Shown: positions 1-64,000 of the stretch, one piece after another | How positions within the stretch are numbered: position 1 is the stretch's first letter | Layout of the letters: each line of letters begins with the position of its first letter | Assembly: GCF_002160305.1 (NCBI RefSeq) | Contig: NZ_NFKI01000001.1 | Span: 62,001-126,000 of the forward strand | Direction of reading: 5' to 3' | From: Pseudoflavonifractor sp. An184 | GTDB lineage: Bacteria; Bacillota; Clostridia; Oscillospirales; Oscillospiraceae | Length of the DNA stretch: 64,000 nucleotides | The notes under the pieces: generated by a model | The model's database searches: none | What the model was told of the DNA's origin: nothing | The model's input: only the letters and a program-made list of their open reading frames with translations | Made by a program: the position numbers and the translations under genes

Positions 1-531
1 CTGAATGAGTCCACCGGCATCCGGGAGAAGGACGGACAGGCGCTATCCCTGAAATACACCTACGATTCCGGAGATGCACTGAACAAGTCGCTGGCCACAG
101 CGGTCAAGAGCCAACTGGCGGCGGTGGGTATCGATGTGGAGACGGAAGGCCAGGAGATGATGACCTGGTGGCAGGAAGGCGTTGCTGGTAACTACGACCT
201 CATCATGTGGAACACGGAGCAGCCCTATACCAGCCCCCACAATTACTTCATCCCCATGCTGTCTCGCTCTCCCCATGTGCCCAGCCTCACCGCTGTGGAG
301 GGCAGCGACAAGTTCCTGGCTCTGATTGAGGAGTTTCAGACCACTGATGATCCTACCAGAGTTCAGGAAATCTTTGATCAGCTGCTGAACTTTGATAACG
401 ACAATGTGCTGGATCTGCCCCTGCTGTTCGTCAAGGATATGATTGTCTACAACACGGACAAGGTTGCGGGCTACGATTTCTCCAGCACGCCCATGTTCTT
501 TGATGTGCGGTTGATTCAGCCGGCAGAGTGA
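1..531 (+). CDS. Solute-binding protein of nickel/peptide ABC importer, C-terminal part
   Basis: Cut by the left edge: frame 1 is open from base 1 to the stop at 529-531, giving the last 176 residues of a family 5 extracellular solute-binding protein (NikA/OppA type). The tail has the same plan as the full-length protein at 29237-30901: both contain a segment like GIREKDGxALS and a stretch TDDPT-x-VQEI. Family knowledge places it as an extracellular lipoprotein that hands its ligand to a membrane permease. It is followed by a hairpin and a DtxR-like/winged-helix cassette, exactly as the 29237 copy is, so a second nik-type operon probably lies to the left. Ligand unknown; nickel, a metallophore or a peptide are possible. 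Confidence 0.85.
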   Translation: MNESTGIREKDGQALSLKYTYDSGDALNKSLATAVKSQLAAVGIDVETEGQEMMTWWQEGVAGNYDLIMWNTEQPYTSPHNYFIPMLSRSPHVPSLTAVEGSDKFLALIEEFQTTDDPTRVQEIFDQLLNFDNDNVLDLPLLFVKDMIVYNTDKVAGYDFSSTPMFFDVRLIQPAE

Positions 532-576
532 TGAAGCACTGCATTTGCATCCGGCTTTTGAACAATTGAACCCGTG

Positions 577-610
577 ACAAGGAGCCGACCTTAGTAGGCC
601 GGCTCCTTGT
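577..610 (+). terminator. Hairpin after solute-binding gene
   Basis: A 14-bp stem with one mismatch (577-590 pairs with 597-610) around the loop TTAGTA. It lies 46 bp after the solute-binding gene and 38 bp before the DtxR-like gene. There is no clear T run after it (TTGTTACAGG), so it may act as an mRNA-stabilising or partial-termination hairpin. Its AAGGAG/CTCCTT arms resemble the hairpins inside the four regulator cassettes. Confidence 0.5.
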
Positions 611-648
611 TACAGGAAACACTTCCAAAGGGAAGGGGGCAAAATGAT

Positions 649-1017
649 TTGGCGCTACACCAGTCTGGCGAGGACTACTTGGAGGCTATTTTGGTCCTAC
701 AAAAGCAGAGGGGCATGGTACGCTCCGTGGATGTGGCCCGGCACATGGAGGTGTCCAAGCCCAGCGTGTGCCATGCTGTGGCGACCCTGCGGGACGGAGG
801 CTTTCTCACGATGGACAGCGACTATTTCCTGCATCTGACTGATGTGGGCCGGGAAGTTGCGGAACAGATCTACGAAAAGCACCGTTTCTTTACCGACCGG
901 CTGATCGAGGCCGGCGTAGACCCGGCAACAGCCGAGCGGGATGCCTGCCGGATCGAGCATGTCATCAGCGACGAGAGTTTCCGACGACTAAAGGCAGTTG
1001 TGGAAGCAGAGTCATAA
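649..1017 (+). CDS. Short DtxR/MntR-like metalloregulator, copy 1
   Basis: A 122-residue protein made of the DtxR-family N-terminal winged helix (about residues 5-65) and helical dimerisation region, without the C-terminal SH3-like domain. Likely metal ligands read from the alignment with DtxR are an Asp in SGEDYLEA, a His in YEKHRFF, and Cys, Glu and His in CRIEH. The start chosen is TTG at 649, about 10 nt after GGAAGGGGG, because it gives MALHQSGEDYLEA, matching MKKLHASGEDYLEA in copy 2. An ATG at 644 is in another frame, so a frameshifted ancestral start is possible. It is the first gene of a DtxR-hairpin-winged-helix cassette repeated at 12225, 20536 and 30916. Probable role: metal-responsive control of nearby transporters. 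Confidence 0.8.
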   Translation: MALHQSGEDYLEAILVLQKQRGMVRSVDVARHMEVSKPSVCHAVATLRDGGFLTMDSDYFLHLTDVGREVAEQIYEKHRFFTDRLIEAGVDPATAERDACRIEHVISDESFRRLKAVVEAES

Positions 1018-1022
1018 GTACA

Positions 1023-1062
1023 GCAAAAGGAGGGGGCCGTCTACACGGCCCCCTCCTTTTGC
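1023..1062 (+). promoter_or_regulatory. Conserved cassette hairpin, copy 1
   Basis: A perfect 18-bp inverted repeat: 1023-1040 pairs with 1045-1062 around the 4-nt loop CTAC. The arms are A-rich at the outside and G-rich inside (GCAAAAGGAGGGGGCCGT), so the 3' arm ends in CTCCTTTTGC, like a bidirectional intrinsic terminator. The next gene starts only 17 nt downstream, leaving no room for a promoter. It should therefore work as an attenuator or a processing/stability element in a shared transcript. Equivalents are at 12602, 20928 and 31290. Confidence 0.75.
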
Positions 1063-1079
1063 CAGCGGGAGGTAATATA

Positions 1080-1529
1080 GTGGACGAAATCATCGTCATC
1101 CGAGCTGCCGACCCGGACGGCAGTATATTTAAGGCAATCGTGAATGCGCTGAAGGGCAAGCGGGCGGAAGTGGTCCATATCAACGCCCCGGCCTCCTCCG
1201 TGCTGCGCATCGGGGAGTTGGAGATCCATCACGGGCACCGCCGGGTGTTTGTGGCCGGCAGGGAAGTGCGTCTCAACCACGGGGAATACGCCATGCTCTA
1301 CTGCATGGCCAGCGCCCCCGGGCAGGTATTTTCCAAGGTGCAGCTCTATGCAGCGGCTTGGGGAGAGGGGTATCTGCATAGGACTACATCGGTAGAGAAT
1401 ATCATCTGGCGGCTGAGACGGAAATTGGAATCTGATCCGAAACATCCAGACTATATTAAGACAGTGCTCAGAGCAGGATACAAGATGAACAATCCAATGA
1501 ATAAGGTGGTTAATCTTCGTTCTGATTAG
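1080..1529 (+). CDS. PhoB-type winged-helix protein without receiver, copy 1
   Basis: 149 residues. The GTG start at 1080 follows GGGAGG by 7 nt, and the protein begins VDEIIVIRAADPDGS like the other copies. Residues 1-35 form a conserved segment (IRAADPDGS-x-F-x-AI) of unknown fold. Residues about 40-145 are an OmpR/PhoB C-terminal winged helix, with NHGEYAML, the recognition-helix region TSVENIIWRLRRKLE and the wing YIKTVLRAGYK. There is no phosphoacceptor aspartate domain. It belongs to a cassette with the upstream DtxR-like gene. Probably a DNA-binding regulator whose input is unknown. The end reads NNPMNKVVNLRSD, a tail that the other copies lack. Confidence 0.85.
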   Translation: MDEIIVIRAADPDGSIFKAIVNALKGKRAEVVHINAPASSVLRIGELEIHHGHRRVFVAGREVRLNHGEYAMLYCMASAPGQVFSKVQLYAAAWGEGYLHRTTSVENIIWRLRRKLESDPKHPDYIKTVLRAGYKMNNPMNKVVNLRSD

Positions 1530-1739
1530 AACAGTTGCGATAATTTTATCAAAAAAGAACAGTTTTATGAAAAGGTCAACCGACGTTGGGAATATGGTAT
1601 GGCAACGCAGAAAAGAACTGGAGGCCGCTCCTCCTTATTCAATCTTTATAAAACTGAGATCGGGAGCGGCTATAAAAATCGCTGCGGAGTGGACTCGATA
1701 AACTGAGACGATGACCATAAGCGAATAAAATTATTATTA
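1530..1739. other. Intergenic stretch, no gene seen
   Basis: AT-richer spacer between the winged-helix gene and the tetR control region. It holds a loose inverted repeat (GCCGCTCC at 1624-1631 with GGAGCGGC at 1663-1670, a long loop). Short open frames here lack a ribosome-binding site and recognisable homology, so nothing was called. Confidence 0.5.
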
Positions 1740-1819
1740 TAGTCGCAAAGTGATTGACAGACGCACAGCTGTGTGCTATTATTCTTTTGCGACTAAAATT
1801 AAAATAATAGTCGCAAAAG
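1740..1819 (+). promoter_or_regulatory. Promoter and operator of tetR copy 1
   Basis: TTGACA at 1754-1759 and TATTAT at 1777-1782 are separated by exactly 17 bp. The 12-bp arms CTTTTGCGACTA (1785-1796) and TAGTCGCAAAAG (1808-1819) form an inverted repeat just downstream of the -10, and a third half-site TAGTCGCAAA lies at 1740-1749, upstream of the -35. The right arm overlaps the AAAAGGAGG ribosome-binding site. The layout suggests autorepression by the TetR protein at 1830. Confidence 0.75.
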
Positions 1820-1829
1820 GAGGACGCCT

Positions 1830-2438
1830 ATGTCGCCAAGGATTTTTTCTACCACCCAGCGTGAGGAGCTGCGGATCAAGATGCTGGACGCAGGCTTTGA
1901 ACTGATCAAACAGCACGGCATGACCCATGCCTCTGTGGAGAAGATCACCCAAGCCGCCGGCCTGGGTAAGAGCACCTTTTACAACTTTTTCTCCTCCAAG
2001 GAGGAGTTTGTCACTGACATCATGGAATATCAGCGGGATCGTGTTAAGCGGCACTTTGAGCAGATCCTGAACGGCCGGGAGAAGATGACCGCCGCGGAAG
2101 GCAAGGAGTATCTGAAACTCATCGTATTCAGCCGGAACAGTATCTACCAGTACCTAACCGCAGAGGACATGGAAAAACTCAAGCAGGCTTCCTCCCCGGA
2201 GTGTACCAGTCCAGATGACAGACTCTATGACCAGCGGGAGGCCGAGATCATGCACGGCCTGTTTGACCATATGGAGGGGGTACGGCCTGATTTGGACCTC
2301 CATGTGGTGGCCAACCTCATTAAGATCATGGCGATGGCAAAGGTCAACCGGGATGCCCTGCATGCTGATGCTCTGGACCGAACCCTTGACCATATCTATG
2401 GACTCCTGTATTCTCTGATTTTTGAGGAGGGCGCTTGA
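1830..2438 (+). CDS. TetR/AcrR family regulator 1
   Basis: 202 residues; ATG 1830 follows AAAAGGAGG. The N-terminal helix-turn-helix is at about residues 12-55 (SVEKITQAAGLGKSTFYNFF), the typical TetR DNA-binding unit; the remaining helices would form the ligand and dimer domain. It has its own consensus promoter with a palindromic operator and sits 58 bp upstream of an ABC pair (2497-6044), so it probably represses itself and may control that pair. Ligand unknown. Confidence 0.88.
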   Translation: MSPRIFSTTQREELRIKMLDAGFELIKQHGMTHASVEKITQAAGLGKSTFYNFFSSKEEFVTDIMEYQRDRVKRHFEQILNGREKMTAAEGKEYLKLIVFSRNSIYQYLTAEDMEKLKQASSPECTSPDDRLYDQREAEIMHGLFDHMEGVRPDLDLHVVANLIKIMAMAKVNRDALHADALDRTLDHIYGLLYSLIFEEGA

Positions 2439-2462
2439 CCGCGCCTTTCTTTATCAGAAGGA

Positions 2463-2478
2463 GTTAGCGATAACTAAT
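2463..2478 (+). promoter_or_regulatory. GTTAG-N6-CTAAC-type operator, site A
   Basis: GTTAG CGATAA CTAAT, an imperfect inverted repeat between tetR1 and the first ABC pair, 18 bp before the ABC start. The same spacing and half-sites recur at 6857, 13226, 22359 and, degenerate, at 16974 and 21392. Half-site GTTAG resembles half of the IdeR/DtxR box, though the spacing differs. Inferred to bind a regulator shared by the transporter operons. Confidence 0.6.
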
Positions 2479-2496
2479 TAAAGTGAGGTGTTTTTC

Positions 2497-4299
2497 ATGC
2501 GCTCGAAATCCCCAAAAGAGAAACAGGGCGTTGCCCGGCTCTTTGAATTGGCGGGCCAAAGGGGGAGAAAATTGACCTTGGCCTGTGTACTGTCCGTCCT
2601 GTCCTCGGCCGCTCGCATCGTACCATTCTTCACCATCTACGGTGTGGTGCGGGAGCTGCTGGCTCATTACCAGGAGCCATCCATGGTGGATCAAAATGCG
2701 ATCCTAACGCTCTGCGCGGTCACCTTTGGAGCGGCGCTGGTCTACGGCCTGTGCGCCTTCATCTCCTCCGCACTTTCCCATACGGCGGCCTATGAGATTA
2801 TCTACGACCTGCGGCTGCAGTTGATGGAGAAGCTCTCCCGCGTCTCCTCCGGATTTTTCACCGGCACAACCCAAGGAGCCATCAAGAAGGTGGTCTCCGA
2901 TGACTCCAACCAGATCGAGGCGTTTCTGGCGCACCACCTCTGCGAGATCGCGGCCGCAGTTGCTACGCCGGTCTTCACCCTGCTGTACCTGTTCGGCATG
3001 GACTGGCGGCTGGCCATTGTGACCCTGCTGCCTATTCTGATCTCTCTGGTATTGCTCTCCGCCTGCTTGAAACAGCCCGACAAAGCGGCCCTCCAAGTGG
3101 AACTCCACGACGCCCAGGAGCGGATGCAGGGGACGGTCGTGGAGTATATCCACGGCATGAGCGTTATCAAGGTGTTCAACCGCACCCTCAACGCCTTTCA
3201 GCGGTATGAAGGGGACCTCAACCACTTTACCGAGGTGGTGGATCGGACAGCCCGGGCCAACGCCAGGCCCATGGGTGCCTACTACGCTTTCTTCGGCGCA
3301 CAGCTGCTGTTCCTGCTCCCGGCGGTTTTGCTGCTGATCCCCACGGCGGAGAGCTACCTGGACTTTCTGCCGGTGATCCTGCTGTTTTTTCTGGTAGGCA
3401 GCGGCCTCAAGGAGCCTATGGAAAATCTGATGCAGATGGTCATACTCTCTGGCCGTATCGTGGAGGGGGTCAACCGCATCGACAACATCCTCCGCCAGCC
3501 GGAACCGGATCAGGACGGCGCTGGAGATCCCACCACGTTCGATGTGGAATTTTCAGATGTGGAGTTTGCCTATACGGAGGGCATCCCAGCAGTAGACCGT
3601 GTATCCTTTCATCTGCCCCAAGGAACTGTCACCGGGCTGGTGGGACCTTCTGGTGGTGGGAAATCCACTCTGGCCCAGCTTTTGCTGCGGTTCTATGAGC
3701 CCCAGGGAGGCACCATCCGTATTGGCGGCGTGGACATCCGGGAGATCCCGCCTGCACGGCTGATGGAGCTGGTGGCCTATGTGTTCCAAGACTCCGTGCT
3801 GTTTACAGATACCATTGAAAACAACATCCGTATGGGGAATACCAAAGCCACCATGGAGGAAGTGGAGCAGGCGGCCCGGAACGCCGGCATCCATGAGGTT
3901 ATCCAGGCATTGCCCCAGGGATATCAGACAGTGGTGGGCCGGGACGACGCCTATCTCTCCGGCGGTGAGAAGCAGCGCCTTGCCATTGCGCGGGTCTTCC
4001 TGAAAGACGCCCCTATCATCATCTTGGATGAGGCAACCGCCTACGCGGACGCCGAAAACGAGGCAAAGATCCAGGCGGCATTTGCGAAACTGGCCCAGAA
4101 CAAGACGGTGCTGATGATTGCCCATCGGCTGAAAACGGTGGAGCGGGCAGACCAAATCTTGGTTATGGACAAAGGGAAATTGGTGGGGGCAGGGACCCAT
4201 GAGGAACTGCTGACAGGCTGTGAGACCTATAAGAATCTGGTAGACGCCAATCTGCGGCGGGATCGCTGGAGTATCGGGAAGGGAGCGGTGCAGGTATGA
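2497..4299 (+). CDS. Exporter-fold ABC transporter half, pair 1 subunit A
   Basis: 600 residues: a transmembrane domain of about six helices (residues 25-310) fused to an ATPase. Walker A GPSGGGKST is near residue 384, the Q-loop in VFQDSVLF, the signature LSGGEKQR near 487, Walker B IIILDEAT near 507 and the H-loop histidine in IAHRLK near 541. The D-loop reads AYAD instead of SLD, a deviation shared by the first member of every pair here. ATG 2497 was preferred to GTG 2488 because GTGAGG lies about 7 nt upstream. It overlaps the next gene by ATGA, so the two are translated together as a heterodimer. Known exporter-fold importers of this kind are IrtAB and YbtPQ (siderophores), but drug or peptide export cannot be excluded. 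Confidence 0.88.
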   Translation: MRSKSPKEKQGVARLFELAGQRGRKLTLACVLSVLSSAARIVPFFTIYGVVRELLAHYQEPSMVDQNAILTLCAVTFGAALVYGLCAFISSALSHTAAYEIIYDLRLQLMEKLSRVSSGFFTGTTQGAIKKVVSDDSNQIEAFLAHHLCEIAAAVATPVFTLLYLFGMDWRLAIVTLLPILISLVLLSACLKQPDKAALQVELHDAQERMQGTVVEYIHGMSVIKVFNRTLNAFQRYEGDLNHFTEVVDRTARANARPMGAYYAFFGAQLLFLLPAVLLLIPTAESYLDFLPVILLFFLVGSGLKEPMENLMQMVILSGRIVEGVNRIDNILRQPEPDQDGAGDPTTFDVEFSDVEFAYTEGIPAVDRVSFHLPQGTVTGLVGPSGGGKSTLAQLLLRFYEPQGGTIRIGGVDIREIPPARLMELVAYVFQDSVLFTDTIENNIRMGNTKATMEEVEQAARNAGIHEVIQALPQGYQTVVGRDDAYLSGGEKQRLAIARVFLKDAPIIILDEATAYADAENEAKIQAAFAKLAQNKTVLMIAHRLKTVERADQILVMDKGKLVGAGTHEELLTGCETYKNLVDANLRRDRWSIGKGAVQV

Positions 4300-6044
4300 A
4301 GTTCAGAGATTGGTTTCAAATGATGACCCTGGGCCACCCTGGGAAGTACCTGCGCCTGATGGCCTGGTGCCTCTTTGACAGCATTGTAATGTCTGTCCCA
4401 TACGGACTGATGCTGGGTGCTGTCTATTTCCTCCTTGTCCCTCTGGCAGAACCCGGGGCCGCACTCCCCACTGGGGTACTCTGGGGGCTTGCCGCCGGAT
4501 TCTTGGCCCAGTTGATCGTCTACTTCTTCATCCGCCAGAAAACCTACATAGATGCCTGCACCGGTTATGCGGGGATTATCAAGGACTCCCAGATCACATT
4601 GGGGGAGCATCTGCGCCAGTTGTCCATGGGCTTTTATTCCAGCAGGGACGCTGGGGATCTGTCCACCGTCCTTCTGCGGGATTACCAGACGGTGGGCGAC
4701 TTATCCCAGCAGTTACTGCCACAGACAGCGGTCATTGTTATCCGCTTTGTACTGGCGGCCGTATGCCTCTCCTGGTTCAACGGCATGATGACTTTGGCAC
4801 TGTTTGCGGTGATCCCCCTGGCACTTCCCTTTGCGTTCTGGAGCCTGCGCCGGATGGGGACGGTCAGCGCCGATCTCCAGCAGGCCCAGCGTGAAGTGGC
4901 ATCCGGCATCTTGGAATATGTCAATGGCATTCAAATCCTCCGGGCCTTCAATTTGGCCGGCCAGCACTTTCAAAGCCTTAAGAAATCCTTTGACCAGGAG
5001 CGGAAGGCGGCAATCGGGATGGAGACCGGCGCGGCCGCGCCGGTGAGCATGCTGGGCCGGGCCATTTTGAGTTGCGGGATCGGGCTGGTTATTCTGGTGG
5101 GTGTTGTACTGCTGACCCGCGGGGAGTTGACACCCTACTATTACATTGCCTTCCTGATCCTCACGCTGACGGTCTATGAGCCGGTCCTGACTTTGTTCAC
5201 CTTCATCGCGGACTTCTCCCGCACCCGCCGAAGCGGAGAACGGATCAAGGCCCTGTTTGATGAAAAGCCCCTGCCGGAACCGACAGTTAGTCAGACACCG
5301 CAAGGGACAGACATCGTATTTGACCATGTATCCTTCGGCTATGGAAAAACCGAGGTCCTGCACGACATTTCCCTGCAATTCCCGGCCCGGAGCGTCACCG
5401 CACTGGTGGGGCCGTCCGGCTCCGGGAAGTCCACCATCACCCGGTTGGCCGCCCGGTTCTGGGATGTGAACAGGGGAGCGGTGCGGCTGGGCGGTGTGGA
5501 TGTACGGGACATGAAAAGCGACGAGGTGCTCAGCCGCATTAGTGTAGTCTTTCAGGACGTATATCTCTTTCACGACACGGTAGAGGGAAATATCCGCATG
5601 GGAAAGCCGGACGCCACCCAGGAGGAAATCATCGCGGCAGCCAAGGCCGCGGCCTGCCACGACTTCATCATGGCCCTGCCTGACGGGTACCAGACTATGG
5701 TGGGAGAGGGCGGCTCCACCCTCTCCGGGGGGGAAAAGCAGCGAATCTCCATTGCCCGGGCTTTGCTGAAGGATGCCCCCATTGTTCTGCTGGACGAGGC
5801 AACGGCCTCCCTTGACCCCGAGAATGAGGTGCTAATCCAGCAGGCGATCTCCGCTCTGGTCGCGGAAAAGACCGTCATCGTCATCGCCCACCGGCTCCAG
5901 TCCATCATGAGTGCCGACAATATCGTGGTGCTTGATGAGGGCCAGGTAGCCGAGCAGGGCACCCACGAGGAACTGCTGAAACGAAATGGTATCTATGCCC
6001 GGCTTTGGGCTGAACAGAGCCAGGCGGCAAGCTGGGGATTGTAG
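4296..6044 (+). CDS. Exporter-fold ABC transporter half, pair 1 subunit B
   Basis: 582 residues: N-terminal membrane domain, then an ATPase with Walker A GPSGSGKST near residue 370, signature LSGGEKQR near 475, Walker B IVLLDEAT near 497, D-loop ASLD and H-loop IAHRL near 531, all canonical. The start ATG overlaps the stop of subunit A (ATGA). It should form the second half of a heterodimer. The operon ends with a terminator at 6066. The substrate cannot be read from sequence; a metal chelate is inferred from the neighbouring metalloregulators. Confidence 0.88.
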   Translation: MKFRDWFQMMTLGHPGKYLRLMAWCLFDSIVMSVPYGLMLGAVYFLLVPLAEPGAALPTGVLWGLAAGFLAQLIVYFFIRQKTYIDACTGYAGIIKDSQITLGEHLRQLSMGFYSSRDAGDLSTVLLRDYQTVGDLSQQLLPQTAVIVIRFVLAAVCLSWFNGMMTLALFAVIPLALPFAFWSLRRMGTVSADLQQAQREVASGILEYVNGIQILRAFNLAGQHFQSLKKSFDQERKAAIGMETGAAAPVSMLGRAILSCGIGLVILVGVVLLTRGELTPYYYIAFLILTLTVYEPVLTLFTFIADFSRTRRSGERIKALFDEKPLPEPTVSQTPQGTDIVFDHVSFGYGKTEVLHDISLQFPARSVTALVGPSGSGKSTITRLAARFWDVNRGAVRLGGVDVRDMKSDEVLSRISVVFQDVYLFHDTVEGNIRMGKPDATQEEIIAAAKAAACHDFIMALPDGYQTMVGEGGSTLSGGEKQRISIARALLKDAPIVLLDEATASLDPENEVLIQQAISALVAEKTVIVIAHRLQSIMSADNIVVLDEGQVAEQGTHEELLKRNGIYARLWAEQSQAASWGL

Positions 6045-6065
6045 CATAGGCAGCAGAATAGGCAG

Positions 6066-6104
6066 AAAAACCGCAGTTGCCCTAAATGGGTGACTGCGGT
6101 TTTT
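6066..6104 (+). terminator. Intrinsic terminator after ABC pair 1
   Basis: A 12-bp perfect stem (6066-6077 with 6093-6104) beginning AAAAACCGCAGT and ending ACTGCGGTTTTT. It follows the stop at 6044 and precedes the tetR2 promoter. The A/T-rich ends could terminate in both directions. Confidence 0.85.
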
Positions 6105-6143
6105 CCATCGTGTCTATCTGTCATGGTAATCAGAACGAGAGGC

Positions 6144-6202
6144 TTGACAGGCTGAACACTGCGTGCTATATTGTAAACATCGTTAGCGAACAACGATAAC
6201 AA
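6144..6202 (+). promoter_or_regulatory. Promoter and operator of tetR copy 2
   Basis: TTGACA (6144-6149), 17-bp spacer, TATATT (6167-6172). Immediately downstream is an inverted repeat ATCGTT-N7-AACGAT (6179-6197), containing GTTAGCGAAC in its centre. Its position over the start of transcription suggests autorepression by TetR 2. The centre resembles the GTTAG boxes before the transporter operons. Confidence 0.75.
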
Positions 6203-6217
6203 AGAAAGGAGGCAAGT

Positions 6218-6832
6218 ATGCCGAAGGACAAGACGGAAACCCACGAACGGATCATACCGGCCGCCATGAAGATCTTTCTGGAAAAAGGCTTTGAAAAGGC
6301 CACCATGCGGGAGATCGCGGAGGAGGCTGGCATCACCGCCGCCGGACTGTACCGCCACTTTGTAGACAAGGAGGCCATGTTCGCCGCCCTGGTGGAGCCG
6401 GTACTCTCCGAACTTCAGAAGTGGTGTGAGCGGACGCGGCAGGTGGACTATGACTTTCTGGAGCAGGGCGACCTGGATGCCATGTGGGATTCAGGCAATG
6501 ATTTGGGCCTGGTGGTGGAACAGATCTATTCCCATTTCAACGAGTTCAAGCTGCTGCTTTGCTGTTCCGCCGGGACCAAGTATGCCTGGTTTCTCCACGA
6601 TATTGTGGTTATGGAGCAGCAGGAGACGCTGGCCTACATGGAGGAAGCGAAGAAGCATGGCGTCCCGGTAAAAGAAGTGGACCCCAAAGAACTCCATCTG
6701 CTTATGACCGCCTATACCAACGCCCTCTTTGAAGTGGTAGTCCATGACTTCACCAAGGAGGAGGCCCTGCACTACCTGGATACGATGCACCAGTTCTTCA
6801 TTCCCGGCTGGCGGGCCATCCTGGGGCTTTGA
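6218..6832 (+). CDS. TetR/AcrR family regulator 2
   Basis: 204 residues; ATG 6218 follows AAAGGAGG. The helix-turn-helix is at about residues 10-50 (TMREIAEEAGITAAGLYRHF). The C-terminal part resembles TetR 3 at 21482: both have a segment like YSHFNEFKLLL and both end near GWRAI/GWKSI. It has its own promoter and operator and lies 70 bp upstream of an ECF S-component/ABC-pair operon, its most likely target. Confidence 0.88.
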   Translation: MPKDKTETHERIIPAAMKIFLEKGFEKATMREIAEEAGITAAGLYRHFVDKEAMFAALVEPVLSELQKWCERTRQVDYDFLEQGDLDAMWDSGNDLGLVVEQIYSHFNEFKLLLCCSAGTKYAWFLHDIVVMEQQETLAYMEEAKKHGVPVKEVDPKELHLLMTAYTNALFEVVVHDFTKEEALHYLDTMHQFFIPGWRAILGL

Positions 6833-6856
6833 ACAGCCCCTTTTTTCTACATTTGA

Positions 6857-6872
6857 GTTAGCGAAAACTAAC
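6857..6872 (+). promoter_or_regulatory. GTTAG-N6-CTAAC operator, site C
   Basis: GTTAG CGAAAA CTAAC, a perfect 5-bp inverted repeat with 6-bp spacing, 30 bp before the ECF S-component gene. It is the cleanest of the recurrent boxes, together with those at 13226 and 22359. Confidence 0.65.
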
Positions 6873-6885
6873 TAAAATCCACAAC

Positions 6886-6902
6886 AGGAGGTGCGTATGT
6901 AA
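6886..6902 (+). promoter_or_regulatory. Shine-Dalgarno followed by a start-stop ATG TAA
   Basis: AGGAGG at 6886-6891 is followed after 5 nt by ATG TAA (6897-6902) and then directly by the ATG of the S-component gene at 6903. Spacing favours the abortive ATG. The arrangement could lower or regulate initiation of the downstream gene by termination and reinitiation. Confidence 0.55.
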
Positions 6903-7496
6903 ATGAAGCGTGTATGGACGGCCAGAAGCCTTGCTGCCGTGCTCGGCGGGTCCCTGCTCTATTTCCTGATCACGGTGCTGGTGATGATGTGTGGGTCATT
7001 TTCCCCCTTGTTCTGGGTCTTTCTCCCGGCCATCACCGCCGCCGCATCGGGGTGGCTGTATCTGTATCTGGCGGCCCGAACGCCCCGGTTTGGGGTACCG
7101 GTACTCATGAACTTAGTGGTGCTTCTGCTGTTCCTGGCGGCGGGTGAGCTGTCCGGCTGGATGGCGGTGACGCTGGCGGCCGGAGCGGTGCTGGCGGAGC
7201 TGGTGCGGCGGCTGGGCGGGTATGAGGGCCTGCGGGCCGCCCGCTGGAGCTTTCTCCCGCTGGCCTTCAGCTCCAGCGGGAGTCCACTCTACATTTGGAT
7301 CGACCCGGCCCGGACGGCAGCCAGCGCCGCGGAAGAGATGTCCCCAGCCTATGCCGCGGCGGTGGAGGGGCTTGCTACGCCGGGGATGCTGGTCCTGATG
7401 CTGGCGGCCATCATCGTGGGAGCCGCCATCGGCGCATGGCTTGGGAGCCCGCTTTGGAAACGCGGTCAGGCCCGAATCTATATCAGAAAAGCATGA
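6903..7496 (+). CDS. MptD-type ECF transporter S component 1
   Basis: 197 very hydrophobic residues with about five to six membrane helices, similar in length and plan to the S component at 13259 (conserved SFSPLFWVFLP against GLHPLLWILMP near the N terminus, and SGSPLYIW against VGSPLPIW). It resembles the MptD (Trep_Strep) family of putative ECF substrate-binding subunits. ATG 6903 is used because ATG 6897 is followed at once by TAA. Unlike the second copy it has no T or A subunit next to it; two exporter-fold ABC genes follow instead, suggesting that it serves them or borrows the T/A subunits from 13866-15934. Confidence 0.7.
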   Translation: MKRVWTARSLAAVLGGSLLYFLITVLVMMCGSFSPLFWVFLPAITAAASGWLYLYLAARTPRFGVPVLMNLVVLLLFLAAGELSGWMAVTLAAGAVLAELVRRLGGYEGLRAARWSFLPLAFSSSGSPLYIWIDPARTAASAAEEMSPAYAAAVEGLATPGMLVLMLAAIIVGAAIGAWLGSPLWKRGQARIYIRKA

Positions 7497-7530
7497 GCCG
7501 TATCGGAATACGGCGGAAAGGAAGTGCAGA

Positions 7531-9288
7531 ATGAAAACAAAACGGGAAAATCCCCTGAAAGTCCTCTTTTCCTTCTCTGGAGAGGCCAGGGGAAAAATGA
7601 CTGGCTCGGTGATCCTGGCCTTTATCGGAGAGATGTTCGGCATGGCCCCCTATTTTGTGGTGACCCTGCTGGCGAAGGAGCTGTATGAGGGCACTGCCAC
7701 GGTGGAACGGGCGGCGGTCATGGCGGTGACGGCGGCGGTGTGCATGTGCCTGCGGGCGTGGCTTACCGGCCTGTCCTCCATGCGCAGCCATACAGTTTCC
7801 TTCACCATCCTGAAGAACATCCGGTGCGCTCTGGCGGATAAAATGGCGAAGGTCCCCATGGGCGTCATGCTGGAGACCCCCTCCGGCACCTTCAAGACTT
7901 TGATGGTGGACAATGTGGGGCGGCTGGAGGACATCATCGCCCACATGGTGCCGGAGCTGCCCTCCAACCTGGCCGGGCCGGTTTTCAGCATCATCCTGGT
8001 GTTCGTTCTGGACTGGCGGATGGGGCTGGCCGCCTTCATTACCGTCCCCCTGAGCCTGGTGTTCGCCGTGTGCATGATGCGGGGGTACAAGGAGAAGATG
8101 GCCGTCTACCTGCGCTCGGGCAACGAGATGAATGCCGCCCTGGTGGAGTATGTGGGCGGCATCCAGGTCATCAAGGCATTCGGGCAGGGGAGCAAGAGCT
8201 TCGGGGAGTTCTCCCGGTCGGTCAACTTTTTCCACGACAGCACCCTGGCCTGGTGGCGGCAGAGCTGGTTTTGGATGGCGGGCTTCAAGGCGGTGCTCCC
8301 CTCCACTTTACTGGGCACGCTGCCCGTGGGAGCGTGGCTCTATATGCAGGGCACGCTGGAGCTGCCCCTGTTCCTGGCCTGCATCATCATCCCCTTCGGC
8401 TTTATGGCCGGGCTCATCAAATTCGGCTTTGCCCTGGGGCAGCTTTCCTACATGGCTCCCAACCTGGACCCCATTCAGGACTTCCTCGACACGCCGGAGC
8501 AGCGCCGGCCTGAAAAGCCGGTGAAGCTGGGAGAGCGTTCCTTCCGTTTTGACCGGGTGTGCTTCTCCTATGATGGGAAGAAAGAGGTCCTCCACGATGT
8601 GAGCTTTACCGCCCGCACTGGGCAGATCACCGCCATTGTGGGGCCCTCCGGCTCCGGAAAATCCACCATTGCCAAGCTGATGGCCGGCTTCTGGGACGCC
8701 ACAGGCGGGACGGTCTCCTTCGGCGGGCAGGACATCCAAAATATTCCCTTTGACCAGCTCATGGGGGAGATCAGCTATGTGGCCCAGGACAACTTCCTCT
8801 TTGACAGGTCCATCCGGGAGAATATCCGCATGGGCGACCCCGGCGCCACCGACGCGGAGGTGGAAGCCGCGGCCAGGGCCGCCAACTGCCATGACTTTAT
8901 CATGAATCTGGAGCAGGGGTACGATACCCTGGCCGGAGACGCCGGGGACCGGCTCTCCGGCGGAGAGCGCCAGCGCATCACCATCGCCCGGGCCATGCTC
9001 AAAAAGGCGTCCGTCATCATTCTGGACGAGGCAACCGCCTTCGCTGACCCCGAGAGCGAGGCGCAGATCCAACAGGCCATCTCCCGTCTGGTACGGGGCA
9101 AGACCCTGATCGTGGTGGCCCACCGGCTGAACACCATCCAGAACGCGGATCAAATTCTGGTGATCGACCAGGGGCGGCTTGCCGCCTGCGGCCGGCAGGA
9201 GGAGCTGCTTAACACCTGCCCCCTGTACCGGACTATGTGGGAGCAGTATCAAAGCACGGCGGCTTTTGCCGGAAAGGAGGTCAACTGA
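7531..9288 (+). CDS. Exporter-fold ABC transporter half, pair 2 subunit A
   Basis: 585 residues: membrane domain (about 20-300) then ATPase. Walker A GPSGSGKST is near 370, Q-loop VAQDNFLF, signature LSGGERQR near 474, Walker B VIILDEAT near 496, H-loop VAHRL near 530. The D-loop is AFAD, not SLD, as in the other A subunits. ATG 7531 follows GGAAAGGAAG. It stops at 9288 and the partner starts at 9289. It belongs to the operon beginning with the S component at 6903; a substrate of the siderophore or metal-chelate class is inferred only. Confidence 0.87.
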   Translation: MKTKRENPLKVLFSFSGEARGKMTGSVILAFIGEMFGMAPYFVVTLLAKELYEGTATVERAAVMAVTAAVCMCLRAWLTGLSSMRSHTVSFTILKNIRCALADKMAKVPMGVMLETPSGTFKTLMVDNVGRLEDIIAHMVPELPSNLAGPVFSIILVFVLDWRMGLAAFITVPLSLVFAVCMMRGYKEKMAVYLRSGNEMNAALVEYVGGIQVIKAFGQGSKSFGEFSRSVNFFHDSTLAWWRQSWFWMAGFKAVLPSTLLGTLPVGAWLYMQGTLELPLFLACIIIPFGFMAGLIKFGFALGQLSYMAPNLDPIQDFLDTPEQRRPEKPVKLGERSFRFDRVCFSYDGKKEVLHDVSFTARTGQITAIVGPSGSGKSTIAKLMAGFWDATGGTVSFGGQDIQNIPFDQLMGEISYVAQDNFLFDRSIRENIRMGDPGATDAEVEAAARAANCHDFIMNLEQGYDTLAGDAGDRLSGGERQRITIARAMLKKASVIILDEATAFADPESEAQIQQAISRLVRGKTLIVVAHRLNTIQNADQILVIDQGRLAACGRQEELLNTCPLYRTMWEQYQSTAAFAGKEVN

Positions 9289-11019
9289 ATGTTCCATACC
9301 ATCAAACGGATTCTGGATATTGCCGGAGACCAGAAAAAATACATCTATGCGGGCATTGTCTGCAACATCCTGAAAACCTTTTCCATGGCCATGATGCTCA
9401 TGGCGGTCTATGTGGTGATCTCCCATCTGGACAGCCTCACCGCCGAGGTGATCGGACAGGGCCTCGGCATCCTGATTGCCAGCGTGTTCGGCCGTTTCCT
9501 GTTCCAGTGGCTGGAGGACATCTCTATGAGCGCCAAGGGCTTCGACATCTTCCGGGACTACCGGCTGGCTATCGGTGAGAAGATGAAAAGCGCCCCCATG
9601 GGCTACTTCTCCGACCAGCGCCTGGGCACCATCCAGACCACTCTCACCTCCACGGTGGTGGAGCTGGAGCAGTATTCCATGCTGTTTATCACGGACATCA
9701 CCGGCGGCGTGTCCATGTCGGTCATCATTATTGTAATGATGCTGTTTTTCAGTCCCTGGTTCTCCCTGCTGTCCCTGGCGGGCCTGCTGGTGGGCCTCTA
9801 TGTGCTGGGAATGGTGCAGAAAGCCGCGGCAGAGCACACCCCCAAGGTGCAGGAGGCGCAGGAGGAGCTGGTCACCCAGTCGCTGGAGTACATCCGGGGC
9901 ATCGCGGTGCTGCGCTCCTTCTCCCAGACGGTGGGGCAGGACGGCGCGGTGTACCAGTCCTTCCGCCGGCGGCAGAAGGCGGCGCTGGATCAGGAGAAGG
10001 CGGCCCTGCCCGCCCTGCGGCTCTATATTCTGGTGTTCAAGCTCACCGGCTGCGCCCTCATGTTCCTGTCCACCTTCCTCTACCTGCAGGGGGCCATCTC
10101 CCTGACCTACTGCTTTTTGTTCCTGGTGGCGTCCTTTATCCTCTACTCCGAGATGGAGGTCATGGGGGACGGCTCCTTCCTGGACAAGAAGATCGCCACT
10201 GAGCTGGACCGGCTGGAGGCTGTGACCAACATCCCCTCCCTGGACCGGACGGACAAGGCCCTCGCTCCCGGCCGCTTCGACATTGAGCTGAAGGAGGTAT
10301 CCTTCTCCTATGGAGGAGGCCGGAAGGTCATCGACCATGTTTCTCTCAAAATCCCCCAGGGGACTACCTGCGCCGTGGTGGGACCGTCCGGCTCTGGAAA
10401 GACCACCTTATGCAGCCTGATCGCCCGTTTTTGGGATGTGCAGGAGGGGAGTGTCTGCGTGGGCGGCATGGATGTGAAGGACTGCACCGCCGACAGCCTG
10501 CTGAAAAACCTCTCCATGGTCTTCCAAAATGTGTATCTCTTCCACGACTCCATTGAGAACAACATCAAATTCGGCAATCCCAACGCCACTCACGGGCAGG
10601 TGGTGGAGGCGGCCAAGCGCGCACAGTGCCACGACTTTATCATGGCGCTGCCCGACGGCTATAATACGATGGTGGGAGAGGGCGGCTCCACCCTCTCCGG
10701 AGGCGAGAAGCAGCGGGTCTCCATTGCCCGCGCCATTCTGAAGGACGCCCCCATCGTCATTCTGGATGAGGCGACTTCCAGTGTGGACCCGGAGAACGAA
10801 CACCTGCTTTTGGCCGCCATCCGGGAGCTGACGGCGGGCAAAACACTCATTTCCATCGCCCACCGGCTTTCAACCGTCCGGGACGCGGATCAGATCGTGG
10901 TGGTGGACCAGGGACGGATCGTTCAGCAGGGGACTCACGATGCGCTGATGGCGCAGGACGGCCTCTACCGCCGGTTTGTTCAGGTCCGGGAGCAGGCCGA
11001 GGGCTGGCGGCTGGAATGA
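9289..11019 (+). CDS. Exporter-fold ABC transporter half, pair 2 subunit B
   Basis: 576 residues; ATG 9289 directly follows the TGA of subunit A, and the ribosome-binding site GGAAAGGAGG lies inside that gene. Walker A GPSGSGKTT is near 364, signature LSGGEKQR near 468, Walker B IVILDEAT near 490, canonical D-loop SSVD, H-loop IAHRL near 524. It shares its ending (REQAEGWRLE) almost exactly with pair 3 subunit B at 18791 (REQAEGWRLA), which supports duplication between the pairs. Confidence 0.87.
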   Translation: MFHTIKRILDIAGDQKKYIYAGIVCNILKTFSMAMMLMAVYVVISHLDSLTAEVIGQGLGILIASVFGRFLFQWLEDISMSAKGFDIFRDYRLAIGEKMKSAPMGYFSDQRLGTIQTTLTSTVVELEQYSMLFITDITGGVSMSVIIIVMMLFFSPWFSLLSLAGLLVGLYVLGMVQKAAAEHTPKVQEAQEELVTQSLEYIRGIAVLRSFSQTVGQDGAVYQSFRRRQKAALDQEKAALPALRLYILVFKLTGCALMFLSTFLYLQGAISLTYCFLFLVASFILYSEMEVMGDGSFLDKKIATELDRLEAVTNIPSLDRTDKALAPGRFDIELKEVSFSYGGGRKVIDHVSLKIPQGTTCAVVGPSGSGKTTLCSLIARFWDVQEGSVCVGGMDVKDCTADSLLKNLSMVFQNVYLFHDSIENNIKFGNPNATHGQVVEAAKRAQCHDFIMALPDGYNTMVGEGGSTLSGGEKQRVSIARAILKDAPIVILDEATSSVDPENEHLLLAAIRELTAGKTLISIAHRLSTVRDADQIVVVDQGRIVQQGTHDALMAQDGLYRRFVQVREQAEGWRLE

Positions 11020-11049
11020 CAGCCCCTGCCGCTCCGTGTGGCACACAGA

Positions 11050-11087
11050 AAAGGAGGACGCCGGAACTGTGCCGGCGGCCCCCCTTT
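11050..11087. terminator. Bidirectional hairpin between convergent remnants
   Basis: An imperfect stem of about 15 bp, AAAGGAGGACGCCGG against CCGGCGGCCCCCCTTT, around the loop AACTGTG. It lies just after ABC pair 2 (plus strand) and just after the AraC remnant (minus strand), so it could serve both directions. The arms resemble the regulator-cassette hairpins. Confidence 0.6.
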
Positions 11088-11143
11088 GATGAAGCGGCTG
11101 TCTTTCTTTCTGCCTCCTGTCTTTTTCGGTCCGGCATATTCTC

Positions 11144-11380
11144 TCACTCTGCTTCCCGTGGGTGGGAAAACGCCCGGAACGCTGCCGGACTCTGCCCGGT
11201 GTTGCGGCGAAAGAGCTGCGCGAAACGGCTGGGATTCTGATAGCCCACAATTTGAGCGATCTGGCCCACGGGCAGGTCGGTATTTGCCAGCAGCCGCTCC
11301 GCACGCTCCATCCGCTGCCCCTGAATATACTGAGTGATGGTGCAGCCGTATCGGGCGTGAAAGGCATCCTTCTCTTTGAG
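11144..11380 (-). pseudogene. AraC-family regulator remnant, C-terminal DNA-binding domain only
   Basis: On the minus strand, the last 78 residues of an AraC/XylS regulator can be read: FHARYGCTITQYI, then two helix-turn-helix units including LPVGQIAQIVGYQNPSRF and LFRRNTGQSPAAFR. The N-terminal ligand domain and start are missing. Homology stops at about 11380, and 13 bp further on begins an ABC ATPase fragment on the opposite strand, so a deletion or inversion joined the two broken genes. Confidence 0.8.
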
Positions 11381-11392
11381 TGGAAGCACCTG

Positions 11393-12208
11393 ATGGTCTC
11401 CAAAAGGAACATTGAGAATCTGATTCAGGAGCCGGAGGAGACCGGAGAGGACGCACCCTTTGCCCCAGAGCGGCACGACATCACCTTCCGGGATGTGTCG
11501 TTCTCCTATGTACCGGGAGAGCCGGTCCTGAAGAGGGTGTCCTTCACCGTCCCGGAGGGAAAACTCACCGCCATCGTGGGGGACTCCGGCTCGGGCAAAT
11601 CCACGATTTTGAATCTGATCGCCAAATTCTATGAGCCGCAGAGCGGGACCATCACCATCGGCGATCGATCCATCCAGACTGTCTCCGCAGAGCGGGTGCT
11701 GGCACAGCTCTCTATGGTGGACCAGCAGGTGTTCCTCTTTGACGATACCGTGCGGGAGAACATCCGCCACGCCCGGCCCACGGCCACTGACCGGGAGGTG
11801 GAGGCAGCCTGCAGGGACGCCGGATGTGACGGCTTTGTGGAGAAACTGGAAAAGAGCTATGACACCGGGATTGGAGAAAACGGCAGCCTGCTCTCCGGAG
11901 GAGAGCGACAGCGGCTTTCTATTGCCCGGGCCATTCTGAAAAACAGTCCCATCCTATTGCTGGACGAGGCTACCGCATCCCTGGACATCGAGAACGAGCT
12001 GGCGGTCAAGCAGGCCATCGCCAATCTGCTCAAGGAGAAAAAGACCGTGGTGATGATCGCCCATACCTTGTCCATCGTCAAGAACGCGAATCAGATCCTG
12101 GTAGTGGCGGACGGAACGATCAAGGAGTCCGGCACCCACGAGGAGCTGCTGGCCGAGAACGGAAAATATGCGGCCATGTGGAACGCAGAACAGAAAATCA
12201 CTGTATAG
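11393..12208 (+). pseudogene. ABC transporter ATPase-domain remnant
   Basis: About 271 residues corresponding to the C-terminal half of an exporter-fold ABC protein: linker (SKRNIENLIQEPEE), Walker A GDSGSGKST, signature LSGGERQR, Walker B ILLLDEAT, D-loop ASLD and H-loop IAHTL. The whole membrane domain is missing. An in-frame ATG exists at 11393 but without a good ribosome-binding site. The canonical D-loop marks it as a B-type subunit. It runs up to the DtxR-like gene at 12225, as the intact B subunit does at 20539, so it is the remains of another ABC pair that ended in a regulator cassette. A soluble ATPase cannot be fully excluded. Confidence 0.8.
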
Positions 12209-12224
12209 AGAAGAGGTCGCGCCT

Positions 12225-12596
12225 ATGAAAAAACTCCATGCGTCGGGCGAAGACTACCTGGAGGCCATTCTGGTGCTCCAAAAGCAGAAAGGCATGGTGC
12301 GCTCCGTGGATATGGCCCGGCACATGGGGGTGTCCAAGCCCAGCGTGTGTCATGCAGTGGCCACTTTGAAAAATGGTGGGTTCCTCACCATGGATGATGG
12401 CTTTTTCTTGCATTTGACCAATATTGGACGGGAAGTGGCAGAGCAGATCTATGAAAAGCACCGCTTTTTCACGGAGCGCCTGATTGCCGCCGGCGTGGAT
12501 TCGGAAATCGCTGAGGCAGACGCCTGCAGGATCGAGCACGTCATCAGCGAGGAGAGTTTCCGACGACTAAAGGCAGTTGCGGAAGCAGAGTCATGA
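12225..12596 (+). CDS. Short DtxR/MntR-like metalloregulator, copy 2
   Basis: 123 residues; ATG 12225 with AAGAGG 8 nt upstream. Winged helix about 15-65, dimerisation helices to the end. Residues that align with metal ligands of DtxR are D10 (Met10 in DtxR, Asp8 in MntR), H79, C101, E104 and H105; the motif ACRIEHVIS closely matches the DtxR sequence around Cys102-Glu105-His106. The site is thus a hybrid of an MntR-type Asp and a DtxR-type Cys. No SH3-like domain. It follows the ABC remnant and precedes a hairpin and a winged-helix gene. Confidence 0.85.
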   Translation: MKKLHASGEDYLEAILVLQKQKGMVRSVDMARHMGVSKPSVCHAVATLKNGGFLTMDDGFFLHLTNIGREVAEQIYEKHRFFTERLIAAGVDSEIAEADACRIEHVISEESFRRLKAVAEAES

Positions 12597-12601
12597 GTAC
12601 A

Positions 12602-12641
12602 GCAAAAGGAGGGGGCCGTCCACACGGCCCTCTCCTTTTGC
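12602..12641 (+). promoter_or_regulatory. Conserved cassette hairpin, copy 2
   Basis: 18-bp stem: 12602-12619 pairs with 12624-12641, loop CCAC. The only change from copy 1 inside the stem (C to T in the 3' arm) gives a G-U pair, so pairing is kept at the RNA level. It lies 5 bp after the DtxR-like stop and 17 bp before the GTG of the winged-helix gene. Confidence 0.75.
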
Positions 12642-12658
12642 CATTGGGAGGGAATACA

Positions 12659-13114
12659 GTGAACGAAATCATCGTCATCCGGGTCGCAGACCCAGACGGC
12701 AGTTTGTTTCAGACAATCGTGGATGCGCTGAATGACAAGCGGTCAGAGATAATTCATGTCACCGCCCCGTTCTCCGCCGTGCTGCGCATTGGAGAACTGG
12801 AGATCAATCATGAGCACCGCAGGGTGCTAATGGCCGGCAGGGAAGTGCGGCTCAACCATGGCGAGTATGCCATTCTTTCCTGTATGGCCAAAAGGCCAGG
12901 TCGGATTTACACAAAAGAACAACTCTATGCTGCGGCGTGGGACGAGACCTATCCCTATGGTTCCAGTGCTGTAGAAAACACCATTTACCGGCTGCGGAAA
13001 AAACTGGAACCAGATCCGAGGAATCCAGTTTATATTAAGACAGTAATCAGAGCCGGGTATAAAATAGAAATTCCTGAGAAGCCCGGGCAGCAGGGAGATG
13101 ACTGCACACAATAA
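12659..13114 (+). CDS. PhoB-type winged-helix protein without receiver, copy 2
   Basis: 151 residues; GTG 12659 follows TTGGGAGGG. The conserved N-terminal segment begins VNEIIVIRVADPDGS and leads into an OmpR/PhoB winged helix (HGEYAILS, SSAVENTIYRLRKKLE, YIKTVIRAGYK). It is the most divergent of the four cassette copies (TKEQLYAAAWDETYPYG) and carries a tail of about 15 residues. A terminator and a new operator follow, so the cassette ends its transcription unit. Confidence 0.85.
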   Translation: MNEIIVIRVADPDGSLFQTIVDALNDKRSEIIHVTAPFSAVLRIGELEINHEHRRVLMAGREVRLNHGEYAILSCMAKRPGRIYTKEQLYAAAWDETYPYGSSAVENTIYRLRKKLEPDPRNPVYIKTVIRAGYKIEIPEKPGQQGDDCTQ

Positions 13115-13174
13115 TTCTGACCAATCAGAGCAAAGTCGGCCAAACAGGGCAGACAAGCAGACACTCAACCGATA

Positions 13175-13215
13175 AAATAGGACGATGTGAGGAGGCCGGG
13201 AGGCGTCCTATTTTT
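13175..13215 (+). terminator. Intrinsic terminator after cassette 2
   Basis: 10-bp stem AAATAGGACG (13175-13184) with CGTCCTATTT (13204-13213) and a run of five T. It separates cassette 2 from the ECF operon. Confidence 0.8.
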
Positions 13216-13225
13216 CAACACACGG

Positions 13226-13241
13226 GTTAGCAACATCTAAC
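13226..13241 (+). promoter_or_regulatory. GTTAG-N6-CTAAC operator, site D
   Basis: GTTAG CAACAT CTAAC, a perfect half-site pair with 6-bp spacing, 17 bp before the ATG of the ECF S component and directly before its AAAAGGAGAG ribosome-binding site. Confidence 0.65.
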
Positions 13242-13258
13242 TAAAAGGAGAGCGCGTT

Positions 13259-13864
13259 ATGTCTGAACCAATTAAACGGCGCGGAATGAGCGGCAAGGAT
13301 GTCATTACCGTGGGGATTTTCTCCGCCATTTACTTCGTCATTAACTTCGTCTTCATGCTCCTGGGCGGGCTGCATCCGCTGCTGTGGATCTTGATGCCCG
13401 GCTTCATCGCCCTGTTCACCGGCATCCCGTATCTCATGATGTGCGCCAAGGTACAAAAGGTAGGCTCTGTCCTCCTGATGGGCCTCATCACCGGCCTCAT
13501 CTACTATGTCACCGGACAGTTTACCGTGGTGATTCTGGTTTCCTTTGTCATCGCTTGCGGCTTGGCGGAACTCACCCGGGGCCTCACCCATTACCGGAGC
13601 ATGGCCGGAAATCTGGTATCTTTTGTGCTGTTCTCGGTGGGCATGGTGGGTTCTCCACTTCCTATCTGGCTCATGCGGGATGAGTTCCTGCAGCAGATCA
13701 CGGAGCAGGGGATGCCGGCGGACTATGTAAATACCCTGGCAGCCCTTTCCTCCAACGTCATGCTGGTGGTGCTGTTCCTAGCTCCCATCGTGGGCGCCAT
13801 CATCGGAGGATTCATTGCCAGGGCCATGTTCCGCAAGCACTTTGAGAAAGCCGGCCTGGTGTGA
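13259..13864 (+). CDS. MptD-type ECF transporter S component 2
   Basis: 201 residues, about six membrane helices, with KRRGMSGKDVITVGIFSAIY at the start, typical of the MptD (Trep_Strep) family of putative ECF substrate-specificity subunits. ATG 13259 follows AAAAGGAGAG. The stop is 1 bp before the T subunit start, and fused A1A2 ATPases follow, so this is a complete group I ECF importer. ECF S proteins bind vitamins or metal ions; the ligand here is unknown, and the metalloregulator setting suggests a metal or metal complex. Confidence 0.8.
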   Translation: MSEPIKRRGMSGKDVITVGIFSAIYFVINFVFMLLGGLHPLLWILMPGFIALFTGIPYLMMCAKVQKVGSVLLMGLITGLIYYVTGQFTVVILVSFVIACGLAELTRGLTHYRSMAGNLVSFVLFSVGMVGSPLPIWLMRDEFLQQITEQGMPADYVNTLAALSSNVMLVVLFLAPIVGAIIGGFIARAMFRKHFEKAGLV

Positions 13865-13865
13865 G

Positions 13866-14537
13866 ATGGAAACGGAGCAGCGCATATTTGACCCGCGGGC
13901 GGGATTGTGGCTGCTGATCGGCGCTAATGTCATCGCTTTCCGTCCCCACGCCTTTTGGCTGGAACTGGCTTTGATCGGGCTGCTTTTGGCGCTGATGCTC
14001 GTCCACAGAAGATTTGTAATGGCCATAAAATGGGCGGTGGGATACTGCGCGCTGGTGGTCTTCCAGCAATTCATCCTGCCGGTGTCCCCCATGATCATCG
14101 CCACCAGCTTCACCATCTTCGCCACCTACACCCGCCGGATGTTCCCATGCCTGATGACGGGGGCATTGATGCTGACCTGCACCCCGCTGCGATATCTGAT
14201 CGTAGCCCTGCGGCAGTTACATATCCCTCAGAAGCTGATTGTGGCCATTTCTGTGACGCTGCGGTATTTCCCCGCCATCCGGGAGGAGGTGGGCTACATC
14301 CGGGACGCCATGAAGTTGCGGAACATCCGGGGCCTTGACCGCCTGGAGTGTACGGTGATGCCTCTCATGGTATCCGCCACGGAGACGGCGGAAGAGTTAT
14401 CCGCTGCGGCTGTGACCCGCGGGATCGAAAACCCGGCCCGCAAAACCAGCGCTGTATCCCTGCGGATTTCCCCTCTGGACTTTTTGGGGATGCTGGCAGG
14501 TCTGGCCTTGCTGGTGATCTCATTTGTGGTACAATAA
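13866..14537 (+). CDS. ecfT: ECF transporter T component
   Basis: 223 residues with N-terminal membrane helices and a cytoplasmic C-terminal part carrying two coupling-helix motifs, LRNIRGL near residue 155 and AAVTRGIEN near 183, equivalent to the Ala-Arg-Gly motifs that dock on the ATPases. ATG 13866 lies 1 bp after the S-component stop, implying translational coupling. It links the S component at 13259 with the ATPase at 14552. Confidence 0.82.
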   Translation: METEQRIFDPRAGLWLLIGANVIAFRPHAFWLELALIGLLLALMLVHRRFVMAIKWAVGYCALVVFQQFILPVSPMIIATSFTIFATYTRRMFPCLMTGALMLTCTPLRYLIVALRQLHIPQKLIVAISVTLRYFPAIREEVGYIRDAMKLRNIRGLDRLECTVMPLMVSATETAEELSAAAVTRGIENPARKTSAVSLRISPLDFLGMLAGLALLVISFVVQ

Positions 14538-14551
14538 GGGAGGCAATGACA

Positions 14552-15934
14552 ATGATAAGCATTGACAATGTTTCCTTCGGCTATGGGGAAGCGCAGGAGA
14601 CGCTCTCCCAGGTCAGCGCCGCCATCGCGCCGGGGGAGTGCGTCCTGCTGTGCGGGGCCTCCGGCTGCGGCAAGACTACGGTGACAAAGCTGATCAACGG
14701 CCTGATCCCGTCCTTTACCCCCGGCTGCCGCCTGGAAGGGCGGGTAGAGGTGGACGGACTTGACCCGGGAACGACACCCATGTACGAGTTGGCTCGGAAA
14801 GTCGGCTCCGTATTCCAGAACCCCAAATCCCAGTTCTTCAATCTGGACACGGACAGTGAACTGGCCTTCGGTCTGGAAAATGAGGGCCGGCCGCCGGAGG
14901 AGATCCGAAGGCGGGTGGCGGATACGGTGGAGGCCCTGCACCTTCAGGAATTGCAGAGGCGGAGCATCTTCTCCCTGTCCGGCGGGCAGAAGCAGTTGCT
15001 GGCCTTCGGCTCGGTCTATGCCATGGGCCCGGAGGTTTTTGTGCTGGACGAGCCCACGGCCAATTTGGACCAGGACGCCATCGCTCGGCTCCACGACCAG
15101 ATCGCCTGTTTGAAACATCAGGGCCGCACGGTGGTGATTGCGGAGCATCGGCTGTATTTCCTTACAGATCTGATCGACCGGGCGCTCTATCTGCGGGACG
15201 GGGTGCTGGAGCGCACCTTCAACTGGGAGCAGTTCTGCGGCCTGACGGAACAAGAACGGGAGGAACTGGGGCTTCGGACCCTGACGCCGGCGGCCTGTAC
15301 CCTGCCTGCTGTGGCGCCAGCGGGCACGAAAGAAGGTTTGTCCGTAGAGGGATTGACCTGTGCCTATCGGAAAGAACCTGCTGTGTTTCAAGGCCTGTCC
15401 TTTTCAGCCCGCCCGGGGGAAGTGGTGTCCATTACCGGGCCCAACGGCGTGGGTAAGACCACCCTCTCTCGGTGCCTGTGCGGTCTGATCCGTGAACAGG
15501 CCGGGCAGATCAGACTGGATGGCAGGCCTCTGAACCGGAAGGAGCGGCAGAAGGCGGCGTTCTGCGTCATGCAGGATGTGAACCATCAGCTCTTCTCCGA
15601 CAGCGTGTGGGGCGAGTGCCGGATGTCCGCACCGGATGCGCCAGACTCAACAGTGGAAGGGGTGCTGGACAGTCTCCATTTGCTGCCCTTCCGGGAGCGC
15701 CACCCCATGTCCCTGTCCGGCGGGCAGAAGCAGCGGCTGGCGGTGGCCACGGCGCTGCTGTCGGAGAAACCGATCTTGATTTTTGATGAACCCACCAGCG
15801 GCCTGGACTATGCCCGCATGGTGGAAGTGTCCGGGGTGATCCGAAACCTGGCCCGGCAGGGGCGGATCGTGCTGGTGGTCACCCACGACCAGGAGTTTTT
15901 GCAGCGCGCCTGCGACCGGGTGCTGCGGCTCTGA
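14552..15934 (+). CDS. Fused ECF ATPase with two ABC domains (A1-A2)
   Basis: 460 residues with two complete ATPase domains: Walker A GASGCGKTT near 38 with signature LSGGQKQ near 142 and FVLDEPTANLD; then Walker A GPNGVGKTT near 295 with signature LSGGQKQR near 387 and LIFDEPTSGLD. ATG 14552 is preferred to ATG 14546 because AAGGGAGG lies 8 nt before it. Most ECF systems use separate EcfA1 and EcfA2; a single fused chain is a known variant. It energises the S and T subunits just upstream. Confidence 0.88.
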   Translation: MISIDNVSFGYGEAQETLSQVSAAIAPGECVLLCGASGCGKTTVTKLINGLIPSFTPGCRLEGRVEVDGLDPGTTPMYELARKVGSVFQNPKSQFFNLDTDSELAFGLENEGRPPEEIRRRVADTVEALHLQELQRRSIFSLSGGQKQLLAFGSVYAMGPEVFVLDEPTANLDQDAIARLHDQIACLKHQGRTVVIAEHRLYFLTDLIDRALYLRDGVLERTFNWEQFCGLTEQEREELGLRTLTPAACTLPAVAPAGTKEGLSVEGLTCAYRKEPAVFQGLSFSARPGEVVSITGPNGVGKTTLSRCLCGLIREQAGQIRLDGRPLNRKERQKAAFCVMQDVNHQLFSDSVWGECRMSAPDAPDSTVEGVLDSLHLLPFRERHPMSLSGGQKQRLAVATALLSEKPILIFDEPTSGLDYARMVEVSGVIRNLARQGRIVLVVTHDQEFLQRACDRVLRL

Positions 15935-15947
15935 GAGGAGGAGAACC

Positions 15948-16898
15948 ATGCTGGAACGCATCATGGCGGACAATGGCTTTCCCAGCCCCGTAGCAGAGAG
16001 TGGAGGATGCCGGGTCTTCCAGTTTCACAGTGAGACCGGGGAGGGGATCATGACCCAGTATGACCTGTTTCCCGGCGTCTATCTCATGTATAACGACTTC
16101 CACATGGAGAGCTACGATTCCCTGTTTCGCACCACGGAGGATATGCTGTGCATCGACTACTGCCGCCAGGGGCGGATGGAGTATCCGGCGGGGCTGGATA
16201 CCTACTCCTATGTGGAGGCCGGAGACCTGAAACTGGACCGCCGGCTGGAGCACCAGGGCCACTTCACCTTCCCGCTCTCCCACTACCACGGCATTACCAT
16301 CGGCTTCACCCTGCCTCTGGCTGTTCAGTCTCTGAAGGAGTGGGTGCGGGAGTTCCCGGTGGATCTGGTGCGGCTCCAGGAGAAGTTCTGCGCCGGCCGC
16401 CACCCCAGGGTGATCCACGGGGCGCCCTCTGTGGACCACATCTTCCAGGAGCTCTATGCGGTGCCGGAGCAGATCAAACTGCCCTACTTCCGCATCAAGG
16501 TGCTGGAACTGCTGCTGTACCTGGACGCCCTGGAACTGGACGGGAGGACAGAGAAGCCCTACTTCTACAAGTCTCAGGTGGAGAAGGTAAAGGCCGCCCA
16601 CCGCCTGTTGACAGAGGATCTGGAGCGGCACTACACCATCGCGGAACTTTCAGCGCGTTTCTCCATCCCTGCCACGGCCCTGAAGGAGTGTTTCAAGTCA
16701 GTCTACGGCCAGCCGGTCAATACCTATATGCGGAACCTCCGCATGGACCGGGCCGCCCTTCTTCTGCGGCAGGAGCCCCAGACCAGCGTGGCGGAGATCG
16801 CCGGACGGGTGGGCTATGACAGCGCCAGCAAATTCGCCGCCGTGTTCAGGGAGGCCAAGGGGAAGACCCCGCTGGAATACCGGCGGGAAGGGCGGTAA
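15948..16898 (+). CDS. AraC/XylS family regulator
   Basis: 316 residues; ATG 15948 follows GAGAGGAGGAG. The N-terminal about 210 residues are the probable ligand domain. The C-terminal two helix-turn-helix units span about 220-312 (YTIAELSARFSIPATALKECF, then TSVAEIAGRVGYDSASKFAAVF, ending KTPLEYRR). It sits between the ECF operon and ABC pair 3. In Yersinia, the AraC-type YbtA activates the exporter-fold importer genes ybtPQ with the siderophore as signal; the parallel layout is suggestive only. Confidence 0.88.
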   Translation: MLERIMADNGFPSPVAESGGCRVFQFHSETGEGIMTQYDLFPGVYLMYNDFHMESYDSLFRTTEDMLCIDYCRQGRMEYPAGLDTYSYVEAGDLKLDRRLEHQGHFTFPLSHYHGITIGFTLPLAVQSLKEWVREFPVDLVRLQEKFCAGRHPRVIHGAPSVDHIFQELYAVPEQIKLPYFRIKVLELLLYLDALELDGRTEKPYFYKSQVEKVKAAHRLLTEDLERHYTIAELSARFSIPATALKECFKSVYGQPVNTYMRNLRMDRAALLLRQEPQTSVAEIAGRVGYDSASKFAAVFREAKGKTPLEYRREGR

Positions 16899-16963
16899 AT
16901 GTTTTCGTCCAAACGGGACCGAACCGGCGCGCCGGAGCGGACAGGAACAAAGTATCTCCCTAT

Positions 16964-16999
16964 AATCGTTGTAGTTAGCGTGAGCGAACTACAACGATT
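16964..16999 (+). promoter_or_regulatory. Long perfect palindrome before ABC pair 3
   Basis: 13-bp perfect arms AATCGTTGTAGTT (16964-16976) and AACTACAACGATT (16987-16999) around AGCGTGAGCG, followed by TTTTTCTTT. It contains GTTAGCG and CGAAC, which link it to the GTTAG boxes and to the tetR2 operator. The position, 24 bp before the ABC start, fits an operator; the hairpin plus T run also fits a terminator for the AraC gene. It may be both. Confidence 0.7.
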
Positions 17000-17022
17000 T
17001 TTCTTTGAGAGGAGTGCTGTGT

Positions 17023-18789
17023 ATGAAGGAGAGGACCTGGCTTGGCATCCTGCTGTCCTTCGCCGCGCCCTGCCGGGGGAAGATGGCCGCCTCTGTGGTG
17101 CTGGCTATTCTCAGCGTTGCGGGCGGCTTTGTGCCATACCTTGGCGTCTATCAGATCATCCGGCTGTTTCTGGAGCGGCAGACCAGCTGGGAGGGCATCC
17201 TGTTCTGGTGCGGCGTATGCCTTGCGGGTTACGCCATCAAGGTGGCGGGCTACGCCTTGTCCACCATGCTGGCCCATGTATCCGCCTACACCATTCTGGA
17301 GGGCCTGCGCCTCCAGGCGGCGGACCGGCTTATGGGGGCGCCCCTGGGAGAGGTGGACTCCCGGCCTATCGGCGTCATGAAGAGCACCATCGTGGACCGG
17401 ATCGAGGACATCGAGCCGCCCCTGGCCCACATGATCCCGGAGCTGAGCTCCAACATCCTGCTGCCCCTGGTGGTGGCTATCGCCATGTTTGCCATCGACT
17501 GGCGGATGGGGCTGGCCCTGCTGGTGACCATCCCCGTGGCACTGATTCCCATGGCATTTGGGCTGCGGACTTATAACAAAAACTACGCCGCCTACATGGC
17601 GGCCAACGCCCATGTGAACAGCGTCATTGTGGAGTATGTGGAGGGTATCCAGGTGGTCAAAGCCTTCAGCCAGGGGGAGCGGTCCTATCAGAAATTCGCC
17701 AATGCGGTGAGATCCTTCCGTGATTTTACGATGGACTGGTTCCGCTGCACCTGGGCATCCATGAACCTGTGCCTGTCCATCCTGCCCACTACCCTGCTGG
17801 GGACGCTCCCCATGGGGATCTTTCTCTATCAGACAGGGGTGCTGGACCCGGCCCAGGTGACGCTGTGCCTGATGCTGGCGCTGGGGATCGTGACCCCGCT
17901 CATGAGCGCCACCGCCTTCATCAACTCCATGAAGAGCATGCAGTTTGCTGTGAAGGATACCCGGGAGCTGCTGGACCTGCCCCAGTTGTCCCAGGTGGAG
18001 CGGGACGCGCCCCTCAATGGCTGCGATATTCAACTGCGGGATGTGTCCTTCTCCTACAGCGGCGATGGGGAAGAAGTGCTCCACCATCTGGACCTGACCA
18101 TCCCCCAGGGGAAGTTTACCGCTCTGGTGGGCCCCTCCGGCGGCGGAAAGTCCACCATCGCCCGGCTGGCGGCCCGGTTCTGGGATGTGACCGGCGGCAC
18201 CATCACGCTGGGCGGGCGGGACATCCGGGAACTGCCTCTGAAACAGCTCTCCCGGGAGATTAGCTTCGTCACCCAGGACAACTTCCTCTTTGACTGCTCC
18301 CTGAAGGAGAACATCCGGCTGGGAAGGCCGGGGGCCTCGGACGAGGAGGTGTTCGCCGCCGCCAGGGCAGCCCAGTGCGAGGAGTTCATCGGCCGTCTGG
18401 AGCACGGCTGGGACACCGCCGCCGGGGACGCGGGCAAGCAGCTCTCCGGCGGAGAGCGTCAGCGCATCGCCATCGCCCGGGCAATTTTGAAGGACGCGCC
18501 CATCGTCATTTTGGACGAGGCCACAGCCTTCACGGACCCGGAGAATGAGGACAAGATCCAGAGGTCCATCATGGCCCTCTCAAAAGGAAAGACCCTGCTG
18601 GTGATCGCCCACCGGCTGTCCACCATTCAGAACGCGGATCAGATCGTGGTGCTGGAGAAGGGGCAGATCGTGGACAGAGGCACCCAGAGGGAGTTGCTGG
18701 ATCGCTGCCCGCTGTATCAGACGTTGTGGGCGGCTCATGTTGGGGCGCGGAGTTGGGCCGTGACATCGGGTGAAAAGGAGGGAACCTGA
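17023..18789 (+). CDS. Exporter-fold ABC transporter half, pair 3 subunit A
   Basis: 588 residues. Membrane domain about 20-310; Walker A GPSGGGKST near 369, Q-loop VTQDNFLF, signature LSGGERQR near 472, Walker B IVILDEAT near 493, H-loop IAHRL near 527. D-loop AFTD deviates from SLD as in other A subunits. ATG 17023 follows AGAGGAG by 8 nt. The TGA is followed after 1 bp by the ATG of subunit B. Most similar in layout to pair 2 subunit A. A siderophore-importer role (YbtPQ/IrtAB-like) is suggested by the adjacent AraC regulator and DtxR cassette, but not proved. Confidence 0.87.
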   Translation: MKERTWLGILLSFAAPCRGKMAASVVLAILSVAGGFVPYLGVYQIIRLFLERQTSWEGILFWCGVCLAGYAIKVAGYALSTMLAHVSAYTILEGLRLQAADRLMGAPLGEVDSRPIGVMKSTIVDRIEDIEPPLAHMIPELSSNILLPLVVAIAMFAIDWRMGLALLVTIPVALIPMAFGLRTYNKNYAAYMAANAHVNSVIVEYVEGIQVVKAFSQGERSYQKFANAVRSFRDFTMDWFRCTWASMNLCLSILPTTLLGTLPMGIFLYQTGVLDPAQVTLCLMLALGIVTPLMSATAFINSMKSMQFAVKDTRELLDLPQLSQVERDAPLNGCDIQLRDVSFSYSGDGEEVLHHLDLTIPQGKFTALVGPSGGGKSTIARLAARFWDVTGGTITLGGRDIRELPLKQLSREISFVTQDNFLFDCSLKENIRLGRPGASDEEVFAAARAAQCEEFIGRLEHGWDTAAGDAGKQLSGGERQRIAIARAILKDAPIVILDEATAFTDPENEDKIQRSIMALSKGKTLLVIAHRLSTIQNADQIVVLEKGQIVDRGTQRELLDRCPLYQTLWAAHVGARSWAVTSGEKEGT

Positions 18790-18790
18790 G

Positions 18791-20539
18791 ATGTTTCAAA
18801 GTGTCGGACGCATTTTGCGGTGGGCGAAGGGCTACCAGAGACGCATGATTCTGGGCTTTGTCTGCTCCTTCTTCGCCACCTGGTGTACCGCCGGGCCGGT
18901 GATGCTGGCCGCCTGGGCCCTGGGCCGGCTGATCGGGAACGCCTGGGGAGAAAGCGAAATCTCCGCTTCGCTCCCTTGGCTGTGCCTGGTCGGGATCACG
19001 GCGCTGATTTTGCTGCGGTTCCTCTTCACCTACTGGAAGAACCGGCTCCAGGAGAGCATCGGCACGGAGCGGGCGGCAGACCAGCGCATGGAACTGGGGG
19101 ATATGTTGAAGCGGGTATCCCTGGGGTACTTCGCCAGGAACAACCTGGGGGACATCCTGACCGCCCTCACCACGGAACTGAGCACGCTGGAACTCCAGAG
19201 CATGAAGATGGTGGACGCAGTGATCAACGGCTATATCCAGGTGGCGGTGATCCTGCTGTGCGTGGCCATCTTCTGCCCGCCTGCGGCTCTGGTGGCGCTG
19301 GCCGGCGTCCTGGTATCCGCCTTTGCCCTGCGGGGCATTGGGCGGCAGAGCGCCCGCACCGCCCCAGTGGGCCACCGCGCCCAGGAGGCGCTGTCCGGCG
19401 CGGCCATCGAGTACATCCACGGCCTGCCGGTGGTGAAGTCCTTCGGCCAGGACGGCGTATCTGTCCAGCGGTTCCGGGATGCCTGCCGGGCCAATAAAGC
19501 CATCCGGATCAAGAACGAGTTCGGCTTCGTGCCCTGGAACTGCCTGCACTTGTTTGCCCTGCGGGCGGCGTCCGTGGGGCTGGTCCTCACCGCCGGACAG
19601 CAGGCTCTGATGGGGGCTTTGCCCCTCCCGTATTTTCTGATGATCGCTCTGTTCTCCTTCACCATCTTCGGCAGTGTGGAGGCCATCAACGACGCGGCCC
19701 ATGTGTTGTCGGTGACAGACTCTGTCTTGGATCGCCTTGAGGAGCTGGAGCACACAGACTTCATTGACAAGGACGGCCGGGAGATTACCCCGGAGCGGTT
19801 CGACGTGGCCCTATCCCATGTGTCCTTTGGCTACGGCCAGCGGGAGGTGCTCCACGATGTGACCTTCACCGCGCCCCAGGGGACCACCACTGCCATCGTG
19901 GGACCGTCCGGCTCCGGCAAGAGTACCATCTGCAACCTGGTGGCTCGGTTCTATGACACGGACAGCGGAACTGTGTCTGTCGGCGGCCATGATGTGCGGG
20001 AATTTACCTGTGAGAGCCTGCTGCGGAACATCTCCATGGTCTTTCAGAATGTGTATCTCTTCCAGGACAGCGTGGAGAACAACATCAAGTTTGGCTGTCC
20101 CGAGGCGACCCATGAGCAGGTGGTGGCCGCCGCCAAAGCTGCCTGCTGCCACGACTTCATTATGGCACTGCCCAATGGGTATGACACGGTGATCGGGGAG
20201 GGCGGTTCCACCCTCTCCGGCGGGGAGAAACAGCGGATCTCCATCGCCCGGGCCATCCTGAAGGATGCGCCCATCGTCATCCTGGACGAGGCTACCGCCA
20301 GCGTGGATCCGGAGAACGAGCACTTGATCCAACAGGCCCTGTCCGCCCTGACGAAAGGAAAGACCATCCTCACTATCGCCCACCGATTGGCCACCATCCA
20401 GCACGCCGATCAGATCCTGGTGGTGGAGGATGGCCGCATCGTCCAGCGGGGCACCCATGTTGAGTTGATGGCCCAGGGCGGGCTGTATCGGCGCTTTATC
20501 GAGATCCGGGAACAGGCAGAGGGCTGGAGGCTGGCATGA
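18791..20539 (+). CDS. Exporter-fold ABC transporter half, pair 3 subunit B
   Basis: 582 residues; ATG 18791 is preceded by AAAAGGAGGGA inside the end of subunit A. Walker A GPSGSGKST near 371, signature LSGGEKQR near 475, Walker B IVILDEAT near 495, canonical D-loop ASVD, H-loop IAHRL near 530. The stop overlaps the start of the DtxR-like gene (ATGA at 20536-20539), so transporter and regulator are translationally coupled, a strong sign that the cassette belongs to the transporter operon. Confidence 0.87.
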   Translation: MFQSVGRILRWAKGYQRRMILGFVCSFFATWCTAGPVMLAAWALGRLIGNAWGESEISASLPWLCLVGITALILLRFLFTYWKNRLQESIGTERAADQRMELGDMLKRVSLGYFARNNLGDILTALTTELSTLELQSMKMVDAVINGYIQVAVILLCVAIFCPPAALVALAGVLVSAFALRGIGRQSARTAPVGHRAQEALSGAAIEYIHGLPVVKSFGQDGVSVQRFRDACRANKAIRIKNEFGFVPWNCLHLFALRAASVGLVLTAGQQALMGALPLPYFLMIALFSFTIFGSVEAINDAAHVLSVTDSVLDRLEELEHTDFIDKDGREITPERFDVALSHVSFGYGQREVLHDVTFTAPQGTTTAIVGPSGSGKSTICNLVARFYDTDSGTVSVGGHDVREFTCESLLRNISMVFQNVYLFQDSVENNIKFGCPEATHEQVVAAAKAACCHDFIMALPNGYDTVIGEGGSTLSGGEKQRISIARAILKDAPIVILDEATASVDPENEHLIQQALSALTKGKTILTIAHRLATIQHADQILVVEDGRIVQRGTHVELMAQGGLYRRFIEIREQAEGWRLA

Positions 20540-20922
20540 AGGATAGAGGAAAACAGTCTCTCTATGCGTCGGGCGAAGATTATCTGGAGGCCATTCTGGT
20601 GCTCAAAAAACAGAAAGGCATGGTGCGTTCCGTAGATGTCGCCCGGCACCTGGAGGTCACAAAGCCCAGCGTCTGCAATGCGGTGGCGACCCTGCGGGAC
20701 GGGGGCTTTCTGACGATGGACAGCGACTATTTCCTGCACCTGACCGATGTGGGGCGGGAAGTGGCGGAGCAGATCTATGAAAAGCACCGCTTTTTCACAG
20801 AACGCCTGATAGCTGCTGGTGTTGACCCCAAAACTGCAGAGGCAGACGCCTGTCGGATCGAGCACGTCATCAGTGATGAAAGTTTCGAGAGGCTGAAAGC
20901 TGCCGCGAAACCAGAATCGTAA
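20536..20922 (+). CDS. Short DtxR/MntR-like metalloregulator, copy 3
   Basis: 128 residues, starting MKDRGKQSLYASGEDYLEA; slightly longer at the N terminus than the other copies because its ATG overlaps the ABC stop codon. The same candidate metal ligands are present (Asp of GEDYLE, His of EKHRFF, Cys-x-x-Glu-His of CRIEH). Helix-turn-helix region LEVTKPSVCNAVATLRDGGF. No C-terminal SH3-like domain. First gene of cassette 3; probably metal-dependent control of the operon in which it lies. Confidence 0.87.
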   Translation: MKDRGKQSLYASGEDYLEAILVLKKQKGMVRSVDVARHLEVTKPSVCNAVATLRDGGFLTMDSDYFLHLTDVGREVAEQIYEKHRFFTERLIAAGVDPKTAEADACRIEHVISDESFERLKAAAKPES

Positions 20923-20927
20923 GCACA

Positions 20928-20967
20928 GCAAAGGGAGGAGGCCGTGCAGGCGGCCGCCTCCCTTTGC
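20928..20967 (+). promoter_or_regulatory. Conserved cassette hairpin, copy 3
   Basis: 17-bp stem with one mismatch: 20928-20944 (GCAAAGGGAGGAGGCCG) pairs with 20951-20967, loop TGCAGG. It starts 5 bp after the DtxR-like stop and ends 16 bp before the winged-helix GTG. The sequence has drifted from copy 1 at several positions on both arms while pairing is kept. Confidence 0.75.
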
Positions 20968-20983
20968 CATTGGGGGTGAAATC

Positions 20984-21409
20984 GTGGATGAAATTATCGT
21001 TATCCGGGCTGCCGATCCGGACGGTAGCGTGTTCCAGGCCGTCATGGATGCGCTGAAGGGTAAAAGGGCAGAGATGATCGATGTTGTCGAGCAGTCTGCT
21101 TCCGTGCTGCGTATCGGGGATCTGGAGATCCATCACGAGCAACGCTGGGTGCTCATGGCCGGCAGGGAAGTGGAGCTCAATCATGGGGAGTATGCCATGC
21201 TCTACTGCATGGCCAGTTCACCAGGGCATGTGTTCTCCAAAGCGCAGCTCTATGAGGCCGCTTGGGGCGAGGAATATCTGCACGGGACAAACTCTGTGGA
21301 GAATACCATCTGGCGGCTGAGAAAGAAACTGGAGGAGGATCCCAGACATCCTATATATATCAAAACCGTCTTTCGGAGTGGATATAAGATAGTTAGCGGA
21401 GACTATTGA
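20984..21409 (+). CDS. PhoB-type winged-helix protein without receiver, copy 3
   Basis: 141 residues; GTG 20984 follows TGGGGGTG. N-terminal segment DEIIVIRAADPDGS then winged helix: NHGEYAML, FSKAQLYEAAWGEEYLHG, NSVENTIWRLRKKLE, YIKTVFRSGYKI. No receiver domain. The end of the gene overlaps a GTTAG-type box (21392) and the -35 of the tetR3 promoter (21406), so transcription from this cassette could influence the next regulator. Confidence 0.86.
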   Translation: MDEIIVIRAADPDGSVFQAVMDALKGKRAEMIDVVEQSASVLRIGDLEIHHEQRWVLMAGREVELNHGEYAMLYCMASSPGHVFSKAQLYEAAWGEEYLHGTNSVENTIWRLRKKLEEDPRHPIYIKTVFRSGYKIVSGDY

Positions 21410-21465
21410 CTGTTCGCTTCTTTTGTGCTATATTAAAACCGCTGGTTTGAAACCGAAGGTTTTAA
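21392..21465 (+). promoter_or_regulatory. Promoter and operator of tetR copy 3
   Basis: TTGACT (21406-21411), 17-bp spacer, TATATT (21429-21434). A 33-bp two-fold symmetric array follows: TTAAAACC (21433-21440), GGTTTGAAACC (21444-21454), GGTTTTAA (21458-21465). A degenerate GTTAG CGGAGA CTATT box lies at 21392-21407 over the -35. The nested palindromes suggest cooperative binding of TetR 3 dimers. Confidence 0.75.
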
Positions 21466-21481
21466 TTGATGAGGTGGTCAC

Positions 21482-22117
21482 TTGGCAAAAAGAGTAGCAG
21501 GCGTGACGGAAAAACTCATGGAATGTGCAAAAGAGGAATTCCTTACAAATGGGTATGAGAACGCATCTCTTAGAGTGATAGCGGAAAAAGCTGGCTCCAG
21601 CAAAGGGGCAATCTATATTCGATATCCGGACAAAGAGAGCCTGTACCGCTCCCTCGTACAGCCTGCCATGGATGCTTTTTGTGGCCTGATACAATCGGCG
21701 TTGGAGCAGTTTAACCAGTTGCCCGGAGCTGAACAGACCAGCCAAATGTATTCTTTCTCCGACCATGGCTTTTGGGCCTCTGTAGACTATATTTATGACC
21801 ACTTTGACGAGTTCAAATTGCTCCTGACCAGCGGGGAGAGCAACACATATCAGGAGTTCCTTCATCGTGTTGTGGAACTGGATACACAATGCACCATGCG
21901 ATATATTCAGGCATCCGGGAATGACGCGATCTCCAGCGGCCGCCTCACACCGGAACTAAGCCATCTGCTGTCCAGCGCCTTTTATACTGGCATATTTGAG
22001 GTGGTCATCCACGATATGCCAAAGGAGCAGGCGGTCGAGCATATCCAGAGGATGCGACGTTTCTATATCGCTGGCTGGAAATCCATCTTCTTCGGGGATG
22101 GAGGTGAAAACCATTGA
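21482..22117 (+). CDS. TetR/AcrR family regulator 3
   Basis: 211 residues. The start is TTG at 21482, 6 nt after GAGGTGG; no ATG fits. Helix-turn-helix about residues 10-52 (SLRVIAEKAGSSKGAIYIRY). The C-terminal half is related to TetR 2 at 6218 (YDHFDEFKLLLTSGESNTYQ against YSHFNEFKLLLCCSAGTKYA). It overlaps the KTR gene and precedes ABC pair 4, its likely target along with itself. Confidence 0.87.
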   Translation: MAKRVAGVTEKLMECAKEEFLTNGYENASLRVIAEKAGSSKGAIYIRYPDKESLYRSLVQPAMDAFCGLIQSALEQFNQLPGAEQTSQMYSFSDHGFWASVDYIYDHFDEFKLLLTSGESNTYQEFLHRVVELDTQCTMRYIQASGNDAISSGRLTPELSHLLSSAFYTGIFEVVIHDMPKEQAVEHIQRMRRFYIAGWKSIFFGDGGENH

Positions 22118-22311
22118 GCGGGTGGATCGACCGGAGTGGCTGGATTCATTGCCCTACCTGCGGCAACAAAACTCGTACTAAGGTGAATCCAGACACAATT
22201 CTAAAGCGTTTTCCGCTGTTCTGTCCTAAATGCGGAACGGAACACATTGTTGATGTGCAGGGACAAAACATCATATTGTCAGAGCCAGACGCCAAGACGC
22301 AGAGCCGATGA
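22114..22311 (+). CDS. Small cysteine-rich KTR-domain protein
   Basis: 65 residues with two zinc-binding pairs, CPTCGNKTR and CPKCGTEH, matching the Cys_rich_KTR family, small proteins often found beside TetR genes in mobile elements of Firmicutes. TTG 22114 overlaps the TetR stop, with GATGGAGG about 10 nt upstream. Function unknown; probably a zinc ribbon. Its presence hints that the TetR-KTR-ABC unit was acquired horizontally. Confidence 0.8.
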   Translation: MSGWIDRSGWIHCPTCGNKTRTKVNPDTILKRFPLFCPKCGTEHIVDVQGQNIILSEPDAKTQSR

Positions 22312-22347
22312 TGTGCAGGATAATCCTGCGAGTCATCGGCTTTTTTC
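22302..22347 (+). terminator. Intrinsic terminator after tetR3-KTR
   Basis: Outer stem AGCCGATGA (22302-22310) with TCATCGGCT (22333-22341), inner GCAGGA with TCCTGC, then a T run. The 5' arm overlaps the KTR stop codon. It isolates the regulator transcript from ABC pair 4. Confidence 0.8.
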
Positions 22348-22358
22348 TTTGGCATTTG

Positions 22359-22374
22359 GTTAGAGTTCGCTAAC
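22359..22374 (+). promoter_or_regulatory. GTTAG-N6-CTAAC operator, site F
   Basis: GTTAG AGTTCG CTAAC, a perfect half-site pair with 6-bp spacing, 15 bp before the ATG of ABC pair 4 and just after the terminator. No clear -35/-10 was found between terminator and start, so the promoter may overlap the box. Confidence 0.62.
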
Positions 22375-22389
22375 TTCAGGAGGGATACC

Positions 22390-24150
22390 ATGCAGAAACA
22401 AAAGAATCCATTTAGCTTGATGGCGTTTATCAGACCGCACCGGGCAGGTTTTATTGCCTCGACTGTCCTTGCTGTTCTCAGCGTGGCCAGCGGGATGGTG
22501 CCATACTTTGCCGTGGCAAAGATGGTCAACCTACTCATTTCTGCTGAAAAAAACTTTTCGATTTATCTGACTTGGGGAATGGTAGCCCTGATCGCCTATC
22601 TGCTCAAGTCCGTCCTCCACGGCATTTCTACTCGATGCTCTCACGAGGCCACTTTCCATGTGCTGTCGGAGTTGCGGAGGGCTGTGGCGGATAAGTTGAC
22701 TCATGTTTCCATGGGCTATCTGACTGATACACCATCGGGTCGGTTGAAAACGACCATGGTGGAGCGCGTGGAGCAGATGGAAGTCCCACTGGCACATATC
22801 ATTCCGGAAATGACCTCTAATCTGTTGGTCCCTCTCGCTATTGTGGTTTGCCTCTTCGCCCTGGACTGGCGTATGGCGTTAGTATCGCTTATCACCATCC
22901 CTATTGGGATGCTCTGTTATATGGCCCAGATGAAAGAGTATCCGAAAAAATATGGTGCGGTCGTTCAAGCCGGAAAGCACATGAGTGCCACCACGGTGGA
23001 GTATATCAACGGTATTGAGGTCATTAAAGCGTTCAACCAGAGTGCAGCATCCTATGGGAAGTTTACCGATGCGGTTCGACAAAATGCGGATCTTATATTG
23101 GACTGGATGAAGTCCACGCAGGGCTACTCCGCCCTGATGATGACTATTTGGCCCGCTGTGCTGATCGGCGTTCTGCCCATTGGATGCGTCTTTTATCGGA
23201 ATGGAAGCCTGACCGCCCCGGATTTTATCACGATTGCAATCCTGTCCCTCGGTATCGTGGGGCCATTGGTAGCGGCGATCTTTTTGACTGATGATTTCTC
23301 CAAAATTGCGACCATCACCGGGGAAATCGGCGCTGTGCTGTCCGAGCCGGATCTGGAGCGGCCTGTGCAGAGAAAAGAACTGCATGGGCTGGACATTGGC
23401 CTGCGGGATGTGAGATTCGCTTACAAAGATAAGCAGGTTTTGAACGGCGTCACACTGAACATCCGGCAAGGCACGACCACTGCGCTGGTAGGACCGTCTG
23501 GTTCCGGTAAATCCACCATCGCCAAGCTCATCGCCTCCTATTGGGACGCTGGCAGCGGGAGCATCACTATCGGCGGAGAGGATGTAAAAAACCTGCCGCC
23601 AGAGCAAGTAATGGACCTCATCGGATATGTCTCCCAAGATAACTTCCTGTTCAATGTCTCTGTCCGGGAAAACATCCGCATGGGACGGCCGGAGGCTACC
23701 GACGATGAAGTGGAGGCTGTGGCGAAGGCCTCCGGCTGTCATGAATTCATCATGGGGCTGGATCACGGGTATGACACTGTGGTAGGCGGCGCAGGCGGAC
23801 ACCTCTCCGGCGGGGAGCGCCAGCGGGTCGCTATTGCGCGGGCCATGATGAAGAATGCCCCGATTGTGATTTTGGACGAGGCGACTTCCTACACAGACCC
23901 CGAGAACGAGGCGGTGCTTCAGGACGCCATCGGCAGGCTGACCCGAGGAAAGACACTTATCGTTATCGCCCACCGCTTGAGTACCATAACCGATGCAGAC
24001 CAAATCGCTGTGGTGGATCAGGGAAAAATCCTGGATGCGGGAACACATGAGGAGTTGTTGAAACGGTGTCCCCTCTACGCTCAGATGTGGGTGGCCCACA
24101 CGCAGGCGAAGGATGCGGATACGGGAGAAGGAGGTGGCAAGCATGTTTGA
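22390..24150 (+). CDS. Exporter-fold ABC transporter half, pair 4 subunit A
   Basis: 586 residues; ATG 22390 follows CAGGAGGG. Membrane domain about 15-300; Walker A GPSGSGKST near 368, Q-loop VSQDNFLF, signature LSGGERQR near 472, Walker B IVILDEAT near 492, H-loop IAHRL near 527. D-loop SYTD deviates from SLD. It overlaps subunit B by 8 bp. Codon usage is less GC-rich than in pairs 2 and 3. It is the first gene of a long run that continues without a gap through the nickel/peptide importer to 30901. Confidence 0.87.
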   Translation: MQKQKNPFSLMAFIRPHRAGFIASTVLAVLSVASGMVPYFAVAKMVNLLISAEKNFSIYLTWGMVALIAYLLKSVLHGISTRCSHEATFHVLSELRRAVADKLTHVSMGYLTDTPSGRLKTTMVERVEQMEVPLAHIIPEMTSNLLVPLAIVVCLFALDWRMALVSLITIPIGMLCYMAQMKEYPKKYGAVVQAGKHMSATTVEYINGIEVIKAFNQSAASYGKFTDAVRQNADLILDWMKSTQGYSALMMTIWPAVLIGVLPIGCVFYRNGSLTAPDFITIAILSLGIVGPLVAAIFLTDDFSKIATITGEIGAVLSEPDLERPVQRKELHGLDIGLRDVRFAYKDKQVLNGVTLNIRQGTTTALVGPSGSGKSTIAKLIASYWDAGSGSITIGGEDVKNLPPEQVMDLIGYVSQDNFLFNVSVRENIRMGRPEATDDEVEAVAKASGCHEFIMGLDHGYDTVVGGAGGHLSGGERQRVAIARAMMKNAPIVILDEATSYTDPENEAVLQDAIGRLTRGKTLIVIAHRLSTITDADQIAVVDQGKILDAGTHEELLKRCPLYAQMWVAHTQAKDADTGEGGGKHV

Positions 24151-25909
24151 CGCATATAAACGGTTTTTCCGTTTTGCCGGGGAGCAGAAAGGCACTTGGT
24201 ATAAGGGAATGGCCTTTGAACTGCTGCGGAGCATTTTTGAGGCTCTGCAGTTTGCGGCGCTGCTGATTGTTCTCCGTGCTCTGGTAGAGCAAAATATGAC
24301 CGGAACCACCCCGTGGATGGCTTTTGGGATCATGGCGGTCAGCGTGGCCGGGGCCGCCCTGTGCTGGTATCTGGCCCACAACAGCGAGGGGCACGCCGAT
24401 TACTGTATGTGTGCGGAGAAGCGCATCCATATCGGAGAACGAATGAAGTACATGCCTATGGGCTACTTCAATGCCCAGAGCCTGGGCAGCCTCACCGCAG
24501 TGGCCACCTCCACCATGGAGGACTTGGAGAGCATGTCCTTTGCGGTAATTGCCCGGACGGTGGTGGGCATGATCCGGACCACCATCTTCTCTTTGGCGGT
24601 CCTGTGCTTTGACTGGCGCATTGGGCTGATCTTCCTGCTTGGTATGCTCCTGTTCCTCTGGGTCAATTCGCTTTTACTGAAGAAATCCAGAGAATTGTCT
24701 CCGGGACGGCTGGCAGCCCAGACAAGACTTGTGGACGCTGTGCTGGAATACATACAGGGCATGAGCGTGGTACGCGCCTTCCATGGAGATAAGGCGGCTA
24801 ATCAGACGCTGAACCGCACGATTGAGGAGACGGAACAGCAGAATTTCAAGCTGGAGCGCAAGCGTATTCCCTACAATGTTTTGGAGCAAATTGTCCTGCG
24901 TGTCACGGCGGTGGTGGCGATTCTGCTCTCAATCTGGTTTTTCCTGCAAGGCAGTATGACCCTTTTTGCCTGCCTGATGGTGGTGGTTTCCGCTTTCTTG
25001 GTATACAGCGAGCTGGAGTCTGCCGGTGAGATGTTCTTCATGCTGCCTATGATCGACGCTTCCATCGACCGGGTGGAGGAGATTGACTGCGCACCCCGGA
25101 TGGACGAAGGCGGCTCCGTACAGACACCGAAACACTGCGATATTTCCTTCGAGCATGTGGACTTTTCCTATGGGGAGCGGAAAATCATCCGCGATGTCAG
25201 CTTTACTATCCCGGAAGGGACAACAACTGCCATTGTGGGACCCTCCGGCTCCGGCAAGACCACCCTCACCAGTCTTATGGCAAGGTTTTGGGATGTGGAC
25301 AGCGGCACGGTCAAGCTGGGCGGCATCAATGTGAAGGACTATGCGCTGGATAGTTTGATGCGCAATTTCAGTATGGTCTTTCAGCGCGTGTACCTGTTCA
25401 ACGACAGCATTGAGAACAACATCAAGTTCGGCAAGCCGGATGCCACCCATGAGGAGGTGGTGGCCGCGGCAAAGGCGGCTCGGTGCCATGACTTCATCAC
25501 GGCCCTGCCGGACGGCTACGATACCATCATCGGTGAGAGCGGCGCCACGATCTCCGGCGGAGAACGCCAGCGGCTCTCCATCGCCCGGGCCATGCTCAAG
25601 GATGCGCCGATCATCATTTTGGACGAGGCCACGGCCAATGTTGACCCGGAGAACGAGGTGGAGCTGCAGGAGGCTGTCAAGGCCCTGACTGCTGGGAAAA
25701 CACTGGTTATGATTGCGCACCGGATGAAAACTGTCCAGGAGGCGGATCAGATCCTTGTACTGGATCAGGGGCGGATTGTGCAGCGGGGCCGCCATGCGGA
25801 ACTGATGAAACAGGGCGGCATCTATGCGGACTTTGTCTGCTCCAGGAGTTCTGCGGAATCGTGGCGCATTGCAGGGCGGAAAAGCAGAGAGGTCAAAGCA
25901 GAGATATGA
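24143..25909 (+). CDS. Exporter-fold ABC transporter half, pair 4 subunit B
   Basis: 588 residues; ATG 24143 follows GAAGGAGG and lies inside the end of subunit A. Walker A GPSGSGKTT near 366, signature ISGGERQR near 470 (Ile replaces the usual Leu), Walker B IIILDEAT near 490, near-canonical D-loop ANVD, H-loop IAHRM near 525. The stop overlaps the start of the permease gene (ATGA at 25906-25909), tying an exporter-fold ABC pair to a nickel/peptide importer in one operon. Confidence 0.87.
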   Translation: MFDAYKRFFRFAGEQKGTWYKGMAFELLRSIFEALQFAALLIVLRALVEQNMTGTTPWMAFGIMAVSVAGAALCWYLAHNSEGHADYCMCAEKRIHIGERMKYMPMGYFNAQSLGSLTAVATSTMEDLESMSFAVIARTVVGMIRTTIFSLAVLCFDWRIGLIFLLGMLLFLWVNSLLLKKSRELSPGRLAAQTRLVDAVLEYIQGMSVVRAFHGDKAANQTLNRTIEETEQQNFKLERKRIPYNVLEQIVLRVTAVVAILLSIWFFLQGSMTLFACLMVVVSAFLVYSELESAGEMFFMLPMIDASIDRVEEIDCAPRMDEGGSVQTPKHCDISFEHVDFSYGERKIIRDVSFTIPEGTTTAIVGPSGSGKTTLTSLMARFWDVDSGTVKLGGINVKDYALDSLMRNFSMVFQRVYLFNDSIENNIKFGKPDATHEEVVAAAKAARCHDFITALPDGYDTIIGESGATISGGERQRLSIARAMLKDAPIIILDEATANVDPENEVELQEAVKALTAGKTLVMIAHRMKTVQEADQILVLDQGRIVQRGRHAELMKQGGIYADFVCSRSSAESWRIAGRKSREVKAEI

Positions 25910-26841
25910 GTAAGAGAATATTGGCTCGGCTCGGCCTGCTCATTGTTGTCCTGTTTGGTGTTACTGTCCTGACTTTCTTTTACACCAATCTGTCCCCGGT
26001 AGACGCGGCTGAGGCACTGGCGGTACGCCGCTACAACCGCCCCACTGCACAGCAGGTTGAACTGGTGCGGGAAGAACTCGGCCTCGACCAGCCGATTCTT
26101 CAACAATATGGATCATGGCTGTGGAACGCTCTGCACGGAGATTTCGGAAACTCCTATAACACTGGGCGTCCGATTGTAGAAGAATTGACTGCTGCCATCC
26201 GTCCTACGTTGGTCATGGCGGCCATGGCACTCCTGTTTGCAACCCTCATCAGTATTCCGCTCGGAGTGTTATCCGCCAGCAGAAAAGGGGGCTTGTCAGA
26301 TCGCAGTATTTACCTATTCGGCATAATCTGCATGTCTCTGCCAAATTACTGGATCGGTTTCATGCTCCTGCTTGCTTTTGCGGTCTATCTTCCTATTTTC
26401 AGTATTATGGGAGCGGACAGCCTAAAGGATTTCGTTCTTCCGGCCCTGGCGCTGGCTATTCCTATGGCCGCCGGCAACATCCGTGTGTTTCGGTCCTCAC
26501 TCCTGGATGGGTACAACAGCGATTTTGTCCTGTATGCCAGGGCCCGAGGCGTATCGGAGTGGAAAATCGCCAATCTGGTGAGCCGGTTTGCCCTGCCGCC
26601 GCTGATCACCATGCTGGCGCAGAGTTTCGGTTTTATGATTGCGGGTAGCGCCATGGTGGAAAGTGTGTTCTCCATCCCAGGGCTGGGGTCCATGCTGGTC
26701 ACTGCATTGGGAGCCAGAGACACCATTACCATCAATGCGTGTGTACTGCTCACCGCCGTCATTTTCGTCCTGGTCAATTTTATCGCGGACTGTGTGAACG
26801 CATTTCTAAACCCGCAGAACCAGAAGGGAGGCGGCCTATGA
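25906..26841 (+). CDS. Nickel/peptide ABC importer permease 1 (NikB/DppB type)
   Basis: 311 residues, about six membrane helices. It has the family landmarks of DppB/NikB permeases: N-terminal KRILARLGLLIVVLFGVTVL, then ELGLDQPILQQYGSWLWNAL, and the cytoplasmic loop YARARGVSEWKIA near residue 205 that contacts the ATPase. ATG 25906 overlaps the ABC stop. Forms the channel with the next gene. Nickel, metallophore or peptide substrate cannot be told apart from sequence. Confidence 0.88.
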   Translation: MSKRILARLGLLIVVLFGVTVLTFFYTNLSPVDAAEALAVRRYNRPTAQQVELVREELGLDQPILQQYGSWLWNALHGDFGNSYNTGRPIVEELTAAIRPTLVMAAMALLFATLISIPLGVLSASRKGGLSDRSIYLFGIICMSLPNYWIGFMLLLAFAVYLPIFSIMGADSLKDFVLPALALAIPMAAGNIRVFRSSLLDGYNSDFVLYARARGVSEWKIANLVSRFALPPLITMLAQSFGFMIAGSAMVESVFSIPGLGSMLVTALGARDTITINACVLLTAVIFVLVNFIADCVNAFLNPQNQKGGGL

Positions 26842-27656
26842 TCCGCAAAATCATGCACCGCCCGCAGGCCGTCCTCGGCCTTGCCATGATGCTCCTCGTG
26901 TTTCTTGTGATGCTGCTTGCCCCGGTTTTTGCCCCAAATGACCCGATGCAGTTGAATGTGGCTCATAGTTTCGCCCCACCGGACGCACAGTACCCCCTCG
27001 GAACGGACGAGCTTGGACGTTGCATCCTCTCCCGCTTGATCTATGGGGCAAGGGCTTCTCTGAGTATCGCGCTGCCCACACTGCTGTTGCTGGCGGTTAT
27101 CAGCACCGTGGTGGCTACCCTGTGCGCCTATGTCGGCGGGGCGCTGGACCGCATGTTTGAAGTGGTCTCTAATATTTTTATGGCCTTTCCTCCATTCCTC
27201 GTTGCCATCACTCTGGTGGGACTCTTTGAGTCAAAAGCGGCCAGCATCGTCCTGTCTATTGTAATCGCCATGTGGGTCTGGAACGCAAGGGTGGTCCGCA
27301 CCCATGTGCTTCGGGAACGGAATCAGCCCTATGTGATTACCTGCCGGATGTCCGGCTGTTCAGAGCTGCGCATTGTGTTCCGGCATATCATCCCCAATAT
27401 TCTGCCGCACCTTCTGGTTTTGTACAGCACAGGGCTGTCCTCAATCATCATTATGATCTCCAGTTATGCCTTTCTCGGTTTGGGGCTGGAAACAGGTACG
27501 GCGGAGTGGGGCGCCATGTTTGTAAACGCCAACAAGCTGATATTCAGTCATCCGCTGTTCCTGGTGTATCCGGGACTTTGCATTTTGTTTGCCGCGGCAG
27601 GGTTCAACCTGTTCGGGGAGGCCCTGCGGGACATCTGTGCACCAAGGGAGGGATAG
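26838..27656 (+). CDS. Nickel/peptide ABC importer permease 2 (NikC/DppC type)
   Basis: 272 residues with about six membrane helices; near the N terminus the family sequence LLAPVFAPNDPMQLN and YPLGTDELGRCILSRLIYG, and the ATPase-contact loop CRMSGCSELRIVFRHIIPN near residue 170. ATG 26838 overlaps the stop of permease 1 (ATGA). Partner of the 25906 protein. Confidence 0.88.
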   Translation: MIRKIMHRPQAVLGLAMMLLVFLVMLLAPVFAPNDPMQLNVAHSFAPPDAQYPLGTDELGRCILSRLIYGARASLSIALPTLLLLAVISTVVATLCAYVGGALDRMFEVVSNIFMAFPPFLVAITLVGLFESKAASIVLSIVIAMWVWNARVVRTHVLRERNQPYVITCRMSGCSELRIVFRHIIPNILPHLLVLYSTGLSSIIIMISSYAFLGLGLETGTAEWGAMFVNANKLIFSHPLFLVYPGLCILFAAAGFNLFGEALRDICAPREG

Positions 27657-27658
27657 CC

Positions 27659-28441
27659 ATGCTGACAGTTACCAATTTGTCCATCCGTACAAAGCAGACA
27701 AAGGAAACCCTTGTGCGCTCCGTCAGCTTCTCCGTAAAAAACGGAGAGGCCCTTGGTCTGATTGGGGAGAGCGGCAGCGGAAAGAGCATGACCAGCAAGT
27801 GCATTATGCGGCTGTTGAATCCACGGCTTTTTGATCTGCGCGGAAGCGTGCAATGGAACGGGAAAGAAATGCTTGCGATGAAGCTGAATGAGTTGGACGG
27901 CTACCGGGGCAAACAGGTCAGTATGATCCCGCAAAACCCCATGACCGCCTTTGCGCCTATGCTCAAGCTGGGAAAACAGATGGAACTGGGCTTTTCGCTG
28001 AAAGGGCACAGGGAACGGACACAGTTCCGGGGGCGGCTGGCTGCCGCACTTGCGGGTGTCAATTTGTCCGATGCGGAAAAAATCATCAATAGCTATCCCC
28101 ATGAGCTGTCCGGCGGCACGCTACAACGCGTGATGATTGCGCTGACGATCTTGCAGCGCCCGGAACTGATTATCGCAGACGAAATTACCACCGCTGTTGA
28201 CGCGGCCAGCGAATACCTCATTCTGAATGAATTGGAGAAGCTGAGGCGGGCCGGCGTCTCCATGATTGTGGTGACCCATGACTTTGGTGTGGCAGCGAGG
28301 CTGTGTGACCGCGTGGCCGTTATGAAAGACGGCGAGATCGTCGAGGAGGGAAAAATGCGGGAGGTATTTTCTGACCCACAGCACGAATATACCAGGCAGC
28401 TTGTGCAGGCAAGCGTACTCTTTCAGGAGGGACTATGCTGA
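27659..28441 (+). CDS. Nickel/peptide ABC importer ATPase 1 (NikD/DppD type)
   Basis: 260 residues; ATG 27659 follows AAGGGAGG, 2 bp after the permease stop. Walker A GESGSGKSM near 37 (Met in place of the usual Thr), signature LSGGTLQR near 151, Walker B IIADEITTAVD, H-loop VTHDF. DEITTAVD matches the NikD version of the Walker B/D-loop region (DEPTTALD in most relatives). Energises transport with the next ATPase. Confidence 0.86.
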   Translation: MLTVTNLSIRTKQTKETLVRSVSFSVKNGEALGLIGESGSGKSMTSKCIMRLLNPRLFDLRGSVQWNGKEMLAMKLNELDGYRGKQVSMIPQNPMTAFAPMLKLGKQMELGFSLKGHRERTQFRGRLAAALAGVNLSDAEKIINSYPHELSGGTLQRVMIALTILQRPELIIADEITTAVDAASEYLILNELEKLRRAGVSMIVVTHDFGVAARLCDRVAVMKDGEIVEEGKMREVFSDPQHEYTRQLVQASVLFQEGLC

Positions 28442-29214
28442 AAGCGGAACATATCACAAAACAATATCAGATCCCAGGCGGCGGGCATACCGTGTTCGAT
28501 GCAGTTTCGGATGTCTCCATAGAGCTTGGGAATGGAGGCGTGACCGCCATCGTGGGAGAAAGCGGGAGCGGCAAGAGTACTTTAGCCAGAGTCCTGTCCT
28601 ATGTGGAACGGCCGGACGGCGGGCGGGTGTTTCTGGATGGCCTGGAGGTGTCCGCCTGCGGAAGAAAGGAACTCCGCGCTGTAAGGGGAAAGGTCCAGCT
28701 TGTGATGCAGAACGCTTTGGGGTCTTTAGACCCCCACCAGAGCGTTGTGTCCATTCTGGAGGAGCCCCTGCGGCTGCTGTTCCACATGGGGGCGGAGAAG
28801 AGAAAGCAGCGGTGCCTTGAACTGCTGGACATGGCACGGCTGGAACGGGACACACTCCGACGTCGGCCGGATGAACTCTCCGGTGGACAGCAAAAACGGC
28901 TGTGTATTGCCCGCGCTCTGGCCACCCAGCCACAACACATTATCTTTGACGAGTCTTTCAGCGGATTGGATGTCACACTGAAAAAGCAGGTACTGGGTTT
29001 TCTGAAGGAGCTTCAAACGGAACTTCAGATCAGTTTTCTGGTGATTACCCACGATCTGGACACCGCCATGTATATGGCCGACGCGATTCATGTCATGCGC
29101 AGAGGTAAAATCATCGAAACGCTTGAGCACCCCAAGAGCTTCTCTGATTTTCAGGAACCTTATTCACAAGAGCTTGTAAAGGCAGTCCGCTCCAAGCGGA
29201 GAGCCTTGCAATAA
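28435..29214 (+). CDS. Nickel/peptide ABC importer ATPase 2 (NikE/DppF type)
   Basis: 259 residues; ATG 28435 overlaps the previous stop (ATGCTGA) and follows CAGGAGGG. Walker A GESGSGKST near 41, signature LSGGQQKR near 147, Walker B IIFDESFSGLD, H-loop ITHDL. DESFSGLD is close to the NikE pattern. Second ATPase of the importer. Confidence 0.86.
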   Translation: MLKAEHITKQYQIPGGGHTVFDAVSDVSIELGNGGVTAIVGESGSGKSTLARVLSYVERPDGGRVFLDGLEVSACGRKELRAVRGKVQLVMQNALGSLDPHQSVVSILEEPLRLLFHMGAEKRKQRCLELLDMARLERDTLRRRPDELSGGQQKRLCIARALATQPQHIIFDESFSGLDVTLKKQVLGFLKELQTELQISFLVITHDLDTAMYMADAIHVMRRGKIIETLEHPKSFSDFQEPYSQELVKAVRSKRRALQ

Positions 29215-29236
29215 ATCAAAATAGGAGAGTAACTGT

Positions 29237-30901
29237 ATGAAAAAATTCTTGTCCCTTCTGCTGGCCGGCGTTATGAGCGCCATGCTTCTTGCCGGCTGCG
29301 GAACCACTGCAAATGATCCAGACCCCGCTTCTTCCTCGACACCGCCTGCCGGCGAGGAGGAACGGTCCATCACCATTGCGCAAAGCGCCAATTTTTCCAT
29401 GGGATTTGCCCCCGGCGTACAGTCCTATGAGGCCACCTATTACATGAACAATTTCTATGAGAGCTTGGTCGAATACCGGGATGGTGAGTACCTGCCCTGC
29501 CTGGCGACAGACTGGGCTGCCTCGGATGACGGCCTCACCTATACCTTCCATCTGCGGGATGATGTGCAGTTCAATGACGGCACCGCCTTCAATGCCGAGG
29601 CGGTCAAGCTCTATTTCGACAATATGAAGTCGGTCATTGGCACCAGCGCCAACTATGGTCAGCTCGATATGCTGACCACGGAGATCACAGTGGATGACGA
29701 GTACACTGTCTCCTTCCACCTGAGCCGCCCCTATTACAATGTTCTGAACGATCTTTCCATGGTAATGCCCCGCGGCATCCTTTCCGCGGCGGCCTTCAAT
29801 GAGGACGGCTCTCTGAATACCGAATACCTGATGACCCACACTCCAGGCACCGGCCCGTATATGTTTGAGAGCGTGAATGAAACCGCAACGGAATACACTT
29901 TTGTGAAAAACCCGAACTATTGGGGCGAGGAGCCGGATGTGGACCGCTTTACCGTAAAGGTGATCCCGGAGTCCAAGGTTGCCGCCATGTGGGCCGGCGA
30001 GGTTGACTTTATCATGGGGTCTGATACGCTGGATGCCAATTCCTATCTGGAACTGTCTCAGGTGGAGGGAATCACCGGCGTGATTTCTGACTTTGACTTT
30101 GTGACGGAATTTATCGCGCTGAACGATGAGGTGGCGCCGCTGGATGATCTGAATGTCCGTACAGCCATTCAGATGGCGATTGACAAAGAATCCATCGCGC
30201 AGAATATTTACTCCGGCCTGCGTACAAAGGCGGACTCGGTGATGCCTACTGCCATGCCCTACTGCGTCGCCACGGTGTCCACTCCAGACTATGACATGGA
30301 TGGAGCGATTGCCTTGCTGGAAGGCTCCGGCTGGGTCGATTCCAATGGAGATGGCATCCGGGAAAAGGACGGAACGGCGCTTTCCTTTACAATCACCTAC
30401 CCCTCTACGGGCGTTTATGACAACATGGTACTCTTTTTCCAGAGTTCTATGGCCGAACTGGGAATTGAGATTAAGACCAATCCCATTGACCTGATGGCCT
30501 TCATGCAGCAGGTGTTCATGGAGGACAACTACGAAATGACCGCGTATATGAGCTACTGGTTCCCTTACGACCCATACACCTTCGTTGCAAATATGTATCC
30601 GTCTACCGACTATACTGATCCCAGCGGCATCTATTCCACCGATCCGCAGGTCGCCAAGGCCTTGGCTACTATGAGCGACGAGGAAGCCAAGGAATTGATC
30701 GGCGGGCTTTACAACACGGATGATCCTACAGTCGTTCAAGAGATTTATACAGCGGCTCTGGACTGTGCCAATGAGAGCAGTGTGGTAATCCCGCTGAATT
30801 ACAGGAATGAATATGCAGTATTCAATAGCGAAGTGATTGAGTCCTACACATTCAACAGCATCCCCAATCACGTGGATGTTGCAGCAATCCATTTGAAATA
30901 A
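29237..30901 (+). CDS. Solute-binding lipoprotein of nickel/peptide ABC importer
   Basis: 554 residues; ATG 29237. The signal peptide ends in the lipobox LLAGC with the lipidated cysteine at 21, so it is anchored outside the membrane. A Ser/Pro/Glu-rich linker is followed by a family 5 binding domain: ESLVEYRDGEYLPCLATDW, TYTFHLRDDVQFNDGTAFNA, and PGTGPYMFE near 210. Length is normal for NikA/OppA relatives. It closes the operon that starts at 22390 or 25906 and is followed by regulator cassette 4, as the partial copy at 1-531 is followed by cassette 1. Ligand may be nickel or a metallophore complex; inferred. Confidence 0.88.
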   Translation: MKKFLSLLLAGVMSAMLLAGCGTTANDPDPASSSTPPAGEEERSITIAQSANFSMGFAPGVQSYEATYYMNNFYESLVEYRDGEYLPCLATDWAASDDGLTYTFHLRDDVQFNDGTAFNAEAVKLYFDNMKSVIGTSANYGQLDMLTTEITVDDEYTVSFHLSRPYYNVLNDLSMVMPRGILSAAAFNEDGSLNTEYLMTHTPGTGPYMFESVNETATEYTFVKNPNYWGEEPDVDRFTVKVIPESKVAAMWAGEVDFIMGSDTLDANSYLELSQVEGITGVISDFDFVTEFIALNDEVAPLDDLNVRTAIQMAIDKESIAQNIYSGLRTKADSVMPTAMPYCVATVSTPDYDMDGAIALLEGSGWVDSNGDGIREKDGTALSFTITYPSTGVYDNMVLFFQSSMAELGIEIKTNPIDLMAFMQQVFMEDNYEMTAYMSYWFPYDPYTFVANMYPSTDYTDPSGIYSTDPQVAKALATMSDEEAKELIGGLYNTDDPTVVQEIYTAALDCANESSVVIPLNYRNEYAVFNSEVIESYTFNSIPNHVDVAAIHLK

Positions 30902-30915
30902 CGGAGGACATTCAA

Positions 30916-31284
30916 ATGAAACTTCATGCGTCGGGCGAAGATTACTTGGAAGCCATACTTGTTCTCCATAAGAAGACGGGCATGGTGCGCTCCGTAGATG
31001 TGGCCCGACATATGGATGTGTCCAAGCCCAGCGTGTGCCATGCAGTGGCCACTTTGAAGGACGGCGGGTTCCTCACCGTGGATGGCGACTTTTTCTTGCA
31101 TCTAACTGATGTGGGCCGTGAGACGGCAGAACAGATCTATGAAAAACACCAGTTTTTTACGATACAGTTAATTGCAGCAGGTGTGGATCCGAAGATAGCA
31201 GAGGCCGACGCCTGCCGGATTGAGCATGTCATCAGTGAAGAGAGTTTCCAACGACTGAAGGCAGCTGTGAAATCAGAGTCATAA
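30916..31284 (+). CDS. Short DtxR/MntR-like metalloregulator, copy 4
   Basis: 122 residues; ATG 30916 follows CGGAGG, 14 bp after the binding-protein stop. MKLHASGEDYLEA start, winged helix with MDVSKPSVCHAVATLKDGGF, His in EKHQFF, and ACRIEHVISEESF. Ligand set as in copy 2. Being in the same transcript as the importer, it probably senses the imported metal and feeds back. Confidence 0.87.
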   Translation: MKLHASGEDYLEAILVLHKKTGMVRSVDVARHMDVSKPSVCHAVATLKDGGFLTVDGDFFLHLTDVGRETAEQIYEKHQFFTIQLIAAGVDPKIAEADACRIEHVISEESFQRLKAAVKSES

Positions 31285-31289
31285 GCGCA

Positions 31290-31331
31290 GCAAAAGGAGG
31301 GGGGCCGTGCAAACGGTCCCCCTCTTTTTGC
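31290..31331 (+). promoter_or_regulatory. Conserved cassette hairpin, copy 4
   Basis: 19-bp stem: 31290-31308 pairs with 31313-31331, loop GCAA. The two positions that are not Watson-Crick are both G-U pairs, so pairing is fully kept in RNA. It lies 5 bp after the DtxR-like stop and 17 bp before the GTG start. Confidence 0.75.
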
Positions 31332-31348
31332 TATTTGGAGGTAATATA

Positions 31349-31771
31349 GTGGATGAAATCATTGTGATTCGAGCTGCAGACCCAGATGGCAGCATATTCA
31401 GGGCAGTCGTAGATGTTTTGCGAGACAAGAAGGGAACGGTCACAGAGGTCATTCCGCCGGCCTCACCTGTGCTGCGTGTCGGAGAACTGGAAATCCACCA
31501 TGAGTACCGTAGGGTGCTGATGGCTGGCAGGGAAGTGCGGCTCAATCATGGGGAATATGCCATGCTTTACTGCATGGCCAGTTCACCAGGGCAAGTGTTC
31601 TCAAAGGCACAGCTCTATGCGGCGGCCTGGGGAGAAGAATACCTGCATGGGACGAACTCCGTGGAAAATATCATCTGGCGGCTGAGGCAGAAACTGGAGG
31701 AAGATCCCAAGCATCCGACATACATAAAAACAGTGATAAGGGGAGGCTATAAAATTGGGAAGAGTCCCTAA
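31349..31771 (+). CDS. PhoB-type winged-helix protein without receiver, copy 4
   Basis: 140 residues; GTG 31349 follows TTTGGAGG. VDEIIVIRAADPDGS N terminus, then a winged helix nearly identical to copy 3 (NHGEYAML, FSKAQLYAAAWGEEYLHG, NSVENIIWRLRQKLE, YIKTVIRGGYKI). Ends cassette 4 and the transport operon. Confidence 0.86.
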   Translation: MDEIIVIRAADPDGSIFRAVVDVLRDKKGTVTEVIPPASPVLRVGELEIHHEYRRVLMAGREVRLNHGEYAMLYCMASSPGQVFSKAQLYAAAWGEEYLHGTNSVENIIWRLRQKLEEDPKHPTYIKTVIRGGYKIGKSP

Positions 31772-31856
31772 TGGCCTTATAAAAACAAATGAGGGCCGGA
31801 ATCCTTTTGTTGGGATACCGCCCTTGCTGACAAAAACTTTCTTTGAATTTGATCTT

Positions 31857-31885
31857 TTGAGAAATCTCCATGATAAATTCATAAT
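31857..31885 (+). promoter_or_regulatory. Probable promoter of the two-component operon
   Basis: TTGAGA (31857-31862), 17-bp spacer, CATAAT (31880-31885), 31 bp before the response-regulator ATG. The hexamers are moderately good. Confidence 0.45.
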
Positions 31886-31916
31886 TCCATGCTATCCTTG
31901 GGACAGGTGATGCTGA

Positions 31917-32585
31917 ATGAAACACATTTTAATTGTAGAAGACGAGCCGGATATTCAGGAACTGCTGCGGACCTATCTGGAAGACGCTGGCTATCAAACC
32001 GCCGTGGCCGGAGACGGGGTGGTGGCCCTGGCCCTGTTCGGAAGTCAACACTTTGATTTGGTTCTCCTGGACTTAATGCTCCCCAAGATCGACGGGTTCG
32101 GTGTCTGCGAGTTAATCCGCCAGCAATCTCAAGTGCCTATTCTTATGCTCACCGCCTTGGACGGGGAGGAACAGCAGCTCCGGGGCTTTGGTCTGGACAT
32201 CGACGACTATGTGACCAAGCCATTTTCCATGCCGGTGTTGCTGGAGAAGATTCGGGTCATCCTTCGTCGACGGGGGAGTGCGGGTGAGGACAGTCGCCTT
32301 CGGTACCGGGATCTATCTCTGGACCTGGACACACGGGAGGCGCTGCTGGACGGCCGTCCCCTGGAACTGACCACCCGGGAGTTTGAACTGCTCCATACTT
32401 TCTTGGATGCACCGGGGCGGGTGTTCACCCGAGAGATGCTGCTGGCGAAACTATGGGGTTATGACTTTTACGGAGACGAGCGGGTGGTGGACAGCCATAT
32501 CAAGAATCTCCGCCACAAACTGGGTCGGGACTACATTGAAACTGTGAGGGGGGTGGGCTATCGTGCCGCGAAAGAAACTCTCTGA
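31917..32585 (+). CDS. OmpR/PhoB family response regulator
   Basis: 222 residues: receiver domain 1-120 with acidic pair E8/D9, phosphoacceptor D52 in LVLLDLMLPKIDG and Lys in VTKPFSMPVL; winged-helix output domain about 125-222 (TTREFELLHTFLDAPGRVF, VDSHIKNLRHKLG, YIETVRGVGYR). It overlaps the kinase gene by 23 bp. A complete regulator, in contrast to the receiver-less winged-helix proteins next door. Confidence 0.92.
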   Translation: MKHILIVEDEPDIQELLRTYLEDAGYQTAVAGDGVVALALFGSQHFDLVLLDLMLPKIDGFGVCELIRQQSQVPILMLTALDGEEQQLRGFGLDIDDYVTKPFSMPVLLEKIRVILRRRGSAGEDSRLRYRDLSLDLDTREALLDGRPLELTTREFELLHTFLDAPGRVFTREMLLAKLWGYDFYGDERVVDSHIKNLRHKLGRDYIETVRGVGYRAAKETL

Positions 32586-34041
32586 GAGTCTGACCGCCCG
32601 CATTTTTCTGATTACTGCCGGCATCCTGCTCTTTGCCGGGACGGTCACCTTCGGCCTGATTGCCTGGGCCACCCCAAGCACCTATACCGCTGTGGTGAAT
32701 AACGACCTCGCCGCCCAGGTGGATGCCCTGGCGGAACGGTTGGCGGACACCACGCCGGAGGACTGCGGCGCGCTGCTGGACGAGTTTACGCTTTCCTCCG
32801 GGGCCAGTGCCATGCTGGTGGGTCCGGACGGAGAACTGGTGGATACAGGGGCGAGTTTGACCGTCCAGGCCGTGTATGAGGACGAACGTGTGGCCGTCAC
32901 CACAGCGGAGGGAGACACGGTGGTCAGTTATGGGACGGGGACGGAAACCGAGGAAACCATGACCATCACCGCCTCTGATGGGGCCACCATTGCCACCGAG
33001 GTGACCTTTGCGGGCCAGAGTGAGAGCTATACGCTCTATGTCACTCCCAGAGTTCAGGTGGAAAACCTGGCTGTGCGGGCACTGGTGCAGATGGCTCCCT
33101 GGATTTTGCTGGTGCTGCTGGCTTTCTCCATGCTGTGCGCTTTTTTCTACTCCCGGTACATTACCCGTCCCATTGTGCGCATGAGCAGCATTGCCGGGAA
33201 GATGGCGGAACTGGATTTCCACTGGGAATGCGGGGAAAAGCGTCGGGATGAGATTGGCAAACTGGGCCGCAGCTTAGACAAATTGGCCCAGAGACTGGAT
33301 GCAGCCCTCACGGATCTGGAGAGCGCCAACCAAGCCCTGCGGGGAGAGGTAGAGCAGGAGCGGGAACTGGACCGGCAGCGAATGGCTTTTTTCAACGCCG
33401 CCTCCCACGAGCTGAAGACCCCGGTGACGATCCTGAAGGGACAGCTCTCCGGTATGCTGGAGGGAGTTGGTGTCTACCAGGATCGGGACAAATACCTGCT
33501 GCGCTCCCTTCAGGTGACAGGCCGGATGGAAAACCTGGTGGGGGAGATGCTGGCCATCTCCCGGATGGAGACAGGGTCTGTGGCTGTCAAGCAGGAGTGC
33601 GTGGAGCTGTCCGCTCTGATCGAGCGGCAGCTGACGCTGGACGCAGGATTGCTGGAGCAGCGTGAGCAGCGGCTGGTGTCCAAATTGACGCCGGGGGTCA
33701 CCGTCACCGGCGACCCGTCTCTCCTCGGCAAGGCCGTGGGGAACCTGCTCTCAAACGCAGCCCTCTATTCCCCGGAGGGGGCAGAGATCCGGGTGTGGTG
33801 CGGCCTGCTGGAGGGCCGCCCGGCCCTGACGGTGGAAAACACTGGGACTCATATCAGCGAGGATGCCATACCCCATCTCTTTGAGGCATTTTACAGGGAA
33901 GAAGGCTCACGGAACCGGGCCACCGGCGGCAGCGGCCTGGGGCTGTATCTGGTGAAGATGATTCTGGACCGCCACGGCGCAGAGTGCGCCATCGAGAATA
34001 CGGCGGACGGGGTGCGGGCCACGGTGCGGTTTTCTGATTGA
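32563..34041 (+). CDS. Sensor histidine kinase
   Basis: 492 residues; GTG 32563 inside the end of the regulator gene. One membrane helix near 14-35, an extracellular sensor of about 140 residues, a second helix near 175-198, HAMP linker, coiled region, phosphoacceptor His near 282 in ASHELKTPVT, and an ATPase with GNLLSNAALYS near 391 and GSGLGLYLVKM near the end. Partner of the 31917 regulator. The signal is unknown; the downstream lipoprotein, hydrolase and acetyltransferase may be targets. Confidence 0.92.
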   Translation: MPRKKLSESLTARIFLITAGILLFAGTVTFGLIAWATPSTYTAVVNNDLAAQVDALAERLADTTPEDCGALLDEFTLSSGASAMLVGPDGELVDTGASLTVQAVYEDERVAVTTAEGDTVVSYGTGTETEETMTITASDGATIATEVTFAGQSESYTLYVTPRVQVENLAVRALVQMAPWILLVLLAFSMLCAFFYSRYITRPIVRMSSIAGKMAELDFHWECGEKRRDEIGKLGRSLDKLAQRLDAALTDLESANQALRGEVEQERELDRQRMAFFNAASHELKTPVTILKGQLSGMLEGVGVYQDRDKYLLRSLQVTGRMENLVGEMLAISRMETGSVAVKQECVELSALIERQLTLDAGLLEQREQRLVSKLTPGVTVTGDPSLLGKAVGNLLSNAALYSPEGAEIRVWCGLLEGRPALTVENTGTHISEDAIPHLFEAFYREEGSRNRATGGSGLGLYLVKMILDRHGAECAIENTADGVRATVRFSD

Positions 34042-34108
34042 GGGCACGGTGGATTTTACGGACACAATATGATAAAATAATACCATTACACTGCGAATGA
34101 GGGAAATG

Positions 34109-34474
34109 ATGAAAAAATTAGGTTTCGCTTGTATCTTATGCTTTTCTCTGGCGCTGTTAAACGCTTGCGGCAACGCCACGTTTAATGGCAGCAGCACCGG
34201 GAATGATACCCAGTTTATCATGGAATACAGTATCTTAAATACTTCCGATCACAGGGCGATGCCTTTGAAAACGGGCGATGTGATTGATACAACCGTCGTA
34301 AGTGACGATGGAAGTGTAGACATTCAGGTAGAAAACAGTGAGGGAGAGCAGATCTATTCAGAAACAGATGTTCCCACTTCTGAATTTGAAATTGTGATCT
34401 CCCAAGACGATACTTACACATTTACCGTTACAGGACACAGGGCCAAAGGAAGCGTAAGTTTTGTAAATAGATGA
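34109..34474 (+). CDS. Small lipoprotein of unknown function
   Basis: 121 residues. ATG 34109 is chosen because GAGGG lies about 6 nt upstream; ATG 34097 and 34106 are alternatives. Signal peptide MKKLGFACILCFSLALLNAC with the lipobox cysteine at 20, then a small beta-rich domain of about 95 residues (TYTFTVTGHRAKGSVSF at the end). Similar short lipoproteins follow two-component systems in many Firmicutes; no function can be given. Confidence 0.7.
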   Translation: MKKLGFACILCFSLALLNACGNATFNGSSTGNDTQFIMEYSILNTSDHRAMPLKTGDVIDTTVVSDDGSVDIQVENSEGEQIYSETDVPTSEFEIVISQDDTYTFTVTGHRAKGSVSFVNR

Positions 34475-34495
34475 CCGGGAATTGAGGGAATGCCG

Positions 34496-35125
34496 ATGGA
34501 AAAGACGATTTTAGTTCACGGCTCCGGCCATAAGGCGGCCAGTTGGAAAGAGACCATCGCTTATCTAAATCACCCGGAGGAAATCTTCTGCCCGGAGTTG
34601 TCCGCTATTCTGGACGGGCGGGAGGCCATCTACCCCAATCTCCGTATTGCCTTTGAGGCGTACTGTGCCCAGGCGGGCGGGCCGGTTCACCTGTGCGGTC
34701 TCTCTCTGGGTGGAATTCTGGCCTTGGACTATGCGCTGGAGCATCCAGAGGATGTCAAGACCCTGGTGCTGATCGGTACGCCCCACAAGGTTCCAAAGGG
34801 GACCTTTGCTCTCCAGAATGTGGTGTTCCGCCTTCTGCCCAAGTCTACATTCACGTCTATGGCTTTTGACAAGAAGAACACCTTTGCTCTGGGAAACTCC
34901 ATGAAGGATCTGGACTTCAGCGGCAGGGTGGAGGAGATCCGCTGCCCCGCCCTGATCCTCTGCGGGGAGAAAGACAGTGCAAATCTGAAATCAGCCCATT
35001 TCTTGGCCGAACACATTCCGGACGCGGAGTTGCAGGTGCTGGAAAACACCGGTCATGTGGTGAATGAGGAGTCCCCCAAAGTATTGGCGGAGCGGCTGAA
35101 CGACTTTTACGCACGGCATCTTTGA
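34496..35125 (+). CDS. Alpha/beta hydrolase
   Basis: 209 residues; ATG 34496 has GAGGG 7 nt upstream and is preferred to ATG 34490. ILVHGSG near the N terminus gives the oxyanion region, Ser70 in GLSLGG is the nucleophile elbow, with a probable acid in CGEKD near 159 and His in NTGHVV near 186. A compact single-domain esterase/lipase-type hydrolase, cytoplasmic (no signal peptide). Substrate unknown. Confidence 0.83.
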   Translation: MEKTILVHGSGHKAASWKETIAYLNHPEEIFCPELSAILDGREAIYPNLRIAFEAYCAQAGGPVHLCGLSLGGILALDYALEHPEDVKTLVLIGTPHKVPKGTFALQNVVFRLLPKSTFTSMAFDKKNTFALGNSMKDLDFSGRVEEIRCPALILCGEKDSANLKSAHFLAEHIPDAELQVLENTGHVVNEESPKVLAERLNDFYARHL

Positions 35126-35171
35126 CTGTATCGTGGGCGCTTGCGGCTGCGGCAGAATATAAACATCATTC

Positions 35172-35305
35172 GGGAGGTGAGGCGGATGAAGCGCGGCCTT
35201 GATGTAGCTCCATGCAAGGCTTGACTTGGATGGACTTGTATGGAGCAAAATGTTAGCCATCCCAATGGCCTTGCATGGTGGAAAAGAAATAATCATGCAA
35301 AGGAG
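35172..35305 (+). promoter_or_regulatory. Leader region resembling a translational attenuator
   Basis: Four segments can pair in competing ways: segment 1 (35207-35220, containing CCATGCAAGGC), 2 (35236-35246, TTGTATGGAGC), 3 (35268-35278, GCCTTGCATGG) and 4 (35294-35305, CATGCAAAGGAG, the ribosome-binding site of the acetyltransferase). 1 pairs with 2 or with 3; 3 pairs with 4 and would hide the ribosome-binding site. A 12-codon leader ORF overlaps segment 1. Induction by ribosome stalling is known for cat and erm genes of Gram-positives. Confidence 0.6.
35186..35224 (+). CDS. Leader peptide of 12 residues
   Basis: MKRGLDVAPCKA, ATG 35186, with GGGAGG 8 nt upstream, ending 88 bp before the acetyltransferase start. 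Its last seven codons lie on segment 1 of the proposed attenuator. A translated leader is inferred from the good ribosome-binding site and position only. Confidence 0.5.
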   Translation: MKRGLDVAPCKA

Positions 35306-35312
35306 TATTGAG

Positions 35313-35966
35313 ATGAATTACAAAATGGTTGATTTCAGCACTTGGCCAAGAGGCGATCTGTTCCGGTTCTATATGGATCACATGCGGGTTGTCATGAGCC
35401 TGACGGTGGATGTGAACGTGACGCCGCTGGTTCGGTTCGTAAAAAAGAACGGCATGAAGTTCTATCCGACCATGATTTGGGTGGTGTCGCGGGTGATCAA
35501 TTCCCATGAGGAGTTCAAGTATGGCTGGGATGCAGATGGAAACTTGATCCGTTGGGACCTTATCTCTCCCAGCTACGCCCACTTCCATCCGGAGGACGGA
35601 AACTTCACCAAGCTGGTCACACCCTATAGAAAGGACCTGACGGAGTTCCACACCCGTTTTCTGGAGGATCGGGAGAAATACCGGGATCTCCGGGCTGTAG
35701 TGGAGGGCCAGCCAGCCAATCACTTTGACGTATCCTGCCTGCCCTGGGTACGTTACCGCCACTTCGATGTCCATGTGTTTGATCAGGGGGACTTTCTGGC
35801 CCCGGTGGTCACTTGGGGAAAGTACGAGGCGGAGGGCGATAAATTGGTCATGCCGCTGACAATGAATATCCACCATGCAGTGGCGGACGGCTTCCACCTA
35901 TCCCGCTTTTTTGCGGAGGTGCAGGAGCTGATAGACCGCCTGACCACAGACAGTCCCGCAGACTGA
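35313..35966 (+). CDS. CatA-like chloramphenicol acetyltransferase family protein
   Basis: 217 residues; ATG 35313, 7 nt after AAGGAG. It has the CAT fold landmarks: TWPRGDLFRFYMDHM near the N terminus, SPSYAHFHPED in the middle and the catalytic His near 188 in NIHHAVADGFHLSRFF. Family members transfer acetyl from acetyl-CoA to chloramphenicol as homotrimers. The sequence MVDFSTWPRGD differs from the classical enzymes, so the true substrate could be another compound. The upstream leader with alternative base pairing supports drug-inducible expression. Confidence 0.82.
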   Translation: MNYKMVDFSTWPRGDLFRFYMDHMRVVMSLTVDVNVTPLVRFVKKNGMKFYPTMIWVVSRVINSHEEFKYGWDADGNLIRWDLISPSYAHFHPEDGNFTKLVTPYRKDLTEFHTRFLEDREKYRDLRAVVEGQPANHFDVSCLPWVRYRHFDVHVFDQGDFLAPVVTWGKYEAEGDKLVMPLTMNIHHAVADGFHLSRFFAEVQELIDRLTTDSPAD

Positions 35967-36034
35967 GGCAAGTGATGAATAGATTTCTCGGGTAGTATGA
36001 CGCTATTTCAACAAATCACCGGATAAGATTAGGC

Positions 36035-36073
36035 AGAGGGGTGCCAGCATGATATGCTGGCACCCCTCTTTGA
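36035..36073 (+). terminator. Strong intrinsic terminator after the acetyltransferase
   Basis: Perfect 16-bp stem AGAGGGGTGCCAGCAT (36035-36050) with 36054-36069, loop GAT, followed by TTTG. Confidence 0.85.
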
Positions 36074-36129
36074 CTCAATATAAGTTTCCTGCTGGTTGAT
36101 TTAATCAATCAAAATCAAATAGAACTCCA

Positions 36130-36158
36130 TTGTTTTTCGGGTCTTTGTTCCTTATACC
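36130..36158 (+). promoter_or_regulatory. Promoter of the XRE/ABC operon
   Basis: TTGTTT (36130-36135), 17-bp spacer, TATACC (36153-36158), 20 bp before the start of the XRE gene. AT-rich inverted repeats (TTGATTTAATCAATCAA) lie about 35 bp upstream of the -35. Confidence 0.55.
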
Positions 36159-36178
36159 ATAGTCAGGTGGTGAGCATG

Positions 36179-37297
36179 ATGAAAGAAATCAATCTTGGTC
36201 GAGTCCTGATTGAGAACCGCCGCAAGCGAGGAATTACGCAAGAGGAACTGGCGGAATATATCGGAGTTTCAAAGGCCGCCGTTTCAAAGTGGGAAATTGG
36301 TATGACTTACCCTGACATTAGTCTGCTGCCACGGCTGGCTTCCTATTTCAATATCAGCATAGATGAATTGATGGGCTATAAGCCCCAGATGGATACGGCG
36401 GACATCCGAAAATGGTACAGCCGGCTCGCCAGGGAGTTCGCCGAGGGGGCTTTTGAAGAGACGTTGGAACAAAGCCGCAAACTGGCCAAGCAATACTGTG
36501 CCTGCTATCCGCTCCTATTCCACATTGGCTCTCTGCTGGTAAATCACGCAATGCTTGCCGGTACACAGGAGAGAACCTATCAAGTCATAGAAGAGGCAAA
36601 GGCCATCTTCTCCCGCGTGAGGACAGACAGCACTGACCCAAAGCTGGGGAAAGAGGCGCTACAGATGGAGGCTTACTGTCTGCTGGCGCTGCAACAGCCA
36701 GCGGAAGCGTTGGACCTCCTGGAAGAAGACTCGCCGGAGATCGGCCCCGCCGAACCGCTTCTGGCCAGTGCATATCAAATGACTGGAAACACGCTGGACG
36801 CCAAAAGGGTGCTGCAAGCTGGGATCTATAAACAGGTTGTGGCTTTTTGCAATCTTCTGCCGTCCTATATGAACCTTTCCATGGACGATCCGGAGAGGTT
36901 TGAAAAACTCTGCACGAGATTTCAAGCGGTTGCTGATGCGTTCCAACTGCAGCACCTGCATCCTGGCCTGCTGCTGTCATGCTATTTCATCATGGCCCGT
37001 GGCTGGGCTGTCCTGGGGGAGTCCGGAAAGGCACTTGATATGTTGGGGAAGTACACGGATCTGGCAACCAGCAGCATCTATCCGCTCCATCTTCACGGCG
37101 ACTCTTTTTTTGACCTGCTGGACGAGTGGTTCCATGATGTGCTCATTTTGGGAACAACTCTGCCCAGAGACGATACGGTCATCCGCCGCAGTATGACCCA
37201 GGCGCTCAAGGAGGACTCAGCTTTCGAGCCGCTGAAAGAAGAACCGCGCTTTCAGAACATGGTATCCAGGTTGGAACGAAACGAGGGGGAAACATAG
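36179..37297 (+). CDS. XRE-family regulator with long helical C-terminal domain
   Basis: 372 residues; ATG 36179 lies 8 nt after AGGTGG (GTG 36167 and ATG 36176 are alternatives). Residues 8-62 are an HTH of the Cro/CI type (GITQEELAEYIGVSKAAVSKWE). The remaining about 300 residues are helical with TPR-like spacing. The stop is 1 bp before the ABC ATPase start. Regulators of this build commonly control an adjacent ABC-2 exporter; the inducer may be the exported toxic compound or peptide. Confidence 0.85.
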   Translation: MKEINLGRVLIENRRKRGITQEELAEYIGVSKAAVSKWEIGMTYPDISLLPRLASYFNISIDELMGYKPQMDTADIRKWYSRLAREFAEGAFEETLEQSRKLAKQYCACYPLLFHIGSLLVNHAMLAGTQERTYQVIEEAKAIFSRVRTDSTDPKLGKEALQMEAYCLLALQQPAEALDLLEEDSPEIGPAEPLLASAYQMTGNTLDAKRVLQAGIYKQVVAFCNLLPSYMNLSMDDPERFEKLCTRFQAVADAFQLQHLHPGLLLSCYFIMARGWAVLGESGKALDMLGKYTDLATSSIYPLHLHGDSFFDLLDEWFHDVLILGTTLPRDDTVIRRSMTQALKEDSAFEPLKEEPRFQNMVSRLERNEGET

Positions 37298-37298
37298 A

Positions 37299-38213
37299 AT
37301 GGAAACCGTTGTATTGCAGTCTCTTTCCAAGACTTATTCCGGCGGGAAACTGGCAGTCCGACAGGTCTCACTGTCCCTGAATCAAGGGGAGGTGTTTGGA
37401 TTCCTCGGCCCTAACGGAGCCGGCAAGACCACAACTGTGAAATTGCTGAATGGGATGCTCTCTCCCACAGAAGGTAGTTGCCAGGTGCTGGGCATCAATC
37501 CCGCCAAGGAACCGGAAAAGGTTCACAGGGTATCCGGTGTCCTCACAGAGCATGCGCAGATGTACGATAACATGACGGGGACACAAAATCTGATTTTCTA
37601 CGCATCCTTGTTTGATATACCGTCCCGTGAGGCAAGGTCACGCACTGAGTCCCTGCTCAAGCGACTGGGACTGGAGAATGCTGGAGCAAAGAAGCTGTCT
37701 GCCTATTCCACCGGAATGCGGCAAAGGCTTTCCTTAGCAAGAGCCCTGATTCATCAGCCCAGAGTATTATTTCTGGATGAACCTACATCCGGCCTTGACC
37801 CGGAAAGCGCGCAGAATGTCAATCAACTCATTCGAGATTTGGCATATCGGGAAGGTATCACCGTGTTCCTCTGCACCCACCAGTTGCGCTATGCGCAAGA
37901 AATCTGCACCCGGTACGGCCTAATTGAAGATGGGACAATGCTGGCCGAGGGGACGCTGGAGGAATTGCGACATGATGTACTCTCCGATACTGTTCTCAAG
38001 ATCCGCGCCGAAATAATGCCGGCGATCCTCCCGTTTCGTAAGAGTGGAGAAAATCAATATGAATTGGACATCCACTCGGATTCAGAGATTCCGCACTTGG
38101 TTCGCCAAATCGTTGAAGGCGGCGGAGATGTTTATGACGTTACGGCGCAAAAACCCTCTTTGGAGGACATCTACTTCGCGTTGACCGCGAAAGGGAAGGG
38201 GGAGGCAATGTGA
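37299..38213 (+). CDS. ABC-2 exporter ATPase
   Basis: 304 residues; ATG 37299 with GAGGGGGA upstream. Walker A GPNGAGKTT near 38, signature YSTGMRQRLSLARAL near 137, Walker B LFLDEPTSGLD, H-loop CTHQL, and a C-terminal domain of about 80 residues. CcmA/NatA-like. Its stop overlaps the GTG of the permease. Drives export through the 38210 protein. Confidence 0.9.
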   Translation: METVVLQSLSKTYSGGKLAVRQVSLSLNQGEVFGFLGPNGAGKTTTVKLLNGMLSPTEGSCQVLGINPAKEPEKVHRVSGVLTEHAQMYDNMTGTQNLIFYASLFDIPSREARSRTESLLKRLGLENAGAKKLSAYSTGMRQRLSLARALIHQPRVLFLDEPTSGLDPESAQNVNQLIRDLAYREGITVFLCTHQLRYAQEICTRYGLIEDGTMLAEGTLEELRHDVLSDTVLKIRAEIMPAILPFRKSGENQYELDIHSDSEIPHLVRQIVEGGGDVYDVTAQKPSLEDIYFALTAKGKGEAM

Positions 38214-38995
38214 AAACAGCAATGGCTGCAATTATCAAAAAGGATTTTCGGGGTGTGACTGATAACAAACATCTCTTTGCCAGCCTTCTGATTGTTCCCC
38301 TCGTACTCACCATCGTTCTGCCCTCTACTTTCCTTGTGATGATTCATTTCGCACCAGATGATCCGGACATTCAGAGATTGCTCGATCTGTTGCCTCAATC
38401 TATGCAAACCAAAGGGCTGGAGCAGGGACTTGCCGAATTGGTGCTCAACTTTATGCTCCCGGTGTTTTTCCTAATTATCCCTATTATGTCGGCGTCAATT
38501 ATGGCAGCCAGTTCCTTTGTGGGGGAAAAGGAAAAGCGCACGCTGGAGACGCTCCTATATTGCCCGCTTTCTGTCCGGCAGATCTTCCGCGCAAAAGTTC
38601 TGGCCTCTTTTTTGCTGAGCATGATGGTGTCTTTCATATCTTTCTGCACTATGATGGTGGTGCTGGAGTTGGAAGCGGGGATCCTTATGGGGATGGTGTT
38701 GATACCCAGCATCAGTTGGCTGGTTATCCTGCTGCTCCTCGCTCCATCCATTTCTCTGATAGCGGTGACCCTTATCGTCCGCAGATCGGCGAAAGCGCAG
38801 AGTGTGGAGGAGTCCCAGCAGAGCGCGGTATTCCTGGTTATCCCGGTGATCCTGCTGGTTGTCGGGCAGTCCACCGGTTTGCTGCTGGTGAGCGCCTGGA
38901 TCCTGTTGGCGTTTGGCCTGGTCTGTACGTTGCTCGCGTGGGTGCTCCTCAAAACTTGTATGGGAAAGTTTACCTATGAGACGTTGCTGCAATGA
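38210..38995 (+). CDS. ABC-2 exporter permease
   Basis: 261 residues, about six membrane helices, GTG 38210 overlapping the ATPase stop (ATGTGA). The motif FVGEKEKRTLETLLYCPLS near 105 is typical of ABC-2 permeases of the NatB type. With 37299 it forms an exporter of sodium, drug or peptide; substrate unknown. A terminator follows at 39068. Confidence 0.87.
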   Translation: MKTAMAAIIKKDFRGVTDNKHLFASLLIVPLVLTIVLPSTFLVMIHFAPDDPDIQRLLDLLPQSMQTKGLEQGLAELVLNFMLPVFFLIIPIMSASIMAASSFVGEKEKRTLETLLYCPLSVRQIFRAKVLASFLLSMMVSFISFCTMMVVLELEAGILMGMVLIPSISWLVILLLLAPSISLIAVTLIVRRSAKAQSVEESQQSAVFLVIPVILLVVGQSTGLLLVSAWILLAFGLVCTLLAWVLLKTCMGKFTYETLLQ

Positions 38996-39067
38996 ACCGA
39001 AAGGTATCTCGCTCATTGCAGAAACCCTACTGATATGGCTACCATACCAGGTGATTAAGAAAAGGTA

Positions 39068-39104
39068 GGGCGACCCGTACAGTGTAGTGCGGGCCGCCCT
39101 TTTA
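39068..39104. terminator. Bidirectional terminator between convergent genes
   Basis: 11-bp stem with one mismatch, AGGGCGACCCG (39068-39078) and CGGGCCGCCCT (39091-39101), T run on the plus side. It serves the permease (plus) and perhaps the small minus-strand gene that ends at 39105. Confidence 0.7.
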
Positions 39105-39347
39105 TCACGCTTCTTGTTTTCTGTTTTCAAGAGCCTTTTCGATAATAATATCCATATTCCTTTCCAGAAGTTCCATCATGTCGTCTTTTCGCATTTCCAA
39201 AATCTTCTCTAGTTCCCTGCGTACTGAGGCTTCGTTTACCTGCCGACAGTCACAGTGGACAGCCATGATTAACTGATCAAAAGTAATAGGATCCAGCAAA
39301 TTATCTGAAGTGTAAAGGTCGTCATCAAGCCTCCACGCTCTTTCCAT
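39105..39347 (-). CDS. Small protein of unknown function
   Basis: 80 residues; ATG at 39347 follows GGAGG by 8 nt. MERAWRLDDDLYTSDNLLDP, then a helical charged C terminus (ELERNMDIIIEKALENRKQE-like). No family recognised. It has a consensus promoter of its own and a terminator, so it is a real single-gene transcript. Confidence 0.7.
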   Translation of the reverse strand: MERAWRLDDDLYTSDNLLDPITFDQLIMAVHCDCRQVNEASVRRELEKILEMRKDDMMELLERNMDIIIEKALENRKQEA

Positions 39348-39382
39348 GCGCACTTCCTCCCCGCCGCAAACATTCTGGGCTA

Positions 39383-39411
39383 AGTTTATCGTAACGTGAT
39401 GTGTTTGTCAA
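39383..39411 (-). promoter_or_regulatory. Promoter of the 39105 gene
   Basis: Minus strand: TTGACA (39411-39406), 17-bp spacer, TAAACT (39388-39383). Confidence 0.7.
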
Positions 39412-39678
39412 TACTGGTCGTGGACGATAAAACCGGGCACTTTACAGAGTTTTTGATAAACCACACTCATGCGCTTGGATCAAAAAGAATAATGCTCTGT
39501 CGCACAATGGCAAAAGAAATAAGCCTTCGCTCAGCAGAAATTATCAAGTGTTTCGAGATTATAGGACCATGGACTGATTCATGTAATAATCTCCACACAA
39601 ATCACATATTCGCTCCACACTCCCTCCATATTGCCTTGTTATCCTTTCCACATCCCAAGCAGAAAGGAACCAGACACT
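39412..39678. other. AT-rich spacer, no gene seen
   Basis: A frame opening at 39396 reads ILVVDDKTGHFTEFLINH but has no ribosome-binding site and runs out of frame over the start of the ABC ATPase; it looks like a chance frame or a relic. The ribosome-binding site AAAGGA of the ATPase is at 39663-39668. Confidence 0.5.
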
Positions 39679-40539
39679 ATGGAACTCAAAATTCAAAACG
39701 TCAGCATGACCTACCCCAGCGGGAAACAAGCCCTGAAAGGGCTGAACCTGGACCTCAAATCCCCCAGCCTCATCGGCCTGCTGGGCCCCAACGGGGCGGG
39801 TAAATCCACCCTGATGAAGCTGCTGGTGGCGGCCCTGATGCCCACCGGGGGGAACATCCTGGTGGACGGGACGCCGCTGAACAAGTCCGAGAGCCAGTTG
39901 AAGGCCAGCCTGGGCTATCTCCCCCAGGACTTCGGCCTGTTTGACGAGCTGACGGTCACCCAGTTTTTAGACTACATGGCCGCCCTCAAGGGGCTGAAAA
40001 ACCCCAAAGCGGCCATCCGGGAGGTGGTGGCGGCGGTGAATCTGGAGGAGAAGGCCAGAGCCAAGATCCGCACCCTCTCCGGCGGCCAGCGCCAGCGGGT
40101 GGGCATCGCCCAGGCGCTGCTGGGGGATCCCCCCTTCCTGATCTTTGACGAGCCCACCGTGGGACTGGACCCGGAGGAGCGCATCCACTTCCGCAACCTG
40201 TTCTCCCGCACTGCCCAGGAGCGGTTAGTCCTGCTCTCCACCCACATCATTGAGGATGTGCAGTCGGTGTGCGACCAGATCGTGGTCATCCACCACGGGA
40301 CCATCCTGTTCACCGGCACGCCGGAGCAGCTGATCGCCTCCGCCGCCGGCCATGTGGGGGTGTTCTACGAGCGGGAGGCCGGACAGGAGGCGGGCCTCCA
40401 CATCACCGCCCGGGTGAACACCAGCCAGGGTATCCGATGCCGGGCCGTGGCGGACAAACTGCCCCCCTATGCCCAGGCGGAGGAGCCCTCTTTAGAGGAC
40501 GCTTACCTCTATCTAATCTCCAGGGAGGCGGACCAATGA
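39679..40539 (+). CDS. ABC-2 transporter ATPase
   Basis: 286 residues; ATG 39679, 10 nt after AAAGGA. Walker A GPNGAGKST near 36, signature LSGGQRQRVGIAQAL near 132, Walker B LIFDEPTVGLD, H-loop STHII, and a short C-terminal domain. Overlaps the next gene by ATGA. Energises the permease-peptidase fusion and/or the third gene of the operon. Confidence 0.9.
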   Translation: MELKIQNVSMTYPSGKQALKGLNLDLKSPSLIGLLGPNGAGKSTLMKLLVAALMPTGGNILVDGTPLNKSESQLKASLGYLPQDFGLFDELTVTQFLDYMAALKGLKNPKAAIREVVAAVNLEEKARAKIRTLSGGQRQRVGIAQALLGDPPFLIFDEPTVGLDPEERIHFRNLFSRTAQERLVLLSTHIIEDVQSVCDQIVVIHHGTILFTGTPEQLIASAAGHVGVFYEREAGQEAGLHITARVNTSQGIRCRAVADKLPPYAQAEEPSLEDAYLYLISREADQ

Positions 40540-42719
40540 AGACAATGCGGCTTTTCCCTTTGGAACTGCGGCGGCTGCTTCAAAGCCGCCTGACCTGGCT
40601 GATGATGGCTTTGACGGTCCTCTCCCCGGTGTTGGGGCTGGTGCTCTACAAGCCCGCCACCTCCACCACCATGCTCTCCATGTATCTGGCAAACCCCGCG
40701 ATTGCCGGCGGCACAGCCGGCGCCATCCTCTTTGGTCTGTTGACCATCTTTGAACTGGACCGGGCCTGCCGCAGCCGGGTGGACATTCTCACCGACGCGG
40801 TGGTGTCCCCCCTGACCACGGCACTGACCCGCCTGCTGGCCCTGCTGGCGGCCACAGTGCTGACGGTGGGCCTCACAATGTTGGTCTGGCTGCCCATCAG
40901 CGCGGGACTGATCGGCGCCGTGTTCACCGGCGCAAACTATGTGCTGGCCTATCTGCTCTTCCTGGGGCTGGCGCTGCCCCTGGGCGTCCTGGCAGCGGCC
41001 GCAGCCTACCAGTTCACCCGCCGGGCGGATCTGTCCATCGTCCTGTTTATCGCCTTCTGCGCCCTGAGCCTGACGGTGTGGGCGGCAGACTGGCAGTTAT
41101 GCTGGCTCAATCCCTGCGTGTGGGCCCTGTCCGATGATTTCTCCAACCTTCGTGTGTTTCGGTCGGTGGCCTGGATGCGTTTCACCTGGCTCCTTGCACT
41201 GGCCGGGGTCTGGACAATCTCCTATCTCTGCATCCGGCAGTATGGGAAGGGCGTGTTCGGCTCCCTGGCCCGGAGCGTCCGGCGGCTCTACCGCCCGGTG
41301 ATCGCCCTGGCGCTGCTGGCCTGTTCCGGCACCGCCTATGCCGCCCAGCCCTTTCTCGACCACAGCAATCCGGATTTAACGGTGATGTCCTTCTATGAGA
41401 TCCCTTATGCCGAGGGCGTCACTTTTGTCCACCGCACCGCCCAGGTGTTTCCGGACACCGATGCCGGCACCGTGACGGGCCGGGCCTCCTACCAGTTCCG
41501 GAACACCTCCGGCCAGGAGCAGAGCATCTCCTTCGGCATCAACCCTGGCTACGCCATCTCCAACGTGAAAGCCAACGGCGCGGACATACCCTTTACGGTG
41601 AGCGATTACCAGGAGTACAACGAGGCCCTGCTGGAAGTCACCATTCCCGCAGAGGAAGAAGTGGAGCTGACCATGGAGTACAGCGGCTTTCCCCAGGAGA
41701 GTATGCCCACCATGCAGGGCGGCAAGGAGCTGAGCGACGAATACCTCTGCCTGGAAAACTCGGCTCTCTCGCCCCGTGTGATGAATGTCATGCCCGGAGA
41801 GGCCGGCTATCCCGCTGAAATTGAGATCACCCTGCCGGAAAATATGCTGGCGATCCCCTTCGGCTCCAGCGAGGCGGAGGTCGTCGCGGAGCACGAGGAC
41901 GGCACCAGAACATGGCGGTATGAACACAACGGAGCCGGCGGCATTCTCTACGCCGGGGACTATATCCGGGAGGACATCGAGGCCGGCGGCATGACCATTG
42001 AGTTCTACTACGGCCGCAAACATCAGGCCGTCATGGAGGCTGCCCAAGCCGTGGACGCGGTAAAGGAAGTGGTGGACTACTGTACCGAGCATTATGGCTC
42101 CCTCTCCTTCGGAACCGGGGAGACCCTGAAGCTCATCCAGAGCCGGGTGGCCGGCGGCGGCTACGCCACCACCGGGGCCAGCCTGCTGGATGAGGCGGAC
42201 TTTACCGCCGCCAACCTGGGGAACACCGAAAAGGGCGGCGGCGCCGGTGAGGTCATGATCCACGAGCTGGTCCATCAGTGGTGGGGCCTGGGCAACATGT
42301 TTGATACCTCCGATCCCACCAGCCCCTGGTCTGCCGAGGGTCTGACTGTCTACACCACCTACCGTATTGTCAAGGAGCTGTACGGCGAGGACTATGCCCG
42401 GGAGCATTATGTGGATCAGTGGCAGAAAGCGGTAGATGACTACTACCTGAACTTCTATGTGCGCAATCCTGAATATCTGGAGATGCTGCCGGAGCAGGTG
42501 CAGCTTGCCATCTCCAATAGTCTGTCTCAGGTTCGGCAGTACAATGAGATGCCCCTGAAGATCTATAAGGCAGAGCAGCTGGTGGGCGGCGAGGAGGCCA
42601 TGGACCAGATCCTCCACGGCCTATTCAACCGGGAGCTGAACCCCATGTACCCCTATCTGACCTACCAGGAATTTTTGAGCGCCTGCGCTCTGACGGAGGA
42701 GGATTTGAACCTTGGGTAA
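40536..42719 (+). CDS. ABC-2 permease fused to an M1-like zinc peptidase domain
   Basis: 727 residues. Residues 1-290 contain about six membrane helices of ABC-2 type. One more helix near 250-270 is followed by an extracytoplasmic region (from about 285) with an M1-aminopeptidase-like domain: zinc motif HELVHQWW with H576, E577 and H580, and a probable third ligand Glu in SAEGLTVY. The gap from the second His to this Glu is 20 residues instead of the usual 18, and no GAMEN exopeptidase motif is seen. ABC permease/M1 fusions exist in other bacteria; their substrate is not established. The stop overlaps the next permease gene. Confidence 0.85.
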   Translation: MKTMRLFPLELRRLLQSRLTWLMMALTVLSPVLGLVLYKPATSTTMLSMYLANPAIAGGTAGAILFGLLTIFELDRACRSRVDILTDAVVSPLTTALTRLLALLAATVLTVGLTMLVWLPISAGLIGAVFTGANYVLAYLLFLGLALPLGVLAAAAAYQFTRRADLSIVLFIAFCALSLTVWAADWQLCWLNPCVWALSDDFSNLRVFRSVAWMRFTWLLALAGVWTISYLCIRQYGKGVFGSLARSVRRLYRPVIALALLACSGTAYAAQPFLDHSNPDLTVMSFYEIPYAEGVTFVHRTAQVFPDTDAGTVTGRASYQFRNTSGQEQSISFGINPGYAISNVKANGADIPFTVSDYQEYNEALLEVTIPAEEEVELTMEYSGFPQESMPTMQGGKELSDEYLCLENSALSPRVMNVMPGEAGYPAEIEITLPENMLAIPFGSSEAEVVAEHEDGTRTWRYEHNGAGGILYAGDYIREDIEAGGMTIEFYYGRKHQAVMEAAQAVDAVKEVVDYCTEHYGSLSFGTGETLKLIQSRVAGGGYATTGASLLDEADFTAANLGNTEKGGGAGEVMIHELVHQWWGLGNMFDTSDPTSPWSAEGLTVYTTYRIVKELYGEDYAREHYVDQWQKAVDDYYLNFYVRNPEYLEMLPEQVQLAISNSLSQVRQYNEMPLKIYKAEQLVGGEEAMDQILHGLFNRELNPMYPYLTYQEFLSACALTEEDLNLG

Positions 42720-43428
42720 GATTTTTCGATATGAATGCCGCAGGCTGCTGTGGAACAAGTTTTTTATCGGGCTGGCGGTTGTGCTGCTTCTCTACGGGGC
42801 GCTGGTGCTCCACGCCGTGACCATCCTGGGGGTATCCCATACCGCCCCCTTCTCCCCCTGGAGCTTTGGGGATTATCTCTCCCGCATGCTGCCTCTGCTT
42901 TGGATCGGGATGCTGTTCTTCCTGACCTTTTATACCTCGCCCAAGGCCCGGCGGGCGGCGGTTCTCATGGACACTACGCCGATGCCGCCCAAGCAATATG
43001 CTTGGGTCCGGTGCGCCGCGGCCCTGACGGGGGGCGTGCTGCTGAGTCTGCTGTGCATGGGAGAGGCGGCGGTGTTCTACGGCCGTATGTTCCACTGGTA
43101 CGGCTGGGGGAGCCTTCTGCTCCCGGCCCTGACGGTCCTTCTGCCCGCCCTGGTGTTCGCACTGGGGAGCGGATGGCTGCTGGGGCGGCTGCGGACCTGG
43201 CTGGTGTATGTATGGATGGCGGTACCCTTCCTGCTGGCGGCCCTGCCCCTGCCGGAAGTCCTCTCCCTCTGGAACGGCCGCTTCTTCACCGCCTATCCCC
43301 TGACTCTGGGGACGCTGGACCCGGCCTTTGCCCTGCCCGCCGGCGCGGCTGCGGCGCAAGTTGTCCTGCTGGCCGTTGGGGCGGCGCTGCTGGCAGCAGG
43401 CGGCAGCCGCCGCAAGGCAATGAGATAA
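42712..43428 (+). CDS. ABC-2 type permease subunit
   Basis: 238 residues; TTG 42712, 9 nt after GGAGGAGG, overlapping the fusion gene. About six membrane helices; starts MGKIFRYECRRLLWNKFF, a typical N-terminal amphipathic helix of ABC-2 permeases. Probably the second membrane half of the 39679-42719 transporter. Confidence 0.78.
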   Translation: MGKIFRYECRRLLWNKFFIGLAVVLLLYGALVLHAVTILGVSHTAPFSPWSFGDYLSRMLPLLWIGMLFFLTFYTSPKARRAAVLMDTTPMPPKQYAWVRCAAALTGGVLLSLLCMGEAAVFYGRMFHWYGWGSLLLPALTVLLPALVFALGSGWLLGRLRTWLVYVWMAVPFLLAALPLPEVLSLWNGRFFTAYPLTLGTLDPAFALPAGAAAAQVVLLAVGAALLAAGGSRRKAMR

Positions 43429-43449
43429 AGGAACAGAGAGGGGAGGGAG

Positions 43450-43881
43450 GTGCAGCGGATCAAAGAAGTTATCATCATTCGGGCCGCGGATCCGGATGGC
43501 AGTATGTTCCGGGCCATCAAGGACGCGCTCCGGGGCAGGCGAGCGGAAGTTATTGAACTGGCCGCGCCTTCTCACGATATCCTCACCTTTGGGGATATAG
43601 AGATCCACCCGGACCGCCGGGTGGTGCTCAAAGCAGGGGAGGAGGTGAGCCTGAACCACGGAGAGTTCTCCATGCTCCTGCTCCTGGCCAGTGCTCCTGG
43701 GCAGGTGTTCAGCAAGGATCAGCTCTATGACGCCGCCTGGCATGAGGAGTACCGCTATGGGACCACCGCGGTAGAGAATATCATCTGGCGGCTGCGGCAG
43801 AAGTTAGAGGACGATCCCAGGCACCCGGTTTACATCAAGACGGTCATCCGAAGCGGATATAAAATAGAAAAGCCAAGATAA
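43450..43881 (+). CDS. PhoB-type winged-helix protein without receiver, copy 5 (lone)
   Basis: 143 residues; GTG 43450 behind a GGGAGGGAG run. N-terminal IKEVIIIRAADPDGS-M-F-RAI, then winged helix (NHGEFSMLLLLASAPGQVF, TAVENIIWRLRQKLE, YIKTVIRSGYKIE). It is clearly paralogous to the four cassette copies but has no DtxR-like gene or hairpin before it. It lies at the end of the ABC-2/M1 operon, 21 bp after the permease, so it keeps the habit of closing a transporter operon. Confidence 0.86.
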   Translation: MQRIKEVIIIRAADPDGSMFRAIKDALRGRRAEVIELAAPSHDILTFGDIEIHPDRRVVLKAGEEVSLNHGEFSMLLLLASAPGQVFSKDQLYDAAWHEEYRYGTTAVENIIWRLRQKLEDDPRHPVYIKTVIRSGYKIEKPR

Positions 43882-43888
43882 GGACAAA

Positions 43889-43919
43889 GGCGGCGCCAGC
43901 ATCGGCGCCGCCTCATTTT
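43889..43919 (+). terminator. Intrinsic terminator after copy 5
   Basis: 9-bp GC stem GGCGGCGCC (43889-43897) with GGCGCCGCC (43904-43912), then TCATTTTC. Confidence 0.75.
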
Positions 43920-43929
43920 CTCTCCCGGC

Positions 43930-44172
43930 TCATCGCTTGGCACAGACGAACCATCGCCCTTTCTCCATCCAGAGGTAGGTTTCCCTGCCCTGAATCATGC
44001 AGGTGTAGCGGTCCCCAACGCCGCCCACGCTCTGGCAGGCCGCCCGCCGGATATCCAGGATCTTGTCCACCGGGTACTTGTGGCTCTCGTCAAACTCGAT
44101 CTCCAACGGCCGCAGTTTCCCATCCGCGTCAAACCGGACGATGACCGGCACATATCGCTTTTCACGCTCCAT
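43930..44172 (-). CDS. Small protein downstream of the Y-family polymerase
   Basis: 80 residues; ATG at 44172, after GGAGG. MEREKRYVPVIVRFDADGKL, later DKILDIRRA and a C-terminal YLWMEKGRWFV. It starts 5 bp after the polymerase stop, hence co-transcribed. No known domain recognised; the pattern of a small basic protein after a mobile-element polymerase suggests an accessory to it. Confidence 0.72.
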   Translation of the reverse strand: MEREKRYVPVIVRFDADGKLRPLEIEFDESHKYPVDKILDIRRAACQSVGGVGDRYTCMIQGRETYLWMEKGRWFVCAKR

Positions 44173-44177
44173 CGGTG

Positions 44178-45428
44178 TTATCCTCCAAAGTATCCGACTG
44201 GGTGGACGGTGTGATCGTCCCGCACATTGATATGGCCCAGGCGCGGGTCGGTATCCAGCAGGGCGCGGCGGACGCTCATGTATCCGTACCGCTGGCGCAG
44301 GTGATCCACCGCCCGGTCGATTCGCTCCCACTTGTCGCGCCTTTGATCCTCCGCGTAGAGGGACATCTGGACGGTGCCGACAGCCTCCACTAAGCCGGCG
44401 CCGCGCAGCCCGATACTCCGGATCGGGCGCTCCCAATGGTAATTCCGGCGGAACAATTCCAAACCCACCTCCGCCAGCTCCTGGCTGGAGCAGGAGGGGG
44501 CCGGCAGCTTCCGCTGCCGGAGCATGGAGCGCAGCCCCGTGTCCCGGACATAGATCTCCACCACCGTGCAGCGGGACGCCAGTTCCCGCATCCGGGAGCA
44601 GACGCTTTCGGCCAGCAGGAGCAGCATCAGCTGCACATCGCCTTCTGATACCAGGTCACGGGGCGTGGTGGCGCTGTTGCCGACGGATTTGACGTTTGGA
44701 ATATGATCCGTCTTCTGCACAGGGGAGACATCCCGCCCCTTTGCGAACATACTGAGGATCAGTCCCATTTTCCCAAGGCGCCGCTGCAGCACATCCTCCG
44801 AGCACTCCGCCAGCCGGCCGATGGTGTCGATCCCAATGGCCCGCAGTTTTTTGGAGGTGGCAGGCCCCACATAGAGCAGGTCCTCCACCGGCAGGGGGTA
44901 GACGATCTCCTTGTAGTTATCCTGCTCGATCCGGGTGATGGCGTCCGGCTTTTTGTAGTCGCTCCCCAGTTTGGCGGTGATCTTGTTGTTGGCCACGCCG
45001 ATGCTGGCCGTGATGCCCAGTTCAGACTTGATCCGGCTGCTGATCTCCCGGGCGATGGTCATGGGGGAGCCGTACAGCCCCACGCTGCCCGTCACATCCA
45101 ACCAGTTCTCATCCAGGCCAAACGGCTCCACCTGGTCGGTGTAGTCCTCGTAGATCTCTCTGGCATAGCGGCTGATGCGAATATACTCGTCCATGTCGGG
45201 GGGCAGGGTAACAAGCTGGGGGCAACGCTGTTTTGCCTGCCAGATGGCCATGCCGGTTTTGACGCCGTAGGGCTTGGCGATATAATTCGCGGTGAGTACG
45301 ATGCCGTGCCGCTCCTCCTGGCTCCCACACACCGCCAGCGGCGTGTCCCTCAGTTCCGGGTGGCGCTGCATCTCGACGCTGGCGTAGAAGCAGTTCATAT
45401 CACAGTGTAAAATGTGGCGCGTGCCCAT
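44178..45428 (-). CDS. Y-family DNA polymerase (DinB/UmuC-like)
   Basis: 416 residues; ATG at 45428 behind AAAGGGGGG. Catalytic landmarks: HCDMNCFYASVE at the N terminus (first metal-binding Asp) and GLDENWLDVTG near 108 (second acidic pair), helix-hairpin-helix TSKKLRAIGIDTIGRLAE and a little-finger domain at the C terminus. Translesion synthesis during SOS is the family role. A LexA-like box in its promoter supports damage induction. Such polymerases are common cargo of plasmids and integrative elements. Confidence 0.9.
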   Translation of the reverse strand: MGTRHILHCDMNCFYASVEMQRHPELRDTPLAVCGSQEERHGIVLTANYIAKPYGVKTGMAIWQAKQRCPQLVTLPPDMDEYIRISRYAREIYEDYTDQVEPFGLDENWLDVTGSVGLYGSPMTIAREISSRIKSELGITASIGVANNKITAKLGSDYKKPDAITRIEQDNYKEIVYPLPVEDLLYVGPATSKKLRAIGIDTIGRLAECSEDVLQRRLGKMGLILSMFAKGRDVSPVQKTDHIPNVKSVGNSATTPRDLVSEGDVQLMLLLLAESVCSRMRELASRCTVVEIYVRDTGLRSMLRQRKLPAPSCSSQELAEVGLELFRRNYHWERPIRSIGLRGAGLVEAVGTVQMSLYAEDQRRDKWERIDRAVDHLRQRYGYMSVRRALLDTDPRLGHINVRDDHTVHPVGYFGG

Positions 45429-45451
45429 CGGCGTCACCCCCCTTTGCCTCC

Positions 45452-45480
45452 ATAATAGAACATTTGTTTGATAAGCGCAA
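45452..45480 (-). promoter_or_regulatory. Polymerase promoter with LexA-like box
   Basis: Minus strand: TTGCGC (45480-45475), 17-bp spacer, TATTAT (45457-45452). In the spacer the plus strand reads GAACATTTGTTT (45458-45469), one base off the Gram-positive LexA consensus GAAC-N4-GTTC. Repression by LexA would block this promoter. Confidence 0.65.
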
Positions 45481-45588
45481 GAGCCGATTTCTGGAAAATG
45501 GCCGGAAGCTGTTTTCCCACATCCCTCTTTATGGTACACTATATTTTGTACCAGCGCGTACAACTTGTTGCATGGGAGGCCCAAAGTC

Positions 45589-46170
45589 ATGTGTGGTCGG
45601 TATCAGTTCACGGCGGAACAATGCGAAGAAATTCGGCAGATTGCCGAAGCGATCCAGCGCAAGTATGGCGCCGGCGCGTGGACGCCGGGGGAGATCCGGC
45701 CGTCCAACCATGCCCCGGTCCTGCTGGACGGCGCCGGAGGGCCGGTCCCAAAGCTGATGAAGTGGGGATATCAGCTGCCCGGCACGCTGGTCATCAATGC
45801 CCGTGCTGAGACGGCGGCGGAGAAGCCCCTGTTTCGGGACAGCGTCCGCAGCCGGCGCTGTCTGATCCCGTCCACAGGATTTTATGAGTGGGACGGCCAG
45901 AAGCGGAAGTATCTGTTCACCCTGCCCCGGGAGGGCGCCCTCTATATGGCGGGGCTGTATGACCGGCGGGGGAGCGAGGAGTGCTACTGCATCCTGACCA
46001 CGGCGCCCAACGCATCCATGCGGCCCATCCACGACCGGATGCCCCTGATCCTGACAGGGGAGCAGCGGCAAAGATGGCTGGCCGACGCCGATGCCGCGAC
46101 TGAGATCCTTACCGTGGCGCCCCCGGAGCTGACCCGCGCGTCAGCGGAGGCTCAGATCAGCCTGTGGTAG
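45589..46170 (+). CDS. SRAP (SOS-response-associated peptidase, YedK/HMCES) protein
   Basis: 193 residues; ATG 45589, 9 nt after GGGAGG. It begins MCGRYQF, so the catalytic Cys2 is exposed after Met removal; other family residues are Asn in LVINARAET, Glu in GFYEWD and His in IHDRMPL. SRAP proteins form a covalent link to abasic sites in single-stranded DNA and protect them. It is divergent from the polymerase, forming a DNA-damage pair. Confidence 0.92.
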   Translation: MCGRYQFTAEQCEEIRQIAEAIQRKYGAGAWTPGEIRPSNHAPVLLDGAGGPVPKLMKWGYQLPGTLVINARAETAAEKPLFRDSVRSRRCLIPSTGFYEWDGQKRKYLFTLPREGALYMAGLYDRRGSEECYCILTTAPNASMRPIHDRMPLILTGEQRQRWLADADAATEILTVAPPELTRASAEAQISLW

Positions 46171-46211
46171 AGAGGCAGGGCAGGGGAGGAGCCGCTTTCA
46201 GGCGAAAAATA

Positions 46212-46247
46212 AAGAGGCCGCCGATCTTGTGAGATCGACGGCCTCTT
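46212..46247. terminator. Hairpin terminator after the SRAP gene
   Basis: 16-bp stem with one mismatch, AAGAGGCCGCCGATCT against AGATCGACGGCCTCTT, loop TGTG; A/T ends allow both directions (SRAP on plus, the 46283 gene on minus). Confidence 0.75.
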
Positions 46248-46282
46248 GCTGTGACAGGGTTGCAGGCGCCGAGATGGATGGC

Positions 46283-46783
46283 TCAGACCAGCTTCCCCAT
46301 CTCCATCAGGACGGTGGCCAGCGACGCGGTCTGCTCGTTGAACTCCTGCAGAAGTTCCAACAGGCTTTCCTTGGTCAAAAGCCGCTCGCTATCCATTTTG
46401 AACAGCTCGTACTCCTGGCTGTCCACCGCGTCGTAGGGCAGGCAGAGGATGCCTTCCTGCACCAGGCAGAGGACGCACCCGCTGAAGTCCAGGCAGCCAT
46501 AAGGGATGCGCCAGACCAGGTCACGGCGCAGCGCCTTTCCGTACGGCTCATAGAAGTCCTCCAGACTGACGAAGGTGGCGCCGGACTCCTCAAGGATGTG
46601 GCAGACCCACTCCTCCTTGGGGAGTTCGGACAGAGCCAGGGGCTTTTCCATAAATGGGATGGAGTGCGGCGTGTAGGACTGGCACCGCTTTTGATCCACC
46701 CGGATCTCGCCGTCCAGTTTACAGGTGCCGTCCGCCCCGCAGCTGACGCAGTCCGGGGTGTGGCAGATCAGCTTTGTCGGCAT
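46283..46783 (-). CDS. Cysteine-rich protein of unknown function
   Basis: 166 residues; ATG at 46783 behind AAGGAGG. The N-terminal 35 residues carry four cysteines (CHTPDCVSCGADGTC), suggesting a metal site; the rest has no recognised fold. Second gene of an operon with 46825-47337 that is preceded by conserved RNA element A. Confidence 0.68.
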   Translation of the reverse strand: MPTKLICHTPDCVSCGADGTCKLDGEIRVDQKRCQSYTPHSIPFMEKPLALSELPKEEWVCHILEESGATFVSLEDFYEPYGKALRRDLVWRIPYGCLDFSGCVLCLVQEGILCLPYDAVDSQEYELFKMDSERLLTKESLLELLQEFNEQTASLATVLMEMGKLV

Positions 46784-46824
46784 GAAAATCCCTCCTTATA
46801 TTTTTCAGATGCGATGGGCGCCGG

Positions 46825-47337
46825 CTATTTCCCCGGCTCCGACTGCGCCTTCCCGGCGGCATCGTCCCAAACCTGCTGGGCCAGGGCCTTCTTTGCAAAG
46901 GATAGGATGCGGTCAAGGCATCCGTCCCGCACCAGGGAGGGGACGTGTTTCGAGCAGAATTTGTCGATCTGCTCCGTCTGCCAGATGCTTTGGAACAGCA
47001 GCTCGGCGCCCAGCGCCTGGGCCATCTCGCCCAGCTGGCTGTCGGGGCTGATTTCCGTGCCCTCGAAGATGCAGTACGGCAGACCGAGTTTGCTGAGCAC
47101 GGATTCCACCCGCTCCCGAAACTGGATCTCCGTGAGCAGATCGGAGGTCAATGCCACCTGCCAGTCGGGCGATGCGGCGCCGGCGTATCCGATGGTCACG
47201 GTGCCGAAAAGAAATTTCCCATCCTGGCACAGCGTCACTTTCCCGGGTAGAGGCGCCTCAAACAAAATTTTGGCGCACTCGCGGGTCGCGGCCAAGTCGT
47301 TTCCGCACACGATGAAGCGAAGTTCAAATTGTTCCAT
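46825..47337 (-). CDS. Protein of unknown function in the RNA-element-A operon
   Basis: 170 residues; ATG at 47337 behind GAGGAGG. No membrane helices or signal peptide; starts MEQFELRFIVCGNDLAATRE. No family recognised. First gene after the two terminators of conserved RNA element A, so its expression likely depends on that leader or on a promoter at the second terminator (CTTTTTATATATAC). Confidence 0.66.
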   Translation of the reverse strand: MEQFELRFIVCGNDLAATRECAKILFEAPLPGKVTLCQDGKFLFGTVTIGYAGAASPDWQVALTSDLLTEIQFRERVESVLSKLGLPYCIFEGTEISPDSQLGEMAQALGAELLFQSIWQTEQIDKFCSKHVPSLVRDGCLDRILSFAKKALAQQVWDDAAGKAQSEPGK

Positions 47338-47381
47338 GGTGATGTTCCTCCTCAAGACTGGAATGATTGTGATGTATATAT

Positions 47382-47420
47382 AAAAAGCGCACGGAAAAGA
47401 GAGATCCTTTCCATGCGCTT
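47382..47420 (-). terminator. Second terminator of RNA leader A
   Basis: Minus strand: AAGCGCATGGAAAG..., paired with ...TTTTCCGTGCGCTT, followed by TTTATATATAC. The tail matches the second terminators of leaders B and C (GTGC-x-TTTTTATATAGATAC). Confidence 0.72.
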
Positions 47421-47477
47421 GTGGCCGGTCGGCCGGGGTTGGGTTGACACGGCCCGGTTTCCGGGGCCGGCGGTGAA

Positions 47478-47574
47478 ATAAAAAAAGTACCCAAGCAGCC
47501 ATTGCGGCTCTCGGGTACTTTGGAACACGGCGACTATGACTGCTCAGGCGCAGACATCAGAAACTGTTGTAATC
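47478..47574 (-). ncRNA. Conserved structured RNA element, copy A
   Basis: On the minus strand, TTGCTA (47603-47598), 17 bp, TATAAT (47580-47575) drive a short element: CAGTTTCTGATGT, hairpin CTGCGCCTGAGCAG, then CCGTGTTCCA and an intrinsic terminator AAGTACCC...GGGTACTT plus T7. Copies B (58026) and C (60056) have the same order of parts with the conserved words CAGTATCAG, GCCTGAGGC and GTGTTTCA. It is about 95 nt long, ends in a terminator, and sits upstream of a two-gene operon. No known RNA family could be assigned. Confidence 0.72.
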
Positions 47575-47705
47575 ATTATAGTCTGCCCAGCCAGAAATAG
47601 CAAGAGGGGAATGAAACTAAGGGTTCTGTTTTAAGTGGATACAAAGCAGCGCCGACCCGGTAGAATCGGGCGGCGTTGTTTTGAAATTCAATCAAATGTG
47701 TTTCA

Positions 47706-47912
47706 TCAGGCGCGTTTGGGATAATATCCCTTTTCGGCCATTCGGATTACAAAATCACGCTCATCCGAATCAGCGTCCGCAAATACAATGTTGTACCGTT
47801 TGCAGACCTGCCGGAAGTAAGCCAAGTACCCCAACTCCTCCTCCGTTGAAGGAGCAACATAGCTGGTGGGTGCAGCTAATTCATCCAAACGGGAAAACTT
47901 GTCTTGAGCCGT
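47706..47912 (-). CDS. Small protein with an apparent ACG start
   Basis: 68 residues if read from ACG at 47912, which lies 6 nt after AAGGAGG in the place where an ATG is expected: the frame then reads AQDKFSRLDELAAPT. The next usable start (TTG 47888) has no ribosome-binding site. The rest includes GYLAYFRQVCKRYNIVFADA and ends MAEKGYYPKRA. Either a start codon lost by one base change (a dying gene) or rare ACG initiation. Function unknown. Confidence 0.55.
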   Translation of the reverse strand, partial: TAQDKFSRLDELAAPTSYVAPSTEEELGYLAYFRQVCKRYNIVFADADSDERDFVIRMAEKGYYPKRA

Positions 47913-48263
47913 GCTTATTCCTCCTTCAAATAACGTGAGAATATTGAGGCGTCAAACAGTTCCCTCCTACCTTTTTTGTATAGGATAACACAAAGGACTC
48001 AAAAAATCAAAAGAACTTGCTGAAGTACACAGCGCATTTTTCTATGTAATTCTGCATGGAGCTTCTGAGAATTGAGTAATCCTCGCTCAAAGCGCATCCA
48101 ATCGCCCTGCAGCTGAAAATATGAAACAGATATGAAGTGAATGAGAAACGGATATGAAACCGAGGGTATAAAATAACAAAAAGGTTTCCCCTCACTGAAC
48201 AGTAAACACTGCGTGAAATACTGCTGAGGAGCCTGCATAGGGTGAACACGGGCCGCTCCCGTG
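47913..48263. other. AT-rich spacer, no gene seen
   Basis: Low-GC stretch with only short chance frames. A small hairpin CACGGGCCGCTCCCGTG lies at about 48246-48262. Nothing else could be supported. Confidence 0.5.
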
Positions 48264-48306
48264 AAAAAAGGGCATTGCTCCTCAAGATGGAGCAATGCCC
48301 TTCATG
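48264..48306 (-). terminator. Terminator of the 48329 gene
   Basis: Minus strand: perfect 14-bp stem AAGGGCATTGCTCC/GGAGCAATGCCCTT followed by T6. Confidence 0.85.
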
Positions 48307-48328
48307 CTTTTTCAAGGCGAAAACATGG

Positions 48329-48691
48329 TTACGCCTTCTCATCCGGCGTGTCCTCCTGCCGATGCTGGTCGAGGATCGTATCAATTATGGCCGCAATGAG
48401 CTTGCGCTCTCTCGGGGTACACTGCAGGAACAGGCGGGCCAGCCGCTCGCACTCGTCATCCGCCTGCTGCTGTGAAGCGTAGATCACAGAGTTGGCAGAC
48501 GCGCCCATACCCCGGATGAGCTTCACCAGTACATCGGCCTTTGGAATTTTTTCGCCCAATTCGATGGCTGCCAGATACCGTGAAGTGATGTCGGCCCGTT
48601 CAGCGGCTTGATCTCTCGTATAGCCGAGCCGCTCCCGCTCCGCACGCAGCTGCATGCCGCAGCCCTTGAATTCATCATTTGTTACCACCAA
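48329..48691 (-). CDS. XRE-family HTH protein
   Basis: 120 residues; TTG at 48691 (or GTG 48688) with GGAGGTG upstream. HTH about residues 12-65 (RERLGYTRDQAAERADITSRYLAAIELG), then a helical tail ending RKLIAAIIDTILDQH. Typical single-domain regulator of mobile elements. Confidence 0.82.
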   Translation of the reverse strand: MVVTNDEFKGCGMQLRAERERLGYTRDQAAERADITSRYLAAIELGEKIPKADVLVKLIRGMGASANSVIYASQQQADDECERLARLFLQCTPRERKLIAAIIDTILDQHRQEDTPDEKA

Positions 48692-48940
48692 TGGTTCACC
48701 TCCGACTCACATTCTATGTTGTGCAGAAATCAGGTGAAATGCTCCACTGGTGGCGTAATTTCAGTTCTAATGGTTCATCACAGGAGAAAGGTGGGAAGAG
48801 AATGAGACTGAATACGCTGATAGAGTAGCAGTACGTCCCGATGCAGCAGATCGGCCGGAGCATCTGAAAAAAGCCGGCTTGACCGGCGGCCACTCTGTCT
48901 GTGTCAACAATGAACCAATAGTTCTGAATAATCGACACCA
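48692..48940. other. Non-coding stretch between divergent genes
   Basis: No gene seen. It contains a small GC hairpin GCCGGCTTGACCGGC near 48873 and leads into a terminator at 48941. Confidence 0.45.
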
Positions 48941-48974
48941 AACCGTCAAGCAAGGAATTTGCTTGGCGGTTTTT
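48941..48974 (+). terminator. Intrinsic terminator upstream of the sigma-like gene
   Basis: 13-bp stem AACCGTCAAGCAA (48941-48953) with TTGCTTGGCGGTT (48959-48971, one U-G pair), followed by TTTTT. It has no gene just before it on this strand, so it may belong to a lost gene or a leader of the 49067 gene. Confidence 0.7.
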
Positions 48975-49066
48975 ATCATGTGTGGCAAAATCGCCGCCCA
49001 CTTTCGGGGAAAGGAGCGAAAGGGGACGAAGAAACCGCCTCCGCGGGTAGGGGAGGAGGTGATTTG

Positions 49067-49483
49067 ATGGAGTCCACACAGACCACCCAGAGAAGAGTCC
49101 GTTACCAATTTGAGATCTTCTGCATGAAGGTCATCGACGGGGAGCGGTGTGATTACCTCCGAAAACTGATGAAGAAGATGGAATGGGAGTCCTCCTTTTC
49201 CGATCTGCCGGAAACCGTGCTGACGAGCCTCTGCACTTTTGACAGCGATCCGGCGGAGCAGTATATCTTCCACGTCTACGGTCATCAGATCCCGATCCGC
49301 AATGACCGCCTGGCGGAGATCCTCCTCGCGCTCGGCGACGAGGGGTACAGCATCCTGCTGCTGTACTACTCCCTCCAGCTCAAGGATCGGGAGATCGCCT
49401 CGCTCCTGGGCCTGTCCCGGTCCAAGATCCAGAAGGACCGGAAGCTCCTGTTCAACGAGTTGAAGAAGCGGATGGTGGAGTAA
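49067..49483 (+). CDS. Sigma-70 region 4-like protein of mobile-element type
   Basis: 138 residues; ATG 49067 behind GGGGAGGAGG. The C-terminal part has a region-4 HTH (LQLKDREIASLLGLSRSKIQKDR), the N-terminal part is unlike a full sigma factor. It resembles the Orf7-like putative sigma of Tn916/Tn1549 elements and is followed, as there, by a small HTH_16 protein. Probable regulator of element genes. Confidence 0.8.
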   Translation: MESTQTTQRRVRYQFEIFCMKVIDGERCDYLRKLMKKMEWESSFSDLPETVLTSLCTFDSDPAEQYIFHVYGHQIPIRNDRLAEILLALGDEGYSILLLYYSLQLKDREIASLLGLSRSKIQKDRKLLFNELKKRMVE

Positions 49484-49484
49484 G

Positions 49485-49733
49485 ATGAAAAGAAAGAGCA
49501 ATATCCCGGAAGAGAAGCTGCTGCCCTATGACGCCATCTGCGCCGCGACCCGTGGCGACCCGGATGCGATGGCCGAGGTGCTCCGGCACTTCGACGGCTA
49601 CATATCGCTGCGGGCCACACGGATCTTCTACGACGAGTATGGCCAGTCCTACCGCGGCGTGGATGCGGAACTGAAGCAGCGCATCCAGGACAAGCTGACC
49701 GCCCGCATCATGGAGCGGTTCCGACCTGATTGA
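49485..49733 (+). CDS. Small helix-turn-helix protein, Tn916 Orf8-like
   Basis: 82 residues; ATG 49485, 1 bp after the sigma-like stop. LLPYDAICAATRGDPDAMAEVLRHFDGYI matches the HTH_16 pattern of small conjugative-transposon proteins. Works with the preceding protein; exact role in these elements is not settled. Confidence 0.78.
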   Translation: MKRKSNIPEEKLLPYDAICAATRGDPDAMAEVLRHFDGYISLRATRIFYDEYGQSYRGVDAELKQRIQDKLTARIMERFRPD

Positions 49734-49746
49734 AAATCCCCGACAT

Positions 49747-49790
49747 CCCGGGGCGGGTATACGGCGTCCCCTCCGTCTGCCCGCCCCGGG
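49747..49790 (+). terminator. GC-rich hairpin after the sigma/HTH pair
   Basis: Perfect 11-bp stem CCCGGGGCGGG (49747-49757) with CCCGCCCCGGG (49780-49790); no T run, so termination is uncertain. Confidence 0.5.
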
Positions 49791-49811
49791 CATATCACGC
49801 ACCATAAGGTA

Positions 49812-49907
49812 AATTATGTTGTAAAACCGGCCCGTCATCCGTGTAATAGAGCAGGTGGATGCAACATAATTGATGCGTCCGGCCGAGAACCTCAATGCAA
49901 CATAATT
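49812..49907. repeat. Three CAACATAATT repeats upstream of the recombinase
   Basis: Copies at 49812-49821 (inverted), 49862-49871 and 49898-49907. Each is followed within 5-8 bp by CCGG on the side away from its CAA end or in the matching inverted position. They lie directly before the tyrosine recombinase gene, the third one over its promoter region. Candidate binding or crossover sites for the recombinase. Confidence 0.55.
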
Positions 49908-49929
49908 TATGACCGGGGAGGGCCGAAGG

Positions 49930-50766
49930 ATGCTGGAAGGATTTTGCGAGTACCTGCGCCGGCAGGGGAAGTCGGAGAACACGGTGAAGGCGTACTGCCA
50001 GGGCATGAAGGAATATATGCGCTGGCACGAGGAGACCTTTGGGAAGCGGATGAAGATGTTCCTGCGGGCCAATGTGCTGGACTACATCTCCTACCTGCGC
50101 ACGGTGAAGGGGCTGAGCAACCGCTCGGTCAACGCCAAGCTGGCCAGCCTGCACAGTTTCAACCTCTACCTGATCGCCGCCGGCTATACAAAGGAGGTGG
50201 TCCTGGACAAGCAAGACTATTTGAAGGTGCAGCTGGCCTACGCCAGCCCCAGCACGGTGAGCCGGGAGGAGGTGGAGCGGTTCCGGCAGGAGATCCTGGA
50301 GCGCAGCGGCGTCCGGGACTATGCAATCGTCACCATCCTGGCCTACGCCGGATTGCGGATCAGCGAGTGCCTGGCGCTCAGGGTGGAGGACATATCCCTG
50401 CCGGCCCGGGAGATCAAGGTTCGGCATGGCAAGGGGGACAAGATGCGGGTGGTGTACTTCGGGGATAAGGTGGTCAACGCGGTGCGGGAGTACCTCAGGA
50501 ACCGGCCGAAGACGGGAAATCCCTATCTGTTCCCCGGGCGGGGCGACAGCCACCTGACCCGGAGCCAGGTCAACCGGATCTTCAACGAGTATTCAGAGTC
50601 CATCACCCCGCACACCCTCCGCCACTTCTTCTGCTCCAATGCCCTGGAGAATGGATACACCATTGCCGATCTGGCAAACCAGGCGGGCCACTCCAATGTC
50701 CACACCACGCTGCTCTATACCAACCCCACCCGGGAGAAGATGAAGGAGAAGGCGAACCGCCTCTGA
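49930..50766 (+). CDS. Tyrosine recombinase/integrase
   Basis: 278 residues; ATG 49930, 7 nt after GGGGAGGG (ATG 49909 is possible). N-terminal SAM-like core-binding domain (about 1-85), catalytic domain with Arg in AGLRISE near 143, Lys in HGKGDK near 170, His-x-x-Arg in TPHTLRHFF near 227, His in AGHSNVHTT near 254 and the nucleophile Tyr in LLYTNPT near 262. All catalytic residues are present. Probably integrates or resolves a mobile element, or inverts the flanking DNA. Confidence 0.92.
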   Translation: MLEGFCEYLRRQGKSENTVKAYCQGMKEYMRWHEETFGKRMKMFLRANVLDYISYLRTVKGLSNRSVNAKLASLHSFNLYLIAAGYTKEVVLDKQDYLKVQLAYASPSTVSREEVERFRQEILERSGVRDYAIVTILAYAGLRISECLALRVEDISLPAREIKVRHGKGDKMRVVYFGDKVVNAVREYLRNRPKTGNPYLFPGRGDSHLTRSQVNRIFNEYSESITPHTLRHFFCSNALENGYTIADLANQAGHSNVHTTLLYTNPTREKMKEKANRL

Positions 50767-50850
50767 GCGATTTAAGCGTCCTATATATAATAAGGTAGGG
50801 AACAAGCAGAGAACCCAGCGCGAGGCGTGAGGAAAGGATGTGTAGAATAG

Positions 50851-51243
50851 ATGGGAGAACTTTTTTACAGCGAGCAGCACCGGAACTTCTACCGCCTCCA
50901 TGTGGACGGCGGCGCAGACCCCTATTATCGCGCGCTCGTCTATCTGCTCGGTGTGACGGAGGAGACACGCGCCAACTTCTCCCGGTGCTTTGACGGGGAG
51001 GCGAGGATGATCCGGCCGGCCGCCCTGGGGGAGGGCTGGCAGACGGGCGGTACTGCGAGGATCGTGCGCATGGCCTTCAATCTCTGGAACGGGTGGTGCT
51101 ACGAGTCGGAGGAGGACGCGCAGGAGGGCCGGATGTCAGAGGCTTTCACGCCGGACAATCTGTTCTGCTGTGAATTTGCCCCCTACTTCTATGAGGCAGT
51201 CAAGCTGCGGTATCCAGAATATACGGACCGCCCCCGGAAGTGA
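50851..51243 (+). CDS. Protein of unknown function
   Basis: 130 residues; ATG 50851, with GAAAGGATG upstream. Starts MGELFYSEQHRNFYRLHVDG; contains ETRANFSRCFDGEARMI and a C-terminal TPDNLFCCEFAPYFYEAVKL. It looks like a known group of small accessory proteins of gut Firmicutes, but I cannot name it. Soluble. Confidence 0.68.
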   Translation: MGELFYSEQHRNFYRLHVDGGADPYYRALVYLLGVTEETRANFSRCFDGEARMIRPAALGEGWQTGGTARIVRMAFNLWNGWCYESEEDAQEGRMSEAFTPDNLFCCEFAPYFYEAVKLRYPEYTDRPRK

Positions 51244-51376
51244 GTTGTCCAAGCCGGCAGGGCCCTACGGCAAATGGGAGGCCCGACGGAACACGGCGTG
51301 CTCCGGAGGCAAACGCCGCTTCAGGTTGAATGACATAAATAATGCGGACTTTATGACATTAAACACACTTTTTCGG

Positions 51377-51417
51377 TTGACTATTTGATAGAAAGCGATA
51401 TACTGATAGTATCAAAT
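51377..51417 (+). promoter_or_regulatory. Promoter and inverted repeat before AAA ATPase 1
   Basis: TTGACT (51377-51382), 16-bp spacer, TATACT (51399-51404). ATTTGATA (51383-51390) and TATCAAAT (51410-51417) form an inverted repeat flanking the -10, a likely operator. Confidence 0.65.
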
Positions 51418-51437
51418 GGTCGAGGGGGAGTGTGGCG

Positions 51438-52754
51438 ATGAAGCGATATGCAATCAACCGTCTGCAGGAGTGGAAGGAGGATCCGTACCGCCTGCCTATG
51501 ATCATCCGCGGTGCGCGGCAGGTGGGGAAGACCTGGCTGATGCAGGAGTTTGGCCGGACTGCGTTTGAGCAGTGCGCCTATATCAATTTTGACCGCAATG
51601 AGCGGATGCAGAACCTGTTCTCCGGCGATTTTGATGTGGATCGGATCCTGCGTGGCCTTGCCATCGAGAGCGGGGTGGAGATCGACCCGGAGAATACTTT
51701 GATTATTCTGGACGAGATCCAAGAGGTGCCGGCCGCGCTGCAGAGCCTGAAATATTTCTGTGAGGATAGCCGGCACAGATACTATATCCTGGCTGCCGGG
51801 TCACTGCTGGGGATCGCCATGCACGAGGGCACGTCCTTCCCTGTGGGAAAGGTGGACAGCATGGAACTCTATCCGCTTTCCTTCACCGAGTTTCTGTCCG
51901 CCACAGGCAATGAACAACTGCTCGATCTTCTGGAGCAGCGGGACTTTGAAATGGTCACCGCCTTCCGGGACAAGTACATCGACTTGCTCAGAACGTATTA
52001 CTTTGTGGGCGGGATGCCGGCGGCGGTGAACGCCTACCTGCCCAAGCAGAGCCTGACTGCTGTGCGCCGGGTGCAGAAGCGCCTGATCTCAGACTATGAG
52101 CAGGACTTTTCCAAGCATGCTCCGACGGCCGTCATTCCCCGCATCCGTATGGTGTGGGACGGCATCCCCTCTCAGCTCGCCAAGGAGAATAAGAAATTCA
52201 TTTACAGCGTCCTGCGGGAGGGGGCGCGGGCCAAGGACTTTGAGCTGGCCATCCAATGGCTGATCGACTGCGGATTGTGCTGCAAGGTCGGCAGGGTGAC
52301 CAAGGGCGCCGTTCCCTTGAAGGCATATCAGGACATTCCGGCCTTCAAACTGTATCTGGTGGATGTGGGCCTGCTGGCTGCAATGACGGATCTGGACGCC
52401 AAGACGCTGCTCAAGGGCAACGCCATCTTCACCGAGTTTAAGGGAGCGCTCACAGAGCAGTATGTCTGCCAGCAGCTCGTTTCCGATCTGGGCGCCACGC
52501 CCTACTACTGGTCGGCGGAGAATTCCTCCGGAGAGGTGGACTTCGTCCTCCAGCACAGCGGGAATGTGATCCCGCTGGAGGTTAAGGCGGAGGAGAACCT
52601 GCAGGCCAAGAGCCTGAAGCACTTTGTTGCCGGCAATGAGCTGCCTTTCGGCGTCCGCACCTCCATGTCCGACTACCGCAGGCAGGAGAAGCTCATCAAT
52701 CTGCCCCTCTATGCGCTCTCCCAGCTCTGGGAGGTCTGTGACGCATTTAACTGA
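51438..52754 (+). CDS. AAA ATPase with DUF4143 domain, copy 1
   Basis: 438 residues; ATG 51438, 8 nt after GAGGGGGAG. N-terminal AAA_14 ATPase with Walker A GARQVGKTW near 26 and Walker B LIILDEIQE near 92; C-terminal DUF4143 nuclease-like region with EVDFVLQHSGNVIPLEVKAEE near 360-380 (an E-VD-x11-E-x-K pattern as in PD-(D/E)XK folds). Frequent in gut bacteria and mobile DNA; function not established. A second, divergent copy is at 54531. Confidence 0.87.
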   Translation: MKRYAINRLQEWKEDPYRLPMIIRGARQVGKTWLMQEFGRTAFEQCAYINFDRNERMQNLFSGDFDVDRILRGLAIESGVEIDPENTLIILDEIQEVPAALQSLKYFCEDSRHRYYILAAGSLLGIAMHEGTSFPVGKVDSMELYPLSFTEFLSATGNEQLLDLLEQRDFEMVTAFRDKYIDLLRTYYFVGGMPAAVNAYLPKQSLTAVRRVQKRLISDYEQDFSKHAPTAVIPRIRMVWDGIPSQLAKENKKFIYSVLREGARAKDFELAIQWLIDCGLCCKVGRVTKGAVPLKAYQDIPAFKLYLVDVGLLAAMTDLDAKTLLKGNAIFTEFKGALTEQYVCQQLVSDLGATPYYWSAENSSGEVDFVLQHSGNVIPLEVKAEENLQAKSLKHFVAGNELPFGVRTSMSDYRRQEKLINLPLYALSQLWEVCDAFN

Positions 52755-52827
52755 AACGGGGGCGGGATCCGCGCCCGCCTGATCTGAATTTGCCTCAGCC
52801 GGGAATGCCTGAGAGGTGATGCGCACG

Positions 52828-53103
52828 ATGGAAAATGAAAACCGGGAATATATCCTGCGCGTCTATGGGGCGCTCCAGGAAAAGGGGTATAACGCAGTCG
52901 GCCAGATCGTCGGTTATCTGTTGACAGAGGACCCCACCTACATCACCAATCACCTCGACGCCCGCAGGCTCATTCGGAAGATTGACCGGTATGGCCTGCT
53001 GGCGGATATTGTGGCCAACTACTTTGACGATACCGAGGAGCATGTCGGCGGGGGAGCGCCCGCGGGGCAACATCAGTTTGAGCGGAGCGATGCAAGCCTC
53101 TGA
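52828..53103 (+). CDS. IreB-like (UPF0297) small protein
   Basis: 91 residues; ATG 52828 about 11 nt after GAGAGG (ATG 52819 possible). [20 protein letters not shown] followed by [20 protein letters not shown] closely follows the IreB pattern (VY-x-AL-x-EKGYN-x3-QIVGYLLSGDP-x-YI). IreB is a small phosphoprotein substrate of the IreK/PASTA kinase in enterococci. Here it stands alone, and its last 22 residues (after VANYFDD) are unlike the family. A chromosomal paralogue elsewhere is expected. Confidence 0.75.
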
Positions 53104-53125
53104 CCTGTTTAAGGAACAGAAAATG

Positions 53126-53209
53126 AGGATACCGGGATCCTCCCTGATTGGGAAGACCCCGGTATCCTGATATGGCAAAAGCCCAGCACCTCCAAGGTAC
53201 TGGGCTTTT
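53126..53209. terminator. Two consecutive hairpins
   Basis: First: perfect 11-bp stem AGGATACCGGG (53126-53136) with CCCGGTATCCT (53158-53168). Second: AAAAGCCCAG (53177-53186) with CTGGGCTTTT (53200-53209), an intrinsic terminator usable in both directions between the IreB-like gene and the convergent SEC-C gene. Confidence 0.75.
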
Positions 53210-53265
53210 CTCATATATATCAGATCCAATGTAAAACCACTCCGGCCTTGGCAAAAACCTATTCG

Positions 53266-54264
53266 CTACCTGCCGCAGCACTTCTTATATTTTTTGCCGC
53301 TCCCGCAAGGGCACGGATCATTCCTGCCGATTTTCGGTTTCTTCTCTCCCACCGGCTTTGCAGGGGCTGCCTCGGCCAGTTCCTTCAGGAGGCTCAGCCG
53401 CAGCTGTTCGCTGGGTAGGTCAGCCTCCATGATCCCTCGCCGCAGCTCCTCTGCATTCATATTTCCTTCCGCAAGCGCCTTCCTGATATTCGGGCCGAAC
53501 GACAGCGTCTGGGGCATCTGTTCTTCACGAGGCAAGAGGTCAAAAAGCTCATTGGGGGTATAGCCACGGTTGCTCTGCATCCTGGTGGTATTGTGGAAAG
53601 CCTGATATCGTTCGATGAAGGTTTGGAAGTCCTTCCGACGAGGAAAGTGGACACCCATCGCCGTGAGCCGTTCCTGGACCTGCGGGAAATCGGCATCAGC
53701 GCAGCGGATACCGAAGACGAGCTCATCAAAGACATCAGCCTTTTTCCACTCTGGCAGCTGCAGCCGAGTCTCTATGAACTCCCGCATCTGATTTGTTTCC
53801 TCTGTCGGCTCACAGTAGAAGGCATCATCGTAGGCCAGCAGCTCTGCCTTCGATGGAACATAGTAGGGCTTTCCCCGCTGACTTCTCAGGAGCGCATGGT
53901 ATCGGTCCAACCCATCTCCAATGAGCGAGACATCTATGATCTCTCGGTCCAGGACATCTTTGAGTTTCCCATCCACATAGAGTTCATCAAGGCCCAGGAT
54001 ATAGTAGTCCTCACACTCATGCCGGGCAATTTCAGCAAAGGCAAGGAACTCGTCCCGCGTCACCAGCTTCGGGCTTTGAGAGGAGATGATCTCGTATGCC
54101 TTCCGAAGGGGAATGATCCCATAGAGGTTAGCCATCGCATTGAAGTACTTCCTCAGCTGTCGTGAAGTCGTATCCTTCAGTGGGATCTCCCGGTACTTGG
54201 CATTCAATTCCCGCCGTTTATAAGGCTCCGGGAAGTCGATATAGAATTGTCCGTCTTTTATCAT
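53266..54264 (-). CDS. SEC-C zinc-motif protein of unknown function
   Basis: 332 residues; ATG at 54264 behind GGAGG. The C-terminal 22 residues are a SEC-C zinc motif ([17 protein letters not shown]), as found on SecA and many nucleic-acid-associated proteins. The preceding 300 residues are soluble and largely helical, with no recognised domain. A consensus promoter precedes it, so it is transcribed alone. Confidence 0.8.
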
Positions 54265-54326
54265 TGCCTTGCCTCCATAGAACAGGGGACATTGGAGCGG
54301 ATTTTTGCGCAATTCTCCCACCTTGA

Positions 54327-54355
54327 ATTATAGCGGCGATACAAACATATGGCAA
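54327..54355 (-). promoter_or_regulatory. Promoter of the SEC-C gene
   Basis: Minus strand: TTGCCA (54355-54350), 17-bp spacer, TATAAT (54332-54327). Confidence 0.75.
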
Positions 54356-54453
54356 GACTACTCCTACCAGAAGTCAGTGCTAAAATGGAGGGTCGCGGTA
54401 CGCCTCCTGCACATAGGGATTAGTCTGCCGAGAAAAATCTCAGTGATGTAGAA

Positions 54454-54520
54454 ACTTTTTCGTGTTACACACGAAAAAGTGTTGTTATTCGAGGCCCAGT
54501 TTGGTATACTATAGCAAAGG
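54454..54520 (+). promoter_or_regulatory. Perfect 27-bp palindrome and -10 before AAA ATPase 2
   Basis: ACTTTTTCGTGT (54454-54465), TAC, ACACGAAAAAGT (54469-54480): 12-bp perfect arms. A -10-like TATACT is at 54515-54520, but no good -35 lies 17 bp before it. The palindrome is a likely regulator-binding site. Confidence 0.6.
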
Positions 54521-54530
54521 GGGTGGCGTA

Positions 54531-55730
54531 ATGATTTTAAGACCTTCCTATATTGAGGCGATTGCCCCGTTCATCGACCAGCCGCTGGTGAAGATCCTGG
54601 CTGGGGTGCGACGCTGCGGGAAGTCCACCATCTTTGAGATGCTGGCTGACGAACTGCGGCGTCGTGGGGTGCCGGAGGACCGAATCATCAAGAAGCGCTA
54701 TACAGAAATGGATATTCCGGCGGATATTTCCGCCAAGGACATGTACGATGATCTGAAACTGCAGATACAGGGGAAGGGCCGCTGCTATCTGCTGTTAGAT
54801 GAGATCCAGGAGGTCAAGGGCTGGGAGAAGACGGTCAACAGTCTGCTGGAGGGGGCTGACGTGGATATCTACGTCACCGGCTCCAACTCCAAACTGATGT
54901 CCAGTGAGATCTCCACCTACCTCACTGGACGCTATGTTTCCATTCCGGTCTACCCGTTGTCCTTCCGGGAGTTCCTGGACTTTAAGGCAGGCGATCCCCG
55001 GCCGCCGAAAGAACTGCTGGAGGATTTTATCCGCTTCGGTGGGTTTCCCATCATCGCTCTTGGTAGATATGATACCCAGAGCGCCTACCAGATCGTCAAC
55101 GGCATCTATCACACAGTTGTCTCCCGGGATATTGTCAAACGGCACCGGATCAACAAGCAGGATCTGTTCGACCGGGTAGTGAAGTATTTGATGGAAAACA
55201 TGGGCAAAACCTTCTCGGCCAGCTCCATCACCAAGTTCCTGCGCAATGAGCACCGCACGGTCTCTGTGGAGTCCATCTACAACTACCTGCGCTGGTTGGA
55301 GCAGGCGTTTATCATCTACCCCTGCCACCGCTATGACATCCAGGGGAAGGCTGTCCTGGCCACCCAGGAGAAGTATTATCTGGCCGACGTCACACTGAAA
55401 TACTGTCTCCTGGGCTACGACCGGAAGATGCTGGACGGGGCCTTGGAGAACATCGTGTTCCTGGAGCTGAAGCGCCGGGGCTACGAGGTCTATATTGGGA
55501 AGAACGCCGCCAAAGAAATCGACTTCATCGGTATCCGGCGGGATGAGAAGATCTACGTCCAGGTCTGCGTCCAGCTTCCGGAGAACTCTGACCGAGAGAT
55601 TGGCAATCTCATGGAGATCCAGGATCACTACCCCAAATACGTGGTCACCACAAACAGCTTGGATGTAGGCAACGAGAATGGCATTCGAATCGTCCATCTG
55701 GCAGACTTCCTGCTTGATGAGCAGTGGTGA
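54531..55730 (+). CDS. AAA ATPase with DUF4143 domain, copy 2
   Basis: 399 residues; ATG 54531 behind AAAGGGGG. Walker A GVRRCGKST near 25, Walker B YLLLDEIQE near 88, sensor-like TGSNSKLMSSE, and a C-terminal DUF4143 region with the nuclease-like pattern AAKEIDFIGIRRDEKIYVQV near 330. It shares architecture with the 51438 protein but little sequence, so the two are probably independent acquisitions. Function not established. Confidence 0.87.
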   Translation: MILRPSYIEAIAPFIDQPLVKILAGVRRCGKSTIFEMLADELRRRGVPEDRIIKKRYTEMDIPADISAKDMYDDLKLQIQGKGRCYLLLDEIQEVKGWEKTVNSLLEGADVDIYVTGSNSKLMSSEISTYLTGRYVSIPVYPLSFREFLDFKAGDPRPPKELLEDFIRFGGFPIIALGRYDTQSAYQIVNGIYHTVVSRDIVKRHRINKQDLFDRVVKYLMENMGKTFSASSITKFLRNEHRTVSVESIYNYLRWLEQAFIIYPCHRYDIQGKAVLATQEKYYLADVTLKYCLLGYDRKMLDGALENIVFLELKRRGYEVYIGKNAAKEIDFIGIRRDEKIYVQVCVQLPENSDREIGNLMEIQDHYPKYVVTTNSLDVGNENGIRIVHLADFLLDEQW

Positions 55731-55820
55731 TTTCCCCGGTTCAATAAGTTGTCCCTGCGGATTCACCGCCAGAATAACGAAGTATATGCAGTTCCTGAGC
55801 GTCCTGCACCTGAACAGAGA

Positions 55821-55859
55821 AAAGCGGGGGTCCTCCCAAGTTTGGGAAGGCGCCCGCTG
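55821..55859 (-). terminator. Terminator of the minus-strand four-gene operon
   Basis: Minus strand: AGCGGG...CTTCCCAA/TTGGGAG...CCCGCT followed by TTTTC, just after the 55868 stop. Confidence 0.7.
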
Positions 55860-55867
55860 CCTGATTG

Positions 55868-56503
55868 TCAGGCGTGTTCGGTTTTGATGGTCACAGTGTA
55901 GCGGATTCCTGCGTACTGCAGTTCCCAGGGGCCGTCAAAGCTGTCGCCCGGCTCCGTGCAGCACAGCTGGCTGCCATCCTCATCGAACAGGACTGCTTCT
56001 GTCCAGGACGGTTCATCCTGGCACCCGCAGCACTTTATATCCATCTGCTTCCCGTCAGGGAACTGGACGGTGTAGGAGATGGTATGATCCTCGCTCTGGT
56101 ACGCATCCTCAGATGCGGCGTGCAGGTAGCCGTTGATCTGCTCCATCGCATCGCGGGGGATCTCCAGCTCAGCGGTGCAGCCCAGGCTTTTGACATGAAC
56201 GGCAGCTTGACGCTGCGCAGCGGTGTATTCTTCCCAGATCCGCCGCAGATCTGTCTTGGCTTCTGCGATGTGCTCCAGCACCTGCTGGTCCATCCGCACG
56301 CCGTTGTCGTGGAAGTCCACGATGATGTCGCCGTGCCGGGACAACAGGACATTGGCCACCACGCGGCCCTCCTCGTCATCGTTGCCCGTCTCCCATGCGT
56401 CAATGGAAACCGCGGCAAGCAGGGGATCGCCGGCCCGATGGTTGAGTCCGTTTTCGACCGCCTCACCCCAGATGTAATCGTGTCTGATTTCTGCAAACTG
56501 CAT
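55868..56503 (-). CDS. Protein of unknown function in the RNA-element-B operon
   Basis: 211 residues; ATG at 56503 behind GAGGAGG. MQFAEIRHDYIWGEAVENG start; middle VHVKSLGCTAELEIPRDAM; C-terminal half has a small cluster CCGCQDE. Soluble, acidic. Last gene of a four-gene operon (57859 to 55868) preceded by conserved RNA element B. Confidence 0.65.
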   Translation of the reverse strand: MQFAEIRHDYIWGEAVENGLNHRAGDPLLAAVSIDAWETGNDDEEGRVVANVLLSRHGDIIVDFHDNGVRMDQQVLEHIAEAKTDLRRIWEEYTAAQRQAAVHVKSLGCTAELEIPRDAMEQINGYLHAASEDAYQSEDHTISYTVQFPDGKQMDIKCCGCQDEPSWTEAVLFDEDGSQLCCTEPGDSFDGPWELQYAGIRYTVTIKTEHA

Positions 56504-56535
56504 TTATGATTCCTCCTCTAATGGCTACTCTGTGT

Positions 56536-57027
56536 TCAGTATGTGTGGCGGATGACAAATTCCGTGCAGCCGTCCTCCTCGGTGATAGAGGGGCCCCGGT
56601 CAAAGACTTTGGAAAAGCGGCAGATGCCGTCCCGGTTATAGGCGCAGTCCTTGGACTCGCATTCAAGGCAGTCATCCTGGATGGGTTTGACTTCCTGGAC
56701 AGCATGTTCCTCCTTACCGCCAGTGCCGGGGAGTTTCTCAAAGTAATAGGGAGTCCCAGCCTGAAAGGGGTAAAACGTAAAGCTATCATCGCTCCAGCTC
56801 CTGATGGCGAAACCTCCCTTTTTCTTACTGAGTACCACCCGTTTGGACTTGGAAAACAGAAGGGAGATATGGCTGGCGCTGTACCGGCTGTTGAACTCGA
56901 CCAGCTGCATGATGTAGGATTTGTCGGTTTCCTTCACATCCACGACGATGTGATAGGCATTCAGGAAGTCGTCTTTGTTCTCGGCCAGATAGCGGCCGCA
57001 CAGCCGCTTGGGTTCACTGTCCATCAT
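56536..57027 (-). CDS. Cysteine-containing protein of unknown function
   Basis: 163 residues; ATG at 57027 (or 57024), overlapping the end of the upstream gene by 14 bp. Contains RYLAENKDDFLNAYHIVVDV and a C-terminal cysteine cluster (CLECESKDCAYNRDGICRF) that may bind metal. No family recognised. Third gene of the element-B operon. Confidence 0.63.
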   Translation of the reverse strand: MMDSEPKRLCGRYLAENKDDFLNAYHIVVDVKETDKSYIMQLVEFNSRYSASHISLLFSKSKRVVLSKKKGGFAIRSWSDDSFTFYPFQAGTPYYFEKLPGTGGKEEHAVQEVKPIQDDCLECESKDCAYNRDGICRFSKVFDRGPSITEEDGCTEFVIRHTY

Positions 57028-57271
57028 GACTGCAAGCCATCCTTTCCTTGTATTCGCAATCCAGAAATTCTTCAAAGCAGGGCCAGATCTCGGAGCCGAA
57101 CCCATAGCCAAACTCCCAGTCGGCAAAGATGTCGGGCAGAGACATGTCTGGTGACTCCTCCCGGAGCTTTTCCAGTTCTGCCACAAGGTGCTGGAGCGTG
57201 TACCCGTGCGCGAGCATCCACTCCAATTTGAACCGCTCATACACAGCGGCCGGCGAATTATCATTTTTCAT
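57014..57271 (-). CDS. Small protein of unknown function
   Basis: 85 residues; ATG at 57271 behind GAGGAGG. Helical N-terminal part (AVYERFKLEWMLAHGYTLQH), acidic aromatic C-terminal part (FEEFLDCEYKERM). Overlaps the next gene. Second gene of the element-B operon. Confidence 0.63.
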   Translation of the reverse strand: MKNDNSPAAVYERFKLEWMLAHGYTLQHLVAELEKLREESPDMSLPDIFADWEFGYGFGSEIWPCFEEFLDCEYKERMACSHDGQ

Positions 57272-57325
57272 ATGGAACCTCCTCAATCAGATGTCCGATG
57301 GTTTGGCGTGCTTGTCCTGACGGCG

Positions 57326-57859
57326 TCATGCGCTCAGTTCTTCGCGCCTGAGGCACCCGTAAGTCCAGGGACCCGTATAGAGCCCTACGCTGGGCAGATG
57401 GTTCAGCAGGCACCGCGCGATTCCTGTCAAGTACCGCTGGTAGCACCTGGCCTGGAGGGCCGCGTAGGACCGGCCCTGCGGCGGCTCTTTTTGGATCAGC
57501 TCCACAGCAAGCGACCAGTTGTTGTCCTCCAGACAGAGGTAAAAGAGAGGACTCTCCAGGATGGCCTTCTGGCTCCGGGAGTTCCACAGGTCCGGACAGG
57601 TCTTGCTGAAATTGGGGAACATCCGCAGGAAGTCGCTGGTGAAGGAGTCCAGGACCTCCTGCTGTACAAACTGCGTGGCCAGGTCATCGAAGATCCAGTC
57701 GCCGCCCGTCAGCTCCCCGTAGTCCAGATCGCGCAGGAACCTGGCCTCGGCGGAGCCGTCCGGGTCGCAGTCCTTATGGCGGAATACATGGATGTCATCG
57801 TAGTCGATGAAATAGAGGCCCTCATATTTTCCGAACACGCAGCAGTTGCTGATACCCAA
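57326..57859 (-). CDS. Protein of unknown function, first gene after RNA element B
   Basis: 177 residues; TTG at 57859 is chosen because AAAGGAG lies about 8 nt upstream, giving MGISNCCVFGKYEGLYFIDY. Contains LDYGELTGGDWIFDDLATQF and a C-terminal RCLLNHLPSVGLYTGPWTYG. Soluble; no family recognised. It follows the second terminator of leader B. Confidence 0.6.
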   Translation of the reverse strand: MGISNCCVFGKYEGLYFIDYDDIHVFRHKDCDPDGSAEARFLRDLDYGELTGGDWIFDDLATQFVQQEVLDSFTSDFLRMFPNFSKTCPDLWNSRSQKAILESPLFYLCLEDNNWSLAVELIQKEPPQGRSYAALQARCYQRYLTGIARCLLNHLPSVGLYTGPWTYGCLRREELSA

Positions 57860-57954
57860 GTCAATCACTCCTTTTCGTTTGAGATATCTATGTGATCGGC
57901 ACGCTCCGGAGCGCACCGCAGAACAGGGGGCCCCGGCCGTGGCCAGGATCTATA

Positions 57955-57990
57955 TAAAAAAGCACCTGCAGAGATTTCCTCAGATGCTTT
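57955..57990 (-). terminator. Second terminator of RNA leader B
   Basis: Minus strand: AAAGCATCTG (one G-U) paired with CAGGTGCTTT, then TTTTATATAGATCC. Sequence after the stem matches leaders A and C. Confidence 0.72.
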
Positions 57991-58025
57991 GTGGCGCGCT
58001 CATCATGTTTTTTGCCCAGAAACAG

Positions 58026-58112
58026 AAAAAAGCGCCCAAAGGCCAACACGGCCTTCAGACGCTGTGAAACACGGCTTACTTTGATTGCCTCAGGCAATTT
58101 CTGATACTGAAC
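58026..58112 (-). ncRNA. Conserved structured RNA element, copy B
   Basis: Minus strand: TTGCCA (58147-58142), 17 bp, TATAAT (58124-58119), then CAGTATCAG, hairpin TTGCCTGAGGCAA, AGTAAGC, CGTGTTTCA, and an intrinsic terminator with stems AGCG/CGCT and AAGGCC/GGCCTT followed by T6. It shares CAGTATCAG and TTGCCTGAGGCAA exactly with copy C on the opposite strand 2 kb away. Its promoter is back to back with that of the Fic gene. Confidence 0.74.
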
Positions 58113-58166
58113 ATATTTATTATACCGCAGAGAGTGTGGAATGGCAATACGGGGATGATTTTATCC

Positions 58167-58195
58167 TTGCAGATTGGGGCATCATTTGTTATACT
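58167..58195 (+). promoter_or_regulatory. Promoter of the Fic gene
   Basis: TTGCAG (58167-58172), 17-bp spacer, TATACT (58190-58195), 40 bp before the ATG. GATACTAATTGATAC overlaps the start region. Confidence 0.65.
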
Positions 58196-58235
58196 GATAC
58201 TAATTGATACTACAAAATATCGGAGGCGATATGGG

Positions 58236-59402
58236 ATGGATGCCGGGCTGTTTACAAAGATGCTTTCGGATAAGAGCGTGACGGACTTGAAGAAACTGAA
58301 ATACAAATACCCGCAGGCAGATCTCGCAGAGTTTGTCAGCCTACTGAAAGGCAGCTTTTATCATGCGCTGCCCCTAAAGGATTTCGACGGCGGGCAGATG
58401 GTCTATCTGGAGAGTGTCGCGCAGGTGCGGCTCTCTGCGGCCCGGGTGCTGCTTACACCGCAGGACAGCAGCCAGCCCTATGGCATCAAGGCGATGGAGG
58501 AGGAGATCGTCTCGACGCTTTCTATTGAGCAGATCGACACGTCCCGTGACAGCGTCCGGAAGATACTCTCCGGTTATGCACCTGCGAATGAGTCAGAAAA
58601 ACGGATTTACGCCATGAAGAAGGGCCTGGAATTTATCGTGGATCCGGCCCATCAAATCAGTGAAGAGAACCTTCACCAGCTGTACGAGATGACCATTGGG
58701 GTCCTTCTCCCGGAGGAAGACCGCCTGCTGCCGGGCAATCTCTACCGGAACGACAGCGTCTATGTGGTGGGAGACAAGGTGGAGCACACGGGCCTGAGTT
58801 GGAAGAAACTCCCGGAGTACATGGGCGCTCTGATTGAATTTGCCAATATGGACGGCGATATGAATGACCTGCTGAAGGCTGCGCTGCTCCACTTCGATCT
58901 GGCCTACCTGCATCCCTACTTTGATGGGAACGGAAGAATGGCGCGGCTGCTGCACCTGTGGTATCTGGTGCAGCGCGGATATTCCTCCGCTCTGTTTGTT
59001 CCGCTGTCCGGATTCATCGAGCGGAGCCGGAAGGGATACTATGACGCATACACGCTCATCGAACAGAATGCCCGGATCAGCGGCGTCCTGGATGTGACGC
59101 CCTTCCTGGTGTATTTCATCGAAAATGTCTACCACAAACTGAGCAATGCGCTCCCGGCGGCCTCGACAACGGAGCATTTTCAGGCGGCTCTGGCCTCGGG
59201 CAGTGTGACGGAGAAGGAAAAGGACTTGTGGCAGTTCGTACTGTCCGCCTATGGCGGAGGGGAGTTCTCTACAAAGCAGCTGGAGCGGGATTTCGGCAGC
59301 GCCGCCTATGCTACCATCCGCAGTTTTGTCCTGAAATTCGAGGGAATGGGCCTCCTGCACAGGACAAAGTATGGAAACCGGGTCAAATACAGCGTCAAGT
59401 GA
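58236..59402 (+). CDS. Fic-family protein
   Basis: 388 residues; ATG 58236, 9 nt after GGAGG. Catalytic loop HPYFDGNGRMAR near 227-238 has all Fic residues for AMP (or other nucleotide) transfer to a hydroxyl side chain. A segment TLSIEQIDTS near 95 sits where class II/III Fic proteins carry the inhibitory motif (S/T)xxxE(G/N); the Glu is there but is followed by Gln. The C-terminal 70 residues are a winged-helix-like region (TKQLERDFGSAAYATIRSFV). Possible toxin, regulator or target modifier; no antitoxin gene was recognised next to it. Confidence 0.88.
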   Translation: MDAGLFTKMLSDKSVTDLKKLKYKYPQADLAEFVSLLKGSFYHALPLKDFDGGQMVYLESVAQVRLSAARVLLTPQDSSQPYGIKAMEEEIVSTLSIEQIDTSRDSVRKILSGYAPANESEKRIYAMKKGLEFIVDPAHQISEENLHQLYEMTIGVLLPEEDRLLPGNLYRNDSVYVVGDKVEHTGLSWKKLPEYMGALIEFANMDGDMNDLLKAALLHFDLAYLHPYFDGNGRMARLLHLWYLVQRGYSSALFVPLSGFIERSRKGYYDAYTLIEQNARISGVLDVTPFLVYFIENVYHKLSNALPAASTTEHFQAALASGSVTEKEKDLWQFVLSAYGGGEFSTKQLERDFGSAAYATIRSFVLKFEGMGLLHRTKYGNRVKYSVK

Positions 59403-59535
59403 GACTCCGAGGTTGCTGTGTATGGGTTCCTAAACCGATAGAAATTACTTTTCTTGGATCGCTGTGCTGCCAGTTCCACCACAGGAAAGACGGACAGTAT
59501 GGCCGGGATTGCGATATCTTCTATACCGAGTGCTT
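59403..59535. other. Decayed sequence after the Fic gene
   Basis: No intact gene. On the minus strand a 32-codon frame (ending at about 59440) overlaps the 59536 stop by ATGGCTGA and reads RYRRYRNPGHTVRLSCGGTG; it may be the shortened remains of a co-transcribed gene. Confidence 0.4.
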
Positions 59536-59715
59536 TCAGCCATCTTTGGAGCTATCCTGCGGACCGGGTTGTTTTTGAAGCGAGTCAAGTTCCGCCACTA
59601 CGTCCTGGCTGGTGAGGATCACTGGCTCATACCCAGAAATCGTCATATGTTTGAAACCGTCCAACAAGGCTTCCCGTTTTCCGGCGCCGGTACTGTGTCC
59701 CAGATCAGTCTTCAC
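59536..59715 (-). CDS. Very small protein of unknown function
   Basis: 59 residues; GTG at 59715 with AACGAGG upstream: MKTDLGHSTGAGKREALLDG, then SGYEPVILTSQDVVAELDSL. Its minus-strand promoter TTGCCG-N17-TATCAT lies about 100 bp upstream. The phase and ribosome-binding site support a real gene, but it could be the surviving head of a longer one. Confidence 0.5.
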   Translation of the reverse strand: MKTDLGHSTGAGKREALLDGFKHMTISGYEPVILTSQDVVAELDSLQKQPGPQDSSKDG

Positions 59716-60020
59716 AATTATTCCTCGTTTCTATCAGTGTATGGGCTGCCACGTCGCAGATGGCTGCGTGGAAGATAGCCAGAGCCGGACTGCGCACCGT
59801 TTGTGCCCTGTCAGTCCATATGATAGCATGGTTATAAGAATTCGGCAATTAGGGCGACATCTGTTTTGCAGACAGTTTGACGATTGCTGTTGAGCAGTTC
59901 ATAACGCACCCACGAGAGGGAATAGGGGGCTTGCGTAGAAGTAGTCCTGAGGGTGTCCTTAGCAGTAACGTCTTTTGGCGCTGCGCCCCTGTCCGGCCAG
60001 CCCCTGGCTGCATGAACTGC
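59716..60020. other. Spacer with a possible gene fragment
   Basis: A minus-strand frame at 59832-60038 ends YSLSWVRYELLNSNRQTVCKTD-like and lacks a ribosome-binding site; it looks like a relic. Nothing else could be supported. Confidence 0.4.
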
Positions 60021-60055
60021 TTGCAATTCCCAATCCAATCAGATATAATACGAGC

Positions 60056-60141
60056 ATACAGTATCAGCAGTTTGCCTGAGGCAAATACAGTTTCTGTGTT
60101 TCAAAGTTCCCAGAGGTCGTGCCGGCCTTTGGGAACTTTTA
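60056..60141 (+). ncRNA. Conserved structured RNA element, copy C
   Basis: Plus strand: TTGCAA (60021-60026), 17 bp, TATAAT (60044-60049), then CAGTATCAG (60059-60067), hairpin TTGCCTGAGGCAA (60072-60084), GTGTTTCA (60096-60103) and a 14-bp intrinsic terminator AAAGTTCCCAGAGG (60103-60116) with 60126-60139 plus T4. Same plan as copies A and B. Followed by a second terminator and then a long operon of small unknown genes from 60343. Confidence 0.76.
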
Positions 60142-60190
60142 TGCTTTCATCAGATTTTCTATCATAATTCCATCTGAAACAGCATGTTAC

Positions 60191-60226
60191 AAGGCACATG
60201 AGCATTCAAGCTCATGTGCCTTTTTA
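60191..60226 (+). terminator. Second terminator of RNA leader C
   Basis: 12-bp stem AAGGCACATGAG (60191-60202) with CTCATGTGCCTT (60211-60222) running into TTTTATATAGATAC. The tail is shared with leaders A and B and may double as a -10 region. Confidence 0.8.
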
Positions 60227-60273
60227 TATAGATACCCCAGGCGGCGAGGCCGCAAAAATAAGAAAAGGAGCTG

Positions 60274-60300
60274 ATGAACGATCCCCCAAGCAACGTGTAA
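60274..60300 (+). CDS. Eight-residue leader ORF
   Basis: ATG 60274 behind AAAAGGAG encodes MNDPPSNV and stops 42 bp before the GTG of the first operon gene. The ribosome-binding site is better than that of the real gene, so translation is likely. A double proline in such a short ORF could stall ribosomes. Confidence 0.45.
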   Translation: MNDPPSNV

Positions 60301-60342
60301 TGTGCAGAAATAAGATTTTTTGAAAGAAAGAGGTGTCTTACT

Positions 60343-60756
60343 GTGAATACGAATACCTATGTGGATAGACCTAATGACAAGGGCACTGCTCTGGATAGAG
60401 AGCGCCAGTTGGCAACATTGTTGGAGGACGATGATGTGCTCTGCGCCCATGTATATGATGACAGTGGTTACTCAGAGTTTTTATTCCATGGGAGTCCGGA
60501 GAACATTGCTAACTTCATCGGCGCGCGGCCCATGGTTCACCAGATTGTACTAACTGACCGGCAGGAGCGCCCAGTATTATGGACGATTGGTTATTTTATT
60601 GACCGCTGTCCGGACAAGGTGTTGTTGGAAAAGGTCAAGAAGGAGTTGATTCCCATCCAGATGTGCGAAGCGGAGGCTCAGCCGATCTACAGCCCGAGTA
60701 TGGGGGAGGTTGTTGCCTATTTAATGCGGCCGACAACAGGAGGGGAAGATAAATGA
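60343..60756 (+). CDS. Protein of unknown function, first gene of the element-C operon
   Basis: 137 residues; GTG 60343 with AAAGAGGTG about 10 nt upstream. Starts MNTNTYVDRPNDKGTALDRE; middle GYSEFLFHGSPENIANFIGA; soluble. Overlaps the next gene by ATGA. No family recognised; small accessory protein of plasmid/element type. Confidence 0.7.
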   Translation: MNTNTYVDRPNDKGTALDRERQLATLLEDDDVLCAHVYDDSGYSEFLFHGSPENIANFIGARPMVHQIVLTDRQERPVLWTIGYFIDRCPDKVLLEKVKKELIPIQMCEAEAQPIYSPSMGEVVAYLMRPTTGGEDK

Positions 60757-61160
60757 TCCCGAAAATCACACAAGACGCGCCTAATATTGTACAGCGATAT
60801 TGGTGCTCAACCTGCGGCCGGTCCCTGCCGGCCCCCGACCAGCATGACGACCAATGGCGCTTCTGCCCGAGGTGCGGGGAGCTCATCGAATACGAGAAGG
60901 CAGAACCGATCCAATGGCGGGAGCAAAACTGCGAAAAGTGTGGCCGCCCCTTGATCCAACTGGTGCAGGACCGCAGGCCTTTCTTCCGGGCGAATAATGA
61001 GTATGTAGGCGCTTCGCTCTGCAGAGACTGCCTGGAGGAACACTGTGTGCAGACCAACTGCCTGCAGTGCGACCTTGGAAATTGGCCAGGCTGCCGCTAC
61101 GCCGACATCAAGCGGCAGGGGCTGCAGAAGGCAAAAGAAGGCGGTGAGGATGGTGTCTGA
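60753..61160 (+). CDS. Zinc-ribbon-rich protein of unknown function
   Basis: 135 residues; ATG 60753 overlaps the previous stop. Six CxxC-type pairs or near pairs (CSTCGR, CPRCGE, CEKCGR, CRDCLEEHC, CLQC) point to two or three zinc ribbons. Overlaps the NADAR gene by 11 bp. Possible nucleic-acid binding or structural role; unknown. Confidence 0.72.
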   Translation: MIPKITQDAPNIVQRYWCSTCGRSLPAPDQHDDQWRFCPRCGELIEYEKAEPIQWREQNCEKCGRPLIQLVQDRRPFFRANNEYVGASLCRDCLEEHCVQTNCLQCDLGNWPGCRYADIKRQGLQKAKEGGEDGV

Positions 61161-61632
61161 TCAGCACAGGGAGGTCATAGACCGTTTCACTGGCCCTTAC
61201 GCCTTTCTGAGCAATTTCCACCCTTGCCGCGTGACCTTCTATGGCATGACCTTTCCTTCCGTGGAGGCGGCTTTTCAAGCAGCAAAGTGTGCGGACCACC
61301 GGGATCGGGCGCAGTTTCTGGCCATGACGCCTGAGCAGGCAAAGCGCCGCGGGCGCCAGATCCGGATGCGGGATGACTGGGATGCGCGGAAACGGACCAT
61401 CATGCACAACCTGCTCGTCCACAAATTCAGCGAAAACCCTGACTTGATCCCCAAACTTCTTGCCACCGGCGGCGCGGTCTTGGTGGAGGGCAACACCTGG
61501 CACGATAACTATTGGGGCTGCTGCACCTGTTCCCGCTGTGGGGGCAGACGCGGCCGGAACAATCTGGGACGTATGCTCATGGAGCTGCGCGCAGATTACA
61601 TGGCGAGCTATAAGGAGGATGGTAGAACATGA
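61150..61632 (+). CDS. NADAR-family (YbiA-like) protein
   Basis: 160 residues; ATG 61150, GGTGAGG upstream. FTGPYAFLSNFHPC, then MTFPSVEAAFQAAKCADH, HNLLVHKFSENPDL, and a C-terminal WGCCTCSRCGGRRGRNNLG match the NADAR fold of N-glycosidases acting on ADP-ribose-related or riboflavin-intermediate substrates. The insertion CCTCSRC just before the conserved GxNxLG is uncommon. The overlap with the next gene (ATGA) shows that it belongs to the operon. In NAD-linked defence or ADP-ribosylation reversal such proteins can be effectors; role here unknown. Confidence 0.85.
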   Translation: MVSDQHREVIDRFTGPYAFLSNFHPCRVTFYGMTFPSVEAAFQAAKCADHRDRAQFLAMTPEQAKRRGRQIRMRDDWDARKRTIMHNLLVHKFSENPDLIPKLLATGGAVLVEGNTWHDNYWGCCTCSRCGGRRGRNNLGRMLMELRADYMASYKEDGRT

Positions 61633-61826
61633 ATTATTGCCTCACCATGGAGCAGACCCGCCGCATTGCGGTGTGGTTTGACGCGGACAGCGATGAGGAG
61701 GCTGAGAAGAAGGCACGGGAGATCTATCACAATACTCCGTCAAAGGACTTTGAGGCGGGGGATGACGAGAGAGACTGCGCGCTTTCTAACCGGGATACGA
61801 ACACGATGGTGTTTGACTGGAGCTGA
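61629..61826 (+). CDS. Small acidic protein of unknown function
   Basis: 65 residues; ATG 61629 overlaps the NADAR stop. MNYCLTMEQTRRIAVWFDAD, then EAEKKAREIYHNTP. Acidic C terminus (EAGDDERDCALS). No family recognised; translationally coupled to NADAR. Confidence 0.66.
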   Translation: MNYCLTMEQTRRIAVWFDADSDEEAEKKAREIYHNTPSKDFEAGDDERDCALSNRDTNTMVFDWS

Positions 61827-61893
61827 ATTATGCCAGAAAGAACAGTCAGAATTCATGTGGCCTTATGAAAAAATAGTATGGAGGAACAAAGAG

Positions 61894-62808
61894 ATGCCGA
61901 CACTGGAACAGCTCGATACGCCATATGAGCGACGGCGTGTGATCGAATATGGTGTGGATGGGAATAAAGTGGTCCGCCACTGGCATGATGCGCAGCATAT
62001 TGCCGGCCCGCTTTATAAAAGTAAAGAGGAAAAAAATAAGTACGGGGAGCAGGAGATGGATCTTTACCTTTTCTTCGAAGGGGGAAAAGACGGACTCCTG
62101 TACCAGTACAACATGAGGCACCCGGAGCAGTACACGCCTGAAAAAATGATGGAGGAAATCGAGCGGGTTGGCTATGACACGCTGGAGCATTTCTTGACCA
62201 CCTTTGATCAGAGTGTGGTAGAAGGAAAATTCATTGGTGCTGCGGTCATTGAGTTTGTCCGACAGATTGATACAGAGCGAGGAAACCGATATGCTCAGCA
62301 CCGGCTGGACTATATCGCCCGACAAGAGGAGAAACACCGCCGTTTGGCAGCGGAACGCGCTGAGAAGGCGGCTCAAAAAGAGGCGCAGCGGAAAGCTGCA
62401 GAACAGGCGGCGAGGGCAAAATACCTGGGCTGGGCGGATCAGATGACCGCAATGCAGTTTGGAAAGGTATCCTCCGTACTGGATGTTCTGATCCGGGCAG
62501 ACGGAAAAGTGATGACTAAGCGTGAATTCGTGATTTCGCGGATGAAAGATGGATGGACTCCGACCAAAAAAGAGGGCGTTGTCAGCTACTATGGGAGCCG
62601 TTGGGATGTCAAGGAGAGTAAGCCGCGGACGGAGTACCGTCTTGCAAAAGAAAATCTCACATACAGGATCAGCAAAACGGAGTTCAATTTCGCTTCGTAT
62701 TTGGCAGCACATCCTGAGAAACTCAGCCAAGCACGGAAGCAGCTGGCAATTTGCACAGATGCCGGAGGAGAGCAGCAAGCATTCAGAGAGGAGGCTCAGA
62801 AAGCATGA
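61894..62808 (+). CDS. Protein with charged coiled coil, unknown function
   Basis: 304 residues; ATG 61894, 9 nt after GGAGG. N-terminal soluble domain (MPTLEQLDTPYERRRVIEYG), a long Ala/Glu/Lys/Arg coiled coil near 145-180 (HRRLAAERAEKAAQKEAQRK), and a C-terminal basic domain (YGSRWDVKESKPRTEYRLAK). Possibly DNA-associated. Overlaps the next gene by ATGA. Confidence 0.68.
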   Translation: MPTLEQLDTPYERRRVIEYGVDGNKVVRHWHDAQHIAGPLYKSKEEKNKYGEQEMDLYLFFEGGKDGLLYQYNMRHPEQYTPEKMMEEIERVGYDTLEHFLTTFDQSVVEGKFIGAAVIEFVRQIDTERGNRYAQHRLDYIARQEEKHRRLAAERAEKAAQKEAQRKAAEQAARAKYLGWADQMTAMQFGKVSSVLDVLIRADGKVMTKREFVISRMKDGWTPTKKEGVVSYYGSRWDVKESKPRTEYRLAKENLTYRISKTEFNFASYLAAHPEKLSQARKQLAICTDAGGEQQAFREEAQKA

Positions 62809-63374
62809 AACGTGGAATTACCGTGGAACGAAAGTATGACCACAACGATATCCCCTGCATTGTAATAAAAAAGAAGCGCGGAAAACTGGCTTTGGATGAA
62901 ATCCAGGATATCCTCCGCTTTGAAGACTACCAGCAGTGGAATGGCCAGTATGTCCTGTTCCTCAACTGTTCGGAGGCCACGCTGGGGGGCAATGGCTGTT
63001 GGGACCTGTTGGATGAACCGCCCGGTGATACGGTGATGCTCTATGAGGTCGCGGGCAACGAGGAATGTCCCGTTTGTAGATCCAATTTGCCACCGTTCTC
63101 GTATTGCCCCTCCTGCGGCATGCCATGGTCTGATTCGGGCAAAAGTGTTGAAACCCTGTTGTCCTCCATGCGTCAGGAGGCTGCGCGCAATATCAGAGAT
63201 CCCAAAGCATCTGGCGCCTCGCGCCTGGCATGGTACTGGTCGCATATCGGCGCCATCGACCTGGCCCGGCAGATGGGCGTCATCACAGAGGATCGCCGGC
63301 AGGCGCTCTATGAGGAGATGCAGCCCCTCAAGCCCGCCGATACTGATGGGACTATGAATGGGGGTGCGGTCTGA
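62805..63374 (+). CDS. Zinc-ribbon protein of unknown function
   Basis: 189 residues; ATG 62805 overlaps the previous stop. MKRGITVERKYDHNDIPCIV; a zinc ribbon CPVCRSNLPPFSYCPSC near 102-118; C-terminal helical segment ARQMGVITEDRRQALYEEMQ. Member of the same coupled operon. Confidence 0.68.
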   Translation: MKRGITVERKYDHNDIPCIVIKKKRGKLALDEIQDILRFEDYQQWNGQYVLFLNCSEATLGGNGCWDLLDEPPGDTVMLYEVAGNEECPVCRSNLPPFSYCPSCGMPWSDSGKSVETLLSSMRQEAARNIRDPKASGASRLAWYWSHIGAIDLARQMGVITEDRRQALYEEMQPLKPADTDGTMNGGAV

Positions 63375-63709
63375 TGAACAAATCCAACACGATCCTCCAG
63401 ATCACCAGTGAAGTGCTGGACCGATACCGCAATTCGATCAGCCGCAAGGCATTTATCCAGGCGATGGAGCGCGTGATCGAGCTGGTGCTTGGCCCCGGGG
63501 AGCACCTTCCGCAGGCAGCGTGCCCCGGCCTGCAGTTGATCCGAAGTCCGGAGATGGACAGCGAGTGCCTGGCGCAGCTGCTCAGCGGGGCGTGCCCGTC
63601 GTTTCAGCAGGCAAAAGCGGACTTTGACTGCCGGGAGTTTGACTGCCAGACCTGCTGGCAGTCCTGGCTGGAGTCCGGAAAGCCGCCTGTAAAGGAGGAC
63701 AACCAGTGA
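63374..63709 (+). CDS. Small protein of unknown function
   Basis: 111 residues; ATG 63374 shares its first base with the preceding TGA. Starts MNKSNTILQITSEVLDRYRN; C terminus has DCREFDCQTCWQSWLESGK with a CxxC. Coupled to its neighbours. Confidence 0.66.
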   Translation: MNKSNTILQITSEVLDRYRNSISRKAFIQAMERVIELVLGPGEHLPQAACPGLQLIRSPEMDSECLAQLLSGACPSFQQAKADFDCREFDCQTCWQSWLESGKPPVKEDNQ

Positions 63710-64000
63710 AGCCGTTCAAAAGCACCACCATGCTCCGCCCGCTGACCGACGCAGAGCTGCAGCTGGAGGACCCCCAGTGGGAAGATGATGATACCGTCAC
63801 TTTCTATATCCCTTGCTGGTTCAACGTGGATCTGTTTTTTCCCGGCCTTCATGTGGTTACGGATGAAAACGATGACTACATCAACCTCTACTGCGCCTAC
63901 AACACCAAGACGCATGGCGTCCGCCTGTTCTTCACCTATGCCAACAACAGTGGGGCAGAGGAGGGAGAACAGGATTTTGAGGTCGAGGTAGCGATGGATC
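63706..64000 (+). CDS. Protein of unknown function, cut by the right edge
   Basis: GTG 63706 overlaps the previous stop and follows AAAGGAGG by 8 nt. 98 residues are visible: MKPFKSTTMLRPLTDAELQL, then VTFYIPCWFNVDLFFPG. The frame is still open at the window end. No family recognised. Confidence 0.68.
   Translation, partial: MKPFKSTTMLRPLTDAELQLEDPQWEDDDTVTFYIPCWFNVDLFFPGLHVVTDENDDYINLYCAYNTKTHGVRLFFTYANNSGAEEGEQDFEVEVAMD

Follow-up and report, generated by a model that had tools for sequence, protein, structure and literature searches.

The leader of the CatA-like chloramphenicol acetyltransferase gene of Pseudoflavonifractor sp. An184 is probably a translational attenuator in which a drug-stalled ribosome would mask only the 5′ part of the first of its pairing segments (segment 1). 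It lies in a stretch of 64,000 nucleotides (the window, to which all coordinates given without a locus or contig refer) from a genome of 3.59 Mb in 162 contigs. Comparison with related leaders establishes a conserved leader open reading frame (ORF), a conserved predicted OFF fold of two helices (1:2 and 3:4), and a conserved predicted alternative, the ON fold 1a:b3, which excludes both helices. Judged by sequence, comparable modules lie in front of Mef-like efflux genes elsewhere. From the layout and the folding models, we infer that the CatA-like gene would be drug-induced.

All elements of the leader are on the + strand. The ORF, MKRGLDVAPCKA, has 12 codons (35186–35224; ATG at 35186, TGA at 35222–35224) and is translatable by its sequence, with a Shine–Dalgarno sequence (SD) of its own, GGGAGGTGA, read at 35172–35180. 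The end of the ORF forms segment 1 (35207–35220), whose partner is either segment 2 (35235–35246) in the OFF fold or segment 3 (35268–35278) in the ON fold. In the OFF fold, segment 3 pairs instead with segment 4 (35294–35305), which includes the SD of the CatA-like gene, AAGGAG (35300–35305). Segments 1, 2, and 3 are supported by folding and by the leader alignment, segments 1 and 3 additionally by inverted repeats, and segment 4 by the 3:4 pairing. Between segments 1 and 3 lie segments a (GGATGG, 35228–35233) and b (CCATCC, 35257–35262), which pair with each other in the leaders of both CatA-like and MFS genes and lengthen the 1:3 fold.

The inverted-repeat listing (repeats of at least 9 nt) contains 1:2 and 1:3 only. 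The former appears as 35202–35218 against 35235–35251 (82% complementary), and the latter as 35210–35220 against 35268–35278 (11 nt, 100% complementary), making 1:3 an exclusive alternative. Segments 2 and 3 run in the same sense, and the listing has no inverted repeat between them. An earlier note on this DNA had proposed the pairing of segment 1 with 2 or 3 and of segment 3 with the SD, as well as the 12-codon ORF with its SD overlapping segment 1. Its coordinates hold, repeats and folding agree with the pairings, and the ORF is present, whereas segments a and b had been overlooked. The remark in the same note that the segment logic departs from the known cat and erm leaders is likewise justified, given the missing 2:3 repeat and an arrangement that is not of the single-hairpin cat type.

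The gene itself (35313–35966, + strand) encodes a protein of 217 amino acids that matches Pfam CAT at 2.4e-58. The nearest solved chain by sequence is that of CAT III (3cla, 1.9e-48), and the motif HHAVxDGFH is common to both in the alignment. The name CatA-like is used because the score for NCBIfam CatA (NF000491, type A chloramphenicol acetyltransferase), 215.5 bits, is under the cutoff of 270, even though the Pfam CAT threshold is reached and the motif aligns with CAT III. A terminator-like hairpin (15-bp stem, loop GAT, then TTT) can be read 3′ of the gene at 36036–36070 on the + strand. The nearest homologues (86–87%) are found in Lachnoclostridium, Pseudoflavonifractor, Flavonifractor, Fournierella, and an uncultured Oscillospiraceae bacterium. 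At four loci (L034–L037), the leader and gene form a unit that is 99–100% alike over 4.6 kb (in 200-nt blocks) in Pseudoflavonifractor An85, Flavonifractor An10, and Fournierella massiliensis; the copy in Lachnoclostridium An14 is 95–100% alike from about position 1800, and its upstream DNA is unrelated. Because such near-identity extends across differently labelled genera, recent transfer of this unit is likely. At E up to 0.01, blastn found nothing similar to the window leader among plasmids and phages.

Folding of the 181-nt leader yields −58 kcal/mol, compared with a mean of −45.2 kcal/mol for shuffled sequences (z −3.25; 0 of 200 shuffles as good). Its predicted minimum fold consists of two hairpins, 1:2 and 3:4, with the CatA-like SD within 3:4, and the equilibrium probability of 3:4 is 1.00 without a ribosome. 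Transcription attenuation was set aside, as the SD itself is paired and no + strand terminator-like site is listed in the leader. No intrinsic terminator was found between the leader ORF and the gene; the pattern scan gave no + strand terminator-like site in 34400–36400, although its sensitivity is limited, since it also missed the hairpin at 36036–36070. A pattern scan of the region found no consensus promoter on the + strand. A two-state RNA that sequesters an SD upstream of several gene families could also be a ligand-binding riboswitch or a protein-binding RNA instead of a switch read by ribosomes, but this is very improbable. Rfam covariance models gave no match in the leaders of the window and five relatives (the sub-threshold matches all fell outside the leaders), and the loops and linkers are poorly conserved across leaders, whereas the SD, start, and stop of the leader ORF are conserved.

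A search of a genome collection yielded 55 CatA-like loci. Model R2, a covariance model trained on MFS leaders only, detects the leader at 26 of these (E 9e-14 to 2.4e-4) and detects the window leader at E 1.1e-10, the E-values of these models being rough; inspection by eye of the 190 nt upstream gave the same 26 loci. The drug-attenuator layout recognized in the earlier note thus recurs at 26 of 55 homologous loci, and a ribosome-stalling translational attenuator is the best reading of it. At five of the other 29 loci (L069, L084, L086–L088), the matched stretch does not include the 5′ part of the gene, and the rest showed no such leader. At L071–L076, two stretches about 100 nt 5′ of the CatA-like start (GTGTATGAAG and GAGGCTTGTG) resemble, by eye, decayed segments 2 and 3; no leader ORF is recognizable there, and the covariance model gives no match.

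A second model, R1, built from 24 CatA-like leaders, has matches at E up to 0.05 in 55 of 400 genomes of the family and 58 of 391 genomes of the class, the weaker share of which are likely due to chance. Gene types downstream were assigned by reading translations, some of which are cut by contig ends. Thirty loci of the family search were examined: seven precede CatA-like genes, 19 MFS genes, and two CD3324-family genes, while two have no related gene. In the class search, the 24 rows with E up to 2.5e-4 (window included) comprise four CatA-like genes, 17 MFS genes, one leader without an intact gene, and two cases with no related gene. When applied to 398 genomes of the phylum, R2 gave 13 matches at E up to 0.01, 12 of which were classified (L166 aside): the window, three MFS genes (L155, L156, L163), five CD3324-family genes (L159–L162, L165), one leader-like stretch without a gene (L157), and two with no related gene. 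Matches rejected for want of a related gene were L122 (E 6.6e-4), L124, L147 (6.1e-5), L148 (2.5e-4), L151, L152, and L154 for R1, and L164 and L167 for R2.

The MFS proteins of L103, L156, and L163 (the latter two as 200-aa pieces) match the NCBIfam H+ antiporter model TIGR00900 and are Mef(A)/(B)-like, far under the Mef cutoffs. Divergent relatives of the switch precede small CD3324-family (Mor-like) genes at L159, L160, L161, L162, L165, L123, and L125; for the R2-matched genes (L159–L162, L165), the family is confirmed by NCBIfam. These leaders have retained the RNA segments, but their ORFs use other frames of segment 1 and the SDs of these ORFs are weaker; their inclusion in the switch family, proposed from sequence, is therefore tentative.

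Two sets of leaders were aligned. The CatA-like set (n = 24) holds the window, L010, and 22 of the 26 R2-positive loci, with L035–L037 (duplicates of L034) and L068 (diverged) dropped. The MFS set (n = 36) excludes L112 (insert), L116 (another SD word and spacing), L144 (no intact gene), weaker neighbours of L149 outside the retrieved loci, and the one-hairpin leaders L150 and L163. The layout shared by the 60 leaders is in part a result of selection, because leaders were chosen for having the segments. A stop codon lies directly 3′ of segment 1 in 22 of 24 CatA-like and 29 of 36 MFS leaders, and an SD-like word (loose motif test) lies 5′ of the leader start in all 24 and in 33 of 36, respectively. 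In the excluded leader L112 (1511–1990), a few hundred extra nucleotides separate segments 2 and 3 and are followed by an apparently normal segment 3, segment 4, and MFS start.

Leaders also occur on contigs classed as viral in IMG/VR. Scanning viral contigs with a 17-base leader pattern gave seven stretches, among them one leader, L095, which precedes an MFS gene. A less stringent scan yielded 100, and a strict filter on those among L170–L259 retained the layout in one, L191, which is known from the leader layout and gene start alone. The leaders of L095 and L191 may be prophage cargo or lie on misclassified contigs.

Covariation supports the OFF fold in both sets and the ON fold mostly in one. 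In the MFS set, 94.3% of cells are paired over the 18 pairs of the OFF fold, and both partners changed in nine pairs, compared with 2.4 in shuffles that, like all those used here for covariation, ignore the relatedness of the leaders. Over the 16 pairs of the ON fold (1a:b3), 85.3% of cells are paired, with 47 double-change cells (shuffles 21.7) and ten double-change pairs (shuffles 6.4), a count equalled or exceeded in 7 of 500 shuffles; further pair types (29 against 26.3, 53 of 500 as high) are not clearly above the shuffles. Both sides changed in 8 and 14 sequences at the ON-only pairs 48:92 and 49:91 (alignment columns), respectively, and all three pairs of the a:b helix show changes on both sides among the 36 leaders.

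In the CatA-like set, the OFF fold is paired in 95.4% of cells and has ten double-change pairs against 3.1 in shuffles. By helix, 98.1% of cells are paired for 1:2, 92.1% for 3:4, 82.6% for 1:3, and 73.4% for a:b. The ON fold is paired in 79.4% of cells (shuffles 76.7) with a covariation score of 0.162 against 0.122. Because its double-change pairs are no higher than in shuffles (5 against 3.8, 135 of 500 as high), the case for the ON fold rests mostly on the MFS set. The CatA-like SD thus falls within a conserved helix, 3:4, and a conserved alternative fold that would free it exists in 1a:b3, with weaker covariation in the CatA-like set. That the repeats are due to chance, or a non-functional relic, has next to no probability; the z-score of −3.25 from folding the single window leader would alone leave some room for this idea, but compensatory changes and model matches occur in dozens of genomes.

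Where a stalled ribosome would have to stand was modelled by refolding each leader after deletion of its 5′ portion, to 16 nt beyond the base that opens the P-site codon. Codons are counted from segment 1, whose first base opens codon 8 (6 of the 36 MFS leaders start at another codon), and P4, P5, and so forth denote the codon in the P site. For the CatA-like set, the mean probability of 1:3 rises from 0.21 in the absence of a ribosome to 0.70 at P4 and 0.72 at P5, and falls to 0.32 at P6 and 0.04 at P7. The corresponding values for MFS leaders are 0.41, 0.56, 0.78, 0.27, and 0.15, and from P8 on the probability is at most 0.01 in both families. The probability of 3:4 falls from 0.83 without a ribosome to 0.46–0.48 at P4–P5 in CatA-like leaders, and from 0.76 to only 0.62–0.65 (0.62 at P5) in MFS leaders. 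SD exposure peaks at P4–P5; at P5 it is 0.60 (CatA-like) and 0.44 (MFS) against 0.45 and 0.26 without a ribosome, and it exceeds 0.5 in 67% of CatA-like and 47% of MFS leaders against 17% and 6%. The peak of 1:3 stays at P5 ± 1 for footprints of 13–18 nt. It arises because a ribosome stalled early covers the part of segment 1 that 1:2 requires, the GCUCC end, while the GCAAGGC end, required for 1:3, stays accessible.

Such footprint folding had been suggested in the earlier note, and over the 24 CatA-like and 36 MFS leaders the SD-freeing fold does peak near codon 5, while leaders with shuffled cores are flat in SD exposure (0.48–0.53 for CatA-like, 0.40–0.43 for MFS). The window leader alone, in contrast, shifts only partially: at equilibrium, 1:3 reaches 0.33 at P4 and 0.18 at P5, with 3:4 still at 0.67 and 0.86. 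When the window transcript is cut short of segment 4, the probability of 1:3 is 1.00 at P4 and P5, 0.02 at P7, and 0.98 without a ribosome. For such short transcripts, 1:3 exceeds 0.5 at P4 or P5 in 23 of 24 CatA-like and all 36 MFS leaders and at P8–P12 in one CatA-like and three MFS leaders, and it is already favoured without a ribosome in 14 of 24 and 29 of 36, respectively. Kinetics therefore matter, as the folding here is at equilibrium and many short transcripts favour 1:3 even without a ribosome. On these models, the OFF state may need a ribosome running to the stop codon, or refolding after segment 4 has been made.

A late stall of the classical erm or cat kind (about codons 8–12) would remove the whole of segment 1, and the freed segment 2 or melting would expose the SD. 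Codon 8 encodes alanine in 18 of 24 CatA-like and 35 of 36 MFS leaders and would be penultimate with the P site at codon 9, and one-hairpin relatives are also opened by stalls at codons 5–9. This logic is nonetheless decidedly unlikely here: the same-sense orientation of segments 2 and 3 offers no anti-attenuator, the GCT at codon 8 is also fixed by the 1:2 pairing, and with the P site at codons 7–12, where 1:3 is nearly or wholly lost, 3:4 stands at 0.93–0.99 in both families. The early stall near codon 5 remains the preferred reading.

The leader peptide is consistent with a stall at this position. In the CatA-like set, codon 2 is lysine, codon 4 glycine or cysteine, and codon 5 leucine or isoleucine in all 24 leaders, and the stop is at codon 13 in 22. 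The residue at codon 4 is glycine (19) or cysteine (5) in CatA-like leaders and cysteine (25), alanine (8), or serine (1) in MFS leaders, a small residue in 58 of 60, with isoleucine and methionine in the other two; codon 5 is leucine or isoleucine in 53 of 60. The four-segment leaders take the peptide forms MKxGLD or MxLCI. A P site at codon 5 would make the residue of codon 4 the penultimate one. According to the accessible text of PMC8987054, stalling by chloramphenicol and linezolid is governed by the penultimate residue, namely alanine and to a lesser extent serine or threonine; glycine, found at codon 4 in most CatA-like leaders, is not among the residues named there for chloramphenicol. 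Five leaders (L109, L118, L120, L107, L110) have three extra N-terminal codons (e.g., MIRLPLCIVSAPRKV), and the distance from the L-C/A-I triplet to segment 1 is kept, hinting that the fixed distance is from triplet to fold and not to the start codon.

A related peptide start appears in leaders with a different RNA. One-hairpin leaders precede CatA-like genes at L012 (MKMGLDVAF), L013 (VKRGLDTAS), and L153 (MKRGLDEAF), each peptide ending at a stop codon, and a single hairpin covers the SD of MFS genes at L150 and L163. In all five, footprint folding gives an SD exposure of 0.00–0.01 up to P3 and 0.14–0.74 at P4. Searching 394 genomes of the order for an exact pattern gave two matches, the genome of L153 and that of the window itself. 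The latter contains a second intact CatA-like gene of 212 amino acids (G000:C13:34204–34892, minus strand; loci L031 and L169), 50% identical to that of the window, whose leader VKRGLEEAS, also followed by a stop codon, lies on a one-hairpin attenuator. Its hairpin is predicted to open from about P5, with an SD exposure of 0.03 at P4, 0.22 at P5, and 0.43 at P7. Similar peptide starts on different RNA suggest that the peptide itself matters.

It is conceivable that any slowing of leader translation, by starvation or any inhibitor, shifts the fold and that the peptide is incidental. Segment 1 is fixed as RNA (codons 9–12), codons 3–6 are divergent in some MFS leaders, CD3324 leaders use segment 1 out of the usual frame, and many transcripts that end short of segment 4 favour 1:3 as long as segment 1 is free of a ribosome. 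This reading is unlikely, however, in view of the start [MV]K[RM]GL[DE], retained in four one-hairpin CatA-like leaders with differing RNA, and of pN/pS values of 0.42 (CatA-like) and 0.55 (MFS) at codons 4–6 against 1.00 and 1.29 at codons 7–8. The pN/pS comparison is a weak test, because codons 9–12, where RNA pairing is the explanation, are low too (0.40 and 0.31).

The proposed early-stall mechanism would operate as follows. Without a drug, ribosomes would translate the whole 12-codon ORF and reach its stop, where segment 1 ends. Running ribosomes would cover segment 1, or 1:2 would re-form behind them, which would leave segment 3 to pair with segment 4 and conceal the SD. Stalling at about codon 5, where the small residue encoded by codon 4 is penultimate, would be caused by a peptidyl-transferase drug, most likely a phenicol or one with the same context preference. 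The leading edge of the stalled ribosome would mask only GCUCC(AU) of segment 1 and thereby destroy 1:2. The GCAAGGC part and segment a would stay free to pair with segments 3 and b, upon which segment 4 would be released and the resistance gene translated.

A wider proposal, held with somewhat less than even confidence, is that these leaders form a family of switches in Clostridia that register where a ribosome has stalled, to within about one codon. Segment 1 would be split by the ribosome edge, its 5′ half serving the OFF helix and its 3′ half the ON helix; stalls near codon 5 would open the switch best and later ones shut it, with earlier stalls and free RNA mostly shut at equilibrium. The module, with its small penultimate residue, would sense one class of peptidyl-transferase drugs (perhaps an unknown gut natural product) on behalf of unrelated resistance genes, and one-hairpin cousins resembling cat-86 would have kept the peptide start. 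If true, sequence would allow inducible resistance to be predicted in gut Clostridia, in which genes of this kind are difficult to test. More genes controlled in this way can be sought directly with the covariance models, and because codon 4 keeps a small residue, natural leaders lend themselves to tests of context-specific stalling by drugs.

The phenicol exporters fexA and cmlA are described as preceded by attenuators in the part of PMC5418344 consulted, so acetyltransferase and exporter genes were both already known to use attenuation, a likeness drawn from description and not from sequence. Neither an earlier description of this kind of leader nor a leader family shared by CAT-like and MFS genes was found among the literature matches listed, nor were the leader peptides in a text search, among the matches listed there; all this is weak evidence of absence, and subscription papers lie mostly outside these searches. 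The streptococcal mef/mel operon, like the Mef-like MFS genes here, has an attenuator upstream of a Mef efflux gene, described in the available text of PMC4335068 as a transcription attenuator. The window leader differs in that its SD itself is paired and no + strand terminator-like site is listed in it.

In cat-86, one hairpin hides the SD, the leader ORF overlaps its arm, and the ribosome stalls after about five residues (MVKTD), with threonine at position 4. The window leader resembles cat-86 in having a leader-borne stall, here predicted, upstream of a cat-type gene. It differs in that its ORF overlaps the arm of a separate upstream hairpin, 1:2, in a four-segment switch with 3:4 apart. 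If overlap of the ORF with the arm of the SD hairpin is taken to define the cat-86 type, the second CatA-like gene of the genome belongs to it, and the window leader does not. Chloramphenicol induction of Gram-positive cat attenuators through a ribosome stalled at a specific leader site is described in the portion of PMC4191407 that was accessible, and is indicated by the title of a work cited there (Alexieva 1988).

The erm scheme is built on a 2:3 anti-attenuator helix. Complementarity of segments 2 and 3, taken as the mark of the erm type, is not found in the window leader, whose ON helix is 1:3 (with a:b) and not 2:3. Moreover, segment 1 must stay partly free, and mainly an early stall works in the folding test. 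What the window leader has in common with ermC and ermB is a leader peptide and an alternative structure, which in these genes accompany a stalled ribosome that exposes the SD (PMC8274638 and PMC5418344, as far as their accessible parts describe it); in the window, the stall is predicted. The sequences and folding models support a variant of leader-peptide translational attenuation with 1:3 logic, common to at least two unrelated families of resistance-type genes. If true, it would constitute a third way, beside the erm and cat schemes, for the ribosome to read out a drug.
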